From Planctomycetota bacterium (lineage in GTDB: Bacteria; Planctomycetota; Phycisphaerae; WQYP01), in assembly GCA_021827645.1 (NCBI GenBank), contig JAKAVA010000103.1:22382-86381 (forward strand): DNA of 64,000 bases, read 5' to 3'. A model generated the notes under the pieces. The model saw only the letters and a list, made by a program, of their open reading frames with translations. It ran no database searches and had not been told where the DNA came from. Below, one piece after another: positions 1-64,000 of the stretch (its first letter is position 1; each line of letters begins with the position of its first letter). A program made the position numbers and the translations under genes.

Positions 1-877
1 CACCGCGGGCATCAGCAACTTCAAAGACAAAGCCGGTGTAATACGCCAACCCGCGCACCAGGCCAACATCCCAGCGGAAATTATCCGCCAATTCGGGAGG
101 CACGAGCTGATCATGCAGCTGCATCATTTTTTCGTATGCGGTACGAGCTGTCGGTGTCTGAAGGCGATCCTGAAGTGCCGTGCGTCCGCCCGCGGGCACC
201 GCCGTTTCGACGGCGAATAATTCCAGCAATTCCTGCTCACTTACTGAAAAATCACGGGCCTGGAGGAGTTTTTGCCTCTCGACAGGGTTGAGTTTCTGGA
301 GACGGTCGAGCACATAAAATGTATCGTTCAATTTTTCAGGCCGAATACCCAGGGCGACGAGCAATTCGGCCATCAGATCGCGGTGGTTCCAGGCAATGAC
401 GAAATCGGCCGTTGTGAGCCCCATTTCAAAGAGGAATGCAGCGCAGACCGAGAGACATTCCTTATCCGCGGTTAAGGTTTCTTCACCGATAAAATCGACA
501 TTCCACTGAATAAATTCGCGCAACCGGCCTTTCTGCGGCTGCTCCGCACGATAGCAGCGCGGGATGGCAAACCATTTGATCGGTTTGGGTAGTCCGGCTC
601 CGAATTGCGCAACGATACGGGCAAGTGTGGGTGTAAATTCGGGCCGCAGGGCCAGATCACGTCCGCCGCGATCCGTAAATGAAAACAACTGTGAAACGAT
701 TTCGTCGCCGGATTTAACCTTATAGAGATCAAGGGGCTCAAATGTCGGTCCGTCCACCTCCTGAAAACCAAATCGGATAGACACCCGCCGCCAAGCATCT
801 TCGATGTACCGACGCACCGCCATGGCGGGAGGGAGAAAATCACGTGTGCCTTTGGGGCCTTGGAATAAATCTGTCAT
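1..877 (-). CDS. hisS: Histidyl-tRNA synthetase, C-terminus cut by window edge
   Basis: Manual minus-strand translation from ATG at 877: MTDLFQGPKGTRDFLPPAMAVRRYIEDAWRRVSIRFGFQEVDGPTFEPLDLYKVKSGDEIVSQLFSFTDRGGRDLALRPEFTPTLAR...; class II aaRS motifs of HisS. Missing from ORF track because it is open at the edge. Confidence 0.93.
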   Translation of the reverse strand, partial: MTDLFQGPKGTRDFLPPAMAVRRYIEDAWRRVSIRFGFQEVDGPTFEPLDLYKVKSGDEIVSQLFSFTDRGGRDLALRPEFTPTLARIVAQFGAGLPKPIKWFAIPRCYRAEQPQKGRLREFIQWNVDFIGEETLTADKECLSVCAAFLFEMGLTTADFVIAWNHRDLMAELLVALGIRPEKLNDTFYVLDRLQKLNPVERQKLLQARDFSVSEQELLELFAVETAVPAGGRTALQDRLQTPTARTAYEKMMQLHDQLVPPELADNFRWDVGLVRGLAYYTGFVFEVADARG

Positions 878-909
878 AGGCAGAGAATCTAAACGAACTT
901 GCCCGGATA

Positions 910-2049
910 TTAAAGCGCCCGGTGAGAACGGGATTTATCACCACCTGTGCGTGGAGTATCCCTGTGAATTTCAAGCGGCACGCGATCCTGCCTTGCCAAT
1001 TGGCCGCACGCGGCGGAAACATCACGCCCACGGCTGCGACGCACATGGGTGTTGACGCCCAGGGTACGCAGACGCTGCTGAAAGGTTTTCATCGTTCCGC
1101 CGTCTGGCCTTAAAAACGGTATGCCGGGCACTTCGTTGTAGTAAATCAGATTGACGTTGGCACGTATCTTACGCGCAATGGAGGCAAGCTCATCCGCGTG
1201 CTGCGGGAGCGTATTGACTCCGGCGAGCATGATGTACTCCAAGGTGACTTCACGACCCGTTTTTTCAAAATAGTCGGTGGCGGCGGATGTGATCATATCA
1301 ATGCTGATACCGGTGGCCCACGGGATGATCTGGCGCCGGAGATCGTCGTTGGGCGCATGGAGGCTTACGGCCAGCGTTACCGGCAATCCATGAGCGGCAA
1401 GTGCCCGAATCTGCGGCGGCAGACCAACCGTACTGACCGTTATTTTTCTGGCCCCAATATGCAATCCCCACGGAGCCGTCAAGGTCTTCAGGGCGCCGCA
1501 GGTGGCATCGAGATTCGCGAGCGGTTCTCCCATACCCATAAAGACGATGTTGGTAAGACGCCGCTGCTCGGGCAGCAGGTGAGTAAGCTGCAATGCCTGT
1601 TCAATCATTTCGCCACTCGTCAGGTTGCGTTTAAGGCCTTCCAGTCCGCTGGCACAAAATGCACAGCCCACCGGACAACCGACCTGAGTGGAGAGGCAGG
1701 CGGTGCGTCGATGGGAAACGACGGTGCGGCCGTAATCATCCGCCTGATCATCATCGCACGGGATCATGACGGATTCGGTCAGGCCGCCGTCAGGCCAGCG
1801 CAGGAGAATTTTCTCCGTCTGATCCTGTGAGGTCACGTGACGTGCTTTTTCGGCGGTGAAGATGACAAATCGATCGGCGAGAAATTCCCGGTCTCGAAGT
1901 GAGAGATTCGTCATCTGATCAAATGACCGAGCGCGATGCTGAAAGACCCATTCCATGATCTGGCGGGCGCGGAATGGCGGCATCCCCGCGGTTTTGAGTA
2001 TCGCGGCAAGAGCCGGGAGATCGAGATTTAATAAATGTTCACGAGTCAT
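910..2049 (-). CDS. rlmN: 23S rRNA (adenine2503-C2)-methyltransferase, radical SAM
   Basis: STQVGCPVGCAFCASGLEGLKRNLTSGEMIEQ (CxxxCxxC), NIVFMGMGEPLANLD, VSLHAPNDDLR; start placed at MTREHLL (ORF could start at 2109). Confidence 0.93.
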   Translation of the reverse strand: MTREHLLNLDLPALAAILKTAGMPPFRARQIMEWVFQHRARSFDQMTNLSLRDREFLADRFVIFTAEKARHVTSQDQTEKILLRWPDGGLTESVMIPCDDDQADDYGRTVVSHRRTACLSTQVGCPVGCAFCASGLEGLKRNLTSGEMIEQALQLTHLLPEQRRLTNIVFMGMGEPLANLDATCGALKTLTAPWGLHIGARKITVSTVGLPPQIRALAAHGLPVTLAVSLHAPNDDLRRQIIPWATGISIDMITSAATDYFEKTGREVTLEYIMLAGVNTLPQHADELASIARKIRANVNLIYYNEVPGIPFLRPDGGTMKTFQQRLRTLGVNTHVRRSRGRDVSAACGQLARQDRVPLEIHRDTPRTGGDKSRSHRAL

Positions 2050-2089
2050 CTGGTGCGAGTCCGCATAGATTGATTTTCTGTGCCGCTGA

Positions 2090-3307
2090 TCATGTATGGT
2101 AATCCGCATTGATGGTGATGTACTCGCGCGACAGATCGCATGTGTAGATACGCACCGATTCCAGGCCGATTGCCAGATCGACGCGGATATTCACATGCCA
2201 GGCTTTCATGGCGGTTTCGACGGTGGAGAGTTCAACGCCGGTCGGCCGACCGCGACCGAATACCTCAATGCCCCCCACCCAGCAGCGAACGCGGTCAACA
2301 TTCATGCTCGCGCCGCTGTAACCGGCGGCGCTGACAAACCGCCCCCAGTTCGGATCGCCACCATGAATAGCGGTTTTTACCAGCGGCGAATTGGCGATGG
2401 CCATGGCGGCGATCTTCGCCTCGGCGGCAGTTCTGGCCCCGGTTACTTCAATGGTGACCAATTTGGTGGCGCCTTCGCCGTCGGCGGCGATCTGCCGTGA
2501 GAGTGAATCGGCCACATCGAGCAGCGCATCACAGAATGCCCGGTAATGCCGCGATTGAAGCGTCATACGCGGATTTTCAGCTCTGCCGTTGGCGAGGCAG
2601 ACGAACGCATCGCTGGTGCTGGTGTGCTGATCGACGGTTACACAGTTGAAGGTCTGCTCCGCGGTAAGGCGTACCGCTCGGCGGAGCAACGAAACGGGCA
2701 CATCGGCGTCGGTGGCGATATAGGCCAGCATGGTGGCCATTTTGGGGGCAATCATTCCGGACCCCTTGCATGCGCCGGCGATCGTTACGACCGTGTCGCC
2801 CAATTTCAATTTCGTCGCGGCCTGTTTGGTACAGGTGTCCGTCGTGAGGATTCCCTGGGCAAATTGTTCGCCGTGATCAAATGTGGAACCGAGTTGTGGA
2901 ACCAGTCGGGCGATACCTTCCGCGACCTTCTGCATGGGAAGATAGTGCCCGATGATGCCGGTACTGAAAGGGAGAAATTGGTTCAACTCACCGTGAATGC
3001 CACGGCTGGATAAGTGTTCCGCGGCGAGGCTACACATTTTTTCCGCATCGGAGAGTCCGCGTTTGCCCGTGCAGACATTGGCGCACCCGCTGTTGACAAC
3101 ACAGCCGATAATTTTGCCCTGCTCAACGTGCTTTCGTCCCACGATCACCGGCGCACCCACTATTTTATTGGTAGTGAACACGGCGGCGGCCGTCGCCGGT
3201 CGGTCTGACACCAGCATAGCCATATCCGGTTTTCCGGAGGCTTTTATGCCGCAATGCAATGCACCGGCCATAAAGCCCGGGACGCTGGTTATGTTCAAAT
3301 CGGGCAT
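2090..3307 (-). CDS. argJ: Glutamate N-acetyltransferase / amino-acid acetyltransferase
   Basis: VPGFMAGALHCGIK, GVMLAYIATDADV-like block, CVTVDQHTSTSDAFVCLANG, GGDPNWGRFVSAAGYSG; start placed at MPDLNITSVPG. Confidence 0.93.
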   Translation of the reverse strand: MPDLNITSVPGFMAGALHCGIKASGKPDMAMLVSDRPATAAAVFTTNKIVGAPVIVGRKHVEQGKIIGCVVNSGCANVCTGKRGLSDAEKMCSLAAEHLSSRGIHGELNQFLPFSTGIIGHYLPMQKVAEGIARLVPQLGSTFDHGEQFAQGILTTDTCTKQAATKLKLGDTVVTIAGACKGSGMIAPKMATMLAYIATDADVPVSLLRRAVRLTAEQTFNCVTVDQHTSTSDAFVCLANGRAENPRMTLQSRHYRAFCDALLDVADSLSRQIAADGEGATKLVTIEVTGARTAAEAKIAAMAIANSPLVKTAIHGGDPNWGRFVSAAGYSGASMNVDRVRCWVGGIEVFGRGRPTGVELSTVETAMKAWHVNIRVDLAIGLESVRIYTCDLSREYITINADYHT

Positions 3308-3834
3308 GCAATACTCCAAAGACTCTCTACCGATCCACCGTGGTGCAGCCTGACAATCGGTCTGCTGCATCAAGTTATACCGAAAATCAGATTTATTCAC
3401 CTCCTGAGGCGATTATGGGCTCAGCCTGCCGTCTTGTTCCGGCCTGTCAAGCGTGTTTCGTAGTCGCCGGTGGATGATTTTTAGAAGAGATCGTAAAGCG
3501 ACAGCAATGGCGATCCCGAACAAAACAGGGAGCCGAAGCAGATCGCAAAAGCCGCAGGCAAAATCGCCAATGGATATGCTGTCGTTGGCCCAGGCTACAC
3601 CGTGGTACAAGCGCGACTGGACATTCTACAAAAATTGGTACCGGGTATATCGAAAGCAAAGAAACAGCGCAAACAGTGGCCACCATAATGGAAACTGGCC
3701 ATCGCACAGACCCATTGCGCCCACCTGAGATCATTGTCACGCCATATTTGAATGACCCGATATACGTGAAAGCGGTGCATGGTGTGCAGCGATAAAGCAC
3801 ACGCGTCTTGGGCTACAGGTTATACTCCTTACTG

Positions 3835-4611
3835 ATGATCGAGACGCAGCAGGACAATCGGCCCGCCCCGCCACCATCTTTCTTCGCGCTCGGCACCGCC
3901 GGATTACCTGAAGATTTTGCGCTCGAGGATCAGGTATACCGGCTTAAAAAAGTTTTCAAACATGACTTTTTTGCAGCAACCGGCCTTTACACCGACGCGG
4001 ACGGTCAATTGGTCGTGCTGAAATTACAGCGTACCTATCCCCTTTTCGGATTTCCAATGCAATGGTTAGGCGCGCGTATAGCCAAACATGAGATCGCCAT
4101 TTTTCGGCAGCTTCAGGGAATCAGAGGGGTTCCGCGATTTATGGGAGTGTACGGACCGACGGGGTATGTCCATGAATTTATTCCCGGTGAAGATTTATGT
4201 CCGGAGATGCATCCGGATGCCGCATTTTTTGCTGATCTTGAACGACTCTTTCACGACCTCCACACCCGAAACGTTGCCTATGTCGATACCAACAAACGGG
4301 AAAACATCCTTTTTGGAGCAGATGGGCGCCCCTACCTGATCGATTTTCAAATTTCGTTCTGGCTTAAACAAGGGCGGGATGACAGCTATCTGGCGCAATG
4401 GATATTCAAACGGCTGGTGCACGAAGATTGGTACCACTATTACAAGCACAAAACGCGTCTGGCGCCGCAATGCTGCTCCAAAGAAGATTTCGCCCGGGCG
4501 GAAAATCGCAGTTGGTACATCCGTCTTCACCGACTGATTTTCCGACCGCTGATTCAACTCCGTCGTAAATTTCTGGCCCGATATAAGAAGTCCCACCATC
4601 AGATACGGTAA
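3835..4611 (+). CDS. RIO/LPS-kinase-like protein kinase fold protein
   Basis: LKKVFKHDFFAATGLYTDADGQLVVLKLQRT, YVHEFIPGEDL, LFHDLHTRNVAYVDTNKRENILFGADGRPYLIDFQIS (kinase-like HxxN/DF motifs). Confidence 0.7.
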   Translation: MIETQQDNRPAPPPSFFALGTAGLPEDFALEDQVYRLKKVFKHDFFAATGLYTDADGQLVVLKLQRTYPLFGFPMQWLGARIAKHEIAIFRQLQGIRGVPRFMGVYGPTGYVHEFIPGEDLCPEMHPDAAFFADLERLFHDLHTRNVAYVDTNKRENILFGADGRPYLIDFQISFWLKQGRDDSYLAQWIFKRLVHEDWYHYYKHKTRLAPQCCSKEDFARAENRSWYIRLHRLIFRPLIQLRRKFLARYKKSHHQIR

Positions 4612-4622
4612 TATAATCAAAG

Positions 4623-5897
4623 GTGCACCACCCGAAGACGGAGTATTCCATGACCGATCCGGTCGTCGTAACAGGTATTGGCGTTGTCTCCCCGAACGGT
4701 ATCGGCGCTGATGCCTATACTCGCGCTTTGAGCCGGGGCGAGAGCGGCATCAAAATGATTTCCAGTTTTGATACATCGAAATTGAAAATTCGTTTTGCGG
4801 GGGAAGTTGCAGATTTTCGACCGCAGGATCACATGGATGACCGGGATTTGCGCCGAGTATCGCGGACGGTTCCACTCGCGGTCGCGGCGGCGCGGGAAGC
4901 ATTGACCATGGGCGGGATTACATGTCCGGTTGCGGAGGCTCGCGCGTCAGAACAGATTGGTATTATCCTGGGAACTGGCGGCGGTGGTCAGGAATTTGTT
5001 GAGAACCAATATCGAATTCATTACACGGGACGAGGCAAATCATCGCCTTTTACCGTACCGGCGGGCACGCATGGCAATTTGTCGAGCGAAATATCGATTG
5101 CTCTGGGGCTTCGAGGACAATCTCACGTCGTCACCAGCGGCTGCGCGAGCAGCACCGATGCCATTGGCTATGCGATGATGACACTTCAGGCCGGGCGGCT
5201 GCCGATGGTGCTGGTCGGCGGGTCCGACGCTCCTATCGCGGAGGGGATCATGCTCGGCTTTGAAGCGATGCGGATTCTGGCGAGCCCGTGCGATCCGGTA
5301 TCGAAATCGTCGCGCCCCTTTCATGCGGAGCGCAACGGTTTTGTACTGGGAGAGGGATCGTGGATGATGCTGATTGAAACTGCCTCGCATGCGTCGGCAC
5401 GCGGCGCAAAAGCTCTGGCTGAAATTCGCGGTTGGGGCTCTACCTGTGATGCGTATCACCGGGTACAACCATCCCCAGATTGCACGCAGTCCGCCCGCGC
5501 CATACAAATCGCCATGACACAGGCCGGTATCACACCGGACGATATCGACTACGTGAATCTCCACGGAACGGGCACGAAGCTTAACGATGCACTCGAAACA
5601 CAGACGATGAAGCTGGCACTGGGAAAGCGGGCCGCCGAAATACCGATGAGCAGCACGAAATCCATGATCGGCCATCCCCAGGGGGCCTGCGGCGCAGCGG
5701 GGGTTACGGCCACGATTCTGAGCCTGCGAGCGGGCTTTATTCCCCCCACCATCAATCTCGACTTGGCGGATCCGGCGTGCGATTTGGATTATGTAGCTCA
5801 AGCGGCGCGTCCCAGCGATGGACAATGGGCGCTTTGCAATTGCATTGCTTTTGGTTCAAAAAATTCGGCGCTGGTGCTACGCATTTTACGCGACTGA
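4623..5897 (+). CDS. Beta-ketoacyl-[acyl-carrier-protein] synthase (FabF-like KAS)
   Basis: VVVTGIGVVSPNGIGADAYTRALSRGESGI, VTSGCASSTDAIGYA (active Cys), NLHGTGTKLNDALE, STKSMIGHPQGACGAAGV. Confidence 0.92.
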   Translation: MHHPKTEYSMTDPVVVTGIGVVSPNGIGADAYTRALSRGESGIKMISSFDTSKLKIRFAGEVADFRPQDHMDDRDLRRVSRTVPLAVAAAREALTMGGITCPVAEARASEQIGIILGTGGGGQEFVENQYRIHYTGRGKSSPFTVPAGTHGNLSSEISIALGLRGQSHVVTSGCASSTDAIGYAMMTLQAGRLPMVLVGGSDAPIAEGIMLGFEAMRILASPCDPVSKSSRPFHAERNGFVLGEGSWMMLIETASHASARGAKALAEIRGWGSTCDAYHRVQPSPDCTQSARAIQIAMTQAGITPDDIDYVNLHGTGTKLNDALETQTMKLALGKRAAEIPMSSTKSMIGHPQGACGAAGVTATILSLRAGFIPPTINLDLADPACDLDYVAQAARPSDGQWALCNCIAFGSKNSALVLRILRD

Positions 5898-5916
5898 GAT
5901 CGCCAATGCCGCGGAT

Positions 5917-6495
5917 TCAAAGACCTGCAGGCAACTTTTGGAATTCCAGCAGTTCCTGCGGAACCTGGCGCAGGCCGCGTTTTTTCGCCAGACAAACATA
6001 ATGATGCATGCTGCGGCGGTAATGTCTTTCCACGCGATCATCAATCGGAATCTGACGAAGCCGCATTTGTTCAAATGCCCACTGCCAGACGTGATATTCT
6101 TCTAAACATCGTGGGCGGAACTTTCGGAAGCCAATGGCATGATGTCCGACTTCATGCAGAAAAATACAGGCGCTCACCGGAGACCGTGGATGCGGCGAGG
6201 AAATCAGGCGTTTCACATCGCCGTTGCTGTAGTGCAGTTCATAGGCCACACCACTCATGCTCTGGCGCCATTTGCGAATGCTAATACCGAAGGCTTCCTT
6301 CATCTCATGCACAAGGCGTTCAAAAAACTCGCGACGGGCTCGCCGTCCCTTAGCCGGATAGATATCCAAAGCGTTTACTGTATTCAATTGATCAACACCA
6401 TTTCCACCAAGCGGTGAGCATTGCGTATTCGAAGACTGGCTCGCTAAATGGTCAAAGAGACCCAATTGCCGGACTTTATCGCCGCTCATCATCAC
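5917..6495 (-). CDS. Putative zinc metalloprotease-like protein (HExxH)
   Basis: CIFLHEVGHHAIGFRKFRPRCLEEYHVWQWAFEQMR contains HEVGH and downstream EE/E candidate ligands; no family assigned. Confidence 0.55.
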   Translation of the reverse strand: MMMSGDKVRQLGLFDHLASQSSNTQCSPLGGNGVDQLNTVNALDIYPAKGRRARREFFERLVHEMKEAFGISIRKWRQSMSGVAYELHYSNGDVKRLISSPHPRSPVSACIFLHEVGHHAIGFRKFRPRCLEEYHVWQWAFEQMRLRQIPIDDRVERHYRRSMHHYVCLAKKRGLRQVPQELLEFQKLPAGL

Positions 6496-6603
6496 ACCAG
6501 AAAGTATATCGCCAAGAACCGGTATGAGTGATTATTTTTTTTGCTACTCAGCCCGCCGTTTCGCTTTTTCAAATGCGGCCGAAATCATGATATTCCGCAT
6601 TCT

Positions 6604-8805
6604 TTAGACTTGCAGGGTTTCATGCATTTCCGGTAGGCAGAGTTGATCGTTACACAAGGTGTAATGTACCAGCAGTTTTCGGGGGCTATCTGTCGAAGTG
6701 GGCGCCGGCAAATCAATCGTGAAATGGCGCACTTGATCGCTCCGCTCACCCGATTCGCCGGCGGTCTCAAGAGCTTTTACGGGGAGCGATGCCGAAACAT
6801 TCGGCGTTTCAGCCGTCTGCATCCGAACCTCAGGCACCTGCATCAATTTGAACGGATGCGACAAACGGGCCTCGATGACCACTCGCAAACCGCCATGATC
6901 AAGCGGATGCGCCGAGGTGATCTGCCATGTGGCCCGCCGCGGGGCGGAATTTGCGATCGGATGGCGAATCAGAGCGCCCAGCAAGGTGGCGGAGCCAACC
7001 GGATAATTGCCGGTGATCGGCAGAATGCACTCGAGGGCGCGGCGTGCCCGATCCGCATAACGCGATGTGCGTTGGATGTGATCAATATCAAGCATGGCAC
7101 TGATAAGGACGGCGGAAGCGCTTGGAGCGACATGATCAAAATCCGCCCGCATCTGCTTGAGCGGACTTCCATGCAAATCAGCGGACGTGAAGAGTTCACC
7201 GGCGGTGCCGCCAAAGAGTTCCAACGCGCTGTCGATTATCCGTCCTGCCAGCGCCAGAGTCTGCTCTGAGTCCTGCGGGTTGTGGGCGGCCCAATCAATC
7301 AATCCACGTGCCAGGTAGGCGTAATCATCCAAAAAACCGGGGCCGAGTGTGTTATTTCCGCATGTTCCACGCAAGACCGAACCGGTCGATGAGATCAGGC
7401 GGGTGTTGAGAGCGGAAAGCAGGCGTGCGCCCGCATCGTAAAAGCGGCGGCCGTTTTCAAGTCGCATGGCATGGGAGAGTGCCGAGAGCATCAAACCGTT
7501 CCACGCAGTAATAATTTTTTCATCGATAGCCGGTGCGGGACGTCGGCGACGGACGGATTCGAGGCGGTTCATCAATTCCGGCCAGCGCGGATCAAGCCAA
7601 AGGTCGGGCAGATCACGCCCGTGGCCCCCCACTTGCAGCACATGGGTTCCCTCCCAGTTCCCATACGGGGCAATATCCAGAACTTGTCGGGCAAAATCAA
7701 AAAGTTGAGGCTCATCGGCAAGCACTTCTGTGAGTTGCTGCCAAGTCCACGTGTAATATCGCCCTTCATGGCCTTCGCTGTCGGCGTCCATCGAACTCCA
7801 GAGCAGTCCGTCGGTGGACGACATATCCCGCAGCCAGAAATCGATGATCCGCTCGGCGGTCCAGGCATAATCACGCCGTTGCAAGAGCAGGGCGGCACGG
7901 GCGTATATTTGCGCCAGTTGTGCGTTGTCGTAGAGCATTTTCTCAAAGTGCGGCACATGCCAGCATTCATCGGTGCTGTAGCGTGCAAAGCCCCCGCCCA
8001 CCAGATCGTGAATTCCACCCCATTGCATGGAGTCCAGCGTGAGGGTGAGCATCGGCCCGGCGCGCCTGATTCGGTCCGTGATGGCCGGTGGAAAATCCGA
8101 TGTGCCGGTATCTGACATCTCCAGCAGCTGAGTCCAGAGCAGAAGTATCTGGTGGGGTGGAAATTTTGGACGTCCACGGAAGCCTCCATTATCCGCATCA
8201 AAGCGTTTTTCCGCATCATCCAACACCGCCGTCGGTAATTCGGACGGCTCGATATGATGGTGAATGGAGGTGTGGCGGATCGCCTGTTCCAAGGCGTGCC
8301 ATATTTCATCCGCCTGCTCCAGTAACGCGCGGCGATGTTTCCGCCATGCTGCCGATATGGATTCAATCAACCGGCGAAATCCGGGCCGGCCGCGGGTATC
8401 GTCCGGGGGGAAATAGGTTCCGGCATAAAACGGCTTGAGTTCCGGGGTCAGCCAGACACTCATCGGCCATCCGCCGGAACCGGATAATAACTGGGTTGCG
8501 AGCATATACGCTTCATCAATATCGGGGCGTTCCTCGCGGTCAACTTTAATATTGACAAAGTTCGCATTCATCTGTTGTGCGATCGAGGCATTCTGAAACA
8601 CCTCATGCTGCATGACATGGCACCAGTGGCATGCGGCATAGCCGACGGAAAGAAAAATGGGAACATCCCGCTGTTTTGCCTCGGCGATCGCTTCGGAATT
8701 CCATGGTCGCCAGTCAACCGGGTCGGCGGCGTGCTGACGCAGATAGGGACTGGCGGCATTTCTCAGGAAGTTCAATTCGGTCTTCATCTGATCTGGCATA
8801 TGCAT
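6604..8805 (-). CDS. Thioredoxin-domain / DUF255 (YyaL, SSP411-like) protein
   Basis: NFLRNAASPYLRQHAADPVDWRPWNSEAIAEAKQRDVPIFLSVGYAACHWCHVMQHEVFQNASIAQQMNANFVNIKVDREERPDID is the diagnostic N-terminal block. Confidence 0.93.
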   Translation of the reverse strand: MHMPDQMKTELNFLRNAASPYLRQHAADPVDWRPWNSEAIAEAKQRDVPIFLSVGYAACHWCHVMQHEVFQNASIAQQMNANFVNIKVDREERPDIDEAYMLATQLLSGSGGWPMSVWLTPELKPFYAGTYFPPDDTRGRPGFRRLIESISAAWRKHRRALLEQADEIWHALEQAIRHTSIHHHIEPSELPTAVLDDAEKRFDADNGGFRGRPKFPPHQILLLWTQLLEMSDTGTSDFPPAITDRIRRAGPMLTLTLDSMQWGGIHDLVGGGFARYSTDECWHVPHFEKMLYDNAQLAQIYARAALLLQRRDYAWTAERIIDFWLRDMSSTDGLLWSSMDADSEGHEGRYYTWTWQQLTEVLADEPQLFDFARQVLDIAPYGNWEGTHVLQVGGHGRDLPDLWLDPRWPELMNRLESVRRRRPAPAIDEKIITAWNGLMLSALSHAMRLENGRRFYDAGARLLSALNTRLISSTGSVLRGTCGNNTLGPGFLDDYAYLARGLIDWAAHNPQDSEQTLALAGRIIDSALELFGGTAGELFTSADLHGSPLKQMRADFDHVAPSASAVLISAMLDIDHIQRTSRYADRARRALECILPITGNYPVGSATLLGALIRHPIANSAPRRATWQITSAHPLDHGGLRVVIEARLSHPFKLMQVPEVRMQTAETPNVSASLPVKALETAGESGERSDQVRHFTIDLPAPTSTDSPRKLLVHYTLCNDQLCLPEMHETLQV

Positions 8806-9006
8806 GATCGTCTCACCATGTTTCGCCGGGCTGGAGGATCGCCGGCACTTCAATCGGAACGATTATAGCATAAATGTGTGCGGCGTGGGAACTGACGGAA
8901 CATTACGCTGCGGGGCACCGGAGGTGCAGTTACTGGGTCCGCTAATGTCGAGGGCGAAAAACGCCGACTTAGTTTATACAATGCTGGTTGGAAAGGCGGA
9001 CAGTGC

Positions 9007-9861
9007 ATGGCAACACTCTACGAACATGAATTTAACCATGGTGATCCGACTGCGCGCGACATGTGGCGGGTTTTCCGGATCATGGCGGAATTTGTCGAGG
9101 GCTTTGAGCAGCTTTCAGATCTCGGTGCGGCTGTAACCATATTCGGCTCGGCCCGCACACCGCGCCACGATCCGCTTTACAAAAAGGCCCGCGTCTTGGC
9201 TGCCCTGCTGGCCCGTAAGCAATTCGCCATTATTACGGGAGGTGGGCCGGGCATCATGGAGGCGGCTAATTCGGGTGCGAAGGATGCGGGTGGCGTTTCC
9301 GTCGGGCTCAACATCAGCCTGCCGCATGAGCAGAGTGCCAATCCATACCAGACCATCGCCGTCAATCACCACTATTTCTTCGTCCGCAAGACCATGTTTG
9401 TGAAATACAGCCATGCGATTGTATGTTTCCCCGGTGGCTATGGCACCATGGATGAATTTTTTGAACTTCTCACGCTGATTCAAACCATGAAGATTGATCC
9501 GCGCCCGGTGGTATTGATCGGCAAATCCTATTGGACCGGGCTGATCCGCTGGCTCCGCGGAACCATGCTGAGCAAATATAAAAATATTTCGGCTGAGGAT
9601 CTGCGTATTTTTCGTCTGACCGACGATCCGCATGAAGCCTGTGACATGATTACACAGGCGGAGACAGGCCGCTGTTACTATCCTCCGTCGAGCGGTTTTT
9701 CGGGAATTTCGCGGAGTCGCCAGCTTTCGCCTGAGGGCACGCGATTCGGTGTGGCACCGAAAATCAGCAACGAGACCATCGAACAACCCGCCCTGCCGGA
9801 CGGAAATAATACCGACACCAGACGGGTCAAAGCCGGACGCCAGCGGCGGCACCGCGGATAA
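9007..9861 (+). CDS. LOG/TIGR00730-like Rossmann-fold protein
   Basis: ITGGGPGIMEAANSGAKDAGGVSVGLNISLPHEQ and CFPGGYGTMDEFFELLTLIQT (PGGxGTxxE motif). Confidence 0.9.
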   Translation: MATLYEHEFNHGDPTARDMWRVFRIMAEFVEGFEQLSDLGAAVTIFGSARTPRHDPLYKKARVLAALLARKQFAIITGGGPGIMEAANSGAKDAGGVSVGLNISLPHEQSANPYQTIAVNHHYFFVRKTMFVKYSHAIVCFPGGYGTMDEFFELLTLIQTMKIDPRPVVLIGKSYWTGLIRWLRGTMLSKYKNISAEDLRIFRLTDDPHEACDMITQAETGRCYYPPSSGFSGISRSRQLSPEGTRFGVAPKISNETIEQPALPDGNNTDTRRVKAGRQRRHRG

Positions 9862-9995
9862 GTCACCACCATCTTCCAACTTCAGTCATTGCATTTGGCC
9901 GCATGCCGGGCATTCATGTTCTTTTCATGCTCTCACCGTAGGCTGACTATTGGCATGCAGGATTCGTCCAGAGTGCCGGATGCACAAGGAGATTC

Positions 9996-10724
9996 ATGAT
10001 GATCCGCCCGCTGCCCCTGCTGATCGGGCTTTTGGCGACCGTTGCGATGGGTAACCCGTTGCCCCGAAACGGTGAATACGTAGATTTCGGCGTTAAGTCG
10101 CATGCGACTTTGAATCGCGACGCTACCGCGCCCGTGCCGCTTTCAGCGTCCCCAACATTTCGTAATAAACGGCCGGTCGTGATCGATCCGGGGCATGGAG
10201 GCAGAGATCCGGGCACCCATGGCCGCAATGAAGTAGATGAAAAAACGGTGACCTTGGCGGTTGGCCGCGATCTGGTTCCGTTGCTGCGAAAGGATCGAAT
10301 CCGGTTTATTCTCACCCGTGACCGGGATAGGTATGTAAGCCTCCAGCACCGGGCGGCAGTCGCCAACCAGACACACGCCGCATTGTTTGTGAGCCTCCAC
10401 TGTGACGAATACAGCCATCACAGCATGCACGGCTTCACGGTGATCTATGCGCAGGGCGCTTCCGCCGATTCCCGATTAGCGGCCGGACTCATCGCCGCCG
10501 GCCTCAAGCATGAGCACTTCTTCTGTCACGACGTGAGAGCCGAGGTCCGCCATCTGTATGTCTTGGACAATACGACGTGCCCTGCGGTGCTGGTGGAAAT
10601 GGGGTTCATGAGTGACCCACGCGATCTGAAGTATCTCTGCTCGCACGGCGGTCAGGTACGGCTGGCGAAGGGAATCGCCCGGGGCATCGCCGCTTATCTG
10701 CATGCGACGAGCCGGAGCAAATAA
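9996..10724 (+). CDS. N-acetylmuramoyl-L-alanine amidase (Amidase_3)
   Basis: VVIDPGHGGRDPGTHGRNEVDEKTVTLAV, SLHCDEYSHHSMHGFTVIY, LVEMGFMSDPRD. Confidence 0.92.
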   Translation: MMIRPLPLLIGLLATVAMGNPLPRNGEYVDFGVKSHATLNRDATAPVPLSASPTFRNKRPVVIDPGHGGRDPGTHGRNEVDEKTVTLAVGRDLVPLLRKDRIRFILTRDRDRYVSLQHRAAVANQTHAALFVSLHCDEYSHHSMHGFTVIYAQGASADSRLAAGLIAAGLKHEHFFCHDVRAEVRHLYVLDNTTCPAVLVEMGFMSDPRDLKYLCSHGGQVRLAKGIARGIAAYLHATSRSK

Positions 10725-10818
10725 ATCGTTCATATGGCTTTCATGTTGGGCGATTATCGTGCTGATCATGGGCTTCGGGTGTTCCGAGGCCCCTTTGGAC
10801 ATTTTAAGGAGTATTCCC

Positions 10819-11202
10819 ATGCAACACATCTTTCCCAAACTTCTCGTAGCGGCCGGCATTCTGACGGTCGGTCTGGTGTCAACTTCCATGGCAGGCGCGC
10901 AGCCCGCGCTGCTCGGGAATGTGAGCCGAACGATGCAGTCTCCGTCGCGGCAGTTGGTGGCAGCCACAAGCTACCGTTACCTTCAACGGCTTGACAGTTT
11001 GGCCGGAAATTCACTCGCCAATTCAAAATGGGCTTACGTGTCCCCGGGACGGCATGGCGCCATGAGATTTGATCGTGATGGCGACCACGAGCATGAGCAT
11101 GGCGACCATCACGACCACGAGCATGAGCATGGCGACCATCACGGCCACGAGCATGAGCACGGTGACTATCACGGCCACGAGCACGGTGGCGACGGAGATT
11201 GA
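10819..11202 (+). CDS. Exported protein with His-rich tandem-repeat C-terminus
   Basis: Start MQHIFPKLLVAAGILTVGLVSTSMAGAQ (signal peptide-like), preceded by aaggag; C-terminus DHEHEHGDHHDHEHEHGDHHGHEHEHGDYHGHEHGGDGD. Confidence 0.75.
   Translation: MQHIFPKLLVAAGILTVGLVSTSMAGAQPALLGNVSRTMQSPSRQLVAATSYRYLQRLDSLAGNSLANSKWAYVSPGRHGAMRFDRDGDHEHEHGDHHDHEHEHGDHHGHEHEHGDYHGHEHGGDGD
11081..11190 (+). repeat. ~30-bp tandem repeat encoding GDHH(D/G)HEHEH
   Basis: Consecutive units ggcgaccatcacgaccacgagcatgagcat / ggcgaccatcacggccacgagcatgagcac / ggtgactatcacggccacgagcac, preceded by a partial unit. Confidence 0.85.
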
Positions 11203-11235
11203 ACCCGAAAACCGAAGCGGTAAACACTCCCTAAC

Positions 11236-11277
11236 CCGCGCCGATCCTCCCTCAGGGCGGCGCGGCCCCTTTTTTCT
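11236..11277 (+). terminator. Rho-independent terminator after the His-rich gene
   Basis: Perfect 8-bp stem CCGCGCCG...CGGCGCGG with a 14-nt loop followed by ccccttttttc. Confidence 0.7.
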
Positions 11278-11342
11278 GTGCATATTGTTAGACTGTTCCC
11301 TGCATGGTTTAGAGTTGTTTATTGATTTGGTGGATTTGGCAC

Positions 11343-12017
11343 GTGCGCATCTTACTGGTTGAAGATTTCCGACCCCTTCGGGCATCGATAGCACAGGCAC
11401 TGCGCGAAGCGGGGTACGTTGTGGACGAAGCTGGCGGCGGCCGCATCGCCATCTGGTCGCTCGGCAGCCGACAAATCGATGTGGTGGTTTTGGATATTAT
11501 GCTGCCGAATGTTGATGGTTATGAGGTGCTCAAGAAAGCGCAGAGTCAACCCAATCCGCCAGCAGTGCTGATGCTGACCGCAAAGGATACTCTTGAGGAC
11601 CGGGTCAGAGGGCTGGATGCAGGTGCCGATGACTATCTTATAAAGCCCTTTGCACTGGAGGAATTGATGGCGCGTATTCGGACGTTGATCCGACGCCGCC
11701 ATCGGGTTGATTCCGCAGTCCTGAAGATTGGGCCGCTGACACTTGATATCAACGCCCGGCGAGTATACCGAGGCGAGATGGAGGTTGTGCTGAGCGCCAG
11801 TGAGTATGCCATATTCGAATATCTGGCGCTGCGTCGGGGGCAGGTTGTATCGCGAGCTGACATCTGGGATCACACGCATGGCGGCGATTCGCCCCCTGAA
11901 AGCAATGTGGTGGACGTATTTATCAAACTGCTTCGGAAAAAAATTGATTCAGCCGCCGGATGTCGAATGATCCATACGCGTCGGGGGCTTGGTTACGTGC
12001 TGGTAGCGCCGGAATGA
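11343..12017 (+). CDS. OmpR-family two-component response regulator
   Basis: VRILLVEDFRPLRASIAQALREAGY, VVLDIMLPNVDGYEVL, LMLTAKDTLEDRVRGLDAGADDYLIKPF; winged-helix C-terminus. GTG start probable. Confidence 0.93.
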   Translation: MRILLVEDFRPLRASIAQALREAGYVVDEAGGGRIAIWSLGSRQIDVVVLDIMLPNVDGYEVLKKAQSQPNPPAVLMLTAKDTLEDRVRGLDAGADDYLIKPFALEELMARIRTLIRRRHRVDSAVLKIGPLTLDINARRVYRGEMEVVLSASEYAIFEYLALRRGQVVSRADIWDHTHGGDSPPESNVVDVFIKLLRKKIDSAAGCRMIHTRRGLGYVLVAPE

Positions 12018-13609
12018 AATACTCGTTGCGAATCCGGCTGACGCTCTCCTGTGCCATCGCGATTGCCGTTCTTCTCGCGGGGCTCGGGGTGACGCTTTAT
12101 GTCAGTCTGCGGGGAGCATTTGTGTCGCGATTCGACTTATCGATGCGATCGCGGGCCGTACTCCTGATCAACTCGATTGATTGGGATGCCCGCCAAGGTA
12201 TTCATCTGAGTGAAGATTCGCCTCATAGTGCGGGGCTTTCGGGACTGGATCTGCCGCGCTATTACCAGATATGGACACGTCACGGTCAGCCTCTGCTTGT
12301 CGCTGGCGCACTGCACGGTCACCAACTCCGATTCGACGCGCATCCCTCGCACGGTGGTTCATTCCTGCATGTGAAGTTTTTCAAACATCGTGCGGCCCGC
12401 GAGTATATTTTTCAGATAGCCCGCAAGCCGGATGATGACGACCAGCATGGACAACATCAGCACGGTCGGCAGGATCCCGGGCCCAGCCATCATTTGGCTC
12501 CTGCTCGGCCCACCTCTGATCACCGGGACGTTGAGCCGCATCATCCCGACCGGGACAAGCTTCGGCACTACATTATTGCGGTTGCCAAGTCGACCGGCGA
12601 ACTGGATGCGGCTCTCGATAGCCTTGGATGGTCGTTAATCATCGCGTGTTCGGCGGCTACGCTGCTATCCGCAGCGGTCATGTGGCATCTGCTGGAACGG
12701 GGATTCAGATCGGTCGACAAGGTGGCGGACGCCATCACGCGTGTCGGTACGAAGGACCTGAGCGACCGGGTAGCCATCGCCGATGCCCCGGAGGAACTCC
12801 GGCCAATTATCGACCGATTGAATCAGCTCCTGCAGAGGGTTGAGGATACGGTCAATCGCGAAAAAGCACTGACGGCGGACATTGCACATGAATTGCGAAC
12901 GCCGCTGGCGGGCATGCGGGCTGCGACGGAATTGGCGGTATCACGTCCACGTGAGGCGGAAGAATATCGGCGAATTTTTCGGGATGTGCTGGCCAGTGAA
13001 ATGCAAATGCAGCAATTGGTTGAAAATCTACTGGTGCTGGCGCGTCTGGAGGCACACGAAGCCCGAACTTATCCGCTTGATGAATGCGACTGTACCGCGA
13101 TGATCCAGTGCCTGCTGGACGAGCGGTCGGCCGAAATTCACCAGCGTCACATCACCACACAAATTAAGCTGACCAATCCGGCGGTCATCAGGGCACCGAA
13201 GGAGTTGCTGCGCATCGTGCTGCGAAACGTCATCGATAATGCGGTTGCATATGTGAATGACGGCGGCACCATCAGCATCAGCAGTCATTTCAATTCACAA
13301 GCGTTCGTTCTGGAGATCGGGAATACCGGCAGCAAGATTCCGACGCGGGATGCCAACATGGTCTTTGAACGATTTTGGCGCGGTGATCATGCCCGCACCG
13401 GCTCGCATCGGCACAGCGGCTTGGGGCTCTCCATTGTCCGTCAAGCGGTGGAAAATATCGGCGGCATTGTCAGTGTCCGATCGGAGCAGGGGGAATGGTT
13501 TGAGCTTCGATTTGAATATCCGGCCAGCACCTCAGATGGCCACTCGGACCGCAGTAAAGTGCAAGAGGATGGGGAATCGAAAAACGGACGTACCTCCCGC
13601 CAATCTTGA
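12014..13609 (+). CDS. Sensor histidine kinase with His/Asp-rich extracytoplasmic region
   Basis: N-terminal TM, HAMP-like region, ADIAHELRTPLAGMRAATELA (H-box), NVIDNAVAYV (N-box), HSGLGLSIVRQAVE (G-box); start overlaps RR stop (ATGA). Confidence 0.93.
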   Translation: MKYSLRIRLTLSCAIAIAVLLAGLGVTLYVSLRGAFVSRFDLSMRSRAVLLINSIDWDARQGIHLSEDSPHSAGLSGLDLPRYYQIWTRHGQPLLVAGALHGHQLRFDAHPSHGGSFLHVKFFKHRAAREYIFQIARKPDDDDQHGQHQHGRQDPGPSHHLAPARPTSDHRDVEPHHPDRDKLRHYIIAVAKSTGELDAALDSLGWSLIIACSAATLLSAAVMWHLLERGFRSVDKVADAITRVGTKDLSDRVAIADAPEELRPIIDRLNQLLQRVEDTVNREKALTADIAHELRTPLAGMRAATELAVSRPREAEEYRRIFRDVLASEMQMQQLVENLLVLARLEAHEARTYPLDECDCTAMIQCLLDERSAEIHQRHITTQIKLTNPAVIRAPKELLRIVLRNVIDNAVAYVNDGGTISISSHFNSQAFVLEIGNTGSKIPTRDANMVFERFWRGDHARTGSHRHSGLGLSIVRQAVENIGGIVSVRSEQGEWFELRFEYPASTSDGHSDRSKVQEDGESKNGRTSRQS

Positions 13610-13704
13610 ACATGCTTCGGGGCGGATTTATCGATCCAGAGTCGGGAAAAGAATCTGGCGTCATTGCCATGCATGCGGAAGCAATTGAAGATGTTATACT
13701 GAAC

Positions 13705-13800
13705 GAGTCGCTAGGGGTGTCCCGCGGAGTGGCGGGACTGAGAATACACCCTTGGAACCTGACCCGGCTGGCACCGGCGTAGGGAATGCGATTCAATATC
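13705..13800 (+). promoter_or_regulatory. TPP riboswitch (THI element)
   Basis: ctaggggtgtcccgcggagtggcgggactgagaatacacccttggaacctgacccggctggcaccggcgtagggaatgcg: GGGGTG...CTGAGA...ACCCTTGGAACCTGACCCGG...CACCGGCGTAGGGAA core; directly upstream of thiC. Confidence 0.95.
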
Positions 13801-13855
13801 GTGATGTCGCATTTCCCTCATCCGGTTGTCAGACGCCAATTAAAGGAGCCGTTCA

Positions 13856-15574
13856 ATGATTCGCAGCGATGCAACGAAAAATCTTGTTACCCAATATGAA
13901 TTTGCGCGGGCCGGCATGATCACCCCCCAGATGGTCCGTGTAGCACAGCGTGAGGCCCAGACGCCCGAGTACATCCGGCAGGAGGTGGCCTGCGGTCGGC
14001 TGGTGATTCCCGCTAATATCCGCCATCTCGCCGGTGCCGGTGGTAAAACTGGGGTAAATTCTCCCATGGAGGTGGATTTCGGCCCGATTGAGGCGGTCGG
14101 TCATCCCGGAGCAACCGGTGACGCGGCACAGTTGTGGGTGAATCAAACGGTTGATCAGCGATGGGGAATTATTAACAATCCGGAGGCGTTCCGCGGGCGG
14201 TCGGCCCCGAAACGACTGGATCCGACAGGCATCGGCCGGATGATCAGCACGAAAATCAACGCGAACATCGGTGCATCGCCGGTGAGTTCCAACACTGCTG
14301 AAGAAGTCGAGAAACTCAAATGGGCGCAGAAATATGGGGCCGATACGCTTATGGATCTTTCCACCGGGGGAAATTTGGTGGAATGCCGACAGGCGATTAT
14401 CGACAACAGTACGATTCCGATCGGAACCGTTCCGATTTATTCGATGATCATCGGCCGCCGGATTGAAGACCTGAACTACGACATTATTCTGGCGGAAATT
14501 GAATGCCAGGCGCAGCAGGGCGTGGATTATTTCACCATTCATGCCGGCGTCTTGAAGGAACATCTGCCATTGGTAAAAAATCGCCTTACCGGCATTGTGA
14601 GTCGTGGCGGGAGCCTGCTGGCGAAATGGATGATCGTGCACAACAAGCAGAATCCGATGTACGAATTATTTGATGAAATATCCGCCATCATGCGGCAATA
14701 TGATGTGACGTATTCCCTGGGGGATGGTCTGCGGCCCGGTTGCTGCGCCGACGCCACCGATGCGGCCCAACTTGCGGAACTCAGAACGCTGGGTGAACTG
14801 GTGCACAGGGCCCGCGAGGCGGGTGTACAGGTGATGGTGGAAGGCCCGGGGCATGTACCGATGGATCAGATTGCGCTGAATATGCAGCTTGAGCAGCGGG
14901 TTTGTGACGACGCACCGTTTTACGTACTGGGGCCGCTGACGACGGATGTCTTTCCCGGGTATGACCATATCACCAGCGCCATCGGTGCGACCGAAGCGGC
15001 GCGGGCCGGAGCCGCGATGCTCTGCTATGTGACACCCAAGGAGCATGTCGGTCTGCCCAAGGCACAGGATGTCAAGGCGGGATGTATCGCCTATAAGATT
15101 GCCGCCCATGCCGGTGACATTGCCCGCGGCATCACCGGTGCACGACAATGGGATGATGACATGTCCAAGGCTCGGGCGGCGCTCAACTGGCCTAAGATGT
15201 TTGAACTGGCATTTGACGGGCACACCGCCCGAGCGCTTCATGATGAAGATCTCGAGGTTGATACCGATTTTTGTGCGATGTGCGGGCATGATTGGTGCTC
15301 CATGCGAATCAGCAAGGAGATTCAGGAGTTTGCCAGTGGAAAAGATGCGGCGTTTTTACCGGTTAAAACCGCTTCAAAATCGACAGGCGTTTCTGCCGAC
15401 GGATTAGAGCTGCTGAAACAGCGAGGCGTGCTTACGCAGGAAGAGATTCACAAGCTCGCCCATAAGGGTAAACCGATGGCGTGCCATTCGGATATCGTGC
15501 CGGATGAGGATACTGCAAAACTGGTGCAAATCACGGCGCTGGGTAAAACCACGGAGGAAATCCGCTCACGATAG
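13856..15574 (+). CDS. thiC: Phosphomethylpyrimidine synthase
   Basis: [54 protein letters not shown]-terminal [17 protein letters not shown]. Confidence 0.97.
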
Positions 15575-15616
15575 CCCCGCGATCTATATCGACGGATTAT
15601 CGAGGTGCGATTGGTT

Positions 15617-15898
15617 TTAATTCGACGGTGCGGTGTTGGATTTCGACTTACCGACAGCCTTACCCGCCCCGAGTGACGGTGAATGATCGTCACCCACCGG
15701 GCTTTGCCAATGCCCCCACATGAGGAAAAACCCAATGATGGCGGCTATGGTTGCGCCGGTGAGTTGGACGGTCCAATCCATGATCCCATGGGGTTTTGCG
15801 AGGTATCGAATACTTACGTAGAGGGTGGCCGCGAAAAAGGCCGCCGCCGTCGCCATCGATAATATTCCGCACACCCAGAATCGCGTTGAACTGCGCAT
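15617..15898 (-). CDS. Small membrane protein of unknown function
   Basis: 93 aa with two hydrophobic segments (FWVCGILSMATAAAFFAATLYVSI; TGATIAAIIGFFLMWG). Confidence 0.5.
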   Translation of the reverse strand: MRSSTRFWVCGILSMATAAAFFAATLYVSIRYLAKPHGIMDWTVQLTGATIAAIIGFFLMWGHWQSPVGDDHSPSLGAGKAVGKSKSNTAPSN

Positions 15899-15909
15899 AA
15901 ACCCCTCTA

Positions 15910-18126
15910 TCAGTTGCCTACAGCTTGCTGCAATAACGTCAGACGCATCATGGTGAGCGCCGTATCCAACTGCGTATCAAACGCCTCCTGTTTTATCGGC
16001 AGGGGGAGCTTTCCGCCATCGGCTTTTAGCGCCTTGGCTTTATCGGACGAATTGGGGATGATGTCCGCGTCCAACCAGGACTCTTGAAGGTCCAATAATT
16101 GCGCCGGCGAAAAGGGAACGGTGATATTGGGCTGCACGCCCCAGGTAGTGGCGTGTGGATTGCGCTGAACACATTCTCCGTCAGGGAGGTAGTAATGAGC
16201 AATTGTTAATTTGAGGATGGCATTGCCTTTCAATCCGATGGGATAAATATTCTGAACCGATCCTTTGCCATACGAGCGATGGCCAATGATCAATGCGCGG
16301 TGCCGATCATGCATGGAACCGCTGAATATCTCCGAGGCGCTGGCACTATCCTGATTGACCAGAACGATCATGGGAATGTCAGTCGGAACCAGCGGATGCG
16401 ATGTCGCATGCCAGGTTCGCTTGGGGCTTGTGCGCCCGTAAGTCGATAGGATAACACCGTTTTTAAGGAACATCCGGCACATCTGCAGGGCAATTTCCAG
16501 CAGGCCACCAGGATTGTAGCGCAGATCAACAATGATGCCGCGAACATGATGCCGAAGCAGATGATCAATGGCTCGCTTAAATTCTCTGGCGGTGTCACCT
16601 TCAAACTGGGTGACGCGGATGTAACCGATGCGCTGCCGGGGGTCGATCATAAATCGCCATCGTCCCGTTGCCGGGTTTCGCAAAAAGCCCGCGACGGAGT
16701 GTACTTCGATTTCCGCCCGCTTGAGATGAAACAGGAGCAGATGGGGCACACCGGCCCGGCGGATGCCGAGGGTTACCTTCGTACCGGGCCTGCCCATGAT
16801 TTTATGAATAACGGAATCGAGCGACATTCCAAGGATACTCTTGCCGTTTACCGTCGTGATGAGGTCGTTGGCCTCGATACCGGCACGATATGCAGGCGTC
16901 CCGTTGAGAGGGCTGATGACGCGGAGAAAGCCGTCATGTGGTTGAATCTGGATTCCCACGCCACCGAATTTTCCCTCCATCATCTTTTTAAATTCCGCGA
17001 CCTGATTAGGCCAAAAGACATCGGTGAAGGGATCCAGCGTACCGAGTGCACCATTGGTGAATTCTTTTACCATCACACCGGTCGGAATTTTAACCGTTTG
17101 CTTATCGGCGGAGAGGAGTTTACTCCAAATGGAGATCATTTGATCGGTATCGATCGATTGATGCCCTTGAGTGCGTTTAAGCAGATGGTTAATGGTATCG
17201 GTAAATCGCCGAACATCGGTAGCATTATTCAGGCGCGGGAATGTATCTGTCAGCATGGGTGTCTGGGGAAAAAGGCGTACCATTTTGAGACCGCCTGTAA
17301 GCAGTTGATGATAATTGAGGTTGAAGACCCAGCGATGTTCGGTCAAATCAAGGGCTTCAACGAGCAGGTCCTGATTGATCCCGCGGATGGATTTGTGCCA
17401 GTTGTGATAAGAGGGAGCGGTTTTTACGGTCGTGCTTTTCGGCGCCTTTTTTTGTCCGGGGATATGCGCACCAGAGGGAAGTACCGCCTCGTTTTTCTTG
17501 AGCAGGAACGATTCCTGCAACTTATAAAATTGTTTAGGGGTATATTCCGCCAGTAGAGTGGTTCGCCGCGTAACTTTTTGAAGCCGGTTGTAAAAACGCA
17601 TCGATATTTTGTACATCCGATTCAGTTGCGTGTAGAGTTCCAACGCATCGAGAAAGCGATTGGTACGCTCATATTCTGCGGCCTTACGGGCGGTGCGTTT
17701 AACAAGGTTGATCACCCAGGGTTTCTTTTTGAATGCCGGTTTATCGGTGCTCACCGCGTAGGCCGCAAGCATATGTTCGAATGCGAGAACGGGGTTTGCC
17801 TTGACCATTGTTTTTTTTGCCAGCGCGCACTGTTGTTGATAGGTTTTCGTCGCGAGAGCCGCCATAGAATTCATCTGCTTGAGATAACTGGTCAGCCAGT
17901 GGTGCAACTGAGCATCGGCCGGATCACCCTTTATCTCCGCATTTAGGTTCGCCAGTCCTTTGAGATTCTGCAGCATGACGAGATTCTGCGCCTTCTGCGC
18001 GAGCGCGGTGGTTTGAGGGGTAGCCGCCCGGGCCAGCAGAGTTGAAGCCATCATAGCGCCAAAAGCTGCGACAATGCATGTGAAATGTGATAACCCTGAT
18101 TTACGACATGGTGAGGTCTTATTCAT
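15910..18126 (-). CDS. S41-family C-terminal processing peptidase with PDZ domain, exported
   Basis: FGGVGIQIQPHDGFLRVISPLNGTPAYRAGIEANDLITTVNG (PDZ), VNQDSASASEIFSGSMHDRHRALIIGHRSYGKGSVQ (Ser/Lys dyad). Confidence 0.92.
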   Translation of the reverse strand: MNKTSPCRKSGLSHFTCIVAAFGAMMASTLLARAATPQTTALAQKAQNLVMLQNLKGLANLNAEIKGDPADAQLHHWLTSYLKQMNSMAALATKTYQQQCALAKKTMVKANPVLAFEHMLAAYAVSTDKPAFKKKPWVINLVKRTARKAAEYERTNRFLDALELYTQLNRMYKISMRFYNRLQKVTRRTTLLAEYTPKQFYKLQESFLLKKNEAVLPSGAHIPGQKKAPKSTTVKTAPSYHNWHKSIRGINQDLLVEALDLTEHRWVFNLNYHQLLTGGLKMVRLFPQTPMLTDTFPRLNNATDVRRFTDTINHLLKRTQGHQSIDTDQMISIWSKLLSADKQTVKIPTGVMVKEFTNGALGTLDPFTDVFWPNQVAEFKKMMEGKFGGVGIQIQPHDGFLRVISPLNGTPAYRAGIEANDLITTVNGKSILGMSLDSVIHKIMGRPGTKVTLGIRRAGVPHLLLFHLKRAEIEVHSVAGFLRNPATGRWRFMIDPRQRIGYIRVTQFEGDTAREFKRAIDHLLRHHVRGIIVDLRYNPGGLLEIALQMCRMFLKNGVILSTYGRTSPKRTWHATSHPLVPTDIPMIVLVNQDSASASEIFSGSMHDRHRALIIGHRSYGKGSVQNIYPIGLKGNAILKLTIAHYYLPDGECVQRNPHATTWGVQPNITVPFSPAQLLDLQESWLDADIIPNSSDKAKALKADGGKLPLPIKQEAFDTQLDTALTMMRLTLLQQAVGN

Positions 18127-18380
18127 CAAAACTGATTCCTGCTTCAACACGTTTCCACGGGGTGGTTCCTTTGTCAAACCCGCTGACACATTCTATACGG
18201 AATGTGCCGTGAAGTGTTTGCGGCAAAGTCGACTTATGGCGGCGATTCGGGTCTGCACCGATCCTGCGAACGGTATACCGCAGACCTGAGCGATTGATCG
18301 TGAGACTGGCGGGATTTAAGCATGTGGCGGAGTGGGGAGTTTTACGCAGGATGGAAATCGGAATTCACAGATTAAAAGCG

Positions 18381-19337
18381 TTATTTACGGGCGGAGGGAC
18401 GTTTTAATTGTGACTTGAGGTAGGCAAGAAATTGATTCAAGGCGTCCCGTCGCTGAGGAGAAGGAAAATTCATAAACGCATGCCCGACACCCTTGACCAT
18501 GATCAGCTTAACCGGTTTATGGGCATCCTTTAATGCCCCCGCCAGGGTAGAGGCCTCGATCGGAGGTACGAGCTTGTCTCGGGTGCCCTGAAAAAGAAGA
18601 GTAGGCACGGCGTGGTGCAAATAGGCAATGGGCGAAGCCGTGAGCATGCCATCGATGGGATGGAGTTTCAACCAATTTTTCAGATAATCCTGCACCAATT
18701 GATACGCCCAGGTTTTGCGGCTCAGACCGTGGATCAACATGAGATTGGTGGGCGTGTAGAATCCAATCACGGCCCGCACTTTAACGCGATCATTGGGGTA
18801 GGCCGTCGGGATGAAATATTTGGTTTGCGCGGTGTACGCCGTCATCAGCGCGAGATGGGCTCCCGCAGAACACCCGGCGACAAATATCTCATCGGGGCGG
18901 ATATGAAGTCGACGGGCATGTACTTTCAGCCACGCCAGAGCATTTTTGCAGTCGATCAGATCACCGGGAAAGCGCCCTCCGGCACCGATCAATCGATAGT
19001 TAATGTTGAAAACTTCGTAGCCGTTAGCGGCGAGCCGGATTGCCATGTATCTCACGCCCGTGTCGTTTCGGTTGCCCCACTTCCATGCGCCGCCGTGAAT
19101 GAGTAATACGGCGGGATGATTGCCGAGACTCCGCGGGATGTACAGATCTCCAGTCTGCGCGGGAGTACCGCCCATCACATACGGAATGTCACGCTTAATC
19201 CGGATCAGGTGCGCAAAGGGATTGGTGGTGGATGGTGCGCGCGCTGCCGATGTCCCAATCGCGGTGAATGTTCCCACCATGAGCGTGGAATACAGAGTTA
19301 ACATCCTGCGATTCGGCATAAGCAACATATTCTCCAT
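18381..19337 (-). CDS. Alpha/beta hydrolase (BD-FAE/HSL-like esterase), exported
   Basis: AVLLIHGGAWKWGNR, EIFVAGCSAGAHLALMTAY (GxSxG variant GCSAG), GTRDKLVPPIEA, GHAFMNF. Confidence 0.88.
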   Translation of the reverse strand: MENMLLMPNRRMLTLYSTLMVGTFTAIGTSAARAPSTTNPFAHLIRIKRDIPYVMGGTPAQTGDLYIPRSLGNHPAVLLIHGGAWKWGNRNDTGVRYMAIRLAANGYEVFNINYRLIGAGGRFPGDLIDCKNALAWLKVHARRLHIRPDEIFVAGCSAGAHLALMTAYTAQTKYFIPTAYPNDRVKVRAVIGFYTPTNLMLIHGLSRKTWAYQLVQDYLKNWLKLHPIDGMLTASPIAYLHHAVPTLLFQGTRDKLVPPIEASTLAGALKDAHKPVKLIMVKGVGHAFMNFPSPQRRDALNQFLAYLKSQLKRPSARK

Positions 19338-19399
19338 CAGTCGTCGGCGATTGATGTCAGTTCTTCCGACCAGTCTCCACGTTCGGACACCTACTGCGA

Positions 19400-20110
19400 T
19401 TATAGGTTGGCCAGGCTCTTGAAGCTCCACCCCTGATCGCGGATAAATGCCAGAATATCCGGAAGCGCAGCCACCGTTTGCGCCTGCGATGCGTGGCGGC
19501 GGGCGTATTCCAGACCATCATGAAGCAGAATAATATCACCGGCAGAAAGCTTTTTTGTAATCCGTGTAAAAATACGCTCTGCGGGTGCCCCGGTGGTGTC
19601 CCACGCCCAGGCTCGCCACCCAACGTAGCGCATCTGCAATTCTCTGACTGCGGCTGCCTGATTCCATATCTTAAATCCCATCGGCGCACGGAACAGGTTA
19701 GGGCGCGATCCTGAGAGCTCGGCAATCAGATCGCTGGTTCGCTGCAACTGAGATCGCCAATAGCCCCGGCTGCCCATTATGCCGGCGTGATCATGGCTCC
19801 AGGTGTGGTTTGCGATGCAGTGTCCGGCGGCGAGCATATCGCGCACCAGCGATTGGTGGGAAGCCATGTTCTCGCCGATGCAGAAGAATGTCGCCCTGGC
19901 TCCAGCCGATTCCAGTGCTTGGAGAATGGGAACCGTAAATTGCGGGGTTGGGCCATCATCAAATGTAAGTGCGACGGCATCGGTATCAGGTACGCATGAA
20001 ATAATCGGCGCCACCAGAGGCGAATTGTGGTAAAGCACCGCTCCCAAAGCCGTCATAGCACCGGTGTAGGCAACGGCGCCAAGTCCGACCGCTTCTGCGG
20101 AACTTATCAT
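19400..20110 (-). CDS. Polysaccharide deacetylase (NodB/CE4-like)
   Basis: AVALTFDDGPTPQFTVPILQALESAGARATFFCIGENM, HCIANHTWSHDHAG, GDIILLHDGLEYARRH. Confidence 0.92.
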   Translation of the reverse strand: MISSAEAVGLGAVAYTGAMTALGAVLYHNSPLVAPIISCVPDTDAVALTFDDGPTPQFTVPILQALESAGARATFFCIGENMASHQSLVRDMLAAGHCIANHTWSHDHAGIMGSRGYWRSQLQRTSDLIAELSGSRPNLFRAPMGFKIWNQAAAVRELQMRYVGWRAWAWDTTGAPAERIFTRITKKLSAGDIILLHDGLEYARRHASQAQTVAALPDILAFIRDQGWSFKSLANL

Positions 20111-20112
20111 GA

Positions 20113-20763
20113 TCAACCTGCCCCCGCTTGACGTCTCAAAGTGATGACCCACCTTCGCCCATCGGATGAATCCCTAAGGTGAATGCTGCGAAGGCGCCTA
20201 TCGCGCGCCCAGTTGAGCAACGCGGTGACGAAAGTGTGATTCGGCCGCATGACCGTGATTCTCCAAGGGACGCCCGGGTAACCCATAAAATACAATTTTT
20301 CAACATCCCCATTCGGGAGATGGACGGTGCTTTCCTGCACCCCCGGGTGCCTGAAAGATATAACTCTAATTTCGGAAGGCCATTGCAGGATGCGGTGCAA
20401 ATCGCGGATGAATTGCAGCGCCCAAGCGGGCTGATGGGTATAGATGATCTTCTGACTTCCCGCCCAGGAATACGCGACCGCTAGATGTGAATCGGGGCCG
20501 CCCGGATTCATACGATTCATTTCCACATTCAATATACGATTGTGGAATGTCATGGTGCCGAAATACCGCTGGCAGGAATGCTGCGCATACGCTTTAAGTT
20601 CGCCTGAGTTTTGAATTTCAACCGGTTTGGGGCGCCAGAGAACCTGACTCCGATGCAGGCTGGATGACGGGGCCAAGGATTCGGAGGCACACCCGCAGAG
20701 CAGGAGAACCGTCAGAGTTGCCGGTCCGCCGATGAATCTGCAAATGGAAGATCGATTTGCCAT
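20113..20763 (-). CDS. Lipoprotein of unknown function
   Basis: Lipobox TVLLLCGCASES after hydrophobic N-terminus; 4 bp from the next gene on the same strand. Confidence 0.6.
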   Translation of the reverse strand: MANRSSICRFIGGPATLTVLLLCGCASESLAPSSSLHRSQVLWRPKPVEIQNSGELKAYAQHSCQRYFGTMTFHNRILNVEMNRMNPGGPDSHLAVAYSWAGSQKIIYTHQPAWALQFIRDLHRILQWPSEIRVISFRHPGVQESTVHLPNGDVEKLYFMGYPGVPWRITVMRPNHTFVTALLNWARDRRLRSIHLRDSSDGRRWVITLRRQAGAG

Positions 20764-20823
20764 GCAATGTGAATTTCCATATTCATACACGTTGGACAAT
20801 GCGGTCCATGGCGTCACGCTGCC

Positions 20824-21714
20824 TCACAGTGCGCCGGAGCCATAGTATTCGCGGATACCATCCAAGAGTCCGGCCTTGGGGGTATAGCCCAGCACCGCTA
20901 TGGATTTGGCCAGATCCGCCTCGGTATGTTTCTGAAAAAAGTTATATGGATTATCAATATATTCGGGTTCAAAATTGGTATGCATCACCACATTCAATGC
21001 ACCGATGACGGCGTTAAAAGATTCTGAAATGCCGCTGCCGACGTTGAATATTTCCCCGCCGGAAGCCTCAGCGGCTTTCAAGTTGGCCTGAATGACATCG
21101 TCGATCCAGACGAAATCGCGTTTCTGGTGGCCGTCACGAAATATTCGCGGTCGATGGCCAGCCTTCATCTGCTGGGCAAGCTGATAAATCATGGACGCGA
21201 ATTTACCCTTATGCCCTTCGCCGGGGCCGTACACGTTGAAATATCGCAGACCGATGCATGGCAGACCGGTCTGCCGATGCCACAACCGTGCGAGATGCTC
21301 CATGACCATTTTGGAATAGCCGTAAACGTTAAGAGGATGCGGCGGAGCCGATTCCACCATCGGCGGCGCACTGTTACCGTAAATGGCCGCCGACGACGCC
21401 CATACCACACGGGCTTTCCATGCCGCCGCCCACGAAAGTACGTGCCGAAATCCCTCGACATTGTTGGTCATCATCCGATGTTGATCGGTAACGGTGGTGT
21501 CGGTTATCGAGGCCTGATGAAAGATAATGTCGAAAGGCCCTGGGGGCTGGATCGTGCAATCGGAACAGATCACGTCCCCTTTGAACTTGACCAGATTACT
21601 GAAATTGCCGGCCGAGAAATTGTCGAGAATGGTGACGTCATGTGATTCATCCACCAGCGCCATGGCCAGATTGGACCCGATAAACCCCGCTCCGCCTGTT
21701 ACTAAAGCACGCAT
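20824..21714 (-). CDS. NAD-dependent nucleotide-sugar epimerase (HldD/GalE-like SDR)
   Basis: MRALVTGGAGFIGSNLAMAL; YGYSKMVMEHL (YxxxK); GLRYFNVYGPGEGHKGKFASMI. Confidence 0.9.
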   Translation of the reverse strand: MRALVTGGAGFIGSNLAMALVDESHDVTILDNFSAGNFSNLVKFKGDVICSDCTIQPPGPFDIIFHQASITDTTVTDQHRMMTNNVEGFRHVLSWAAAWKARVVWASSAAIYGNSAPPMVESAPPHPLNVYGYSKMVMEHLARLWHRQTGLPCIGLRYFNVYGPGEGHKGKFASMIYQLAQQMKAGHRPRIFRDGHQKRDFVWIDDVIQANLKAAEASGGEIFNVGSGISESFNAVIGALNVVMHTNFEPEYIDNPYNFFQKHTEADLAKSIAVLGYTPKAGLLDGIREYYGSGAL

Positions 21715-21762
21715 GTTTGCTCCATCTGAAAAACGATCTCGTCTACACGTCGATCATGGTGG

Positions 21763-22857
21763 TCAGGCGGGCTGCTGCTGCGTCATGCAGTGCAGGGTAC
21801 CCAAACCCCAGACCATATCACGGCAGGCGATCGGCACAACCGCCCTGCCGGGAAAGCACCCCGCGATTATATTCAGTGCATCACGATCCGCCGAATCGTT
21901 AAATACCGGCACCAGCACCTTGTGATTGGCAATATAAAAATTGGCATAGCTGGCCGGCAGGCGCTGGCCGTCAAAGTACACCGGCTGAGGCATGGGCAGT
22001 TTGATGACTTTCAGTGGATGCCCCGCAAGGTCCGTCATCGCGGAGAGCAACTCATAATTTTTCTTCAAACGACGGAAGTTTTCGTCGCGGGTATTTTCTT
22101 CATAGCAAGCCAATACCGTTCCCGGCGCAACGAATCGGGCGGTATCATCAATGTGGCCGTGTGTATCATCGCCGGCGATACCGCTCTCGAGCCAGAGGAC
22201 TTTTCGAGCTCCGAGATAACGGGCGAAGATATCCTCCATCTGCTTTTTGGTCATACCGGGGTTTCGGGCCTGAATCTTGGATAAGAGACATTCCCGCGTG
22301 GTGAGAAGCAATCCACATCCATCCACATCAATGCTTCCCCCTTCCAGGACCAGACGCCGCAGCACGCCGCCGGCGCTGATGACGGGCTCCAGACAGGGGG
22401 TTTCAGCAACCTGCGACATCAGATGCGGGACTTTGGCATCGCGATGATAATTGCTGTATTTGGCCCAACCATTGAATTTCCAACTCAGGGCAACCAGCCC
22501 CCGCCCGCCATGCGGTCGGGTAAATATCGCGCCTGAGTCGCGTGTCCAGATACGGTCGGTCGAGAGGCGGTGAAAGCGCACCTGCGAAAGATTTACTCCC
22601 GAGAGTTTTAAAATCTGTCGCGCCCGTCGCCGCTCAGCGTCCGACCCGATGATGATGTGCACCTGTTCCACTTCCGCCAGATGGCGGACGATATCGGCAA
22701 ACACCCATGGGATCGGTTCAAATTTTCCCGGCCAATCGGCCTGATTGTGCGGCCACGCAAGCCAGGTTGCAGTATGCGGTTCCCATTCGGCCGGCATCAT
22801 GCCGGAGTATGGGTCGGCCGCCATAGCGGTTTGCTTTTTTCTGACGTTTTTTTTCAT
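21763..22857 (-). CDS. aguA: Agmatine deiminase
   Basis: MPAEWEPHTATWLAWPHNQADWPGKF, RIWTRDSGAIFTR, LEGGSIDVDGCG, DDTHGHIDDTARFV, C-terminal VWGLGTLHCMTQQ. Confidence 0.92.
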   Translation of the reverse strand: MKKNVRKKQTAMAADPYSGMMPAEWEPHTATWLAWPHNQADWPGKFEPIPWVFADIVRHLAEVEQVHIIIGSDAERRRARQILKLSGVNLSQVRFHRLSTDRIWTRDSGAIFTRPHGGRGLVALSWKFNGWAKYSNYHRDAKVPHLMSQVAETPCLEPVISAGGVLRRLVLEGGSIDVDGCGLLLTTRECLLSKIQARNPGMTKKQMEDIFARYLGARKVLWLESGIAGDDTHGHIDDTARFVAPGTVLACYEENTRDENFRRLKKNYELLSAMTDLAGHPLKVIKLPMPQPVYFDGQRLPASYANFYIANHKVLVPVFNDSADRDALNIIAGCFPGRAVVPIACRDMVWGLGTLHCMTQQQPA

Positions 22858-22863
22858 GCGAAG

Positions 22864-23736
22864 TTAATCCACCAGCCGACGGGTTATCTGATCATACATG
22901 TCAATACGGCGATCACGAAGGAAAGGCCAGTTGCGGCGAACAATTTCCTGCAGGCCGGTATCAACGGTTGCGATGAGTATCTCCTCCACATCGTGCCCCC
23001 CTTTCGCCAACCAACGACCGAACGGATCGCAGATAAATGAATGGCCGAAAAATTCAATTCCGCCGTCCGCGGACCCTTCGTGGCCGATGCGGTTGGCGGC
23101 GGCCACATAGACTCCGTTGGCAATGGCGTGCGAGCGCTGGATGGTTTGCCATGCGTCAACCTGCGCATGGCCAAATTCCTCTTTTTCACGGGGATGCCAG
23201 CCGATGGCTGTGGGATAAAAAATCACCTCGGCTCCGCGCAGAGCGGTCAGTCGGGCTCCTTCGGGAAACCACTGATCCCAGCAGATCAATACGCCGATGC
23301 GGCCGAAGCGGGTAGCGAACGTCTTGAACCCCAGATCGCCGGGCGTAAAGTAATATTTTTCGTAGTAGAGCGGGTCATCGGGAATGTGCATCTTGCGATA
23401 GATGCCTGCGAGACTTCCATCAGCGTCAATGACCGCCGCTGTATTGTGGTAGACACCGGGTTGTCGCCGTTCAAAGAGCGATGCGATGACAACCACGCCC
23501 AGCTCGCGGGCAAGCGGCATGAGTTTATCCGTTGTCGGGCCGGGAATCGGTTCCGCAAGATCGAATATCGCAGGATCCTCCCGCTGACAGAAGTAATCGC
23601 TGCAAAAAAGTTCCTGCGTACAGATCACCTTGGCCCCCCGCCGCGCCGCCTCGGTTATCCGCATGACTATCTTGTCGCGATTCGCCGAGGCGCTTGATTC
23701 CGAGCGCATCTGAATGACAGCTATGTCATATTTCAT
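22864..23736 (-). CDS. aguB: N-carbamoylputrescine amidase (nitrilase superfamily)
   Basis: ICTQELFCSDYFCQREDP, YRKMHIPDDPLYYEKYYFTPGD, GVLICWDQWFPEGARL; adjacent to agmatine deiminase. Confidence 0.92.
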   Translation of the reverse strand: MKYDIAVIQMRSESSASANRDKIVMRITEAARRGAKVICTQELFCSDYFCQREDPAIFDLAEPIPGPTTDKLMPLARELGVVVIASLFERRQPGVYHNTAAVIDADGSLAGIYRKMHIPDDPLYYEKYYFTPGDLGFKTFATRFGRIGVLICWDQWFPEGARLTALRGAEVIFYPTAIGWHPREKEEFGHAQVDAWQTIQRSHAIANGVYVAAANRIGHEGSADGGIEFFGHSFICDPFGRWLAKGGHDVEEILIATVDTGLQEIVRRNWPFLRDRRIDMYDQITRRLVD

Positions 23737-23933
23737 AATTCAATCTCACCGTTGAGTTTCTCCATCGATCCGGACCTTGCGTCCGAACCGGTCGAGCGGG
23801 ATTATAGCGGGCATCGGCTCCGTCGGCGCGGCGTTGTGTGAGCACTTTTGGTATCCATTCGCGCTAACCCATCATGGATGCGGGCTTGAATCGAGGTCAT
23901 GGCGCCTGCCGCAGACCATAACCTGATCGACCA

Positions 23934-24254
23934 TCACGTAATCGCTTCGAGTGCCGCGAGCATTTCGCCGGCGGCATGATCGTCACCGACGCGTCGGGCG
24001 GCGGCAATACCGGATCGGTACATCTCACAGGCTCCGGTGCGCTGGTCCATCTTCTCAAGCGTGCGACCACACATGAAGTAGGCAGCGGCGTAGTCGGGGT
24101 GTTCCCGGATCAGGAGCTTGAAGCGTTCCACCGCCTGAGTCGATTGGCCGAGGCGGGCGTATTCCATGGCCACGGCATATTGAATGAATGCATCATGGGG
24201 ATCCTGCTTGAGCATTTTTTCCAGTTGATCAAGGCGTGAGGGGGACTGGGTCAT
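23934..24254 (-). CDS. TPR-repeat small protein
   Basis: Start MTQSPSRLDQLEKMLKQDPHDAFIQYAVAMEYARLGQSTQAVERFKLLIREHPDYAAAYFMCGRTLEKM. Confidence 0.8.
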   Translation of the reverse strand: MTQSPSRLDQLEKMLKQDPHDAFIQYAVAMEYARLGQSTQAVERFKLLIREHPDYAAAYFMCGRTLEKMDQRTGACEMYRSGIAAARRVGDDHAAGEMLAALEAIT

Positions 24255-24741
24255 TTTCGCTCCTTTGCAACCGGTAATCCCGCAGTGTCGATCTCCATTC
24301 CCGATAACTGTACGGCATCGCAAACCGGGCGTGAAGTTCCAGGATTCGACGGTGAAATTTCTCGTAAAGCTCCGGCTGCCAATCCTGGTTGGCGGGATCG
24401 CAGAAATAAATCCGACACCCCAAAGGCCGCGCTTCACGGGCGGTGCAGAGCCCGTCAATCTGCCAGGGGCAATCGCCTGAAACCGGATATTGCGGCAAGG
24501 AAATGGATATCGCGGTTCCCGCATCCGCTTTTGCCGAGACGGGAATCAGCCCCATCCGCATCGCGAAATATTGCATTTCAAGTGTGCTGACAAAAAGCTG
24601 ATGCCCCCAGGAATCGAACCGACAACATCTGCCGCTTGCATCGCAGCGGGGATTATGCGCGTTGACGACGGCGTCAAGCTCGGCATAAAGCGACACCATG
24701 GCATCAAGCGCAGCGGGATGCGGACCCGATGAATCAGCCAT
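24229..24741 (-). CDS. YkgJ-like cysteine cluster protein
   Basis: RCDASGRCCRFDSWGHQLFVSTLE ... DGLCTAREARPLGCRIYFCDP. Confidence 0.85.
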   Translation of the reverse strand: MADSSGPHPAALDAMVSLYAELDAVVNAHNPRCDASGRCCRFDSWGHQLFVSTLEMQYFAMRMGLIPVSAKADAGTAISISLPQYPVSGDCPWQIDGLCTAREARPLGCRIYFCDPANQDWQPELYEKFHRRILELHARFAMPYSYREWRSTLRDYRLQRSENDPVPLTP

Positions 24742-24962
24742 CATCGGCGCATCCACCAGTTGAAAAGCCAGATGATGAGCGTCGCCAGAGCCGAGAGAAC
24801 CAGACAACTCACGACAGGGAAGAACAACGAGAACCGTCTGCGGCGAATGATGATATCGCCGGGAAGTCCGTGAAATCCAAATCGAATCGCCAGCCAGGCG
24901 GCTCCGGCGCCGAGGATGAAGATGATGCCGATGAGAAAAAGCCATTTCGGTAAATCAGCCAT
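24741..24962 (-). CDS. DUF2905-like small membrane protein
   Basis: MADLPKWLFLIGIIFILGAGAAWLAIRFGFHGLPGDIIIRRRRFSLFFPVVSCLVLSALATLIIW. Confidence 0.85.
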   Translation of the reverse strand: MADLPKWLFLIGIIFILGAGAAWLAIRFGFHGLPGDIIIRRRRFSLFFPVVSCLVLSALATLIIWLFNWWMRR

Positions 24963-25012
24963 ACAATATAAAGTATAGTGCGGTTGCGGCATGAGCCAAA
25001 CGCGGGCGGAAT

Positions 25013-25291
25013 TTGGAGTTGATGATGAATCGCCATGATGCAACAGAGCCGACGGATGCAGCGGTTGAACCTTTAAGTGGGGGAAGAGTGCTCGAACTTT
25101 ATTTTCTTAAGGCACGTGCAGCAAGCCTCGATATCGCGGCGATGCTCGATCGCCTGTCCCGTGCGGAGCAGTCGCTCGGGCCGGTGAATGACGAGCGAAA
25201 AGTGCGGCTCAAATCGGCGCTCCATGTTCTGGCTGACGAGGCCGGTGATAAGGCGCGCCGCATTCAGGAAATATTCAGCATTAAAGGGTGA
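25013..25291 (+). CDS. Hypothetical protein co-oriented with TatD-like gene
   Basis: 92 aa; stop overlaps start of downstream hydrolase (25288). Confidence 0.6.
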   Translation: MELMMNRHDATEPTDAAVEPLSGGRVLELYFLKARAASLDIAAMLDRLSRAEQSLGPVNDERKVRLKSALHVLADEAGDKARRIQEIFSIKG

Positions 25292-26148
25292 CGATGTTTT
25301 TTATCGATCCGCATGTCCACATGGTGTCGCGAACGACGACCGATTATGAAAATATGGCGATGGCAGGCGTTGTGGCGGTCAGCGAGCCGGCTTTTTGGGC
25401 GGGGTTTGATCGCACACCGTCGGCATTTGCCGATTATTATCGCCAGCTGACGGAATTTGAACCGCTTCGGGCCGCACAGTTCGGTATTTCCCATTACTGC
25501 TGGATATGCCTCAATCCGAAAGAGGCGGAGGATTCAGGCAAAGCCCGCGAGGTACTGAGCCTGATTCCGCAATATCTTAGTCGTCCCAATGTGCTGGGGG
25601 TTGGTGAAATCGGACTCCACAAAAACACCCCCAATGAAATGGACATTTTCCGCCGTCATGTCCAGCTTGCCATCGACACAGGCTCCGCAGGACGCCATCG
25701 CCTGATCCTCATTCATACACCGCATCTGGAGGACAAATTGCGTGGCACTCGGTTGATCATCGATATGCTGAAGGAATTTGGATCTGCGATTGATCCGTCG
25801 CGCGTGCTGATTGATCACTGCGAAGAACATACCATCCGAATGGTGAAGGATGCGGGGTTCTGGGCCGGGATGACGGTGTATCCCACGACCAAAGCCACAC
25901 CGGAGCGGGCAGTGGATATGATTGAGGTGTACGGTTCAGAGCGTGTATGCATCAACGCGGCTGCCGACTGGGGCATCAGCGACCCATTGTGGGTCCATCG
26001 CACGATGCTCGAAGCGCGGCGTCGGGGGCATAAACTCCGCACGCTGATGAAAATTTTCCATAACAATCCGGCGACATTTTTCGGCGGTCACCTTGGATTT
26101 GCAATCCGGCCGATGGATGTCGTCCATCGCGACCTGAATACCGACTGA
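25288..26148 (+). CDS. TatD-family metal-dependent hydrolase
   Basis: FFIDPHVHMVSRTTTDYENMAMAGV, GVGEIGLHKNTPNE, LILIHTPHLEDK, VLIDHCEEHTIRM. Confidence 0.85.
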   Translation: MTMFFIDPHVHMVSRTTTDYENMAMAGVVAVSEPAFWAGFDRTPSAFADYYRQLTEFEPLRAAQFGISHYCWICLNPKEAEDSGKAREVLSLIPQYLSRPNVLGVGEIGLHKNTPNEMDIFRRHVQLAIDTGSAGRHRLILIHTPHLEDKLRGTRLIIDMLKEFGSAIDPSRVLIDHCEEHTIRMVKDAGFWAGMTVYPTTKATPERAVDMIEVYGSERVCINAAADWGISDPLWVHRTMLEARRRGHKLRTLMKIFHNNPATFFGGHLGFAIRPMDVVHRDLNTD

Positions 26149-26156
26149 CGGCGAGA

Positions 26157-27089
26157 TCAGGTCCAGACCGAGAGCGCGATTTTTCCAAACCCTCCGCCCT
26201 GTTCCAACAGCCGATGCGCGTCGGCGATTTCCTCCATGCGGAACACCTTATTGATGACCGGCTTGATGAGATTTCGCTCAATGAGATTCGAGAGCGATTC
26301 CAGCACGCGGCGATCACGCCGGAGAAATGAATAATGGAGTGTGATATTTTTCCGGTATCCCAAGGCGAGTTCGCCCGACGGATTTACGATCGTCACGATC
26401 TGCCCCATCGGCCGCACCAAATCCATGCAGCGGGCAACCCAGTCAAAGCCCGCGCAATCCAGCACGATATCCACGCCGTGGGGATGCTCTTCTTTGACGA
26501 TAGCGATGACATCTTCCTGATTGCGGTCGATAACCCGGTCGGCTCCAAAGGAACGGGCCAATGCCATATTCGGTCCGGAACAGACGGCGATGACGTACGC
26601 CCCTGCGCGATGCGCAAGCTGCGTGGCGATCGATCCGACGCCACCGGTACTGTTGATGATCAGCACTGTCTGGCCCAGACGTAAATTTGCCCGTTCAAAT
26701 AGTGCCCCATAGGCGGTCATGCCCGCCAGTGGTACCGCGCCGGCCTCCAACCACGAGAGCGACGGCGGCTTGTGAGCGACAATATCAGCGTTGACGACGT
26801 TGAACTCCGCATTACCGCCCGGCAATCCGAAGTCGGGGGAATAATACACGTCGTCGGCGGGGTGAAAATCTGTCACTCCCGCTCCGACTTTCTCCACTTT
26901 TCCGGCGACATCAAATCCCAGCACGCTTCCTGGCCCGTATCCAAAATTGCCTGTTTTCCTGAGCTTGATGTCAATGGGATTGACGCTGCCGGCCAGTACC
27001 CTGACCAGCAACTGATTGGGACCGATGGAAGGCACCGGCAGTTCGCCCGGTTTAAAATTTTCAGGCCCGCCGTTGGCGGTCAAAATCAT
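26157..27089 (-). CDS. Zinc-type alcohol dehydrogenase / quinone oxidoreductase
   Basis: LAGSVNPIDIKLR, GSVLGFDVAGKVEKVGAGV, INSTGGVGSIATQLAHRAGAYVIAVCS. Confidence 0.9.
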   Translation of the reverse strand: MILTANGGPENFKPGELPVPSIGPNQLLVRVLAGSVNPIDIKLRKTGNFGYGPGSVLGFDVAGKVEKVGAGVTDFHPADDVYYSPDFGLPGGNAEFNVVNADIVAHKPPSLSWLEAGAVPLAGMTAYGALFERANLRLGQTVLIINSTGGVGSIATQLAHRAGAYVIAVCSGPNMALARSFGADRVIDRNQEDVIAIVKEEHPHGVDIVLDCAGFDWVARCMDLVRPMGQIVTIVNPSGELALGYRKNITLHYSFLRRDRRVLESLSNLIERNLIKPVINKVFRMEEIADAHRLLEQGGGFGKIALSVWT

Positions 27090-27114
27090 GGCTTTAATTG
27101 GAAACTCTCCTGAA

Positions 27115-27145
27115 TAAAAAAGGCCGGGGAATTCCCGGCCTTGGC
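27115..27145 (-). terminator. Rho-independent terminator downstream of the iscA-type gene
   Basis: Minus strand reads ccaaggccgggaattccccggccttttttattc: GC-rich hairpin plus T6. Confidence 0.8.
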
Positions 27146-27168
27146 AAATTCAATCATGCAGCACGTTT

Positions 27169-27501
27169 TCAAGCGCTGAAGGATGACCCGCACCCGCAGG
27201 TGTGGGTAGCATTGGGATTCTTAAACACGAATCCGCGCCCCATCACCTCGTCTTTGAAATCGATTTCCGTTCCGTCGAGATAGAGGTAGCTTTTACGATC
27301 TGCTACGACCTTAATGCCATGGCATTCCATGACCTCGTCGGTCTCACCCTGATCATCCGTGAGATCAAGGACATAGCTGAAGCCGGAGCATCCTCCCCCT
27401 TTGACTCCCACACGAAGAGCGACCGATTCGCCCAAGCCCTGCTCTTTTATAATGTTGCGAATTTCGCGTGCTGCTGTTTCCGTAAGCAATATCGACATAG
27501 A
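27169..27501 (-). CDS. A-type iron-sulfur carrier (IscA/ErpA/HesB)
   Basis: MSILLTETAAREIRNIIKEQGLGESVALRVGVKGGGCSGFSYVLDL ... THTCGCGSSFSA (three conserved Cys). Confidence 0.95.
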   Translation of the reverse strand, partial: SMSILLTETAAREIRNIIKEQGLGESVALRVGVKGGGCSGFSYVLDLTDDQGETDEVMECHGIKVVADRKSYLYLDGTEIDFKDEVMGRGFVFKNPNATHTCGCGSSFSA

Positions 27502-27668
27502 TAAACTCCTTTCACAAACCTTAGGAATTATAGCATTTCCCGTCTGAAAGTGAAATTCAACGAATCCCTCGGTTGGCAAGGATTTCGCAGATATCCGTCC
27601 GATAGAGTGAGATTGACGCCGATCAACTCTGGGACACTCCACCGGGGAGATTAAACCGTGCTGCGGAT

Positions 27669-28433
27669 TCAGGGATTCCGTGCAACCGTTGGTCCCGCGT
27701 TTCGGCTCCAGATCGGTTTGATCTGAGCAAATGACGTGAGAATGATGCCGCTCTCGTCAATCACTTTGCGCACTTCTGGGGAGCAGAGGGCTTCAACTTC
27801 TGCCGGACGGACGGCGCAATACTCACTGTCCAATGCCAGGTCCAGCCCGGGATGGACGCCAAATTCCGTTATGCCGACGGGAATCTGCTTGATAGCGCCA
27901 ATCAAATTGGCGGAAGAGACAAAATCAGGCCGCGGCGTCATATTTTCGTCCGCACCGAAAAAAACTCCACGATATTGCACCGCCGGATGGCAGGATCGCA
28001 ATGGGATTTCCAATGCCTCGGCCACAGAGCGAAATATCGGCAGGATTTCAGCATTCATATGCATATGCTGATGGGAGTCAAGATGCGTGGGCGGACGGCC
28101 CATCAATTCTGTGAACATGTTCAGTTGTCGGTGAAGTTCTTTTCCAACTGAAGCAGCATCCCGGATATCCACCGCCGTATGGACAGATCGCCACTGGTTA
28201 CCGGCGAAATTCCACTCGCCGAGTTCCACATGGAGGCCCACGCTTAAAAGGGGATTTTCCGCAGCATACTCTGCGGCTTGACGGGCAGCGGTCCGTAAAA
28301 CCATGAGGCTGGCACTGGTGACCACGCCATGACGGTGGGCACGAAGGATGCCTTGATTGGTTCCACTGCTGATTCCGAAATCATCGGCGTTGACGATCAG
28401 ATAACGGAGGGAAGTTTGCAGGCGGGTGTGCAT
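27669..28433 (-). CDS. ChbG/HpnK (YdjC-like) carbohydrate deacetylase
   Basis: LIVNADDFGISSGTNQGILRAHRHGVVTSASLM, SVGLHVELGEW, PTHLDSHQHMHM, ITEFGVHPG. Confidence 0.92.
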   Translation of the reverse strand: MHTRLQTSLRYLIVNADDFGISSGTNQGILRAHRHGVVTSASLMVLRTAARQAAEYAAENPLLSVGLHVELGEWNFAGNQWRSVHTAVDIRDAASVGKELHRQLNMFTELMGRPPTHLDSHQHMHMNAEILPIFRSVAEALEIPLRSCHPAVQYRGVFFGADENMTPRPDFVSSANLIGAIKQIPVGITEFGVHPGLDLALDSEYCAVRPAEVEALCSPEVRKVIDESGIILTSFAQIKPIWSRNAGPTVARNP

Positions 28434-29596
28434 CCGATGGTATCCATTATTTTTCGCAGGACTTTTTCAGCATCCAGATATTCTTCGGCTAAATCACGCG
28501 CCGCCCGGCAGTGGCCATCATAATCGGACTCAATGGCATCAAGGGCGGCAAGAATATCATCCATGGTGGAAAAAGCAAAGAGCCCACGCCCTGTCGGCAG
28601 GCTTACGCCGAACGCGGTGTCCTGATTGATCACGGGCCGTCCGGCCGCCAGATAGCAGGCACTGCGATCACTGAACCATCCGCTCCGCAGGCGGATGTTC
28701 TGATCTTTGGCGACAGTAAATTCGCCACGCGCAGAACGAATAAAATCGCGGTATCGGTTCATGTCCGCTGAAATGTGCACCGGGTCGGAAAGGTGCCAGC
28801 CGTGAGCGATAAGCCGCGCGGCAGAGGCTGGATCGGGGTTGGAGGCGAGTTCGAAACCGAGCGGCCTGGCCTGGGGCAAATCAATGAATTTTTCAAATTC
28901 CCGATCTTTTGACCAGTAATACATCTCACCGCCGAATTCAATATCCTTGCCTTTGTTTTTCCATGTGGCGATGGTGTTGTAGCGGCTTCCGCTCGTCGGT
29001 GGAAGGGGTTGCCAGAGGTTGAGCACAACGGGTTGGCGGGTTGGACGCCATTGAAAATGCTCCACCGGTAAGCCGCAATCAGGCCGCCCCAGGTTTTCGC
29101 CGAAGGAGAAATGATGGGTATGCTGCTGCAGTGTGCGGATGACACTTCGATTACCCTTATGAACCTGAATTTGCGATTCGACCGGATCAGTTTCCAGATA
29201 GGCCCTTACCGGCACACGCAGGTGCTCTTCATATAGTTCCTGGGCGCCCGTTACGTTGAGAAGTATGTCGGCGCTGGTGTAAAGCTCCTCAAGCTGCGAT
29301 GGGGTCAAGCCGTAGCACTTCCCATGCTCGTAACGTCCACGAAACGCCCATCGATTTTGAAATCCGTACGCGTGCAGAATGGGGGCGACACGATCAATGT
29401 TGCTTTGGGCATCGGGTGTTGAATCGCCAAGTTGCGGGCTGTAGGGCCAGCGGGCGGAATCTTCAATGTAATAGGGGTCGTATCCCAGCTTGCGCAGACC
29501 GATGAGATAATGCAGAAACTGAAAGGTAACGCCCGCCAATGGATACCAGAAAAGAATTCCGCTGACGATAACTCGAGGTTTGGTACTTTCGGTCAT
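28397..29596 (-). CDS. GT-B-like glycosyltransferase family protein
   Basis: Start MTESTKPRVIVSGILFWYPLAGVTFQFLHYLIGLRKLGYDPYYIED; C-terminal RSGWFSDRSACYLAAGRPVINQDTAFGVSLPTGRGLFAFSTMDD. Confidence 0.75.
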   Translation of the reverse strand: MTESTKPRVIVSGILFWYPLAGVTFQFLHYLIGLRKLGYDPYYIEDSARWPYSPQLGDSTPDAQSNIDRVAPILHAYGFQNRWAFRGRYEHGKCYGLTPSQLEELYTSADILLNVTGAQELYEEHLRVPVRAYLETDPVESQIQVHKGNRSVIRTLQQHTHHFSFGENLGRPDCGLPVEHFQWRPTRQPVVLNLWQPLPPTSGSRYNTIATWKNKGKDIEFGGEMYYWSKDREFEKFIDLPQARPLGFELASNPDPASAARLIAHGWHLSDPVHISADMNRYRDFIRSARGEFTVAKDQNIRLRSGWFSDRSACYLAAGRPVINQDTAFGVSLPTGRGLFAFSTMDDILAALDAIESDYDGHCRAARDLAEEYLDAEKVLRKIMDTIGCTPACKLPSVI

Positions 29597-29600
29597 GTAA

Positions 29601-30182
29601 TCACCTCTCATTGCCGAGGGTCCGGATGATCCGGGCTGGGTTTCCCGCCGCCAAGCTATTCGGCGGGATGTCGGTGTCCACCACCGATCGGGCACCTATG
29701 ACGCTGCCGGCGCCGATCCGCACACCCGGCAGGATGCAGCAGTCAAAGCTAATCCACACATTGTCTTCGATAATGACCTGGCGGGGCGCATCGGCGGAAT
29801 CATGGCACCTCAGAACATCAGGATCACGTGAATAGGCAAAGCTTTTAAGTTGCTCGCGGCGCGTTGCGGCATCGCGGGAAGCGCGATACGTATCCATGAT
29901 GACAACATTCCACGAAATCAACCCTTGAGAGCCAATCGATACGTGCGCATCGGCGATCACCCAAAGGCCGTTAAGAAGCGTCCATGAGCCGACATGCAAT
30001 TCGGCATCGGGGCCAAGATCAAACATGCAGCCCGCGTAGGCGGAACTGTGATCGCCGAAGGTTGCGGCCGTGGGCCGTCGACTGCGGAAACGGGAAAAGC
30101 TCGATGCGGTTTCAATGTGGACCCCCTCGCCGAGAACGACATTGTTTGGAATGGCGCCGGGGAACCAATCGCCGGGGATCAT
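29601..30182 (-). CDS. Hexapeptide-repeat acyltransferase
   Basis: VIIEDNVWISFDCCILPGVRIGAGSVIGARSVVDTDIPPNSLAAGNPARIIRTLG (left-handed beta-helix). Confidence 0.88.
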   Translation of the reverse strand: MIPGDWFPGAIPNNVVLGEGVHIETASSFSRFRSRRPTAATFGDHSSAYAGCMFDLGPDAELHVGSWTLLNGLWVIADAHVSIGSQGLISWNVVIMDTYRASRDAATRREQLKSFAYSRDPDVLRCHDSADAPRQVIIEDNVWISFDCCILPGVRIGAGSVIGARSVVDTDIPPNSLAAGNPARIIRTLGNER

Positions 30183-30187
30183 TCTGG

Positions 30188-30757
30188 TCACTGAGGTCGC
30201 TCCAGGATGCGAGCGGGATTGCCGCCGGCGAACCCGCCCGCCGGTACGTCGCGCGTTACCATGCTGCCAGGCGCGATCCATGCTCCTCGACCGATGTGAA
30301 CCCCCTTGAGTATGACGCAGGCCGGGCCGATCCACACATCATCTTCAATGACGACCGCTTCGGCCGCTACTGCGGGCCGAGAAATATTTTTGTTCCCCGG
30401 CGAACAGGCAACGGCATCCGCTATTCGCTTCGCCGGATCGAGCGGGTGAAAATCCGAATCGGCGATGACGGTGTTGAATCCGATCAACACATAACTGCCG
30501 ATGGATATGCGACATTCGCTCATGATGACCGCGGCCGTGAAGCAGCAATAATTGCCGATCGACACGCGGGCGCCGGGGGCGATTGAAAACTGAACGCCGT
30601 CAAGGGTTGAATATGATCCGATCACCAGCGCATCGGGTTCCGTTGAGCGGATGCGCCGAAAAGCATGAAGACCGTTGATGCGGACACCGGTACCGGCATT
30701 TACGTTTGGGGGCAACGTTCCGCTGTCCCAAATGGCCTGAACCTGTGAATCGGTCAT
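30188..30757 (-). CDS. Hexapeptide-repeat acyltransferase
   Basis: VVIEDDVWIGPACVILKGVHIGRGAWIAPGSMVTRDVPAGGFAGGNPARILERP. Confidence 0.9.
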   Translation of the reverse strand: MTDSQVQAIWDSGTLPPNVNAGTGVRINGLHAFRRIRSTEPDALVIGSYSTLDGVQFSIAPGARVSIGNYCCFTAAVIMSECRISIGSYVLIGFNTVIADSDFHPLDPAKRIADAVACSPGNKNISRPAVAAEAVVIEDDVWIGPACVILKGVHIGRGAWIAPGSMVTRDVPAGGFAGGNPARILERPQ

Positions 30758-32619
30758 ACGGCTCCGGAGAATGGATGGCCTTGCGTTCGCAAACGGTGAA
30801 GCTTTTGATACAAGCCATGCGATTCGACAAGTTCTTCATGGCGGCCGCACTCCACGATGCGCCCTTGATCTAAGACGGCAATACAATCCACGAATTCCAC
30901 GGTGTGAAGCTGGTGGGAGATGATGATGGTGGTGCGACCGAACATGAGTCTACGCAGTGCCGCAAGCAAATCCGCTTCGGTTTGCGCGTCAAGCCCGGTG
31001 GTCGGTTCGTCGAGAATAATGATCTGAGCATCCTTGAGGAATGCACGGGCCAGCGAAAGGCGCTGGCGCTGGCCGCCCGAGAGCATGACGCCCCGCTCGC
31101 CAATGGAGGTATCCATACCGCGTGGCAAACGTTCAATAAAATCCAAAGCACCGGCGGCTTTGGCGGCGGCGCGGATTTCATCCATATCCGCGTGCGGGTT
31201 GGAATAGGCGATGTTTTCGCCGATAGTCACATCGAAAAGAACGGGATCCTGCGGCACAATGGCGATCTGCCGACGAAGCGACTCCAATTTCAGGCTGCGG
31301 ATGTCGGCGCCGTCAAGGAGCACCTGTCCGGCGGTGGGGTCGTAAAACCGCGGCAGCAGGCCCACCAGCGTGGTTTTGCCGGCCCCGGAAGGGCCAACGA
31401 GCGCCAATGAAGTGCCGGTGGGGATTTTCAGATTAATATCGTGCAGCACGGGACGCCCGGTCGGATATGAAAAATCAACCTGCCGAAATTCAATATCGCC
31501 GACCGCCGGTGCGGTGAGTTGCCGTGCATTGGGACCGTCACCGGGATTTGGCCTACGATCAAGAATTTCAAAGACTCTCTGAGCGCCAGCTGCCGCTCCC
31601 TGCAGAGATGACGCAGTCTGGGCGAGGCTCTCGAGCGGCTTAAAGAGCAGGGCGATGTAACCGACCATGAGGACAACATCACCGGGCGAAAGGCGGCCGC
31701 TGATCACCTGCCTTGCGGTGAGCCAGATGACCGCAACGGTGCCCAGGGCAAAAAGCACGCCGACGACACTCTGGCCCGCTGTTTGAAGCAGCGTGAGGCG
31801 GAGGTTAAATTTAAGACTCTCGGCCGCCTGGCGGGCAAAGCGATCTGCCTCATGCTTTTCGCGACCAAAGGCTTGCACGGTGCGAATCCCTCCCAGTGTC
31901 TGCTCTGCCCGGGTGCTGACCGAACTTTCATTTTCATGAACGCGGAGCGATAACTCGGTCGTGGGTTTTTCAATTCGACGCAGGAACAGCACCAGCAGAA
32001 CGCCGACCGCAAAGGTCACTGCGCCGAGCATCCACTGCTGGCCGATCATCACTGCTGCGATTCCTGCGAGCGTTACCATAGCCGTGAGTCCGGGGATCAG
32101 TCCTTCATTGAAAATCGCCTGGATCGCATAGGTGTCCCAGGTGACGCGATAGAGGGAATCTCCAACGGTGGTGGAATCATGAAACGCCGGTGAGAGGCTT
32201 TGAAGGTGCTCAAAGACCCGGCATCGAAGGCGGAACACCATCCGCAGGCCGACGGCAATGAGAAGCCAGGTGCTCAGCACGGTAATTCCAGCGGCGATGA
32301 GACTTATCAGCAGGAGTGCGGCGCAGAGCACCGTGATTTCTCCCAACGGCCCGTGGACGGCCGGGATTATGATTCCAACTTCACGGGCTGCCGCGTGAAC
32401 GAACGATGGCACATGCCCGGTTGAAACAATATTAACAATATATTTCATCGGCCAGGGTTGGAGCAGACTCATACCCGTGCCAAGCAGCATCAGTCCCGCT
32501 CCCAGTGCAGCAGTTCCCCAATGGCCCTGCATACAGGCACCCAGAAGGCGGCCGGTCACCACCAAAGCCCGGGGACGGGCCTTCTTATTGCCATTGGATG
32601 TTTCTTCAGCGGCAGTCAC
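30754..32619 (-). CDS. ABC transporter, fused permease/ATP-binding (exporter type)
   Basis: LALVGPSGAGKTTLVGLLPRFYDP (Walker A), VMLSGGQRQRLSLARAFLKDAQIIILDEPTTGLD; TM domain N-terminal. Confidence 0.95.
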   Translation of the reverse strand: MTAAEETSNGNKKARPRALVVTGRLLGACMQGHWGTAALGAGLMLLGTGMSLLQPWPMKYIVNIVSTGHVPSFVHAAAREVGIIIPAVHGPLGEITVLCAALLLISLIAAGITVLSTWLLIAVGLRMVFRLRCRVFEHLQSLSPAFHDSTTVGDSLYRVTWDTYAIQAIFNEGLIPGLTAMVTLAGIAAVMIGQQWMLGAVTFAVGVLLVLFLRRIEKPTTELSLRVHENESSVSTRAEQTLGGIRTVQAFGREKHEADRFARQAAESLKFNLRLTLLQTAGQSVVGVLFALGTVAVIWLTARQVISGRLSPGDVVLMVGYIALLFKPLESLAQTASSLQGAAAGAQRVFEILDRRPNPGDGPNARQLTAPAVGDIEFRQVDFSYPTGRPVLHDINLKIPTGTSLALVGPSGAGKTTLVGLLPRFYDPTAGQVLLDGADIRSLKLESLRRQIAIVPQDPVLFDVTIGENIAYSNPHADMDEIRAAAKAAGALDFIERLPRGMDTSIGERGVMLSGGQRQRLSLARAFLKDAQIIILDEPTTGLDAQTEADLLAALRRLMFGRTTIIISHQLHTVEFVDCIAVLDQGRIVECGRHEELVESHGLYQKLHRLRTQGHPFSGAV

Positions 32620-35159
32620 GAATTCCCCTTGAGCTGAATTTCGCCGGGGTGTTCAGCAATAAATGCGTTTTGAATTGCCGCCATGGCCGCCCCGCTGTCG
32701 AACACCAGTCTCGCCGCAATGAGTACGGCAGGCGCCATGACAAGCAGCGACGCCAAGACGCCGCGGTACATGAGATCGATGCTGCCCATCGCAGTCAAAA
32801 CTCCGGAAATGGCGAGCCAGAGTTTGGAAAAGATCGGCCGGGCTTTGATGCGCACCAACTGCTTTCCGGCGCCATGTTCCTCGACGCCCATGCATAGCCG
32901 GGCCCCGCCGAATGCGCCGCTGCGAAGGGTGATATCCCATGTATCAAAATCACCGCCCCGGCGAACACATATCTTCTGCTTCTTTATGCGGTGTTCCAAT
33001 TCCGCCAGCCGCTGATCGGGGCTGCGCCAATGCTCGCTCCAGATTTTCCACTGCGCCGGCGTCGGCAGGCGAAATCCACCAGAGAAACGCATGCGCCAGG
33101 GCGTGAGACCGTACGTCATCCGGCCCTTGAGCCGGGCGACAGGTTGGATGAGATGGCACCACATGGTAAGCAGGCGGAGTTTGAAAAGTTTGCGGTGGGC
33201 CTGGGGCGGCTGGTCAAATTGACTCTGCAGAACTCCGATGACGGCCTGAGTAACGGTCGCTCCGACGGAAAGGAGCAGAAGAAGGCCGAGTATCCACGGG
33301 TGCCAGTAGAACCCGAACACCAGCAGCAGACAGATCAGCACGACGCCGAGATACCACTCAGGCATCATGGCCAGTGACATGACGATGCTGGGCGAACCGT
33401 GGTAAACGCTTTGAAACAGGGCGCTACCCCACGAACCGTGATAGATGCGCCGCCGTCCCCAATTAAGATATTGCTGGAAGCCTCCGCCATAAAGCCGCCC
33501 TGCCCAGGCGATATGACCGAACCCATTGTATTTTTCGGGCCATTTTCGCTCCAGCATGGCCTCGGCCTTGCCGTAATTAAGTTGCTGGCGCCAATAGGCA
33601 CGGATGGAATTACGCCGTTTATGCCATACGACCGCCGCCGGCGCAAAGCCCAGCCGCCAGCCGCGAGCCTGAAGGCGCCAGCAGATATCCACATCATCTC
33701 CTGCGATGCGGAACTGCCGGTCAAAGCCGCCGATCAAACGCAATGCCTCGGTGATAAACGCCATGTTGCAGCCGGGGATGTGCTCCGCGACGGTATCGCT
33801 GAGCAGCACATGGATGGGACCGCCGGGTGAACGCGCAACCGCGGCGGCCGCATCACCATCGCCGACCGGTGGGATATTGGGCCCCCCCACACCGACATAA
33901 CCGCCTCGCTGGAGCGTATCGACGAGGAAGGTGAGCCAGTCGGGCTCCGGTGAGGCGTCATCATCCAGATACGCTATTACTTTTCCAGTAGCAGCGTGAA
34001 GCCCGACATTGCGGGCGTTGCTCAAGCCCAGATTTTGAGACCGAATGATGCGGACGGGGTAATCGGCGGCCATCGCCGCGAGCGAATCCGTTGAACCGTC
34101 ATCGACCACAATGACCTCGTAATCGGGATAGTCAAGTTTCATGACCCCGTCGAGACAGAAGCGGATGGTCCGCGACCCGTTATAGCTGCAGATAACCACT
34201 GAAACTTTGGGCCACCGGGCGCCGGAACCGGAAAGCCCGGCCGCAAAGGCGTCGGCGACGGATGCGAGCGCCGGTTTAGGCTCCCGACGACGGGTGGTGA
34301 GACCGAAGTGCCAGTCATGAATGTCAACGCCACCACGATGCCACTCGTCGGTCCATGAAAATACAAATGCCCCCGCGCACCCGGCCCGCAGGGTTGTACG
34401 AATCTGCCAACCCAGCATGTGTGCCTGAGTGTGTTCCCCCTTCGATCGGCTGTCGACACCGAGTTCAGCCAGAAGCAGCGGCTTGTCACCGGCGATGGTA
34501 TGGAGTCGGCTCAAATAGCGCGACAATTTCACTTCCGATTCCAGATACACATTCATCGCGAGAAAATCGAGAAACGGAAGATACAGATATTCGGTTGTCG
34601 GATAATTGACGTAAGTGACCAATGCCTCGGGGTCAACGCGTTTGACGGCATGGAACATCTGCCGAAGAAATTTTTCAATACGTCGGTATCCGTACCATCG
34701 CACGGTGGACGCAGGAATTTCATTGCCGATGGTAAAACCGAGCAACGCCGGATGACCGGCACATGATCGTGCCTGCTTCACGGCATCGTCAATGATCTGT
34801 TTACGCGTGGCTCGGGAATCGAGAAACCCGGTATGCTGTGCCCAAGGCAGGCCTACGAGAACATGGAGGTCGTGCGATGCAGCAATGTCGAGAAGCCAAA
34901 CCGGCGGAACGGTGTAAAGCCGCACGGTATTTATGCCGTGCTCTCGCATCATGGCGAAATCGGCATCTACTTTTTCGGGCGAGTGATATTCGCAACCACC
35001 CGGCTCCGGCGCAAATGGGCCGTAGGTAACCCCGCGAATGGTAAAGCGCTGGTCACCGAGATAAAAGAACTTTCCCTTGGCCGTAATTCGAGTTTTCCGA
35101 TGCGGCAGCGTGGCCGGTGTCTGAAGCGCCTCCAAGGGGCGTCGGTACGTCTGCGTCAT
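32616..35159 (-). CDS. Bifunctional glycoside-hydrolase-like (TIM barrel) / GT2 glycosyltransferase membrane fusion
   Basis: N-term FTIRGVTYGPFAPEPGGCEYHSPEKVDADFAMMREHGINTVRLYTVPP, GFTIGNEIPAS, LLLAELGVD, VFSWTDEWHRGG; then VSVVICSYNGSRTIRFCLDGVMKLDYPDYEVIVVDDGSTD, AYLDDDASPEPDWL; C-terminal TM helices. Confidence 0.88.
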   Translation of the reverse strand: MTQTYRRPLEALQTPATLPHRKTRITAKGKFFYLGDQRFTIRGVTYGPFAPEPGGCEYHSPEKVDADFAMMREHGINTVRLYTVPPVWLLDIAASHDLHVLVGLPWAQHTGFLDSRATRKQIIDDAVKQARSCAGHPALLGFTIGNEIPASTVRWYGYRRIEKFLRQMFHAVKRVDPEALVTYVNYPTTEYLYLPFLDFLAMNVYLESEVKLSRYLSRLHTIAGDKPLLLAELGVDSRSKGEHTQAHMLGWQIRTTLRAGCAGAFVFSWTDEWHRGGVDIHDWHFGLTTRRREPKPALASVADAFAAGLSGSGARWPKVSVVICSYNGSRTIRFCLDGVMKLDYPDYEVIVVDDGSTDSLAAMAADYPVRIIRSQNLGLSNARNVGLHAATGKVIAYLDDDASPEPDWLTFLVDTLQRGGYVGVGGPNIPPVGDGDAAAAVARSPGGPIHVLLSDTVAEHIPGCNMAFITEALRLIGGFDRQFRIAGDDVDICWRLQARGWRLGFAPAAVVWHKRRNSIRAYWRQQLNYGKAEAMLERKWPEKYNGFGHIAWAGRLYGGGFQQYLNWGRRRIYHGSWGSALFQSVYHGSPSIVMSLAMMPEWYLGVVLICLLLVFGFYWHPWILGLLLLLSVGATVTQAVIGVLQSQFDQPPQAHRKLFKLRLLTMWCHLIQPVARLKGRMTYGLTPWRMRFSGGFRLPTPAQWKIWSEHWRSPDQRLAELEHRIKKQKICVRRGGDFDTWDITLRSGAFGGARLCMGVEEHGAGKQLVRIKARPIFSKLWLAISGVLTAMGSIDLMYRGVLASLLVMAPAVLIAARLVFDSGAAMAAIQNAFIAEHPGEIQLKGNS

Positions 35160-35657
35160 AGTTTTCCATCCCGACCAATACCATCCATAAATCGCAGCAT
35201 CTATTTTAACTCAAGCGGGCGTCATTCGGTGCGAGGCAACCAAAATAGAACTTTTTTTTCGCTTTTAGCGAATATTATGCCATCGCTGCCCGCCCCATAA
35301 TTTTTGCCACATGGCGAGGCCCAATGAACCAGACGACCGCACGCCTGCGCAAGACCTGTCTGACCCCAAAAGCAGCATAAAGTTAGTGGTGGCGTACGGT
35401 CGCGTATTCACAACGATTTATAAATTGTGGTCTTACATCTCATCATGAGAGCGGATGAGCGGCGCAGCGCCGCGTGGAATAAGCTCCATGTGTAGCGGTG
35501 ACGCACTGCCGGATGACGTGAGCCATCCGTCGCGTTAGGATTGTAACCGGCAGCGGGACTCAGGGACGAAAAAGCCCTCGGAGTTGAAAAGCTGTTTTGG
35601 GCATCGACCAAGCGACCGAATCCGGGTGCCACAGGCGAGTATCGACAGGAGACAGAT

Positions 35658-36701
35658 GTGAAATTGTCCCATGAACTTTTTGGCAGCATGCCGGACGGAA
35701 CACCGGTTCAGCTTTATAGCATTTCCAATCAGGCGGGAGTGGAGATGAAACTCTGCGCGTTGGGTGCAACGATTACAGAACTCATCGCTCCTGACCGGGC
35801 GGGCCGCAGAGCCAATATCGTTCTCGGGTTCTCTTCGCTGGCAGATTACATTGCGCCCCATCCGCATTTTGGCTGCATGGTTGGACGTGTCGCCAATCGT
35901 ATTGCGCACGCCCAATTCAAACTTTCCGGAAAAACCTATCGACTGGAAGCCAACAACGGCCCCCATTGTCTACATGGCGGCAGTGCAGGCCTCGGCTTGA
36001 AACTGTGGCAGGCCAAGCCGATTGAGGTGGATGGGCGGATGGGAGTTGAATTCTCATACCGTAGTCCTATCGGCGAAGGAGGATTTCCGGCATCGGCGGA
36101 ATTCAGTGCCATTTACACGCTTGACGAACAGGGTGTTATCCTTCTGGAGATGCTCGCCGCTGTAGATGCCCCGACCCCCATCAACCTCACCAATCACACC
36201 TATTTCAACCTGAGCGGCGCCGGTTCGACGGATATTCTTGGACATGAACTTATGATTGGCGCCGATTTTTACACGCCCACGGATGCCACACTGATTCCCA
36301 CCGGTGAAATACGTTCCGTTGCCGGTACGCCGCTGGATTTTCTTACGAGCCGGGCGGTCGGGCGGGACATCGCTGCTGTTTCGCCGGGATATGATCATAA
36401 TTATGTATTAACCAGTGAGGCGGACCCGCGCGGTGTCCGCCTCGCCGCATTTCTGCGTGATCCGAAAAGTCATCGGACGCTGCGTGTCTGCACCACGCAG
36501 CCGGGCATGCAGCTTTACACCGGTAATTTTCTTGACGGCAGTGTCAGCGGCATCGGAGGACGATACCTGAAACATGGCGGCCTGTGCCTGGAGACACAGC
36601 ACTTTCCCGATTCGGTGCACCATGCCCATTTTCCATCAACCATCGTGCGACCGTCCGAGCCGTATCGACACGTCATTGAGTATCATCTCGGCTGCGATTA
36701 G
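35658..36701 (+). CDS. galM: Aldose 1-epimerase
   Basis: HPHFGCMVGRVANRIAHAQFKLSGKTYRLEANNGPHCLHGG, LTNHTYFNLSG, DHNYVL, CLETQHFPDSVHH. Confidence 0.95.
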   Translation: MKLSHELFGSMPDGTPVQLYSISNQAGVEMKLCALGATITELIAPDRAGRRANIVLGFSSLADYIAPHPHFGCMVGRVANRIAHAQFKLSGKTYRLEANNGPHCLHGGSAGLGLKLWQAKPIEVDGRMGVEFSYRSPIGEGGFPASAEFSAIYTLDEQGVILLEMLAAVDAPTPINLTNHTYFNLSGAGSTDILGHELMIGADFYTPTDATLIPTGEIRSVAGTPLDFLTSRAVGRDIAAVSPGYDHNYVLTSEADPRGVRLAAFLRDPKSHRTLRVCTTQPGMQLYTGNFLDGSVSGIGGRYLKHGGLCLETQHFPDSVHHAHFPSTIVRPSEPYRHVIEYHLGCD

Positions 36702-38223
36702 ACATCGGGTCGGTGGCGACTGCGGCAACGCCCATCCGGGTGCCGGTTCGCGGCAACTGGCGAACGCGGGCCGTGATATCGGCTGCCACCTGGGCTACGC
36801 TGGCACTTCGCAGAGCCCCCCCCACCCGCCACATCAGAACGTGGCTGACCTCGATCTGGTGGGATACGCGTTGACAGGCGCTGATGACCGCAGAATGACT
36901 TTTCACGCCGACGATCCGACCGATTTCCGGGTAACTTCTGTGGGCGAGCTCCCGCAGTAAATACATGGCGATGCCGCGGGCGCGGGCACATTCGGCAGTG
37001 CGACACCCGCCCGTAAGCTTGGCGAGTTCCTGCCCCAGATATTCGGCTGTTGCCTGCAGGATCATGTCTACCGAGACCTCTGGTGGAAGTTGATAGCGAT
37101 TTGAATCGACACTCGGCGGCGGGGTTAATCCAGCGGAGGCACTGCCCACGGTCTGACGCATAAGCGTCTGAGTCAATCGCCCCTCCAATTCACGCACATT
37201 GGCTACCGGCTCACGCGCAAGACGGTTAATCACCACCTCGCTGATCGTCCAGCCACGACTTTCGGCGGCCTGCCGAAGTATTGCCGCCTTGGTCTGTGCA
37301 TCGGGTAGATCGATGCGAACCACCATGCCGCTCATCAACCGCGATGCCAGCGCCTCGGAGATATCCGTTACATCCTGGGGAGCACAGTCCGCCGCGAGAA
37401 CGATTTTCCCGCCGGCAGCGATGATCTCATTGAACGTATGCAGAAATTCCTGCTGCGTAGAGGCTTTTCGACTGAAGAAATGGGCATCGTCGACCACCAG
37501 TAGATCGGTGCGGCGCATCCGTCGGCGGAAAAGCCCCATAGTTCCTTTTTTAATATTTTCCATAAATTCATTGGTGAACTGCTCCGCCGTCACGTACCGC
37601 CACGTCCGCTGCGGAAACGACTGCGCCCAGACGCGGCAGATACCCTGAAGCAGGTGGGTCTTACCCAAACCGCAATTGCCGTAGATGAACAGCGGCCCAT
37701 GAATTTTTTCCGGCGATGCGACAAGCATTTTGGCGGCATGCAGGGCCATTCGATTGCCGACTCCGCTGATAAAGCGGCCAAGGGTGAATTGCGGATTCAA
37801 GCGCATGGGACTCGACGGACGCGCGGCCGCAGGCGACTCCCGATGCAGGGGCGCCGCGCGGGTGACGGATGCCGCGGCCCTGCCGGTCGGGGGGATATCC
37901 TGTCCAGCAGCACGAATCTCCACCTGTGTGATGCCCGCGATCGTAAGTGCCGTCCGGCGCAGATCGTCGGTAAAATGCCCTCGTATCCATTGGGCGACGA
38001 ACGCACTGGGCGCGAGCACGGTGAGGGTGCTATTGGCCATTTCAAAGCGCGTCTGCGGACCGAACCACTGCACAAAGCGAATTTCACCGATTCTCTCTGA
38101 TAGTGCGGTTTTGATTTCCGATATGGCATCTGCATGATGTACAAGGTGAGCGGAATGATTCTCAGACGCTGTCGGGGGGGATTCAATAATCGCCTGCACA
38201 AAGGACTCCTTTCCAGATGACAC
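36673..38223 (-). CDS. dnaA: Chromosomal replication initiator protein DnaA
   Basis: NPQFTLGRFISGVGNRMALHAA, LFIYGNCGLGKTHLLQGI, DLLVVDDAHFFSRKASTQQEFLHTFN, C-terminal RGIAMYLLRELAHRSYPEIGRIVGVKSHSAVISACQRV. Confidence 0.95.
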   Translation of the reverse strand: MSSGKESFVQAIIESPPTASENHSAHLVHHADAISEIKTALSERIGEIRFVQWFGPQTRFEMANSTLTVLAPSAFVAQWIRGHFTDDLRRTALTIAGITQVEIRAAGQDIPPTGRAAASVTRAAPLHRESPAAARPSSPMRLNPQFTLGRFISGVGNRMALHAAKMLVASPEKIHGPLFIYGNCGLGKTHLLQGICRVWAQSFPQRTWRYVTAEQFTNEFMENIKKGTMGLFRRRMRRTDLLVVDDAHFFSRKASTQQEFLHTFNEIIAAGGKIVLAADCAPQDVTDISEALASRLMSGMVVRIDLPDAQTKAAILRQAAESRGWTISEVVINRLAREPVANVRELEGRLTQTLMRQTVGSASAGLTPPPSVDSNRYQLPPEVSVDMILQATAEYLGQELAKLTGGCRTAECARARGIAMYLLRELAHRSYPEIGRIVGVKSHSAVISACQRVSHQIEVSHVLMWRVGGALRSASVAQVAADITARVRQLPRTGTRMGVAAVATDPMSNRSRDDTQ

Positions 38224-38559
38224 GTCACGTTGCGGTTACGCATGCGAAACGCTGAACCGTCCAGGTTCAATCTTCCAGAAGGAAGCGGCAGTCCATTGCC
38301 AATACGATGCCCGATTCTACCGGGGTCTTTGGCCCCGTATGTTGGCCACTTGCGGCGGCCGAAAAACTCCACGAAACAAAAGAGCGCCGGGCCGGCACAC
38401 CCGATCCGATTGATGAGCCACCGAAAAACTTGCGCGGCTCGTCTGCGGGATCACCCTGTTTGACATTCATAAAGCGACGGCCGGATCCGTCCGACCGCCG
38501 CAAGGTTTGCTTCCCAGATGGTCTCCACCAAGCCGGTTAGCTGCTCGAGCGGGATGTAG

Positions 38560-38755
38560 TATTAAGGTTCGGTAAACGTCACGCCAGTGAGATTTAATCT
38601 CCGCGTTATTCACATGATCACAGATCAAGTATTTTTATGCGCTTAGAGATCATCGCCAAAAATTTCCAACGTTTATTACACGCCGCTGGGTATAGATTGT
38701 GGATTCACTGCCATTTCGGCAGCAGGTTTGAAATCGCGTTTATCCATCATGGTTT
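38560..38755. other. Candidate oriC-type region upstream of dnaA
   Basis: Region immediately 5' of dnaA contains TTATTCACA (38606-38614; matches TTATNCACA), gatcacagatc, an AT-rich stretch and TTATCCATC (38740-38748, 7/9 of the box). Confidence 0.35.
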
Positions 38756-39813
38756 TATCGGCTTTTTACGCCAAGCGGTAAAAAATAAACCTCACGACGC
38801 TGTGTGGGGCGATAACCCACTTTACGATATAAACCGACCGCGGGAGTGTTGCGTTCGTCAACGGCCAGCGTGCTGGCGCGGGCGCCAGTCCATCGCATGA
38901 TTTTGCGGGTTTGAGTCATAAAAAATAAACCGAGATGACGCCCACGATGGGCGTGGCCGATACCCAGATAGGTTACGTCGAGTGAGTTCATCGATGCATG
39001 ATACGTGAGGATTAACACACCGACACCACGGTCTTGATGAACCAGAACAAACCAGAGTGCGGGATCAAATGTGCCGGCGTGTTGATGTCCGACGATCACT
39101 TCGTCCAAACTGCGAAGTCCGGACATTGCGGGACAATCGAGCGTCTGCTCATAACTTGCACCGATGGCCTGCTTGAAGAGTTCGTGCGTGTCGGGGCGAT
39201 ACGTCTCCAGATCATAATCGTCGGGAAGCTGAATCTCGGGAAGTGTCCAGCGTGCGGTATGTTCCATGAACTGTAAAACAGCCAGCAGCTGATACCCCGC
39301 CGACTGATAAATGCCCGGCAGAATTTTTTCTTCAGGGTCAAAAATACCCTGAATCATTTTCATACCGGCGGCCGCAGCCTCACCGGCGGCAGCCTTCAGA
39401 CATGCGGCCGTCTGGGCTTCTCGACCCTGCAGATAGCGGCTTGGCGGCAAATAGCAAATCGCCGATTTACCCGGATTGGGGACCCAGAGACCGGCGGCCG
39501 CCACCTGATCATTCTGCAGGCACACCACCTGATTGGTGGCGGAGATGTTGTACTGTCGGCAAAGGGCATCAAAACCCGATCGCCGAGCGCGTATCTCCAA
39601 CCGCCGGGCCATACCGCCTCTCTCGGGCCCCGCCAAAATACAGTCGATGCCCCGGTCGGCAAGTTCCGGCGACGGATGGGTGATACAGACAAATCCCGTT
39701 TCGGGGGTCAAGACATCCTCCAATGGCCCGCACGTCGAGCAACGATATCCGCGCGCTCCGATGGGCGGTTGAATCCCGGGCGGCCCTCGGCATTTGAAAT
39801 GCGGAGCACACAT
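38755..39813 (-). CDS. GNAT-family N-acetyltransferase
   Basis: C-terminal VTYLGIGHAHRGRHLGLFFMTQTRKIMRWTGARASTLAVDERNTPAVGLYRKVGY. Confidence 0.75.
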   Translation of the reverse strand: MCAPHFKCRGPPGIQPPIGARGYRCSTCGPLEDVLTPETGFVCITHPSPELADRGIDCILAGPERGGMARRLEIRARRSGFDALCRQYNISATNQVVCLQNDQVAAAGLWVPNPGKSAICYLPPSRYLQGREAQTAACLKAAAGEAAAAGMKMIQGIFDPEEKILPGIYQSAGYQLLAVLQFMEHTARWTLPEIQLPDDYDLETYRPDTHELFKQAIGASYEQTLDCPAMSGLRSLDEVIVGHQHAGTFDPALWFVLVHQDRGVGVLILTYHASMNSLDVTYLGIGHAHRGRHLGLFFMTQTRKIMRWTGARASTLAVDERNTPAVGLYRKVGYRPTQRREVYFLPLGVKSR

Positions 39814-39860
39814 CCGTATTCTTTACCGCTCGGTTTGGATGATATCAATGGGAAGGTAAT

Positions 39861-40754
39861 TTGGATATTCCTGTCGAACCCGGTGTGCTTGAAAAGGCTG
39901 GAGCTTTAATCGAAGCTCTCGGCTACATTCAGCGTTTCAACGAAAAAGTTGTCGTCGTCAAACTCGGCGGTTCATTCATGGACAGCCAGGATGAGTTTCG
40001 GAAGGTTCTCACGGACGTGGTCTTCATGCACGCCGTCGGCATGCGACCGGTGGTGGTCCATGGTGGCGGCAAGGCCATTACGCAGGCGATGTCGGAGGCG
40101 GGGATTCAGGCTCAGTTTGTGATGGGACGCCGTTACACCGACGAGAATACCCTCGCGATTGCCGAACACGTCCTCGTGCATCAGGTGAATTCCTTTATTG
40201 TGGAGACGATCGAAGCTCTCGGTGGGCGGGCCATGCCGCTGCACTCCCTCGGCAGCGCCGTGCTTTTCGGCGAAAAACTGTTCCTCTCGGCCCCGGATAA
40301 CCGCAAGATTGATGTCGGCCGGGTGGGAGAGGTGAAACGCGTCAACAGCACGCTGATTTCTGCTTTGACACGGGCCGACGTTATTCCCGTCATCGCCCCC
40401 ATTGCGCTCGACGGCGCCGGGGGTAAACTCAATGTCAACGCCGATACAGCGGCTGGGTTTGTGGCCGCCGCCTGCAAGGCCGAGAAACTGGTGCTCGTGT
40501 CGGATACGCACGGCATCCGGGCTCGAAAGAATGACCCGCAGTCACTGCTCCGAAGTGTCACCCGCGCGGATATTGAGCGACTCATCGCGGCAGGTGAGAT
40601 CTCGGAAGGTATGCTCCCCAAGGTGGAATCATGCCTCATTGCGCTGGAGGCGGGTGTGCAGAAGACACACATCATCGACGGGCGGTTTCCCCATTCGCTG
40701 CTATTGGAAATTTACTCCGACCGGGGCGTCGGCACTGAAATCATCCGAGGATAA
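39861..40754 (+). CDS. argB: Acetylglutamate kinase
   Basis: KVVVVKLGGSFMD, PVVVHGGGKAITQAMSEAGI, NVNADTAAGFVAAACKAEKLVLVSDTHGI, EISEGMLPKVESCLIAL. Confidence 0.95.
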   Translation: MDIPVEPGVLEKAGALIEALGYIQRFNEKVVVVKLGGSFMDSQDEFRKVLTDVVFMHAVGMRPVVVHGGGKAITQAMSEAGIQAQFVMGRRYTDENTLAIAEHVLVHQVNSFIVETIEALGGRAMPLHSLGSAVLFGEKLFLSAPDNRKIDVGRVGEVKRVNSTLISALTRADVIPVIAPIALDGAGGKLNVNADTAAGFVAAACKAEKLVLVSDTHGIRARKNDPQSLLRSVTRADIERLIAAGEISEGMLPKVESCLIALEAGVQKTHIIDGRFPHSLLLEIYSDRGVGTEIIRG

Positions 40755-40760
40755 ATAAGA

Positions 40761-41714
40761 ATGCCTGATGACAAGGTTAACATGCGAAACACGGGCCAGC
40801 CAGCTCACTTCATCGATATTCTTTCCACGGACGCGGGCCGCCTGAAGCATCTGCTTTCGCTCGCCCAGCGTCTCAAGGCGGCGCATTTGGCGCATCAGCG
40901 GGAATCGACGGCCGCCGGCAAAACCCTCGCGATGATTTTCGAAAAGCCATCGCTGCGAACCCGCGTGAGTTTCGATGTCGCCATGACTCAACTGGGCGGC
41001 AGTGCCATTTATATTTCACCCAATGAAATCGGGTTGGGTTCCCGGGAATCGGTGCCGGATGTCGCCCGTGTTCTTTCGGGCATGTGCGACGCAATCATGG
41101 CCCGCACATTTTCGCATCAGACCATCATCGATCTGGCCCTTCATGCCGCGATTCCCATCATCAACGGCCTCTCGGATCACAGTCATCCCTGTCAGGCCAT
41201 GGCCGACCTGCTTACCATTCAGGAGGCATTCGGCTCATTGGAAGGACGCACTCTGGCGTATATCGGCGACGGGAACAATGTTGCCCGATCGCTGCTTGAG
41301 GCGTGCGCGGTCTTCAAAATGCGATTTGCCATCGCCACGCCGCCCGCCTATCGGTTGCCGGAAGCTGATTTTCGTGCCGTGCAGGCGGCGTTTCCAATTG
41401 AATGTCTTGTGACGGATGACCCCCGAGTGGCCGTGGCGAAAGCCGATGCCATCTACACGGATACCTGGGTGAGCATGGGACAGGAAGCTGAAAAGGCGCA
41501 GCGACTGCCGGTGTTCAGACCGTATCAGATTAATACTGAATTGCTTTCCAGGGCGCCCAAGCATGCCATCGTTCTGCACTGCCTTCCGGCCTATCGTGGA
41601 GTGGAGATTACCGATGAGGTTATCGACGGCCCGCAAAGCCGGGTGTTTGAAGAGGCGCACAATCGCCTGCATTTTCAAAAGGCGCTTCTGGCCAATCTGC
41701 TTACCGGGGCGTGA
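40761..41714 (+). CDS. argF: Ornithine carbamoyltransferase
   Basis: IFEKPSLRTRVSFDVAMTQLGG, DAIMARTFSHQTI, LSDHSHPCQAMADLLTI, VLHCLPAYRGVEITDEVIDGPQSRVFEEAHNRLH. Confidence 0.96.
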   Translation: MPDDKVNMRNTGQPAHFIDILSTDAGRLKHLLSLAQRLKAAHLAHQRESTAAGKTLAMIFEKPSLRTRVSFDVAMTQLGGSAIYISPNEIGLGSRESVPDVARVLSGMCDAIMARTFSHQTIIDLALHAAIPIINGLSDHSHPCQAMADLLTIQEAFGSLEGRTLAYIGDGNNVARSLLEACAVFKMRFAIATPPAYRLPEADFRAVQAAFPIECLVTDDPRVAVAKADAIYTDTWVSMGQEAEKAQRLPVFRPYQINTELLSRAPKHAIVLHCLPAYRGVEITDEVIDGPQSRVFEEAHNRLHFQKALLANLLTGA

Positions 41715-41769
41715 TTGCCACGGATGATCGCCGGAAATCAATCGTATATTGCTGTAGGATGGAAAATAT

Positions 41770-42513
41770 ATGTCAAACTCACATGCGAAAACAGGAAAAA
41801 CGGCACGCCCTGAAAACCGCCGACCGAATCAGTTGCGCCCCGTATCTTTTCATCGTCATTTCACGCACCATGCCGGCGGCTCGGTGATTGCGACGTTTGG
41901 CCGAACGAAAGTTCTGTGCACCGCGATGATTGAAAAAGGGGTGCCCGATTGGCTTAAGGGCAAAGGAGTTGGCTGGCTTACGGCTGAATACGCAATGTTG
42001 CCGTCATCGACCGTCGGGCGCAAGCGTCGTGACGGCGCCAAGCCAGACGGGCGTAGCGTCGAAATTCAGCGGCTGATCGGACGGGTACTTCGTGCGGTGG
42101 TGGCATTGGATCGGGTGGGAGAGAATACGATTTTTGTGGATTGCGATGTGCTCCAAGCGGACGGTGGGACCCGTACCGCCGCCATCACCGGAGCTTACGT
42201 GGCACTACGCGATGCCGCCTCCGCCGCCATGAAAAGCGGGTTACTCGTCCGTGATCCGATCATCGGTCAGGCGGGTGCGGTAAGCGTCGGTATTGTGCGG
42301 GGGGTGCCGATGCTGGACCTTGATTACAGTGAAGATTCCGTTGCCGATGTGGATATGAACGTCGCAATGCTTTCCAACGGGCGGTTTATTGAACTTCAGG
42401 CAACCGGTGAGGAAAACACTTTTTCGCGATCGGAATTGGATGCGATGCTGGCATTGGCGTCCACCGGGATTCGTCGCCTGCATCGATTGCAGAAGGAAGC
42501 TTTGGCCGGGTAG
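41770..42513 (+). CDS. rph: Ribonuclease PH
   Basis: [82 protein letters not shown]. Confidence 0.96.
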
Positions 42514-42810
42514 CCGGGGCGATGGCCCGCGTTGAACATGCGCCGTCACAAAGGTTGCCGAACCCGTCGGCGTTTCGCATTCGCACTTGATTGGCATGGG
42601 CATGTAATGCCGCAAGAACTCTGATGTAAATATGTTCCTGAAGCCGACCGCCACGTTTTATGATATTGCCGCTGTGTGCTTGCCAACTCGACATGATTGT
42701 CGGCGATCGTCTTGCCGTCTCCTACGCACCGCGGCGTGCTCTATGATTGAACCTGCTCGCGACAAAGCCCCCAACAGACCAACTTCGAAATGGGAGAAAG
42801 CGGTGAAGAT

Positions 42811-43530
42811 TTAACGGTCGGTTACATGCGAAAAAAGCGCTCCGGGTGGATTATTGACATCAAACCCGGATGATTTGCTTTTAGTGGTCGAGGTTTCACC
42901 AAGCGTTTGACCGACGGCTTTACTGACATTCGTGGGTTGTGATCCGGGAATATTCTCAGTGGTGTGATTACCGATAATAACCGTTGCGGACTTAACCGCA
43001 GATGCTTGGGCGCAACCCATGGTGCTCGTCGACATTTGCAGGGGACGGCTTGTCGTCTCTGGATGTTTTACGACCGGCGACGCAGCACTGGAGTGACCGG
43101 CCGCAACAACTTGTGCCGGGAGAGTTTTCACCGCAAAAGTGGAGTGTGACACGACTGACGATGGATGCAGCGATCTGTCAAATCCGAAACTTGAGTGCAA
43201 AAGGGGCGCACCGACAAAAATGGCAGCCGATGCGATAACCGCAACTCCGAGGCCTAGACATAAACCCAACCCCGTGCCTGAGTACGTCCAGCTTCCTTTT
43301 TTCATTCGTCGGCTATCCCTCAAAGAACAGAGCGTTGCCAGAGTTTCGATCGCATCAACCGATGTCGGTGCCCTTTGAATATGATCGTCAACCTTAACTC
43401 CTGATGTTGAACGATCGCTCAGAGCTACACAGCGAACGCGCCGGGTTGATCTCGGTGTTCCGGCCGGTCTGCTTTTCGTCGCAAGTTCCGGGCGCAATAT
43501 TTCCCGCTCGTCCATCACTTTTATCGCCAT
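42811..43530 (-). CDS. Hypothetical membrane-anchored protein
   Basis: Start MAIKVMDEREILRP with upstream aaggaat; internal TM TGLGLCLGLGVAVIASAAIFVGAPL followed by Ser/Thr-rich region. Confidence 0.45.
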   Translation of the reverse strand: MAIKVMDEREILRPELATKSRPAGTPRSTRRVRCVALSDRSTSGVKVDDHIQRAPTSVDAIETLATLCSLRDSRRMKKGSWTYSGTGLGLCLGLGVAVIASAAIFVGAPLLHSSFGFDRSLHPSSVVSHSTFAVKTLPAQVVAAGHSSAASPVVKHPETTSRPLQMSTSTMGCAQASAVKSATVIIGNHTTENIPGSQPTNVSKAVGQTLGETSTTKSKSSGFDVNNPPGALFSHVTDR

Positions 43531-43735
43531 CTCTAAATTCCTTAACTTGGGCCGACTGAAAGCCGGGAGTTGCATTTCTCTGCTTGGATTTATCGTCGCC
43601 CCGTCGCCGGAACCTTGACGAATAAAAATTGCTGGCATGTCCCATATGTCAGTCAACCGTCGATGCCCATCGCAGGGACGACTCACCGCGCCGGCGGTAT
43701 GATCTGCGGAGCGGCAGCGAGATGCGATTTCTGCC

Positions 43736-44191
43736 GTGCGGTTGAGGTGCGTCTTGCTGACGAGTCTGTTCATCTGGTTCACCCATCCGACCGCCAATCG
43801 CGTCATCCTGATGTTGCTTACCGTTCTGCTGGCCGGGTGCTCGGTGCTGATCGTCCCGTGCCTGCTTGCCGCGATCATGATGTTTGATGCACCCGGTTCC
43901 ACCCGGCGTCTGCTGCCGTGGGCAGTCTTGGGCATTACTTTTTTCTGGCCGGTTGTGATGCTTGCCGGTGCCATCATGGCCTATGTGTGCCTCGCGGCCC
44001 ACCATCCTGTCTGGGCCTATGTGTCGATTGGAGTTCCGCTGCTTCCATTTGTGGCGTTGATGGCGATATTAAGCCGATCCAAAATTCGGGCGGGTCGTAC
44101 CGACGGTCGGTTGCCCAAACCACCAACAGGTCCCCTACCCGATGCCAGTGACGGCCAACCGCGCAAGACCGTGGAATCTGAGCCGGACTGA
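43736..44191 (+). CDS. Small membrane protein of unknown function
   Basis: Three to four hydrophobic segments (ILMLLTVLLAGCSVLIVPCLLAAIMMF; AVLGITFFWPVVMLAGAIMAYVCLA; IGVPLLPFVALMAIL). Confidence 0.5.
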   Translation: MRLRCVLLTSLFIWFTHPTANRVILMLLTVLLAGCSVLIVPCLLAAIMMFDAPGSTRRLLPWAVLGITFFWPVVMLAGAIMAYVCLAAHHPVWAYVSIGVPLLPFVALMAILSRSKIRAGRTDGRLPKPPTGPLPDASDGQPRKTVESEPD

Positions 44192-44703
44192 TGACTGTTC
44201 CTGCGCCCACGTTTTTACTGGATGCCCATCATTCACATGCAGCTTTCTCCCCCGACGAACCCGACCTATCATGTCATATGATGAATGGTGCAGGGCGTTA
44301 CAACATCGGACAGTTGGCCAAGGCGGCGGGCGTGCCCGTGACGACGGTGCGGTATTACGAACGCATCGGCCTGCTGCCTCCGGCCGGGCGGACGGGGAGC
44401 AACTACCGCTATTACGACCGACATTCGCTTGAACGCCTGCGATTCATCCGCCTTGCCCACGCGGGCGGCTTTTCGATCAGTGATATTCAAAGCATGCTTC
44501 AGGTGGCCAATGGCTTAAAATCGACTGCTCAGTGCCGCGAGATCGGCAATCTGATTGAGCAGCGGCTTGAGGCAGTTCGGTCGCAGATACAGGAACTCAA
44601 GCGACTGGAAAAAATTCTAACGGGCGATTTACGACTCTGTCGCGACGGCAAGCCGGGGCGCTGTGCAGTGGTGGAACAATTGCAAACCGCAGCGAAGGGT
44701 TGA
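44191..44703 (+). CDS. merR: MerR-type mercury-responsive regulator
   Basis: YNIGQLAKAAGVPVTTVRYYERIGLLPPAGRTGSNYRYYDRHSLERLRFIRLAHAGGFSISDIQSML; three Cys consistent with MerR Hg ligands (QCREIG, LCRDGKPGRC). True start may be 44278/44281. Confidence 0.88.
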   Translation: MTVPAPTFLLDAHHSHAAFSPDEPDLSCHMMNGAGRYNIGQLAKAAGVPVTTVRYYERIGLLPPAGRTGSNYRYYDRHSLERLRFIRLAHAGGFSISDIQSMLQVANGLKSTAQCREIGNLIEQRLEAVRSQIQELKRLEKILTGDLRLCRDGKPGRCAVVEQLQTAAKG

Positions 44704-44840
44704 CGGCGTGATGCCCGGGGAGTTGGCAGAGGCTGGGCAGCATCGGCAGGGCACATTTTTAAGTTGTCCATAACTACCTGTTTTTTTCAACAGTTAAAAA
44801 CACAGATCAGCCCAAAAAAATGAAAATTCACATTTTTCGC

Positions 44841-44872
44841 TTGACCTTACACTATGGTGCAAGGTGTAGGAT
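44841..44872 (+). promoter_or_regulatory. MerR-family operator/promoter
   Basis: TTGACC-20 bp-TAGGAT with dyad ACCTTaCAC-TATG-GTGcAAGGT in the spacer. Confidence 0.85.
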
Positions 44873-44956
44873 TCAAGTGTGAAGTTCGCAGCGGGCTTTC
44901 GGCCCACCGACTGCGGGCGCTGCTTTCATCTGGCCGGCGAAATTAAGGAGCTTTTT

Positions 44957-45193
44957 ATGAAAAGCGCGCTATTGAATGTTGCGGGTGCGATGCTGATCGC
45001 AGGGTTGGGATTTTCGGGATTGGCTATGTCGCCGGTGGCGGCAGGCGCGATCCTTGGGGGTTCCGGACGGGTGACATCGACAATCTCGACGGCCTCGAAA
45101 TGCAAAAATCCGAAATGCAATCCAAAAGACCCCAAGAGCCAGCCGCCGGGATGCAAGGGTCCGCACTGCACCGCGCCAGGCTGCTGCCAATAA
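44957..45193 (+). CDS. Small exported Cys-rich protein, first gene behind the mer promoter
   Basis: aaggag RBS; MKSALLNVAGAMLIAGLGFSGLAMSPVAAGA signal; C-terminus CKNPKCNPKDPKSQPPGCKGPHCTAPGCCQ. Confidence 0.8.
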   Translation: MKSALLNVAGAMLIAGLGFSGLAMSPVAAGAILGGSGRVTSTISTASKCKNPKCNPKDPKSQPPGCKGPHCTAPGCCQ

Positions 45194-45313
45194 AAAGAGT
45201 CGGTCCGCCGGGACCGTGCAGGCGCTTCGTCCATGACGCCTGCGCGGTTCCTGTGGGCTGGAGTTGATTTTCCATACTCGTACACCGCGGACTCCGCGGA
45301 GAAATGTTTTTTT

Positions 45314-46753
45314 ATGACGTCATGCTGTGAGATCACGAAATCCCAAGACGCCGCCGGAAAGCTCATCATCATCGGTGGTGGTTCGGCGGCATTTGCCGCC
45401 GCTACGCGGGCGGTGGAATTGGGGGCCGAGAGGGTCACCATCATCAATTCGGGCCTGCCGACCGGTGGCACGTGCGTCAACGTCGGGTGCGTTCCATCCA
45501 AAACGCTGATTCGGGCGGCGGAATCGTTGCACCGCGCCAAAAGCAATCCGTTTGCGGGAATAAAGACGGGTGGATCGTTGGCGGATTTTTCCACCGTTAT
45601 TCAGGAAAAGCGGCAACTGGTGGCGGAAATGCGGCAAGCCAAATATGTTAATGTGATCCGCGACCTGCCACAGGTTGAACTGATTCACGGACGCGCTCAA
45701 CTCCTTGGTGCAGGCAGCGTGCAGGCTGGAAATCGCCATCTTTCGGCGGAGCATCTGATCATCGCCACCGGCGCCACCCCGGCGATTCCGCCGGTACCGG
45801 GCCTTGTGGACGCGGGGTATCTGACCAATGAATCAGCCTTTGAGCTTGAAACCCTTCCGGAATCATTAATTGTTCTGGGCGGGCGATACATCGCCCTGGA
45901 ATGTGCTCAGATGTTTGCACGATTCGGCAGTCGGGTGACGGTGCTCCAGCGCTCAGATCATATCCTACCGACCGAAACCGAGGATATCACGGATGCCCTT
46001 GCGGGTTATCTCAAGGCCGAGGGAATGGAGATTCATACGGGTGTGAAGATTGAACGCGTTGACCGCAGCGATGCGGGCGTGACGGTGAAGGCGGTCATTC
46101 ATGGGGAAAGACGCACCATCACCGCAGCACAGATATTGGTAGCGACTGGCCGCAGGCCCAATACGGGCGATTTTGGTTTGGCAGCCGCGGGCGTACAGCT
46201 TGATGAATACGGGTTTATCAAGGTAAGCCCGACGCTGGAAACCTCGCAGGCTGGCATCTGGGCGGCGGGGGATGTGATCGGCGGGAACATGTTCGTGTAT
46301 ACGGCGGCATACGAGGGGGCGCTGGCGGCGGAAAATGCCCTCACCGGCGCTAGGCGCAAAACCGATTACACCGCCCTGCCGTGGGTGATTTTCACTGATC
46401 CACAATTCTGCGGCGTGGGCATGGATGAGCGGCAGGCGACGGCAGCGGGGTACGATGCCGAAGTGGCCAGCTTATCTCTTGACCATGTGCCGCGAGCGGC
46501 TGCGGCCCGTGATACCCGCGGTCTGATCAAACTGATCCGTGATAAGCAGACAGATCTGCTGCTGGGTGCCCGGATTCTGGCTCCGGAAGGTGCGGAATTA
46601 TTGATGGAATTGGCCCTGGCGATCAAATTTGGTATTACCGTGCGGCAGATTCGCGAAAGCTTCCATCCCTATCTGACACTGGGCGAAGGAATCAAGCTGG
46701 CGGCAATTACGTTTGAGAAGGATGTGGCGCAACTGAGCTGCTGCGCCAACTGA
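45314..46753 (+). CDS. merA: Mercuric reductase (no N-terminal HMA domain)
   Basis: GGTCVNVGCVPSKTLIRAAE redox motif; pyridine nucleotide-disulfide oxidoreductase fold; C-terminal vicinal cysteines AQLSCCAN. Confidence 0.93.
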   Translation: MTSCCEITKSQDAAGKLIIIGGGSAAFAAATRAVELGAERVTIINSGLPTGGTCVNVGCVPSKTLIRAAESLHRAKSNPFAGIKTGGSLADFSTVIQEKRQLVAEMRQAKYVNVIRDLPQVELIHGRAQLLGAGSVQAGNRHLSAEHLIIATGATPAIPPVPGLVDAGYLTNESAFELETLPESLIVLGGRYIALECAQMFARFGSRVTVLQRSDHILPTETEDITDALAGYLKAEGMEIHTGVKIERVDRSDAGVTVKAVIHGERRTITAAQILVATGRRPNTGDFGLAAAGVQLDEYGFIKVSPTLETSQAGIWAAGDVIGGNMFVYTAAYEGALAAENALTGARRKTDYTALPWVIFTDPQFCGVGMDERQATAAGYDAEVASLSLDHVPRAAAARDTRGLIKLIRDKQTDLLLGARILAPEGAELLMELALAIKFGITVRQIRESFHPYLTLGEGIKLAAITFEKDVAQLSCCAN

Positions 46754-46781
46754 GTGAATTTTTTATTAAGAATCGAGGTGC

Positions 46782-47561
46782 ATGATGAACATGCAGAATC
46801 CATCTGATCGCACCGGCGGCGAGAGCTGCTGCACGCCGCAGGGCCCATCGGCGGGACCCAATCCGAATCCGAGCACGCCGAAAACCTGGTCGGCGGGTGT
46901 GGTGGCCATTGTGGCCTCCATCCTGGCTTCCGCCTGCTGCTGGTTGCCGCTCGCCCTGCTGGGGCTTGGCCTTTCGGCGGCGGGGCTTGCGAAATTGATT
47001 ATTGGCGCACGGTGGGTTTTTGTGGCGGTTGCGGGGATCGCGCTGGGGCTGGGCTTTTATTTCAGCTACCGACGCAGAGCGGCGTGCGCACCGGGTGAGG
47101 CCTGTGCCCCCAGCGCATTGGCACGTTTCAACCGCGTGATGTTGTGGGTATCGGCTGTGCTGGTGGTTGCGTTTGCCACATTTCCCTATTACAGCGCTCC
47201 GCTGCAGAAAGCTTTTGGCGGTAGTTCCAGCTCCGGCGATCATGCAAAACTGGTGACGGCTTCAGGCGCCGGCCCTTCCAACCGCCCCACCGGGACCAAT
47301 GGATCACACACCGCGACGACAAATTTGAACGTGCTGCACATTTATGCATTTCATATTTCAGGCATGGACTGTCAGGAGTGTGCCAATGGCCTGCAGGGTT
47401 CCATCGCAGCGCTGCGCGGCGTGAAATCAGCGAAGGTGTCGTTTGCCAAAAGGACGGCGGTGGTCAAAGCGGACGGCGAATTTAATCCCCAAAACCTGAT
47501 CCACCGGATCACCGGCGTCGGCTATAAAACCACGCTGATATCCCCGGCGGCGAAACGGTAA
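46782..47561 (+). CDS. MerT-MerP fusion mercury transporter
   Basis: MerT-like SILASACCWLPLALLGLGLSAAG plus CAPGEACAP loop; C-terminal HMA domain ISGMDCQECANGLQGSIAALRGVKSAKVSFAKRTAVVKADG. Confidence 0.88.
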   Translation: MMNMQNPSDRTGGESCCTPQGPSAGPNPNPSTPKTWSAGVVAIVASILASACCWLPLALLGLGLSAAGLAKLIIGARWVFVAVAGIALGLGFYFSYRRRAACAPGEACAPSALARFNRVMLWVSAVLVVAFATFPYYSAPLQKAFGGSSSSGDHAKLVTASGAGPSNRPTGTNGSHTATTNLNVLHIYAFHISGMDCQECANGLQGSIAALRGVKSAKVSFAKRTAVVKADGEFNPQNLIHRITGVGYKTTLISPAAKR

Positions 47562-48141
47562 CCCCTCAGGCGGGATTACCGGGCCGTGACCAATTCACCG
47601 TCGGTCGGGGGGATGGCTGCGGATTGGGCAGAAGCCTGAGCCGACAACATCGGCGACGGCGGCAGATTGCAAGAAAACCTCGAAAAATTGAATAACGTCG
47701 CTGTCGCCGCTGTAGAGAGTGTCATAAACGCGGCCAGATCCTCCGATGGCAAATCTCGGCAGGCATCGCGTGAGGTCGAAGGGCGAAATGTTACAAACAC
47801 CCTTCCCCTGCCACCGTGGCCGTCCCAGCCCGCCACACGGCTGATGCAAGAACTGCGGGCCGGGCAACATTGCCAATGTAGTATTTTCCGATGGGCATAC
47901 CACCACGATACTCATCAACACCTTCACTCCCGGCGTCGGAGCCGGCTATTTGAGGCAGAATCGAATACAGCCCGCGATCATGCAAGGTTTCACGCATATT
48001 AAAACTTGGACATCGGCCTGAGCATCACTTTACATCTTTTCTGCAACCCTGATATGATCGGGATTGTTGTTCATTCCACCGTGCGGATTACCTTTGAACC
48101 AAGGGGGTGTCGCGTAGTCGGTGCAGAAAGGAGATATCAAC

Positions 48142-49725
48142 ATGACAAAAGTGACCAGCACAAAGACGGCCGGTGAACAACCATCGACTGCGGGTAACCC
48201 GGCGCCACGGTCAACGCGGCGGGATTTTCTGCGCCGGTCGATGGCAACCGCCGCGACGGTGCCTTTGGCGTCCGCCGTTCCCGTCTCTTATGAACAGGCC
48301 AGAGGTCAGGCGAAGGAGAAATCGCCCGAGCGTCCGAACATCCTTATTATTCATTCCGATCAGTACCGCTGGGATTTTGTTGGCGCGGCGGGTCTGAATC
48401 CCATGGCCTGCACTCCGAACATCGATGCGATGTACCGCCGTGGCACGGTGTTTCAGAACTTCATCACCAATCAGCCTTTATGTTCACCCTCCCGTGCGTG
48501 CCTGTGGACCGGTCAATATGCCACCACCAACGGCGTATGGAAACTTCTGTGGAGTCAGCATCCGCGAGTGGGGATTAAGCCCGACGCTGTTACGCTCGCG
48601 ACGCAGTTGCGTGCAGCGGGATACAGCACCAATTACATTGGTAAATGGCACCTTGCACCATGGTTGGAGAACGAAACGTGGAAACAGGCCATCGGCTATG
48701 TCAAGCCGGAATACCGTGGGGGGTTTCTCGATCTGTGGCAGGCGGCCAACGTCTATGAGTTGACCACGCATCCCTACCACGGCACGATCTGGGATGGGGA
48801 TGGTCATCCCATGGAGTTCAAGGATATTTATCGCGTCGATTACCTGACCGATCTTGCGGAGAAGTTTCTTCGGAAAAAGCACGACAAACCGTTCTGTCTT
48901 GTGGTCTCACAACTTGAGCCGCACCAGAACAACTTTGTCAACGGATTCAGTCCTCCCAAGGGGTATGGGGAGAAATTTCGCAACCCGTACATCCCGCCTG
49001 ATCTACGGGCATTCCCGGGTGATTGGCCCTATCAGGCGGCCAATTATTATGGTGACATCAGCGCAATTGACCAATCGGTAGGCCGACTGCTCAAGACGCT
49101 CAAGGAACAGAATCTCGAGGAAAATACCATTGTCATTTTCATGAGCGATCATGGGTGCCATTTCCGGACGCGCAATTCAGAATATAAGCGCAGCCCGCAT
49201 GAAAGTTCCGTCCACGTACCCCTGGTGATCCAAGGGCCCGGATTTAATAACAGCCGGGTTATTCCCGAACTCGTGAGCATGATCGACGTGACACCATCGC
49301 TTCTGGATTGCGTCGGACTGCCTGTCCCTGCGTGCATGCAGGGAAAAAGCTTCATGCCGCTGCTGCATGACGCCGAAGCGCGGCATTCCTGGCGCAATGA
49401 GGTATTCATACAGGTCAGCGAGTCGGAGATCGCCAGGGCACTGCGAACGCCGGAATTTACCTACGTCGCCCTGGCACCCGAAGGTCGTCCGTACATGCAT
49501 CCGGGGAGTATGCACTACGAGGATTACCAGCTTTACGACAACCGCGCTGATCCGGCGCAGATTATCAATTTAGCAGGGCGACACGATCCCCCTTCTCTGG
49601 TGCACTATGTCGGAGATCGATCCATGATACAGCTCACGACTCATCTCCGAGAGCGATTAATGGCCCGCATGGTGGAAGCCGGAGAAAAGCTACCCGAAAT
49701 CAAGCCCAAGCGCTACTATCCTTGA
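48142..49725 (+). CDS. Sulfatase, Tat-exported
   Basis: STRRDFLRRSMATAATVPLASA twin-Arg signal; PNILIIHSDQYRWDF; active-site CSPSRACLWTGQ; KWHLAP. Confidence 0.93.
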   Translation: MTKVTSTKTAGEQPSTAGNPAPRSTRRDFLRRSMATAATVPLASAVPVSYEQARGQAKEKSPERPNILIIHSDQYRWDFVGAAGLNPMACTPNIDAMYRRGTVFQNFITNQPLCSPSRACLWTGQYATTNGVWKLLWSQHPRVGIKPDAVTLATQLRAAGYSTNYIGKWHLAPWLENETWKQAIGYVKPEYRGGFLDLWQAANVYELTTHPYHGTIWDGDGHPMEFKDIYRVDYLTDLAEKFLRKKHDKPFCLVVSQLEPHQNNFVNGFSPPKGYGEKFRNPYIPPDLRAFPGDWPYQAANYYGDISAIDQSVGRLLKTLKEQNLEENTIVIFMSDHGCHFRTRNSEYKRSPHESSVHVPLVIQGPGFNNSRVIPELVSMIDVTPSLLDCVGLPVPACMQGKSFMPLLHDAEARHSWRNEVFIQVSESEIARALRTPEFTYVALAPEGRPYMHPGSMHYEDYQLYDNRADPAQIINLAGRHDPPSLVHYVGDRSMIQLTTHLRERLMARMVEAGEKLPEIKPKRYYP

Positions 49726-50200
49726 ATTCGGAAAGGGCGATACCGATCTTCTTCAAGCTTGTCGCAGTGAATGGATGCCGGGACTCCAGGTAAATCGCGT
49801 CTCCTCCAGCCTTGTGACACTGGTGAGCCTTCTCCTGGCCGGGTCGTTACGGGCGGCGCTACCAAATCTCCATGCCACGTACCAATCTGATCATGCGTGG
49901 ACCCGCGGCGACTATTTGACGGTGAGTACCGGCCGAATCGAACTTGATTGGCAATGAACGGGGCAGGAGTTCTTGACGAGAGCCGTTATCGATTTGTGCA
50001 GCTATTTTCGCTGGAGTGATGCGAAGCCCGATGCATGCGCCTACTGGTCTTTTCCACAGCGGCAAAGCCACCGAATCGAGAACGAAATAGCAGGCGTGCT
50101 TCCAGCGGCGGTTTCGCCGCGTCACAAGCGCTGCCATGGGTGTGGCCGGCACCTCCGCAGAAGAAATCGGGAGACCCCGAATCAATGACCCGGTGCATAT

Positions 50201-50600
50201 TTATGGTTTTGGTTCTGCCGACCATGGGAACGCCAGCGCCGGCCATCCGCGTTTGTTAAACAGGTTGGGAACAGCGATATCGCTCCATGGGAACCGCACC
50301 ATTTCAGGATCTCTTACCGCCGGAGATGAGACGATTACGGTCCGGCCGTGAACCTGAGCTTGCGCGGGCTGGAACCGGCCGCTGCTGCCGGCGATCTCAA
50401 AATCATCGGGGGTATCGCTCCCTTTCATCAACAGGCCGCCGAAAGTGGACATGAAATGCACGGTGATTCGCCCCGCAGTGATCTGCGCCGATTTCAACAT
50501 GGCTCCCGACCAGGTGTAACCCGGCAGGTGATAGGTGCGGGCCAATGCCAAATCCGCCATTCGACGTGCCGCCGCCGGGGCTTCTAAAAAAGTTTCGCCC
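50201..50600 (-). pseudogene. C-terminal remnant of sialate O-acetylesterase-like protein
   Basis: AAARRMADLALARTYHLPGYTWSGAMLKSAQITAGRITVHFMSTFGGLLMKGSDTPDDFEIAGSSGRFQPAQAQVHGRTVIVSSPAVRDPEMVRFPWSDIAVPNLFNKRGWPALAF resembles the C-terminal part of SIAE-like esterases; N-terminal domain absent. Confidence 0.75.
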
Positions 50601-50602
50601 AC

Positions 50603-51100
50603 CACCCGGATGAACCGCCCGAACACGTTCTGGACCGACGCCGAGGAGGGTTTGGCTCGAAGTTCCATCTGGTTAATGACGGCACGGGAGTGCCGCTCAC
50701 TTTCCGAGTAACGGGTGGACAGGTTCATGAATCAACGCGGCTGGAGTCCATGGTGGGCCGCTACATCGCCTCAGGTCAACATCGTCGGCGGCGCAAGCCC
50801 CGGAAGTTGGTTGGTGACAAAGGTTACAGTGTGCCGCGAATTTGTGATTGACTCAGGGCGCAGGGGATAGAACCGGTGATACCGCATCGGGACAACGAAC
50901 ATGCACGCCGTGATCCATCCGTGAGATTTGATCGCGGGGCGTATCGCCAACGTCATGTGATTGAGCAGTGCGTCGGCTGGCTCAAGAACTACGCCGGATT
51001 GGCACGCGATTTGAAAAACTGCCGGCGCACGGCCACGGAATGCTGCAGTTCTCCATGATCCGACTTTATCTCAAATTACTGTTTTCTCAGAAAGAGCCCA
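50603..51100 (+). pseudogene. IS5-family transposase remnant (frameshifted)
   Basis: Manual + strand translation: DEPPEHVLDRRRGGFGSKFHLVNDGTGVPLTFRVTGGQVHESTRLESMVGRYIASGQHRRRRKPRKLVGDKGYSVPRICD*, then +frame LRAQGIEPVIPHRDNEHARRDPSVRFDRGAYRQRHVIEQCVGWLKNYAGLARD, then RIGTRFEKLPAHGHGMLQFSMIRLYLKLLF: IS5-type DDE transposase broken by at least two frameshifts. Confidence 0.88.
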
Positions 51101-51174
51101 GGCTCTGGGGCTTAAATTGGTCTGAAAACCGCGTCTACGCTAAAGCCCGGCGTTGACAATGCACCAGTTTCGAT

Positions 51175-52560
51175 TCATTTTGCTGGGGTTATCCTCAAAA
51201 GTCGTGAACCATGCGCTGGCAGTTTTGCGGAGAATCTCTTGGAAAACGTACCCAAATTTCTCTCTGCCCAGAGGTCTTTGACAGTAGCCGTAGGACCGGC
51301 CATGGCCAGTTGCCGCCAGTCTACGCTGACCTGCTCGGGCCTCTTGGCGAGGTTGAACATTGCAACCGTGCAGGACCCGTCGGCATTGTGAATGACCCAC
51401 ACCTGCTGTGGGGTTTTCTGGGAAAGCGGTGTGGCAGGATGGCCGGCCTGGTCAATGGCGATAGCGGCCCTGTTAGTAATGATTTTGAAGTCACCGTTTG
51501 TAAGATGCGTCAAATCAGCCCCCAGGCAAAGCGGCGAGCACTCGATACACCAGAAAATCATAACGGTTTGACGTTCAGCCGGTGTCAAACCATCGTGCTT
51601 CCCGTTACCGATGTCAAGCGAGTCAAAGTCATTCCAGTGGCCCGGACCGGCATAAGGAACCCACTTGGCGTTATATTTAAAACGCGCCATGACGTTCTTC
51701 CAGCAGGTTAAATCCTTCTTATAGCTTTCAATATCGCCGTTGATGCGCCATCCATTGGCGTATTTGGCCCAGAACGCGGCATATTTAAAGTTGAGATTGT
51801 AGGAAAGTTCCAGCCATATCGGTCGCCCGCAGCGGCTCAACGCCAGAGCAAAATGGGCCACCTCTGAACGGCAATCCGGTCCAAGATAGCGCCTTCCTCT
51901 CCGATAGCTCGGACCGACGTAATCGAGCTTGATGTAGTCAACGCCCCAACTCGCATAAAGATTAGCGCAGCTTTGCAGATACGCCATGGCACCGGGACAA
52001 CCAAAATTAAGCATATAGCTCTTTGTTCCTTTCGTCATCCCCGTGTTACCCTTTAAGTGTTTATAAACAATTTGCCGCGCGGTGTAATGGGTGCCAAAAA
52101 TTGGATCGTTGGCCTGATACACCGAATTGGGGAGTCCCGGCCGCAGATAAATTCCCAGTTTTAATCCGCGTTTATGCAACCACTTTGCCAGCGGGGCCAT
52201 GCCACCGGGAAATTTTTTCGGATCCGGCACGGGTCGCCCGTAACGGTCGTATTCCTGCTGTCCACCGGCATCAATATTCCAACCGGCGTCAATATTTATA
52301 TAGTCGTAGCCGAATTTTTTCAGTCGTGCGACCATGACGCGGGCTTGCGCTTTGACAATGTGTGCATCCACCTTTTGACGAATGGCGCTCCAACTGCTCC
52401 AACCCATAAATGGGTGCAGAGCGGGGTTGGCCTTTTGAAACGCAGGCAGACTTACGGCAAGTACGCTCGGTGTACCCGCGGCATACCAAAGTGAGAGCAT
52501 CAGAGTTAAGGCGATCAGACCTGTTCTAATGGTTGGGTGGCCGAGGGGTTTCCGTCGCAT
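51175..52560 (-). CDS. GH27 alpha-galactosidase, exported
   Basis: NPALHPFMGWSSWSAIRQKVDAHIVKAQARVMVARLKKFGYDYINIDAGWN; GVDYIKLDYVGPS; HWNDFDSLDIGNGKHDGLTPAERQTVMIFWC. Confidence 0.93.
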   Translation of the reverse strand: MRRKPLGHPTIRTGLIALTLMLSLWYAAGTPSVLAVSLPAFQKANPALHPFMGWSSWSAIRQKVDAHIVKAQARVMVARLKKFGYDYINIDAGWNIDAGGQQEYDRYGRPVPDPKKFPGGMAPLAKWLHKRGLKLGIYLRPGLPNSVYQANDPIFGTHYTARQIVYKHLKGNTGMTKGTKSYMLNFGCPGAMAYLQSCANLYASWGVDYIKLDYVGPSYRRGRRYLGPDCRSEVAHFALALSRCGRPIWLELSYNLNFKYAAFWAKYANGWRINGDIESYKKDLTCWKNVMARFKYNAKWVPYAGPGHWNDFDSLDIGNGKHDGLTPAERQTVMIFWCIECSPLCLGADLTHLTNGDFKIITNRAAIAIDQAGHPATPLSQKTPQQVWVIHNADGSCTVAMFNLAKRPEQVSVDWRQLAMAGPTATVKDLWAERNLGTFSKRFSAKLPAHGSRLLRITPAK

Positions 52561-52708
52561 AACAATGACTCCATTAGGTTAAGGGTAACCGTTCAAGGGC
52601 AAAACAATGGCCCAAAACCATTATGCTACTCCTCCCCTGCCACTAAATGCAAGCAAATTTCGAAAGAGCTGCGCAGGTTATATTAGCCAACTGTGCAGTT
52701 GACGGATT

Positions 52709-53191
52709 TTGCAGTTTAAGCGGGCTACCGCATTCAAACCCAACATCGTCAGTATCATGCTGGGTAACAACGATTCCAATCCGTGCAATCGCCTGCAGGT
52801 GCGAAAAGACTTTACGAGGGACTATTCAGAACTAGCGCGACATTTTCAGAATCTCTCCGCCCATCGGTGTATTTTTATCTGCCTTTCCCCGTCGCTGGAG
52901 GGTGGCACGGTAAAAGGACCACGCCCGGCCATTCCCACCCATCGCGTGATTCAACGCATCGTGTCCATCGCACATTGCGTGCGTCTCACATGCATCAATA
53001 TTTTCCACGCCTTGGCAGGTCGTTGGAAGCTCTTCATCCGCAATCGTATCCATGCAAATGCCCAAGGGCAGGCCACCATGGCCGAGGTATGCTATCACGC
53101 CCAGCTTGAGGCCGGCGCGGTACACCCGTCAACACGCTCTGTGAGAGCGGCCACGCTGGCAGGTGGGCAATCCTTGTGGGGATTGAATTGA
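52709..53191 (+). pseudogene. SGNH/GDSL-hydrolase-like fragment
   Basis: FKPNIVSIMLGNNDSNP (GxND block) and RIHANAQGQATMAEVCY (degenerate DxxHPN block); lacks the N-terminal GDS motif. Confidence 0.55.
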
Positions 53192-53274
53192 CGCCGAAAT
53201 TTGCATCGAGCGTGGTGTTGGCGCATGACGCACCGGCGGTAGAGCCCGAAACGACATGAACCAAAATCTCGCGA

Positions 53275-53439
53275 GGGGCGGCAAACGCGCAGGGCCATTC
53301 GGCGGAGAACTACTCGCGGCTGAGCCGACTGGCGTTGAATCTGCTTAAGCGTGACAAATCAATCAAGAACGGCATCAGCAGTAACCGCTTCATCGCCGGC
53401 TGGGACAAAGGCTACCTCCTGCGGCTCATCTCCACCTGA
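53275..53439 (+). pseudogene. ISAs1-family transposase C-terminal remnant
   Basis: Manual translation GAANAQGHSAENYSRLSRLALNLLKRDKSIKNGISSNRFIAGWDKGYLLRLIST* matches ISAs1-type C-terminus pattern (AENxxxLRRxALNLLKR...AxWDxxYLLxxL). Confidence 0.75.
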
Positions 53440-53595
53440 TCCGCGTAGGCGATTGCGTTGTGTCAGTGGTGCGAAAATCACCCCCGCACGCGGGACCATG
53501 TAGCCTCATGACGTTGCCGTTCCCCCGATTTGGAGCCGTAAGCCCTGCCAAAGCCATTATTGTACTTTTGTTGGCGGTGGCTCGCCATGAATTAA

Positions 53596-53781
53596 TTATC
53601 TGTACGGAGGATTGATCGCACACATCGCAACGAGAAAAAGGAGCATGGCGAAAAAGATCACGACAACGGCACCGGCGATGGACAGGACAATAGAAAGGAC
53701 GCGGAGAAGTGGACTGCGCTGGGGATCATCCGGATTGGGATCCCCGTCGTCGGGATCAAAATTTTGGAAATCATCCGTCAT
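53596..53781 (-). CDS. Small acidic single-TM protein
   Basis: MTDDFQNFDPDDGDPNPDDPQRSPLLRVLSIVLSIAGAVVVIFFAMLLFLVAMCAINPPYR; 4-bp overlap with upstream radical SAM gene. Confidence 0.65.
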   Translation of the reverse strand: MTDDFQNFDPDDGDPNPDDPQRSPLLRVLSIVLSIAGAVVVIFFAMLLFLVAMCAINPPYR

Positions 53782-55208
53782 ATCAGCGGCAAGCCCCCCA
53801 CGCGCAATTCGTACCCGGTAGCACGGCGGAGTTCCTCCAATTTTGCACGGCGGTGATCGCGATAAAACAGATTAAACGTGTCAAAGGGAATTAACGTTCC
53901 GTCCGGTTGTGCCATGTGGACGCAACTTCGCTTTACCGACCGGATATCAAAATTCCACGCATCCATAAACTGCATCACGATGATGCGAAACACATTGCGA
54001 TACGACAAGGTGCTCTCCAGCTTGATCTGCGGCAGACAGCAGAGCAACTGCCCCAGCGCCGCACCGGCCGAAGCAGGAGAATGGTTGGTGGAAAAGGTAT
54101 TGTAAACGGCGCGGATCAGATCGGAGTTGCGCTCAAAAGCGATGGTGCTTCCTTCACCTTGAAGCAAAAACTGCGGATCGACAAGGCCCGTGAGTGGTGT
54201 GATCGCATCGCCGAGCTTCAGCGCATAGGCCATCAGAATGCAATCCGGATGGCAGGGGACGGGAATGATGTCGGAGAGACTGAAAGTTCCGGACTGCTCC
54301 GCTATGGCGGACCGTACTTCCGACACCGTCAGGCGACTATGATCAGGGTTTTCGAGCCGGGTTCTGCCGGCAAACTGCACGGGCTGAAATGTCACGCCCC
54401 GGACGCAGGGTTGTTTGAGAGCGAAATCAATCATGGAGCCTATCTGATCGTCGTTTACGCCCCGAGCCACGGTGGCGACCAGGGTGGTGGAGATGTCGAG
54501 GTTATTTAACGTTTCAAGGGCCTTAAGGCGGGACTTGTGGAGGTTAGCGCCTCGCAGGATGTTGAGCGTGCGCGGATCGAGCGAATCAAACTGCAGATAA
54601 ATCTCAAAACCAGGCGCGTAGTCCCTGAGCCGGCGGGCAAAATCCGCATCACCGGCGATTCTCAGGCCGTTGGTATTGACCATCAGGTGCTTGATGGGGC
54701 GCTGGCGGGCGGCGTCGAGAACGGCGAAAAATTCGGGGTGAATGGTCGGCTCTCCCCCGCTGATCTGCACAATATCGGGTTGTCCCTCGTTGCGAACTAC
54801 GGCATCGAGCATCCTGTTGATTTCTTCCAGTGAACGATGCGTCGGTCGCGAGGGGCCCGAATCGGCGTAGCAGACGGGACATTCCAGATTGCAATGATCG
54901 GTGATCTCGACCAGCGCGAGGCAACTGTGCTGCTCATGATCGGGACAGAGCCCGCAATCATAGGGGCAGCCGTAACGAATCGGCGTGTTGAATTGCAGCG
55001 GCATCTGGCCCGGTTTGATGAATGACCGCTGCAGTCGATAAAACGCCGGATCGGTCGAGATGAGCACATTCTGGAATTTATGCTCCGGGCACCATTTGCG
55101 CATGATGACGCGTCCGTCCTGCTGAATGATTTTCGCCTCCACCTTGCGCATGCAGATACCACAGATGCTGGTGGTGATGTCAAGAAATAAATAATCACGA
55201 TCCGGCAT
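53778..55208 (-). CDS. COG1964-type radical SAM protein, tetraether-synthase (Tes)-like
   Basis: CGICMRKVEAKIIQQDGRVIMRKWCPEH; RYGCPYDCGLCPDHEQHSCLALVEITDHCNLECPVCYADSGPSR (auxiliary cluster Cys plus CxxxCxxC SAM motif); ISGGEPTIHPEF. Confidence 0.88.
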   Translation of the reverse strand: MPDRDYLFLDITTSICGICMRKVEAKIIQQDGRVIMRKWCPEHKFQNVLISTDPAFYRLQRSFIKPGQMPLQFNTPIRYGCPYDCGLCPDHEQHSCLALVEITDHCNLECPVCYADSGPSRPTHRSLEEINRMLDAVVRNEGQPDIVQISGGEPTIHPEFFAVLDAARQRPIKHLMVNTNGLRIAGDADFARRLRDYAPGFEIYLQFDSLDPRTLNILRGANLHKSRLKALETLNNLDISTTLVATVARGVNDDQIGSMIDFALKQPCVRGVTFQPVQFAGRTRLENPDHSRLTVSEVRSAIAEQSGTFSLSDIIPVPCHPDCILMAYALKLGDAITPLTGLVDPQFLLQGEGSTIAFERNSDLIRAVYNTFSTNHSPASAGAALGQLLCCLPQIKLESTLSYRNVFRIIVMQFMDAWNFDIRSVKRSCVHMAQPDGTLIPFDTFNLFYRDHRRAKLEELRRATGYELRVGGLPLI

Positions 55209-55211
55209 ATG

Positions 55212-55998
55212 TCAGACCGCCGCCTGCGGCACCGGGGCCGCATCGCGAAGGATCAATACGCGCCTGCTTACAAGCCAGTAGCTGCAGTAAACCGCAAGCA
55301 GGAATGCCAGCCACTGCACGGCGGTAAGGCCGAACCAGGTGATCGGGCGCGGTTTCAGGAAGTCGATCGCGAGCCGATAGAATCCGTAGCCGGCGATGAA
55401 CAGACGAAATCGAGCACCCGGAGGCGACAGCTTGGGAAGACGGGCGAGGACGACGCCGAATATTATTAAAAACAGGATATCGTAAAGTTGCACCGGTTGG
55501 CGGGGCACGCCATCACCGAAGTTGACGCCCCAGGGAAGGTGCGTCGGCAGGCCGCAGGTGCCGTCCCTGAGCCCGGTCAGGAAACAACCGATCCGTCCGA
55601 TGCCCATGCCGCACATGACCGGGAAAACCATCGCATCACCGGTTGAGTGATTGATATTAAGTAATTTTTTCCCCAGTTCCACGCCTATCCAACCTCCGAG
55701 GAGCCCCCCCCACGATCTCTTGGCCTCCGTGGATAAGCATCCAGAGAGGATGCTGGCGCAACAGCACTGCGGCCTGCCAGGGGCTTTGCGCCCAGGCCAT
55801 GGTGCGGCTGCCGATGATTGCCCCGACAAAAAGAAATGCGATCAGCCAAAAATTCTTTTCCGTGCCGATGGGAGAGCTTTGCCCGCGGAAGCGGTTCATG
55901 ACATACCAGATGATGCCGACCAGAAACGCCGTCCCTTCCGCGACGGAATGGGCCGGCAGCGCATAACCGAAGAGGTGAAAGGTGACCGGGAAGTGCAT
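55212..55998 (-). CDS. Lgt-like membrane protein (prolipoprotein diacylglyceryl transferase family), interrupted by frameshift at a G8 tract
   Basis: N-term MHFPVTFHLFGYALPAHSVAEGTAFLVGIIWYVMNRF...HGGQEIVGG and C-term LLGGWIGVELGKKLLNINHSTGDAMVFPVMCGMGIGRIGCFLTGLRDGTCGLPTHLPWGVNFGDGVPRQPVQLYDILF lie in different frames joined at 55704-55711. Confidence 0.82.
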
Positions 55999-56204
55999 AC
56001 GTTCCTTCCAATCCAGCCTATCAGGGGGCTCACGATGTAAATTCCCTTTTGGGGAGTCTATCGCCGCAAGCGGAAATTTCAAAGCAGGATTATAAGGAGC
56101 ATGCAGAGGATTCAGGACGAATGCGGCGGACCTTAAATGGTTGTCCCGGAGTTTTTCTCGGTTGGTACCTTTTAATAAGGTACCATGCTCGAAGATGGAG
56201 ATGG

Positions 56205-56798
56205 CTAAGGTGGGAACAGCAGGCCCGTGAGAAGGTGAACATTTGTGGATGGAATCTGCTGGCGGACAACTGATATGTCATCGCAAGTTGAAATATTGTC
56301 CGCGGCCCGTGCCAGATTGCAGCATTCGTTGCCGAGAATATCGGTGGCATAATCCATGCCACCAGACCTGGAGAATTCTCGCTGCATTTCGCAGGCGAGG
56401 GCGTCCTTGAATTCTCGGGCTCCCGGGCCGTCGTTTGAGGTCAGCCTACGCAGGTGCGCCAGAGCCCAGGCGTCAAAGGAGGGGTTTGTGAGGGCAATAC
56501 TGATTTTCTGGCGATCGGCAAGCGCGATTGCCTTCAAAAGCATTTTCGATTCCGAATTCTCAACGTCGATCACACACCACCGTTGGCGATATTTTCCCGG
56601 TCCCTCCTCAGAAGCCATTTCCACTACCCTCAATGGGCTGCCTCCATCGGCGCAAATAATTGTGAATTTGAATTCATCCGCCCCACCACGTCGCTTATAG
56701 AGACCGTATAGGCGCCGAAAATAATAATCTTCCAAGTACCCCTCGCAAACTATCAGCACGGGGGCTCGGAAGTTTTGACGTTTGTTGATCCTTTTCAC
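56205..56798 (-). CDS. RloB-like protein (AbiLii-like)
   Basis: VLIVCEGYLEDYYFRRLYGL ... WCVIDVENSESK ... SIALTNPSFDAWALAHLRRL matches the CEG..YF / D.D / SNPxFExWLLxH layout of RloB. Confidence 0.82.
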   Translation of the reverse strand: MKRINKRQNFRAPVLIVCEGYLEDYYFRRLYGLYKRRGGADEFKFTIICADGGSPLRVVEMASEEGPGKYRQRWCVIDVENSESKMLLKAIALADRQKISIALTNPSFDAWALAHLRRLTSNDGPGAREFKDALACEMQREFSRSGGMDYATDILGNECCNLARAADNISTCDDISVVRQQIPSTNVHLLTGLLFPP

Positions 56799-58186
56799 GG
56801 CTTGGATGTTTCCTCGGCGGAGGTATCGGCGTCGTCGGATGTAGCACCACTGCTATCGTACGGCACGCCCGCAAGATATGGACCAAAATCCGCGATTGCA
56901 CCATATGCCCCGGAGAGGTAATTGCGTTCAAACGCCTCGGTGCTGCGCGGGGCGTTTTTTCCGCGGAAGTCCGCGAGGCAAAAGAGCCGGGTTTCACCGG
57001 CGGGTGTTTTCTCCGTAAACCATATCTGATCTTTCCGCAGGAGACGGGGAGCAAGAAGCTGAGAATAGTGCGTGGAGAATATAAGCTGGGCAGCGTGGTT
57101 GTGCTTCGGATTCTGGAACCACGTTATCAGGCGTTGCAAGAGGAGCGGGTGGATATTTGCGCCGAGTTCGTCAACGATCACCGTCAGACCTTTTTGTGCA
57201 GCACGGGCGAAAATACAGAATAACACCGCAAACAATTGTGTGCCGAACGATTCCTCGCCCCAGTCAAACTCAACATCGCGCCCCTGGGCCGATTTGTGTA
57301 ATGACCTGACTGGCCTGCGCGTGTTTGCCTCAACAAATTGGCGGGCGATCTGCCGGGCATTGTCTCCATGGGTCGGTCGAAGTTGTTCCTCGATTGCCGC
57401 GACCTGCTCGTCGGACGGCGGCGGGGCTTGGGGGATGCGGATGTTTTCGATCCCAATATCTGCATCCCGCAAAAAAGCCTGAAGTTGTTGGGTCAGCGGC
57501 ACATCCTCGTTGATGAGGCGGGCGAGATGGGTACTTTGGTCAGTCTGCAGCGGTGAAAAGTGTAGAAATAACGAGCGGGCGGTTATGAGCTCGTAGATAT
57601 CGCGCAGCACCGGCACGTTGATGTTGGCTCCGCTCGACAATACCAGTGAAGTTTCGCGCGTGAACTTTCTGATCTGATCACATGCGATGGGTTCGAAATC
57701 GGTCTTATGGTGAAATTCCACGGTCGTACGGTTGGCGGCGTCAGTCTGCCTGGTAAAAATTGGACGCTGCCGATCGGACGGCAGTTCTTCGATAAGTTTT
57801 TCCTCCGCGATTCGTTGCGGCAACGCCGAAAAAGTGTACCGAAAGACGCGTTCACTTGAGGATGGTAAAACGATCTCAAATCGGGTTGGCTTAGCTTCCC
57901 ACGATTCGGAGAGGCGGTGCGGCACGATGCCCGGAATCAGATTGCCTGGGAATATGACCGCTGCCGAGTGCCGGATTATGTTAACGAATACCTCGCCAGC
58001 CATCAGAAAATTGCTTTTGCCCGAGGCGTTATGGCCGAAAATGGCGGCCACCCGGACCGTCTGCGGAAAACCGGGGAGGGCGGGGATGAGGTTCTCGGTT
58101 TTTTTTCGTTCCTTACCCTTGATAAGTGAAAGGGTCTGCGCCTCGCCGAAGGACCGGAAGTTTTCGATGGTGAATTCATAGATCAT
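56795..58186 (-). CDS. AAA-family ATPase (RloA/AbiLi-like)
   Basis: MIYEFTIENFRSFGEAQTLSLIK; FGHNASGKSNFLMAG (Walker A); LTVIVDELGANIHPLLLQRLITWF; AQLIFSTHYSQLLAPRLLRKDQIWFTEK. Confidence 0.88.
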   Translation of the reverse strand: MIYEFTIENFRSFGEAQTLSLIKGKERKKTENLIPALPGFPQTVRVAAIFGHNASGKSNFLMAGEVFVNIIRHSAAVIFPGNLIPGIVPHRLSESWEAKPTRFEIVLPSSSERVFRYTFSALPQRIAEEKLIEELPSDRQRPIFTRQTDAANRTTVEFHHKTDFEPIACDQIRKFTRETSLVLSSGANINVPVLRDIYELITARSLFLHFSPLQTDQSTHLARLINEDVPLTQQLQAFLRDADIGIENIRIPQAPPPSDEQVAAIEEQLRPTHGDNARQIARQFVEANTRRPVRSLHKSAQGRDVEFDWGEESFGTQLFAVLFCIFARAAQKGLTVIVDELGANIHPLLLQRLITWFQNPKHNHAAQLIFSTHYSQLLAPRLLRKDQIWFTEKTPAGETRLFCLADFRGKNAPRSTEAFERNYLSGAYGAIADFGPYLAGVPYDSSGATSDDADTSAEETSKP

Positions 58187-58454
58187 GGATAATTCGCCCG
58201 TTCGTCAATCAGTGTCGCCCATCCTTGGACATGTTCAGCTTAAAGGTGGCCGCTCTAGATCGTTCGCACCAGCCAGCCACGTTCAGAAATCATCTTAGCT
58301 CGATTTCGACCAAATTGCAAAAAATCTGCAATTTTGTGCATATTTTTTGGATTTAGCTGATTTTTCATGTTGTAAGCGTAAATTTTTCGCAGAATTCCCC
58401 GATTAAACCGAGAAGCAAGCGGCTGCTTGGACGGGAGCACCCCAAGCCAAGGCT

Positions 58455-59714
58455 TTACTCGAAATGCTTGAACCATGAGAGCGATTGCGCCACGGCGGTG
58501 AGAAATGTACCGCGGTGGCTGCCGCCGGGCACCTCCACCAGATGAATCGAACGGCTTCCCATGGCCGCCTGATAGCAGGCTGCGAGTTTACCCAGCGGCA
58601 CAGGGATGGCCTCATCGTCGGTGCCTTCATACATTCTCACCGGAGAGAGAAACATGGTGCGAATGGTCTGCGAACGTGCTAAAAGTTTGCCATAGGTAGA
58701 GTCTGCAAAATACATCGGATTTTGGTACGGTTTGCGAAGGTACGCCAGCAGGGGAACGCGCGGCTTAATAAGTGAATTGAATATGCGGGCGAGCCCGGCT
58801 TGGCTGTGGTAATCACGGTCATAAATTTTTCGGAAGGCTTGATAATATTTCGGCTTGAGTACCGATGCCGCCAGCCCGGGCTTGGAATCATAATGCTGAT
58901 AGGAAAATAGCGTCAGCCCCAGCAGGGTATTTTCCCAGATTGCTTCATGTTTTCGCGGGTGATAAAGCCAGCAATTGAGCCCGGCAAATGGGTCGTTCGG
59001 TGAGGACGCGGTAAATGTGGCGGTAACCTTGATGCCGACGGATTGGAGTTTTGCCAAAAATGCGGTCGTGACCAATCCGCCCGCCGACCAACCGGCGAGA
59101 AACAGCTTGGATTGCCGGATATCTTTACGGGCCAGAAATGCGGCGGCAGCACGATAAAGACCCAAACAGGCGGCTTGTTCGGCACCTTTCACGGTGTATG
59201 CCTCCGGCAACGATGAATCTCCCATCCCGAAATAGTCGGCGGCCTCTACCACAAAACCCTGCCCGGCGTATTGAGCGACCATCAGCCTCGTTTCATACGC
59301 CCCGGAATATTGCGAAAAGCCGGACGGATTGGTTTTTGAAAACGCGTACGATGGAACTTCATACTTGCCGTAGACCGTACCGTGCTGATAGCAGACCACC
59401 GGAAAGATATGGGTGCCGGGGATGATGGGGATCGCAATGAGGCCGGAGGCGGATGTCGGCTTATTGTGCCATTCGGGCACCACCGACGGGTATTGCACGC
59501 GGTAGATCGCGACGGGAAAGCGTGCGGCGACGGCCTTGGGCCATTGGTAATTTTTGGATCGGCTGCCCGCAGGAAGAAAGTTGGCCCGCTGGGGGCCAAG
59601 GATATGGTTAAGCTGGGCCGTGCTGACTTTTTTGATGAGCGTGAAAACGGCACCGTGAGCTCGTGCATCGGCAACGGTCGACAAAACCAGGATAATAAAT
59701 ATTAGTCGTCGCAT
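58455..59714 (-). CDS. Exported alpha/beta hydrolase / secretory lipase-like
   Basis: Signal MRRLIFIILVLSTVADARAHG; FLAGWSAGGLVTTAFLAKL (GWSAGG); YEGTDDEAIPVPLG; PGGSHRGTF. Confidence 0.85.
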   Translation of the reverse strand: MRRLIFIILVLSTVADARAHGAVFTLIKKVSTAQLNHILGPQRANFLPAGSRSKNYQWPKAVAARFPVAIYRVQYPSVVPEWHNKPTSASGLIAIPIIPGTHIFPVVCYQHGTVYGKYEVPSYAFSKTNPSGFSQYSGAYETRLMVAQYAGQGFVVEAADYFGMGDSSLPEAYTVKGAEQAACLGLYRAAAAFLARKDIRQSKLFLAGWSAGGLVTTAFLAKLQSVGIKVTATFTASSPNDPFAGLNCWLYHPRKHEAIWENTLLGLTLFSYQHYDSKPGLAASVLKPKYYQAFRKIYDRDYHSQAGLARIFNSLIKPRVPLLAYLRKPYQNPMYFADSTYGKLLARSQTIRTMFLSPVRMYEGTDDEAIPVPLGKLAACYQAAMGSRSIHLVEVPGGSHRGTFLTAVAQSLSWFKHFE

Positions 59715-60546
59715 CCATGATCCCTGTTCAATGACGGCAAGATATTAAAGCAAAACGTCCAGTTAGAAGTTATGCCCGAGGGGCACCATTGTAAAGCAGC
59801 CCTGGAAGTGGTACGTCGCCACGTCGGCTTTCCAGACTCGCTTGGTGCACAGCATTCTGTTACTTGAGCAAGGTATGCAACCGGAATCGTAAAAGTTTTC
59901 TGGAGTCGGCGGGCTTACAGCATCCCGGAGCACATTTGTAATACCGAGCGGCGCAATTTTTAGGGGCCTTGGTGATGTGAGTGCCTTGCCGGCCGGAGCC
60001 GTGATTCCGGCCGACGTAACAGGAGGAAAACCGGTTTCACGAAAGTGGAAGCGGGAGGATGCTGCGAACGCCCATTCGGCGGGCCTACTGTCAAATGTTG
60101 TGGATGAAGGCAATCAGGCGGCAGGGGTTTTGACGCCGTTATCAAGTCGGGATCCTGCCAGAACATTTGCCATGGGTTCCCATCGGTTGGGTTGCTGGAA
60201 GCCCGCGCTCCGCTCTGGCATGACTTGAAGGCCATCGCCAGGCAGGCTTTTCGATTGCCATCGTTCCGCGTCTTGTCATTTGGTAGTCGCGGGGTCGACA
60301 AAATATTTTCGATTGGTTGGACAGGACGGACATGCTCCCGACGCCCTGCCGAGGAATCATGGGACCTCCACCTCGCTTCACGCGGCGCTGTTCACGATGG
60401 TGGCGCACTCCCCGAAAACAACATCGAGGATCCGAGCCCAACGTACACCGGGGGTTTGCCCTCGCGGATCTTGCAAGGTCCGCTTTTAGGCGATCTAATG
60501 GCATTATTGTTTTTGGGTGGTTTCGTTTACGGAATGGGAGTGCGCC

Positions 60547-61308
60547 ATGGCAAGACAATTCGCCTTAGGGGACGGCGTCGAGTTTGCGGAGAATCCCGAG
60601 CCCCGATGCGCGTGCCTGATGCTGCTGGATACCTCCGGTTCGATGGGCACCGTCGAGGGCGGGGATTACCAAGACCTCGGCTATTCATATACGCAGGACG
60701 GCCAGACCTTCAGGGCGGCTTCCGGTGGCCATACCCGTATCGGCGAGTTGAACGGTGGATTGCAGGTTTACAAGTCCTCCCTCACAGAGGACCCGCTCGC
60801 CGTCAAGCGGGTAGAGGTGTCCGTTATCACGTTCGGCGGCCACGTTGAAACCGTCTGCGATTTCACCACTGTTGACAATTTTGTGCCGCCCGTGCTGCGA
60901 GCCGATGGCGATACGCCGATGGGAGCGGCTATCGTGGCTGGATTGGATGCGCTCGAACGGCGCAAGCTATCGTACAAGGCAAACCGAATCAGCTACTATC
61001 GCCCTTGGGTCCTCCTGCTGACCGACGGCGAGCCGACCGACAGCTGGGACGCAGCGGCGGAGCGAATACGTCGCTTGGAGTCGCAGAGGGCCATGGCGTT
61101 TTTCCCGATAGGCGTTGGCTCGGCGAACATGGAGCTGCTGGCCCAGCTTTCCGGCACCGAGCCGAAGAGGCTTTCGGGGTTGAAGTTCCGCGAGCTATTT
61201 CAGTGGCTCTCGAGATCGCAACTCGCCGTCTCGCGATCCCGGCCTGGCGGCGAAACGGGAAGCGACAGGGTGGCGCTCCCGAAAACGACGGGTTGGGAGG
61301 CGGTATGA
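60547..61308 (+). CDS. TerY-like von Willebrand factor A domain protein
   Basis: CACLMLLDTSGSMGTVEGG (MIDAS DxSxS), DTPMGAAIVAGLDALERRK, PWVLLLTDGEPTDSWDAAAERI. Confidence 0.92.
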   Translation: MARQFALGDGVEFAENPEPRCACLMLLDTSGSMGTVEGGDYQDLGYSYTQDGQTFRAASGGHTRIGELNGGLQVYKSSLTEDPLAVKRVEVSVITFGGHVETVCDFTTVDNFVPPVLRADGDTPMGAAIVAGLDALERRKLSYKANRISYYRPWVLLLTDGEPTDSWDAAAERIRRLESQRAMAFFPIGVGSANMELLAQLSGTEPKRLSGLKFRELFQWLSRSQLAVSRSRPGGETGSDRVALPKTTGWEAV

Positions 61309-62111
61309 CGCCGCCGGCGCCGTGGCGTGTTTGTTCCGCAGCGGTTGTCGGGCGGAGCCACCGCGAAAACGGGTTAGGCTGCCAAGACTGCTGCCTCTGC
61401 GGTTGCCTACGCCGGGGCGGCCGGACCTTCGCGGTGGGCGTCGTCGCCGACGGAGCGGGCAGCTCAAGGCACGGACGGCTCGGGGCGCAGCTCGCCTGCA
61501 AAGCCCTTTGGGCCTCCGCAGGTCGCTTGGCTAAATATTACCCGCAGTTGGGATGCGTCGGACGCGACCAGGTCGTCGCAGTATTCCGGGAGGCGAGGGA
61601 CTCGATCCTCGGCCGGGCCCGGCGGCGTGTGGCGCGCGACTACGCGACAACGGCGGCCCTCGCGATCCTCGGTCCCGACGGGTGCGTCTTTGCGTCAGTG
61701 GGTGATTCTGTCCTGGTCACCCGAGGCCCAAGCGGCTACCAGCCCGTTTTTTGGCCTGAGAACGGGGAGTTCGCCAGCACGACGTCCTTCCTCACCGAGG
61801 GCGATTTCGGGGACCACCTCCAGTTTGAGGCGAGGTCTAGCGCCGTGGAGGAACTCGCGATGTTTACCGACGGCCTGAGCCCAGTCGCATTGAATTTGGG
61901 TCTCCGGGCTGCGCACGGGCCGTTCTTTTCCCCGCTCTTCCTCCAACTTACGGCCGCCTCGCGGCGGCGTACACCGCGACGCGACGTGGAGCGCGGCCTG
62001 CGCCGATTCCTCTCGTCCGAAGCGCTGGAGCGGCGCCTCGAGGACGACCGATCACTCGTCCTCATTTGCTCAAGAAAGCGGGGTAGCGGTGGCGGCGATC
62101 TACGTCGATGA
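61305..62111 (+). CDS. PP2C-like Ser/Thr phosphatase
   Basis: GRSHRENGLGCQDCC, FAVGVVADGAGSSRHGRLGAQLA, DYATTAALAILGPDGCVFASVGDSVLV, EELAMFTDGL, DDRSLVLI; ATGA overlap with vWA gene. Confidence 0.9.
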   Translation: MTPPAPWRVCSAAVVGRSHRENGLGCQDCCLCGCLRRGGRTFAVGVVADGAGSSRHGRLGAQLACKALWASAGRLAKYYPQLGCVGRDQVVAVFREARDSILGRARRRVARDYATTAALAILGPDGCVFASVGDSVLVTRGPSGYQPVFWPENGEFASTTSFLTEGDFGDHLQFEARSSAVEELAMFTDGLSPVALNLGLRAAHGPFFSPLFLQLTAASRRRTPRRDVERGLRRFLSSEALERRLEDDRSLVLICSRKRGSGGGDLRR

Positions 62112-64000
62112 TCACGATCGTCCGCTCAGCCTCGGGAAGCGCGTCGGAACCGGCGGCGAGGGTGAGGTCTGGGAACTTTCCGGGGGCCCGCCGCGTGTAG
62201 TAAAGCTTTACCATAAACGCCCCCTACCGCAGGACGTCTTTGCCAAGCTCAGGGCGATGGTGGCCATGGGATCGGACGGCCTTCGAGAGGCGGCCGCCTG
62301 GCCCGAGTCGATCGTCATGGACTCAGGGGGCGCCGCGCACGGGTTCGTTATGCCGTTCGCCGGAGGAAGAGAAATCCACGACATCTACACGGCCGCCTCG
62401 CGTTCCAAATATTTTCCGGCCGCGAGCTGGAGATTTCTGGTCGGCGTTGGGCGCAACCTTGCGGCGGCACTGGAGACCCTGCACGAGCACGGTGCCGTCG
62501 TTGGCGACTTTAACCAGCGCAACGTGCGCGTCGAGAAGGATGGCAAAGTAAAATTTGTCGACTGCGACTCATTCCAGATCAGAACCAACGGTCCCCCCTT
62601 TCGCGCTGCCGGGGTCGGCGTGGACGAGTACCTGCCACCGGAGCTGCAGGGCCACGACCTGCGCGAAGTCGTATTCACGGAGGAGCACGACAACTTTGCC
62701 CTTGCGATCATCATTTTCCAGCTCCTCTACCTCGGCAGGCACCCCTTTTTCCCCAATCCGGGCGGGGACCTCGTAGCTGCGCGCGGGGAGCTAATCAGAA
62801 AAGGGATCTGTGTGTTCTTGCATCCGCCGGAGCAGTTCCCTCCGCCCGGCATCGCCGGGGTGCCCGAGGGGCTGCTATCGATGTTCAAGGGCGCGCTCCT
62901 GGGTGGATTGGGACGCGGCAGGCCGACGGCAGGGCAGTGGAGGGAGGCGCTCGGCAGCCTCTACGGGCAACTGAAAGCCTGCTCCGCCGACCCGTCCGGC
63001 CACCTGTTCTTCGGGGGCATGGGGGCTTGCCCCTGGTGCGGGGCGTCTGGTGGCCCGCTGGGCGGTTACGACCCCTTCGCAAATGTGGGCATGGTTTATT
63101 GGAGGCAATTTTCAGTGCGGCACCTCGCCGAGCAGGCCGACCCGTTGCGCCGACGGATTGAATCGCTCGCCCTCCCCATCCCCGCGGTGAAAATTCCGCA
63201 CCTGACCGCCTCCGCCGGGCGGCTCCCAAAGGAAGTGGAAGATGCGATCGCGAGGATCGGCACACGTCCGGCGTGGCGTGAGGTTCTGTTATGGAAGGAA
63301 CTGCGAACCGTGCGCCGCGAGGTCGAACAGCGCCGCAAGGCGCTCTCCCTGGCGCGGGATGGTATTCGGTCACTTTGGGATGAGCACGAGAAGCTCCGAG
63401 CCCGAGCCGATGGGGTTGCGAGGGCTTGCCGGAGCCATGCGGAGCCTTTGCTCGCGAAGCTATCCCACTTGCCGGAGGCTTACCAGGCGGCATTGGGTGA
63501 GAAACAATCCGCTCTGTCGCGGGGAGATCTCTCCGAGTTCCTGCGCAGCCGAAAAATCGCCGACGCGGGCCTTGGGCTGCCGCGGACCGTTGTGTCCTCA
63601 TTAGAGTCTGCTGGCGTCGTCACAGCCGCCGACATAGACGTGGAGGGTGGGCCGTACTTCCGGCAGGTATACCGTGGGCAACAAGTCAAGATCAAGGTGC
63701 GCGGTATCGGGCCAAGGCGACGGGAGCTACTGGTTTTTTGGCGGCAGCGGCTCGAGCAGACATTCAGGCCTAAGGGGGAGCTGCCGGACGCAGTGATTGC
63801 GGCCCTGAAGAGGAAGGCGGCTGACGACGGGGCACGGCTCCGCGCTGAGTGCAAGGCGATTGTTGAGGGGGCCGAGCCCGGATTATTCACGGTCATCGCG
63901 GCAGTGCTGAGATATGCATGGTTGTATATACATCGGTGGCATGGCTGCAGGTTTTTTACGGTTGTGGGCAGAAGGCCCCCTTACCCCCATTGGCCGATCG
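62089..64000 (+). CDS. Ser/Thr kinase-like protein with zinc ribbon and helix-hairpin-helix (YegI-like), open at right edge
   Basis: Manual translation from GTG at 62089: LGKRVGTGGEGEVWELSGGPPRVVKLYHK, LHEHGAVVGDFNQRNVRVEKDGKVKFVDCDSFQI, EYLPPELQGHD, DNFALAIIIFQLLYLGRHPFF, CPWCGASGG, VKIKVRGIGPRRRELLVFWRQRLEQTF. No stop before 64000; absent from the ORF track because it is open-ended. Confidence 0.9.
   Translation, partial: MAAIYVDDHDRPLSLGKRVGTGGEGEVWELSGGPPRVVKLYHKRPLPQDVFAKLRAMVAMGSDGLREAAAWPESIVMDSGGAAHGFVMPFAGGREIHDIYTAASRSKYFPAASWRFLVGVGRNLAAALETLHEHGAVVGDFNQRNVRVEKDGKVKFVDCDSFQIRTNGPPFRAAGVGVDEYLPPELQGHDLREVVFTEEHDNFALAIIIFQLLYLGRHPFFPNPGGDLVAARGELIRKGICVFLHPPEQFPPPGIAGVPEGLLSMFKGALLGGLGRGRPTAGQWREALGSLYGQLKACSADPSGHLFFGGMGACPWCGASGGPLGGYDPFANVGMVYWRQFSVRHLAEQADPLRRRIESLALPIPAVKIPHLTASAGRLPKEVEDAIARIGTRPAWREVLLWKELRTVRREVEQRRKALSLARDGIRSLWDEHEKLRARADGVARACRSHAEPLLAKLSHLPEAYQAALGEKQSALSRGDLSEFLRSRKIADAGLGLPRTVVSSLESAGVVTAADIDVEGGPYFRQVYRGQQVKIKVRGIGPRRRELLVFWRQRLEQTFRPKGELPDAVIAALKRKAADDGARLRAECKAIVEGAEPGLFTVIAAVLRYAWLYIHRWHGCRFFTVVGRRPPYPHWPI

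Follow-up and report, generated by a model that had tools for sequence, protein, structure and literature searches.

The three genes at positions 53596–55998 of the window (the whole 64,000-nt stretch of DNA that was analysed) are one copy of a widespread and strongly conserved three-part membrane module, consisting of an Lgt-like membrane protein, a Tes-like radical SAM enzyme and a small membrane protein with a conserved cysteine in its C-terminal tail. Lgt (prolipoprotein diacylglyceryl transferase) attaches lipid anchors to proteins, and Tes (tetraether lipid synthase) couples lipid tails in archaea through a C–C bond. The pairing of the Lgt-like and radical SAM genes exceeds chance, as seen in their co-occurrence, their fusion and their correlated divergence. 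Judged by sequence, the components belong to known superfamilies but fall outside Tes, TrsS and canonical Lgt, and the three genes together look like an undescribed protein–lipid modification system; no description of this three-gene set was found in the papers searched. The best explanation for the whole, which we hold tentatively, is that the Lgt-like protein would lipidate the tail cysteine and the radical enzyme would alter the lipid.

To our knowledge, bacterial homologues of archaeal Tes have no confirmed role to date, and Lgt paralogues with the Y26H/N146C substitutions have no assigned substrate. The module ties these two groups of proteins together and offers a candidate substrate within the same operon. 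Because it is found in culturable genera (Bacillus, Paenibacillus, Brevibacillus, Dyella and cyanobacteria), both questions are directly testable. If the lipidation mechanism is true, the small proteins would be a new C-terminal, membrane-cysteine type of bacterial lipoprotein, and a radical step would join protein lipidation.

The operon and its frameshifted Lgt-like gene

The operon has the following features.

55212–55998, minus strand: gene for the Lgt-like membrane protein (PF01790), broken; the frame from 55998 encodes the N-terminal part, and a second frame, which ends at 55212, the C-terminal part
55704–55711, minus strand: G8 run (C8 on the plus strand) joining the two Lgt-like frames, with 1 base too many for an open frame
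53778–55208, minus strand: Tes-like radical SAM enzyme, 476 aa, intact
53596–53781, minus strand: small membrane protein, 61 aa, intact, with an acidic N-terminal tail and a single TM helix

The original prediction described a tightly packed three-gene operon ending in a small acidic TM protein with a 4-bp overlap. The packing, the radical SAM gene and the small gene were as described: 3 bp separate the Lgt-like stop from the radical SAM start, and the small ORF shares 4 bp with the radical SAM gene at its stop. The interval 55998–55212, however, is not a single open gene but is frameshifted; its 787 bp are not divisible by 3, and the first frame stops after 113 codons. Pfam LGT recognizes the second frame (55829–55212, 67.9 bits) and not the N-terminal frame.

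Relatives of the window copy have intact Lgt-like genes and also encode the GKTIVGGLLGG stretch, with a longest G run there of at most 6. Therefore, the G8 run is private to the window genome, and conserved poly-G phase variation at this site is ruled out. With a single assembly to go by, sequencing error, slippage and recent decay are all candidate sources of the frameshift. Another C8 run, at window positions 36816–36823, falls within a DnaA-like reading frame without disrupting it, so not every long G/C run in the assembly is broken.

Because its Lgt-like gene is frameshifted, the window copy of the module may be inactive. We give slightly less than even weight to the reading that this copy is decaying and without function in its host genome, a reading that concerns the window only and is compatible with any reading of the family. 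The frameshift coincides in one gene with the loss of an otherwise invariant His (in the RHPxQLYE motif, Gln replaces the His found in 27 of 27 aligned relatives) and of a nearly invariant Lys (replaced by Gln as well), and the module is absent from the sampled genomes of the same genus. Against decay, the other two genes of the module are intact and encode every expected cysteine, and a metagenome assembly with a single wrong base in its G8 run would also show such a frameshift.

The assembly containing the window (G000:C71; 3.3 Mb, 93% complete) has a separate canonical Lgt elsewhere, on contig C36 (178.6 bits), and a housekeeping Lgt identity for the Lgt-like gene was rejected on this basis. 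Just upstream of the module (56205–58186, minus strand), an RloB-like gene (65.8 bits) overlaps an AAA_21 ATPase gene (78 bits); the two resemble an RloA/RloB-type defence pair. At 50690–51156 on the plus strand, short overlapping ORFs in separate frames resemble, by eye only, pieces of an IS5-type transposase.

The Lgt-like and radical SAM genes are conserved as a pair

Conserved co-occurrence across genomes had been set beforehand as a test of the prediction, and it was observed. Within the class, the radical SAM clade is found in 14 of 298 genomes, with identities of 54–66% apart from the window copy. Strong matches to the Lgt-like profile are found in 16 of 296 class genomes, namely all 14 with the radical SAM clade and two more (G098 and G115) whose matches both lie on short contigs. 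A scan of an 85,462-species collection yielded 80 loci from about a dozen phyla, including Bacillota, Cyanobacteriota, Pseudomonadota, Acidobacteriota, Planctomycetota, Verrucomicrobiota, Spirochaetota, Omnitrophota and Bacteroidota. An Lgt-like gene is present at 75 of the 80 loci and lies immediately upstream of the radical SAM gene at 66, where counts across the loci are not phylogenetically independent and many come from Paenibacillus. Two of the five loci without an Lgt-like gene (L097 and L101) have the radical SAM gene no more than 140 bp from the start of the locus.

At three loci (L044, L045 and L046), the Lgt-like and radical SAM parts form a single polypeptide. The predicted structure of the L044 fusion (pLDDT 82, pTM 0.70) has two parts that match Tes and E. 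coli Lgt, the latter with a TM score to 5azb of 0.56 by target length. The divergence of the Lgt-like proteins is correlated with that of their radical SAM partners (r = 0.88, compared to a permutation maximum of 0.32).

A deeper radical SAM group, at about 35% identity, is likewise paired with Lgt-like genes at L144–L148. On plasmids of Mycobacterium branderi and M. avium (L141 and L162), an Lgt-family gene and two small genes (tail-Cys or hypothetical) form one run with a distantly related radical SAM gene (about 33% identity); the plasmid Lgt is annotated only as a 'prolipoprotein diacylglyceryl transferase family protein'.

The radical SAM enzyme resembles Tes and forms its own clade

The window radical SAM protein carries the Pfam domains PF04055 and HMPTM zinc ribbon PF23545. 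The cysteine layout that had been read from its sequence (CX2C...CPEH, CPYDCGLCPDH and CNLECPVC) is present in full in the 53778–55208 ORF. Its metal residues comprise a rubredoxin-like site (C16/C19/C40/H43), an N-terminal cluster (C81/C85/C88/H91) and the radical SAM cluster (C106/C110/C113), and four C-terminal cysteines (C319/C390/C391/C429) are invariant in 27 members. The sole strong relative of solved structure is Tes, or GDGT-MAS, of M. jannaschii (MJ0619, PDB 7TOL/7TOM; profile search E = 3.6e-85), which has the same domain order. Its sites are a rubredoxin-like C2-C-H site, an N-terminal cluster with C3 and His, the radical SAM motif CX3CX2C and a C-terminal cluster with a labile Met439; the ligands of the first three map to invariant residues of the window family (PMC9433317). 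An AlphaFold model of the enzyme (36 sequences, pLDDT 84.5, pTM 0.86) matches 7tol with TM scores of 0.81/0.78, while all next matches are below 0.4 by query length. The proposed structural comparison matched the enzyme to Tes and the L044 fusion to both Tes and E. coli Lgt, and by sequence and predicted fold the enzyme is nearest to Tes rather than to peptide- or RNA-modifying families.

The similarity does not extend to membership. TrsS (NF045646), a radical SAM (seleno)protein family, is the best-scoring NCBIfam model at 331.7 bits, below its cut-off of 490, followed by Tes (NF045702) at 301 bits, below its cut-off of 450; the TrsS model gives a Bacillus member 324.7 bits, again below 490. 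A true Tes member from the same class (L157) scores 570.7 bits with NF045702. The window clade has a support of 100/99 and is separate from the group containing L157. Moreover, the C-terminal cluster region differs from that of Tes: the cysteine aligned with Tes C338 is not invariant, 19 of 27 members have Met at the Met439 position, Tyr459 is replaced by Ile in 26 members and by Met in one, and an invariant adjacent Cys-Cys pair (C390-C391) is added. In Tes, Tyr459 is strictly conserved among archaeal homologues and yet inessential for activity, and the C-terminal cluster donates the sulfur of the S–C intermediate (PMC9433317). As this is the region that differs, the reaction of the window family may not match that of Tes. 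The family also differs from Tes in being paired with an Lgt-like partner and from TrsS in its surroundings, since a related plasmid gene with a similar score adjoins a methyltransferase and CcdA, which the window family does not. Membership in either family was rejected on cut-offs, clade and residues.

No true TrsS members were found in 199 genomes of the phylum, and the tree accordingly lacks a TrsS member. The two Lgt-paired radical SAM groups are apart in a quick tree and lie on one side of a weakly supported branch (73/71) in a careful tree from which two long-branch rows and one duplicate were left out. With this branch support, a single origin of the Lgt/radical SAM pairing is neither shown nor rejected.

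The Lgt-like protein is a non-canonical member of its superfamily

Pfam LGT recognizes the relatives of the Lgt-like protein with 77.5–124.8 bits, and we place the protein, from its sequence and predicted fold, in the Lgt superfamily as a non-canonical member. The protein is a second copy beside the canonical Lgt of its genome. Compared to E. coli Lgt (PDB 5AZB/5AZC), R143 is kept in 27 of 27 aligned relatives and R239 in 26, whereas Y26 is replaced by His in 26, H103 by Val in 24 and N146 by Cys in 26. The window copy retains the R143 motif (GRIGCF) and the R239 position, with H in place of Y26 and C in place of N146. We take R143 and R239, which are among the essential residues of Lgt, to be the arginines that hold phosphatidylglycerol. 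With these two kept and the other three positions replaced, donor binding is plausibly retained and acceptor chemistry altered. The essential residues of E. coli Lgt include Y26, H103 and N146 (PMC13251419, PMC4728403). The same Y26H/N146C substitutions were noted in MSMEG_5408, a distant Lgt with presumed low activity and no assigned partner (PMC13251419).

The small proteins share a C-terminal cysteine

The original prediction treated the third gene as an accessory; in fact, it bears the most informative conserved feature of the module. The window small protein ends in ..FLVAMCAINPPYR, which holds the conserved tail cysteine. Among the small proteins scanned, Pfam returned no family above cut-off, except a B-box on one N-terminal part. 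An iterated profile identified 92 small-protein stretches in the collected loci, 88% of them with Cys in one late column. With 12 more from the window and loci, all 104 tails have a cysteine within the last 45 residues, at a median of 9 residues from the end; the residue at position −2 from the cysteine is Gly or Ala in 72%, and there are 0.5 K/R per tail. A classical lipobox ([LVI][ASTVI][GAS]C) was rejected, as only 5 of the 104 tails fit it strictly.

Because a profile can favour its own building material, two tests were run without it. A cysteine within the last 16 residues was found in 46 of 49 TM ORFs directly downstream of the radical SAM gene, compared to 21 of 112 control TM ORFs from the same loci. 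When any ORF flanking the module was searched for a helix followed by a cysteine near its end, 53 of 80 modules had one at a hydrophobicity threshold of 1.2 (6 of 272 shifted control windows), 44 at 1.5 (5 of 272) and 18 at 1.9 (2 of 272). The threshold was relaxed from 1.9 after the first result had been seen, and the excess holds at all three. A recognisable tail-Cys gene nearby was absent at about 18 of the 80 loci.

The gene varies in position, copy number and N-terminal sequence. Seven Paenibacillaceae loci without a downstream copy have a small gene upstream of the Lgt-like gene, with tails of the form ..[TA][IL]C[GA].. and, in those read, a Cys-rich, B-box-like N-terminus. At L144–L147, from the same class, proteins combining a Zn ribbon with a TM helix (with no good Pfam family) lie upstream of the deeper pairs and have tails ..GGC.. 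or ..GAC..; in L148, a probable version of 40 aa ends in FLAGMCGLSFR and closely resembles the window tail. One betaproteobacterial locus (L081) is an exception, with its cysteine in mid-helix (..SLCGG..). Five copies are present in L035 and six, the maximum, in L074. At L160 (6041–8898; G086:C104), an Lgt-like gene is followed by four tandem tail-Cys genes, the 15 kb examined contain no radical SAM gene, and the same genome has a fused Lgt-like/radical SAM form elsewhere. Altogether, the proteins begin with an acidic or Pro-rich tail, a Zn ribbon or a B-box, whereas the TM-Cys tail is constant. From this pattern, the multiple copies and the independence from the radical SAM gene, we infer that the cysteine is a target of the Lgt-like enzyme.

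Modification of a C-terminal cysteine by Lgt has a precedent in a hypothesis for the myxosortase system, whose C-terminal membrane tags MYXO-CTERM and JDVT-CTERM carry an invariant cysteine that is presumed to receive a lipid; Lgt is named there as the foremost candidate for this step (PMC11980579). In those tags, the cysteine precedes the helix, the cytoplasmic end is Arg-rich and a CPBP protease cleaves; in the small tail-Cys proteins, the cysteine follows the helix, the tails are poor in K/R and no protease is linked.

A proposed mechanism and its alternatives

In the proposed mechanism, the small protein would have a cytosolic N-terminus and an outward-running last helix, so that its near-invariant cysteine would lie at the outer face of the membrane; charge placement is the sole basis for this topology. 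The Lgt-like protein would then transfer a diacylglyceryl group to the tail cysteine. We consider these two steps somewhat probable. A Tes-like radical SAM enzyme on the cytosolic side would make an acyl-chain radical, and the lipid would be modified through a C–C bond, a C–S bond or another change at an unactivated carbon, either before or after diacylglyceryl transfer. Whether the substrate of the radical enzyme would be a lipid is evenly balanced in our judgement, and tail-to-tail coupling as such seems unlikely. These steps would yield low amounts of a small membrane protein that carries an unusual lipid at its C-terminus. A more specific version is rather doubtful; in it, the Lgt paralogue would lipidate the membrane-embedded C-terminal cysteine, after which the Tes-type enzyme would remodel the attached lipid at an unactivated carbon and might turn it into a membrane-spanning, protein-bound form.

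Lgt acts at the outer membrane face and its C-terminus lies in the cytosol, in keeping with a radical SAM domain that would be cytosolic in the fusions. Even so, lipidation carries a difficulty, as a lipid on an outward cysteine must be reached by the cytosolic radical enzyme. Tes draws entire lipid tails into its own pocket, which would make such reach possible. Further points count against lipidation: three essential residues of E. coli Lgt (Y26, H103 and N146) are changed, few tails have a strict lipobox and some loci lack a tail-Cys gene. Bulk membrane-spanning lipids are not known from Bacillus, Paenibacillus or cyanobacteria, and a low-abundance, protein-bound lipid would fit these hosts.

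A lipid or lipoprotein modification module, as first proposed, remains the best general reading, with the correction that the Lgt-like gene encodes a non-canonical Lgt and, in the window, carries a frameshift; the suggested C–C coupling into membrane-spanning lipids is no more than a hypothesis. Bulk lipid synthesis is less favoured than lipidation and appears improbable. Here, the radical enzyme would couple two lipids through their acyl chains to give membrane-spanning or diabolic-type lipids, while the Lgt-like protein would shuttle diacylglycerol from one head group to another and the small protein would act as a scaffold. This reading draws on Tes being the only characterised close relative, on related Tes-like genes of the same class that adjoin FabF, FabA-like, FabG and ACP genes, and on the proposal that bacterial Tes homologues synthesize brGDGTs (PMC8941075, PMC11868695). 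The separate clade, the score below the Tes cut-off and the differing Tyr459 position and C-terminal cysteines speak against it, as does the host range, for which bulk membrane-spanning lipids are not known, and it leaves the tail cysteine and the multiple small genes unexplained. The bacterial membrane-spanning lipid synthase Mss is likewise a radical SAM enzyme, assigned to the coupling of fatty acids and described as distinct from Tes homologues (PMC11868695).

The small genes themselves are precursor-like, being multi-copy and variable with a constant C-terminal part, and the peptide maturases SuiB and SkfB are distant structural relatives of the radical enzyme. The enzyme could then modify the small protein itself, for example by a thioether at the cysteine, while the Lgt-like protein adds or anchors a lipid to give a modified lipopeptide. 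We regard this as the least likely of the alternatives, for the lipid enzyme Tes is closest in fold, far ahead of the peptide maturases, and the cysteine follows a hydrophobic helix, likely across the membrane from the radical enzyme. Alternatively, the replaced Y26, H103 and N146, together with fusions that fix a one-to-one partnership, could indicate an Lgt-like protein without transferase activity, serving as an anchor in the membrane and supplying the radical enzyme with lipids, with the small protein as an assembly subunit whose cysteine is structural or redox-active. Such a complex is also improbable: R143 and R239 are kept, and a purely structural role would not lead one to expect a lone cysteine near the C-terminus of dissimilar proteins, or a locus such as L160, where four tail-Cys genes accompany an Lgt-like gene with no radical SAM gene close by.

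Related Tes-like genes in the same class

Loci L047–L052, from the same class (for example, L050:3482–14514), contain two divergent Tes-like radical SAM genes and a third radical SAM gene, together with two ketoacyl synthases, FabA-like, FabG and ACP genes and a membrane protein. The cluster looks like a dedicated fatty-acid or lipid pathway. Its membrane protein has 39% identity to the protein encoded directly upstream of the L044 fusion gene.
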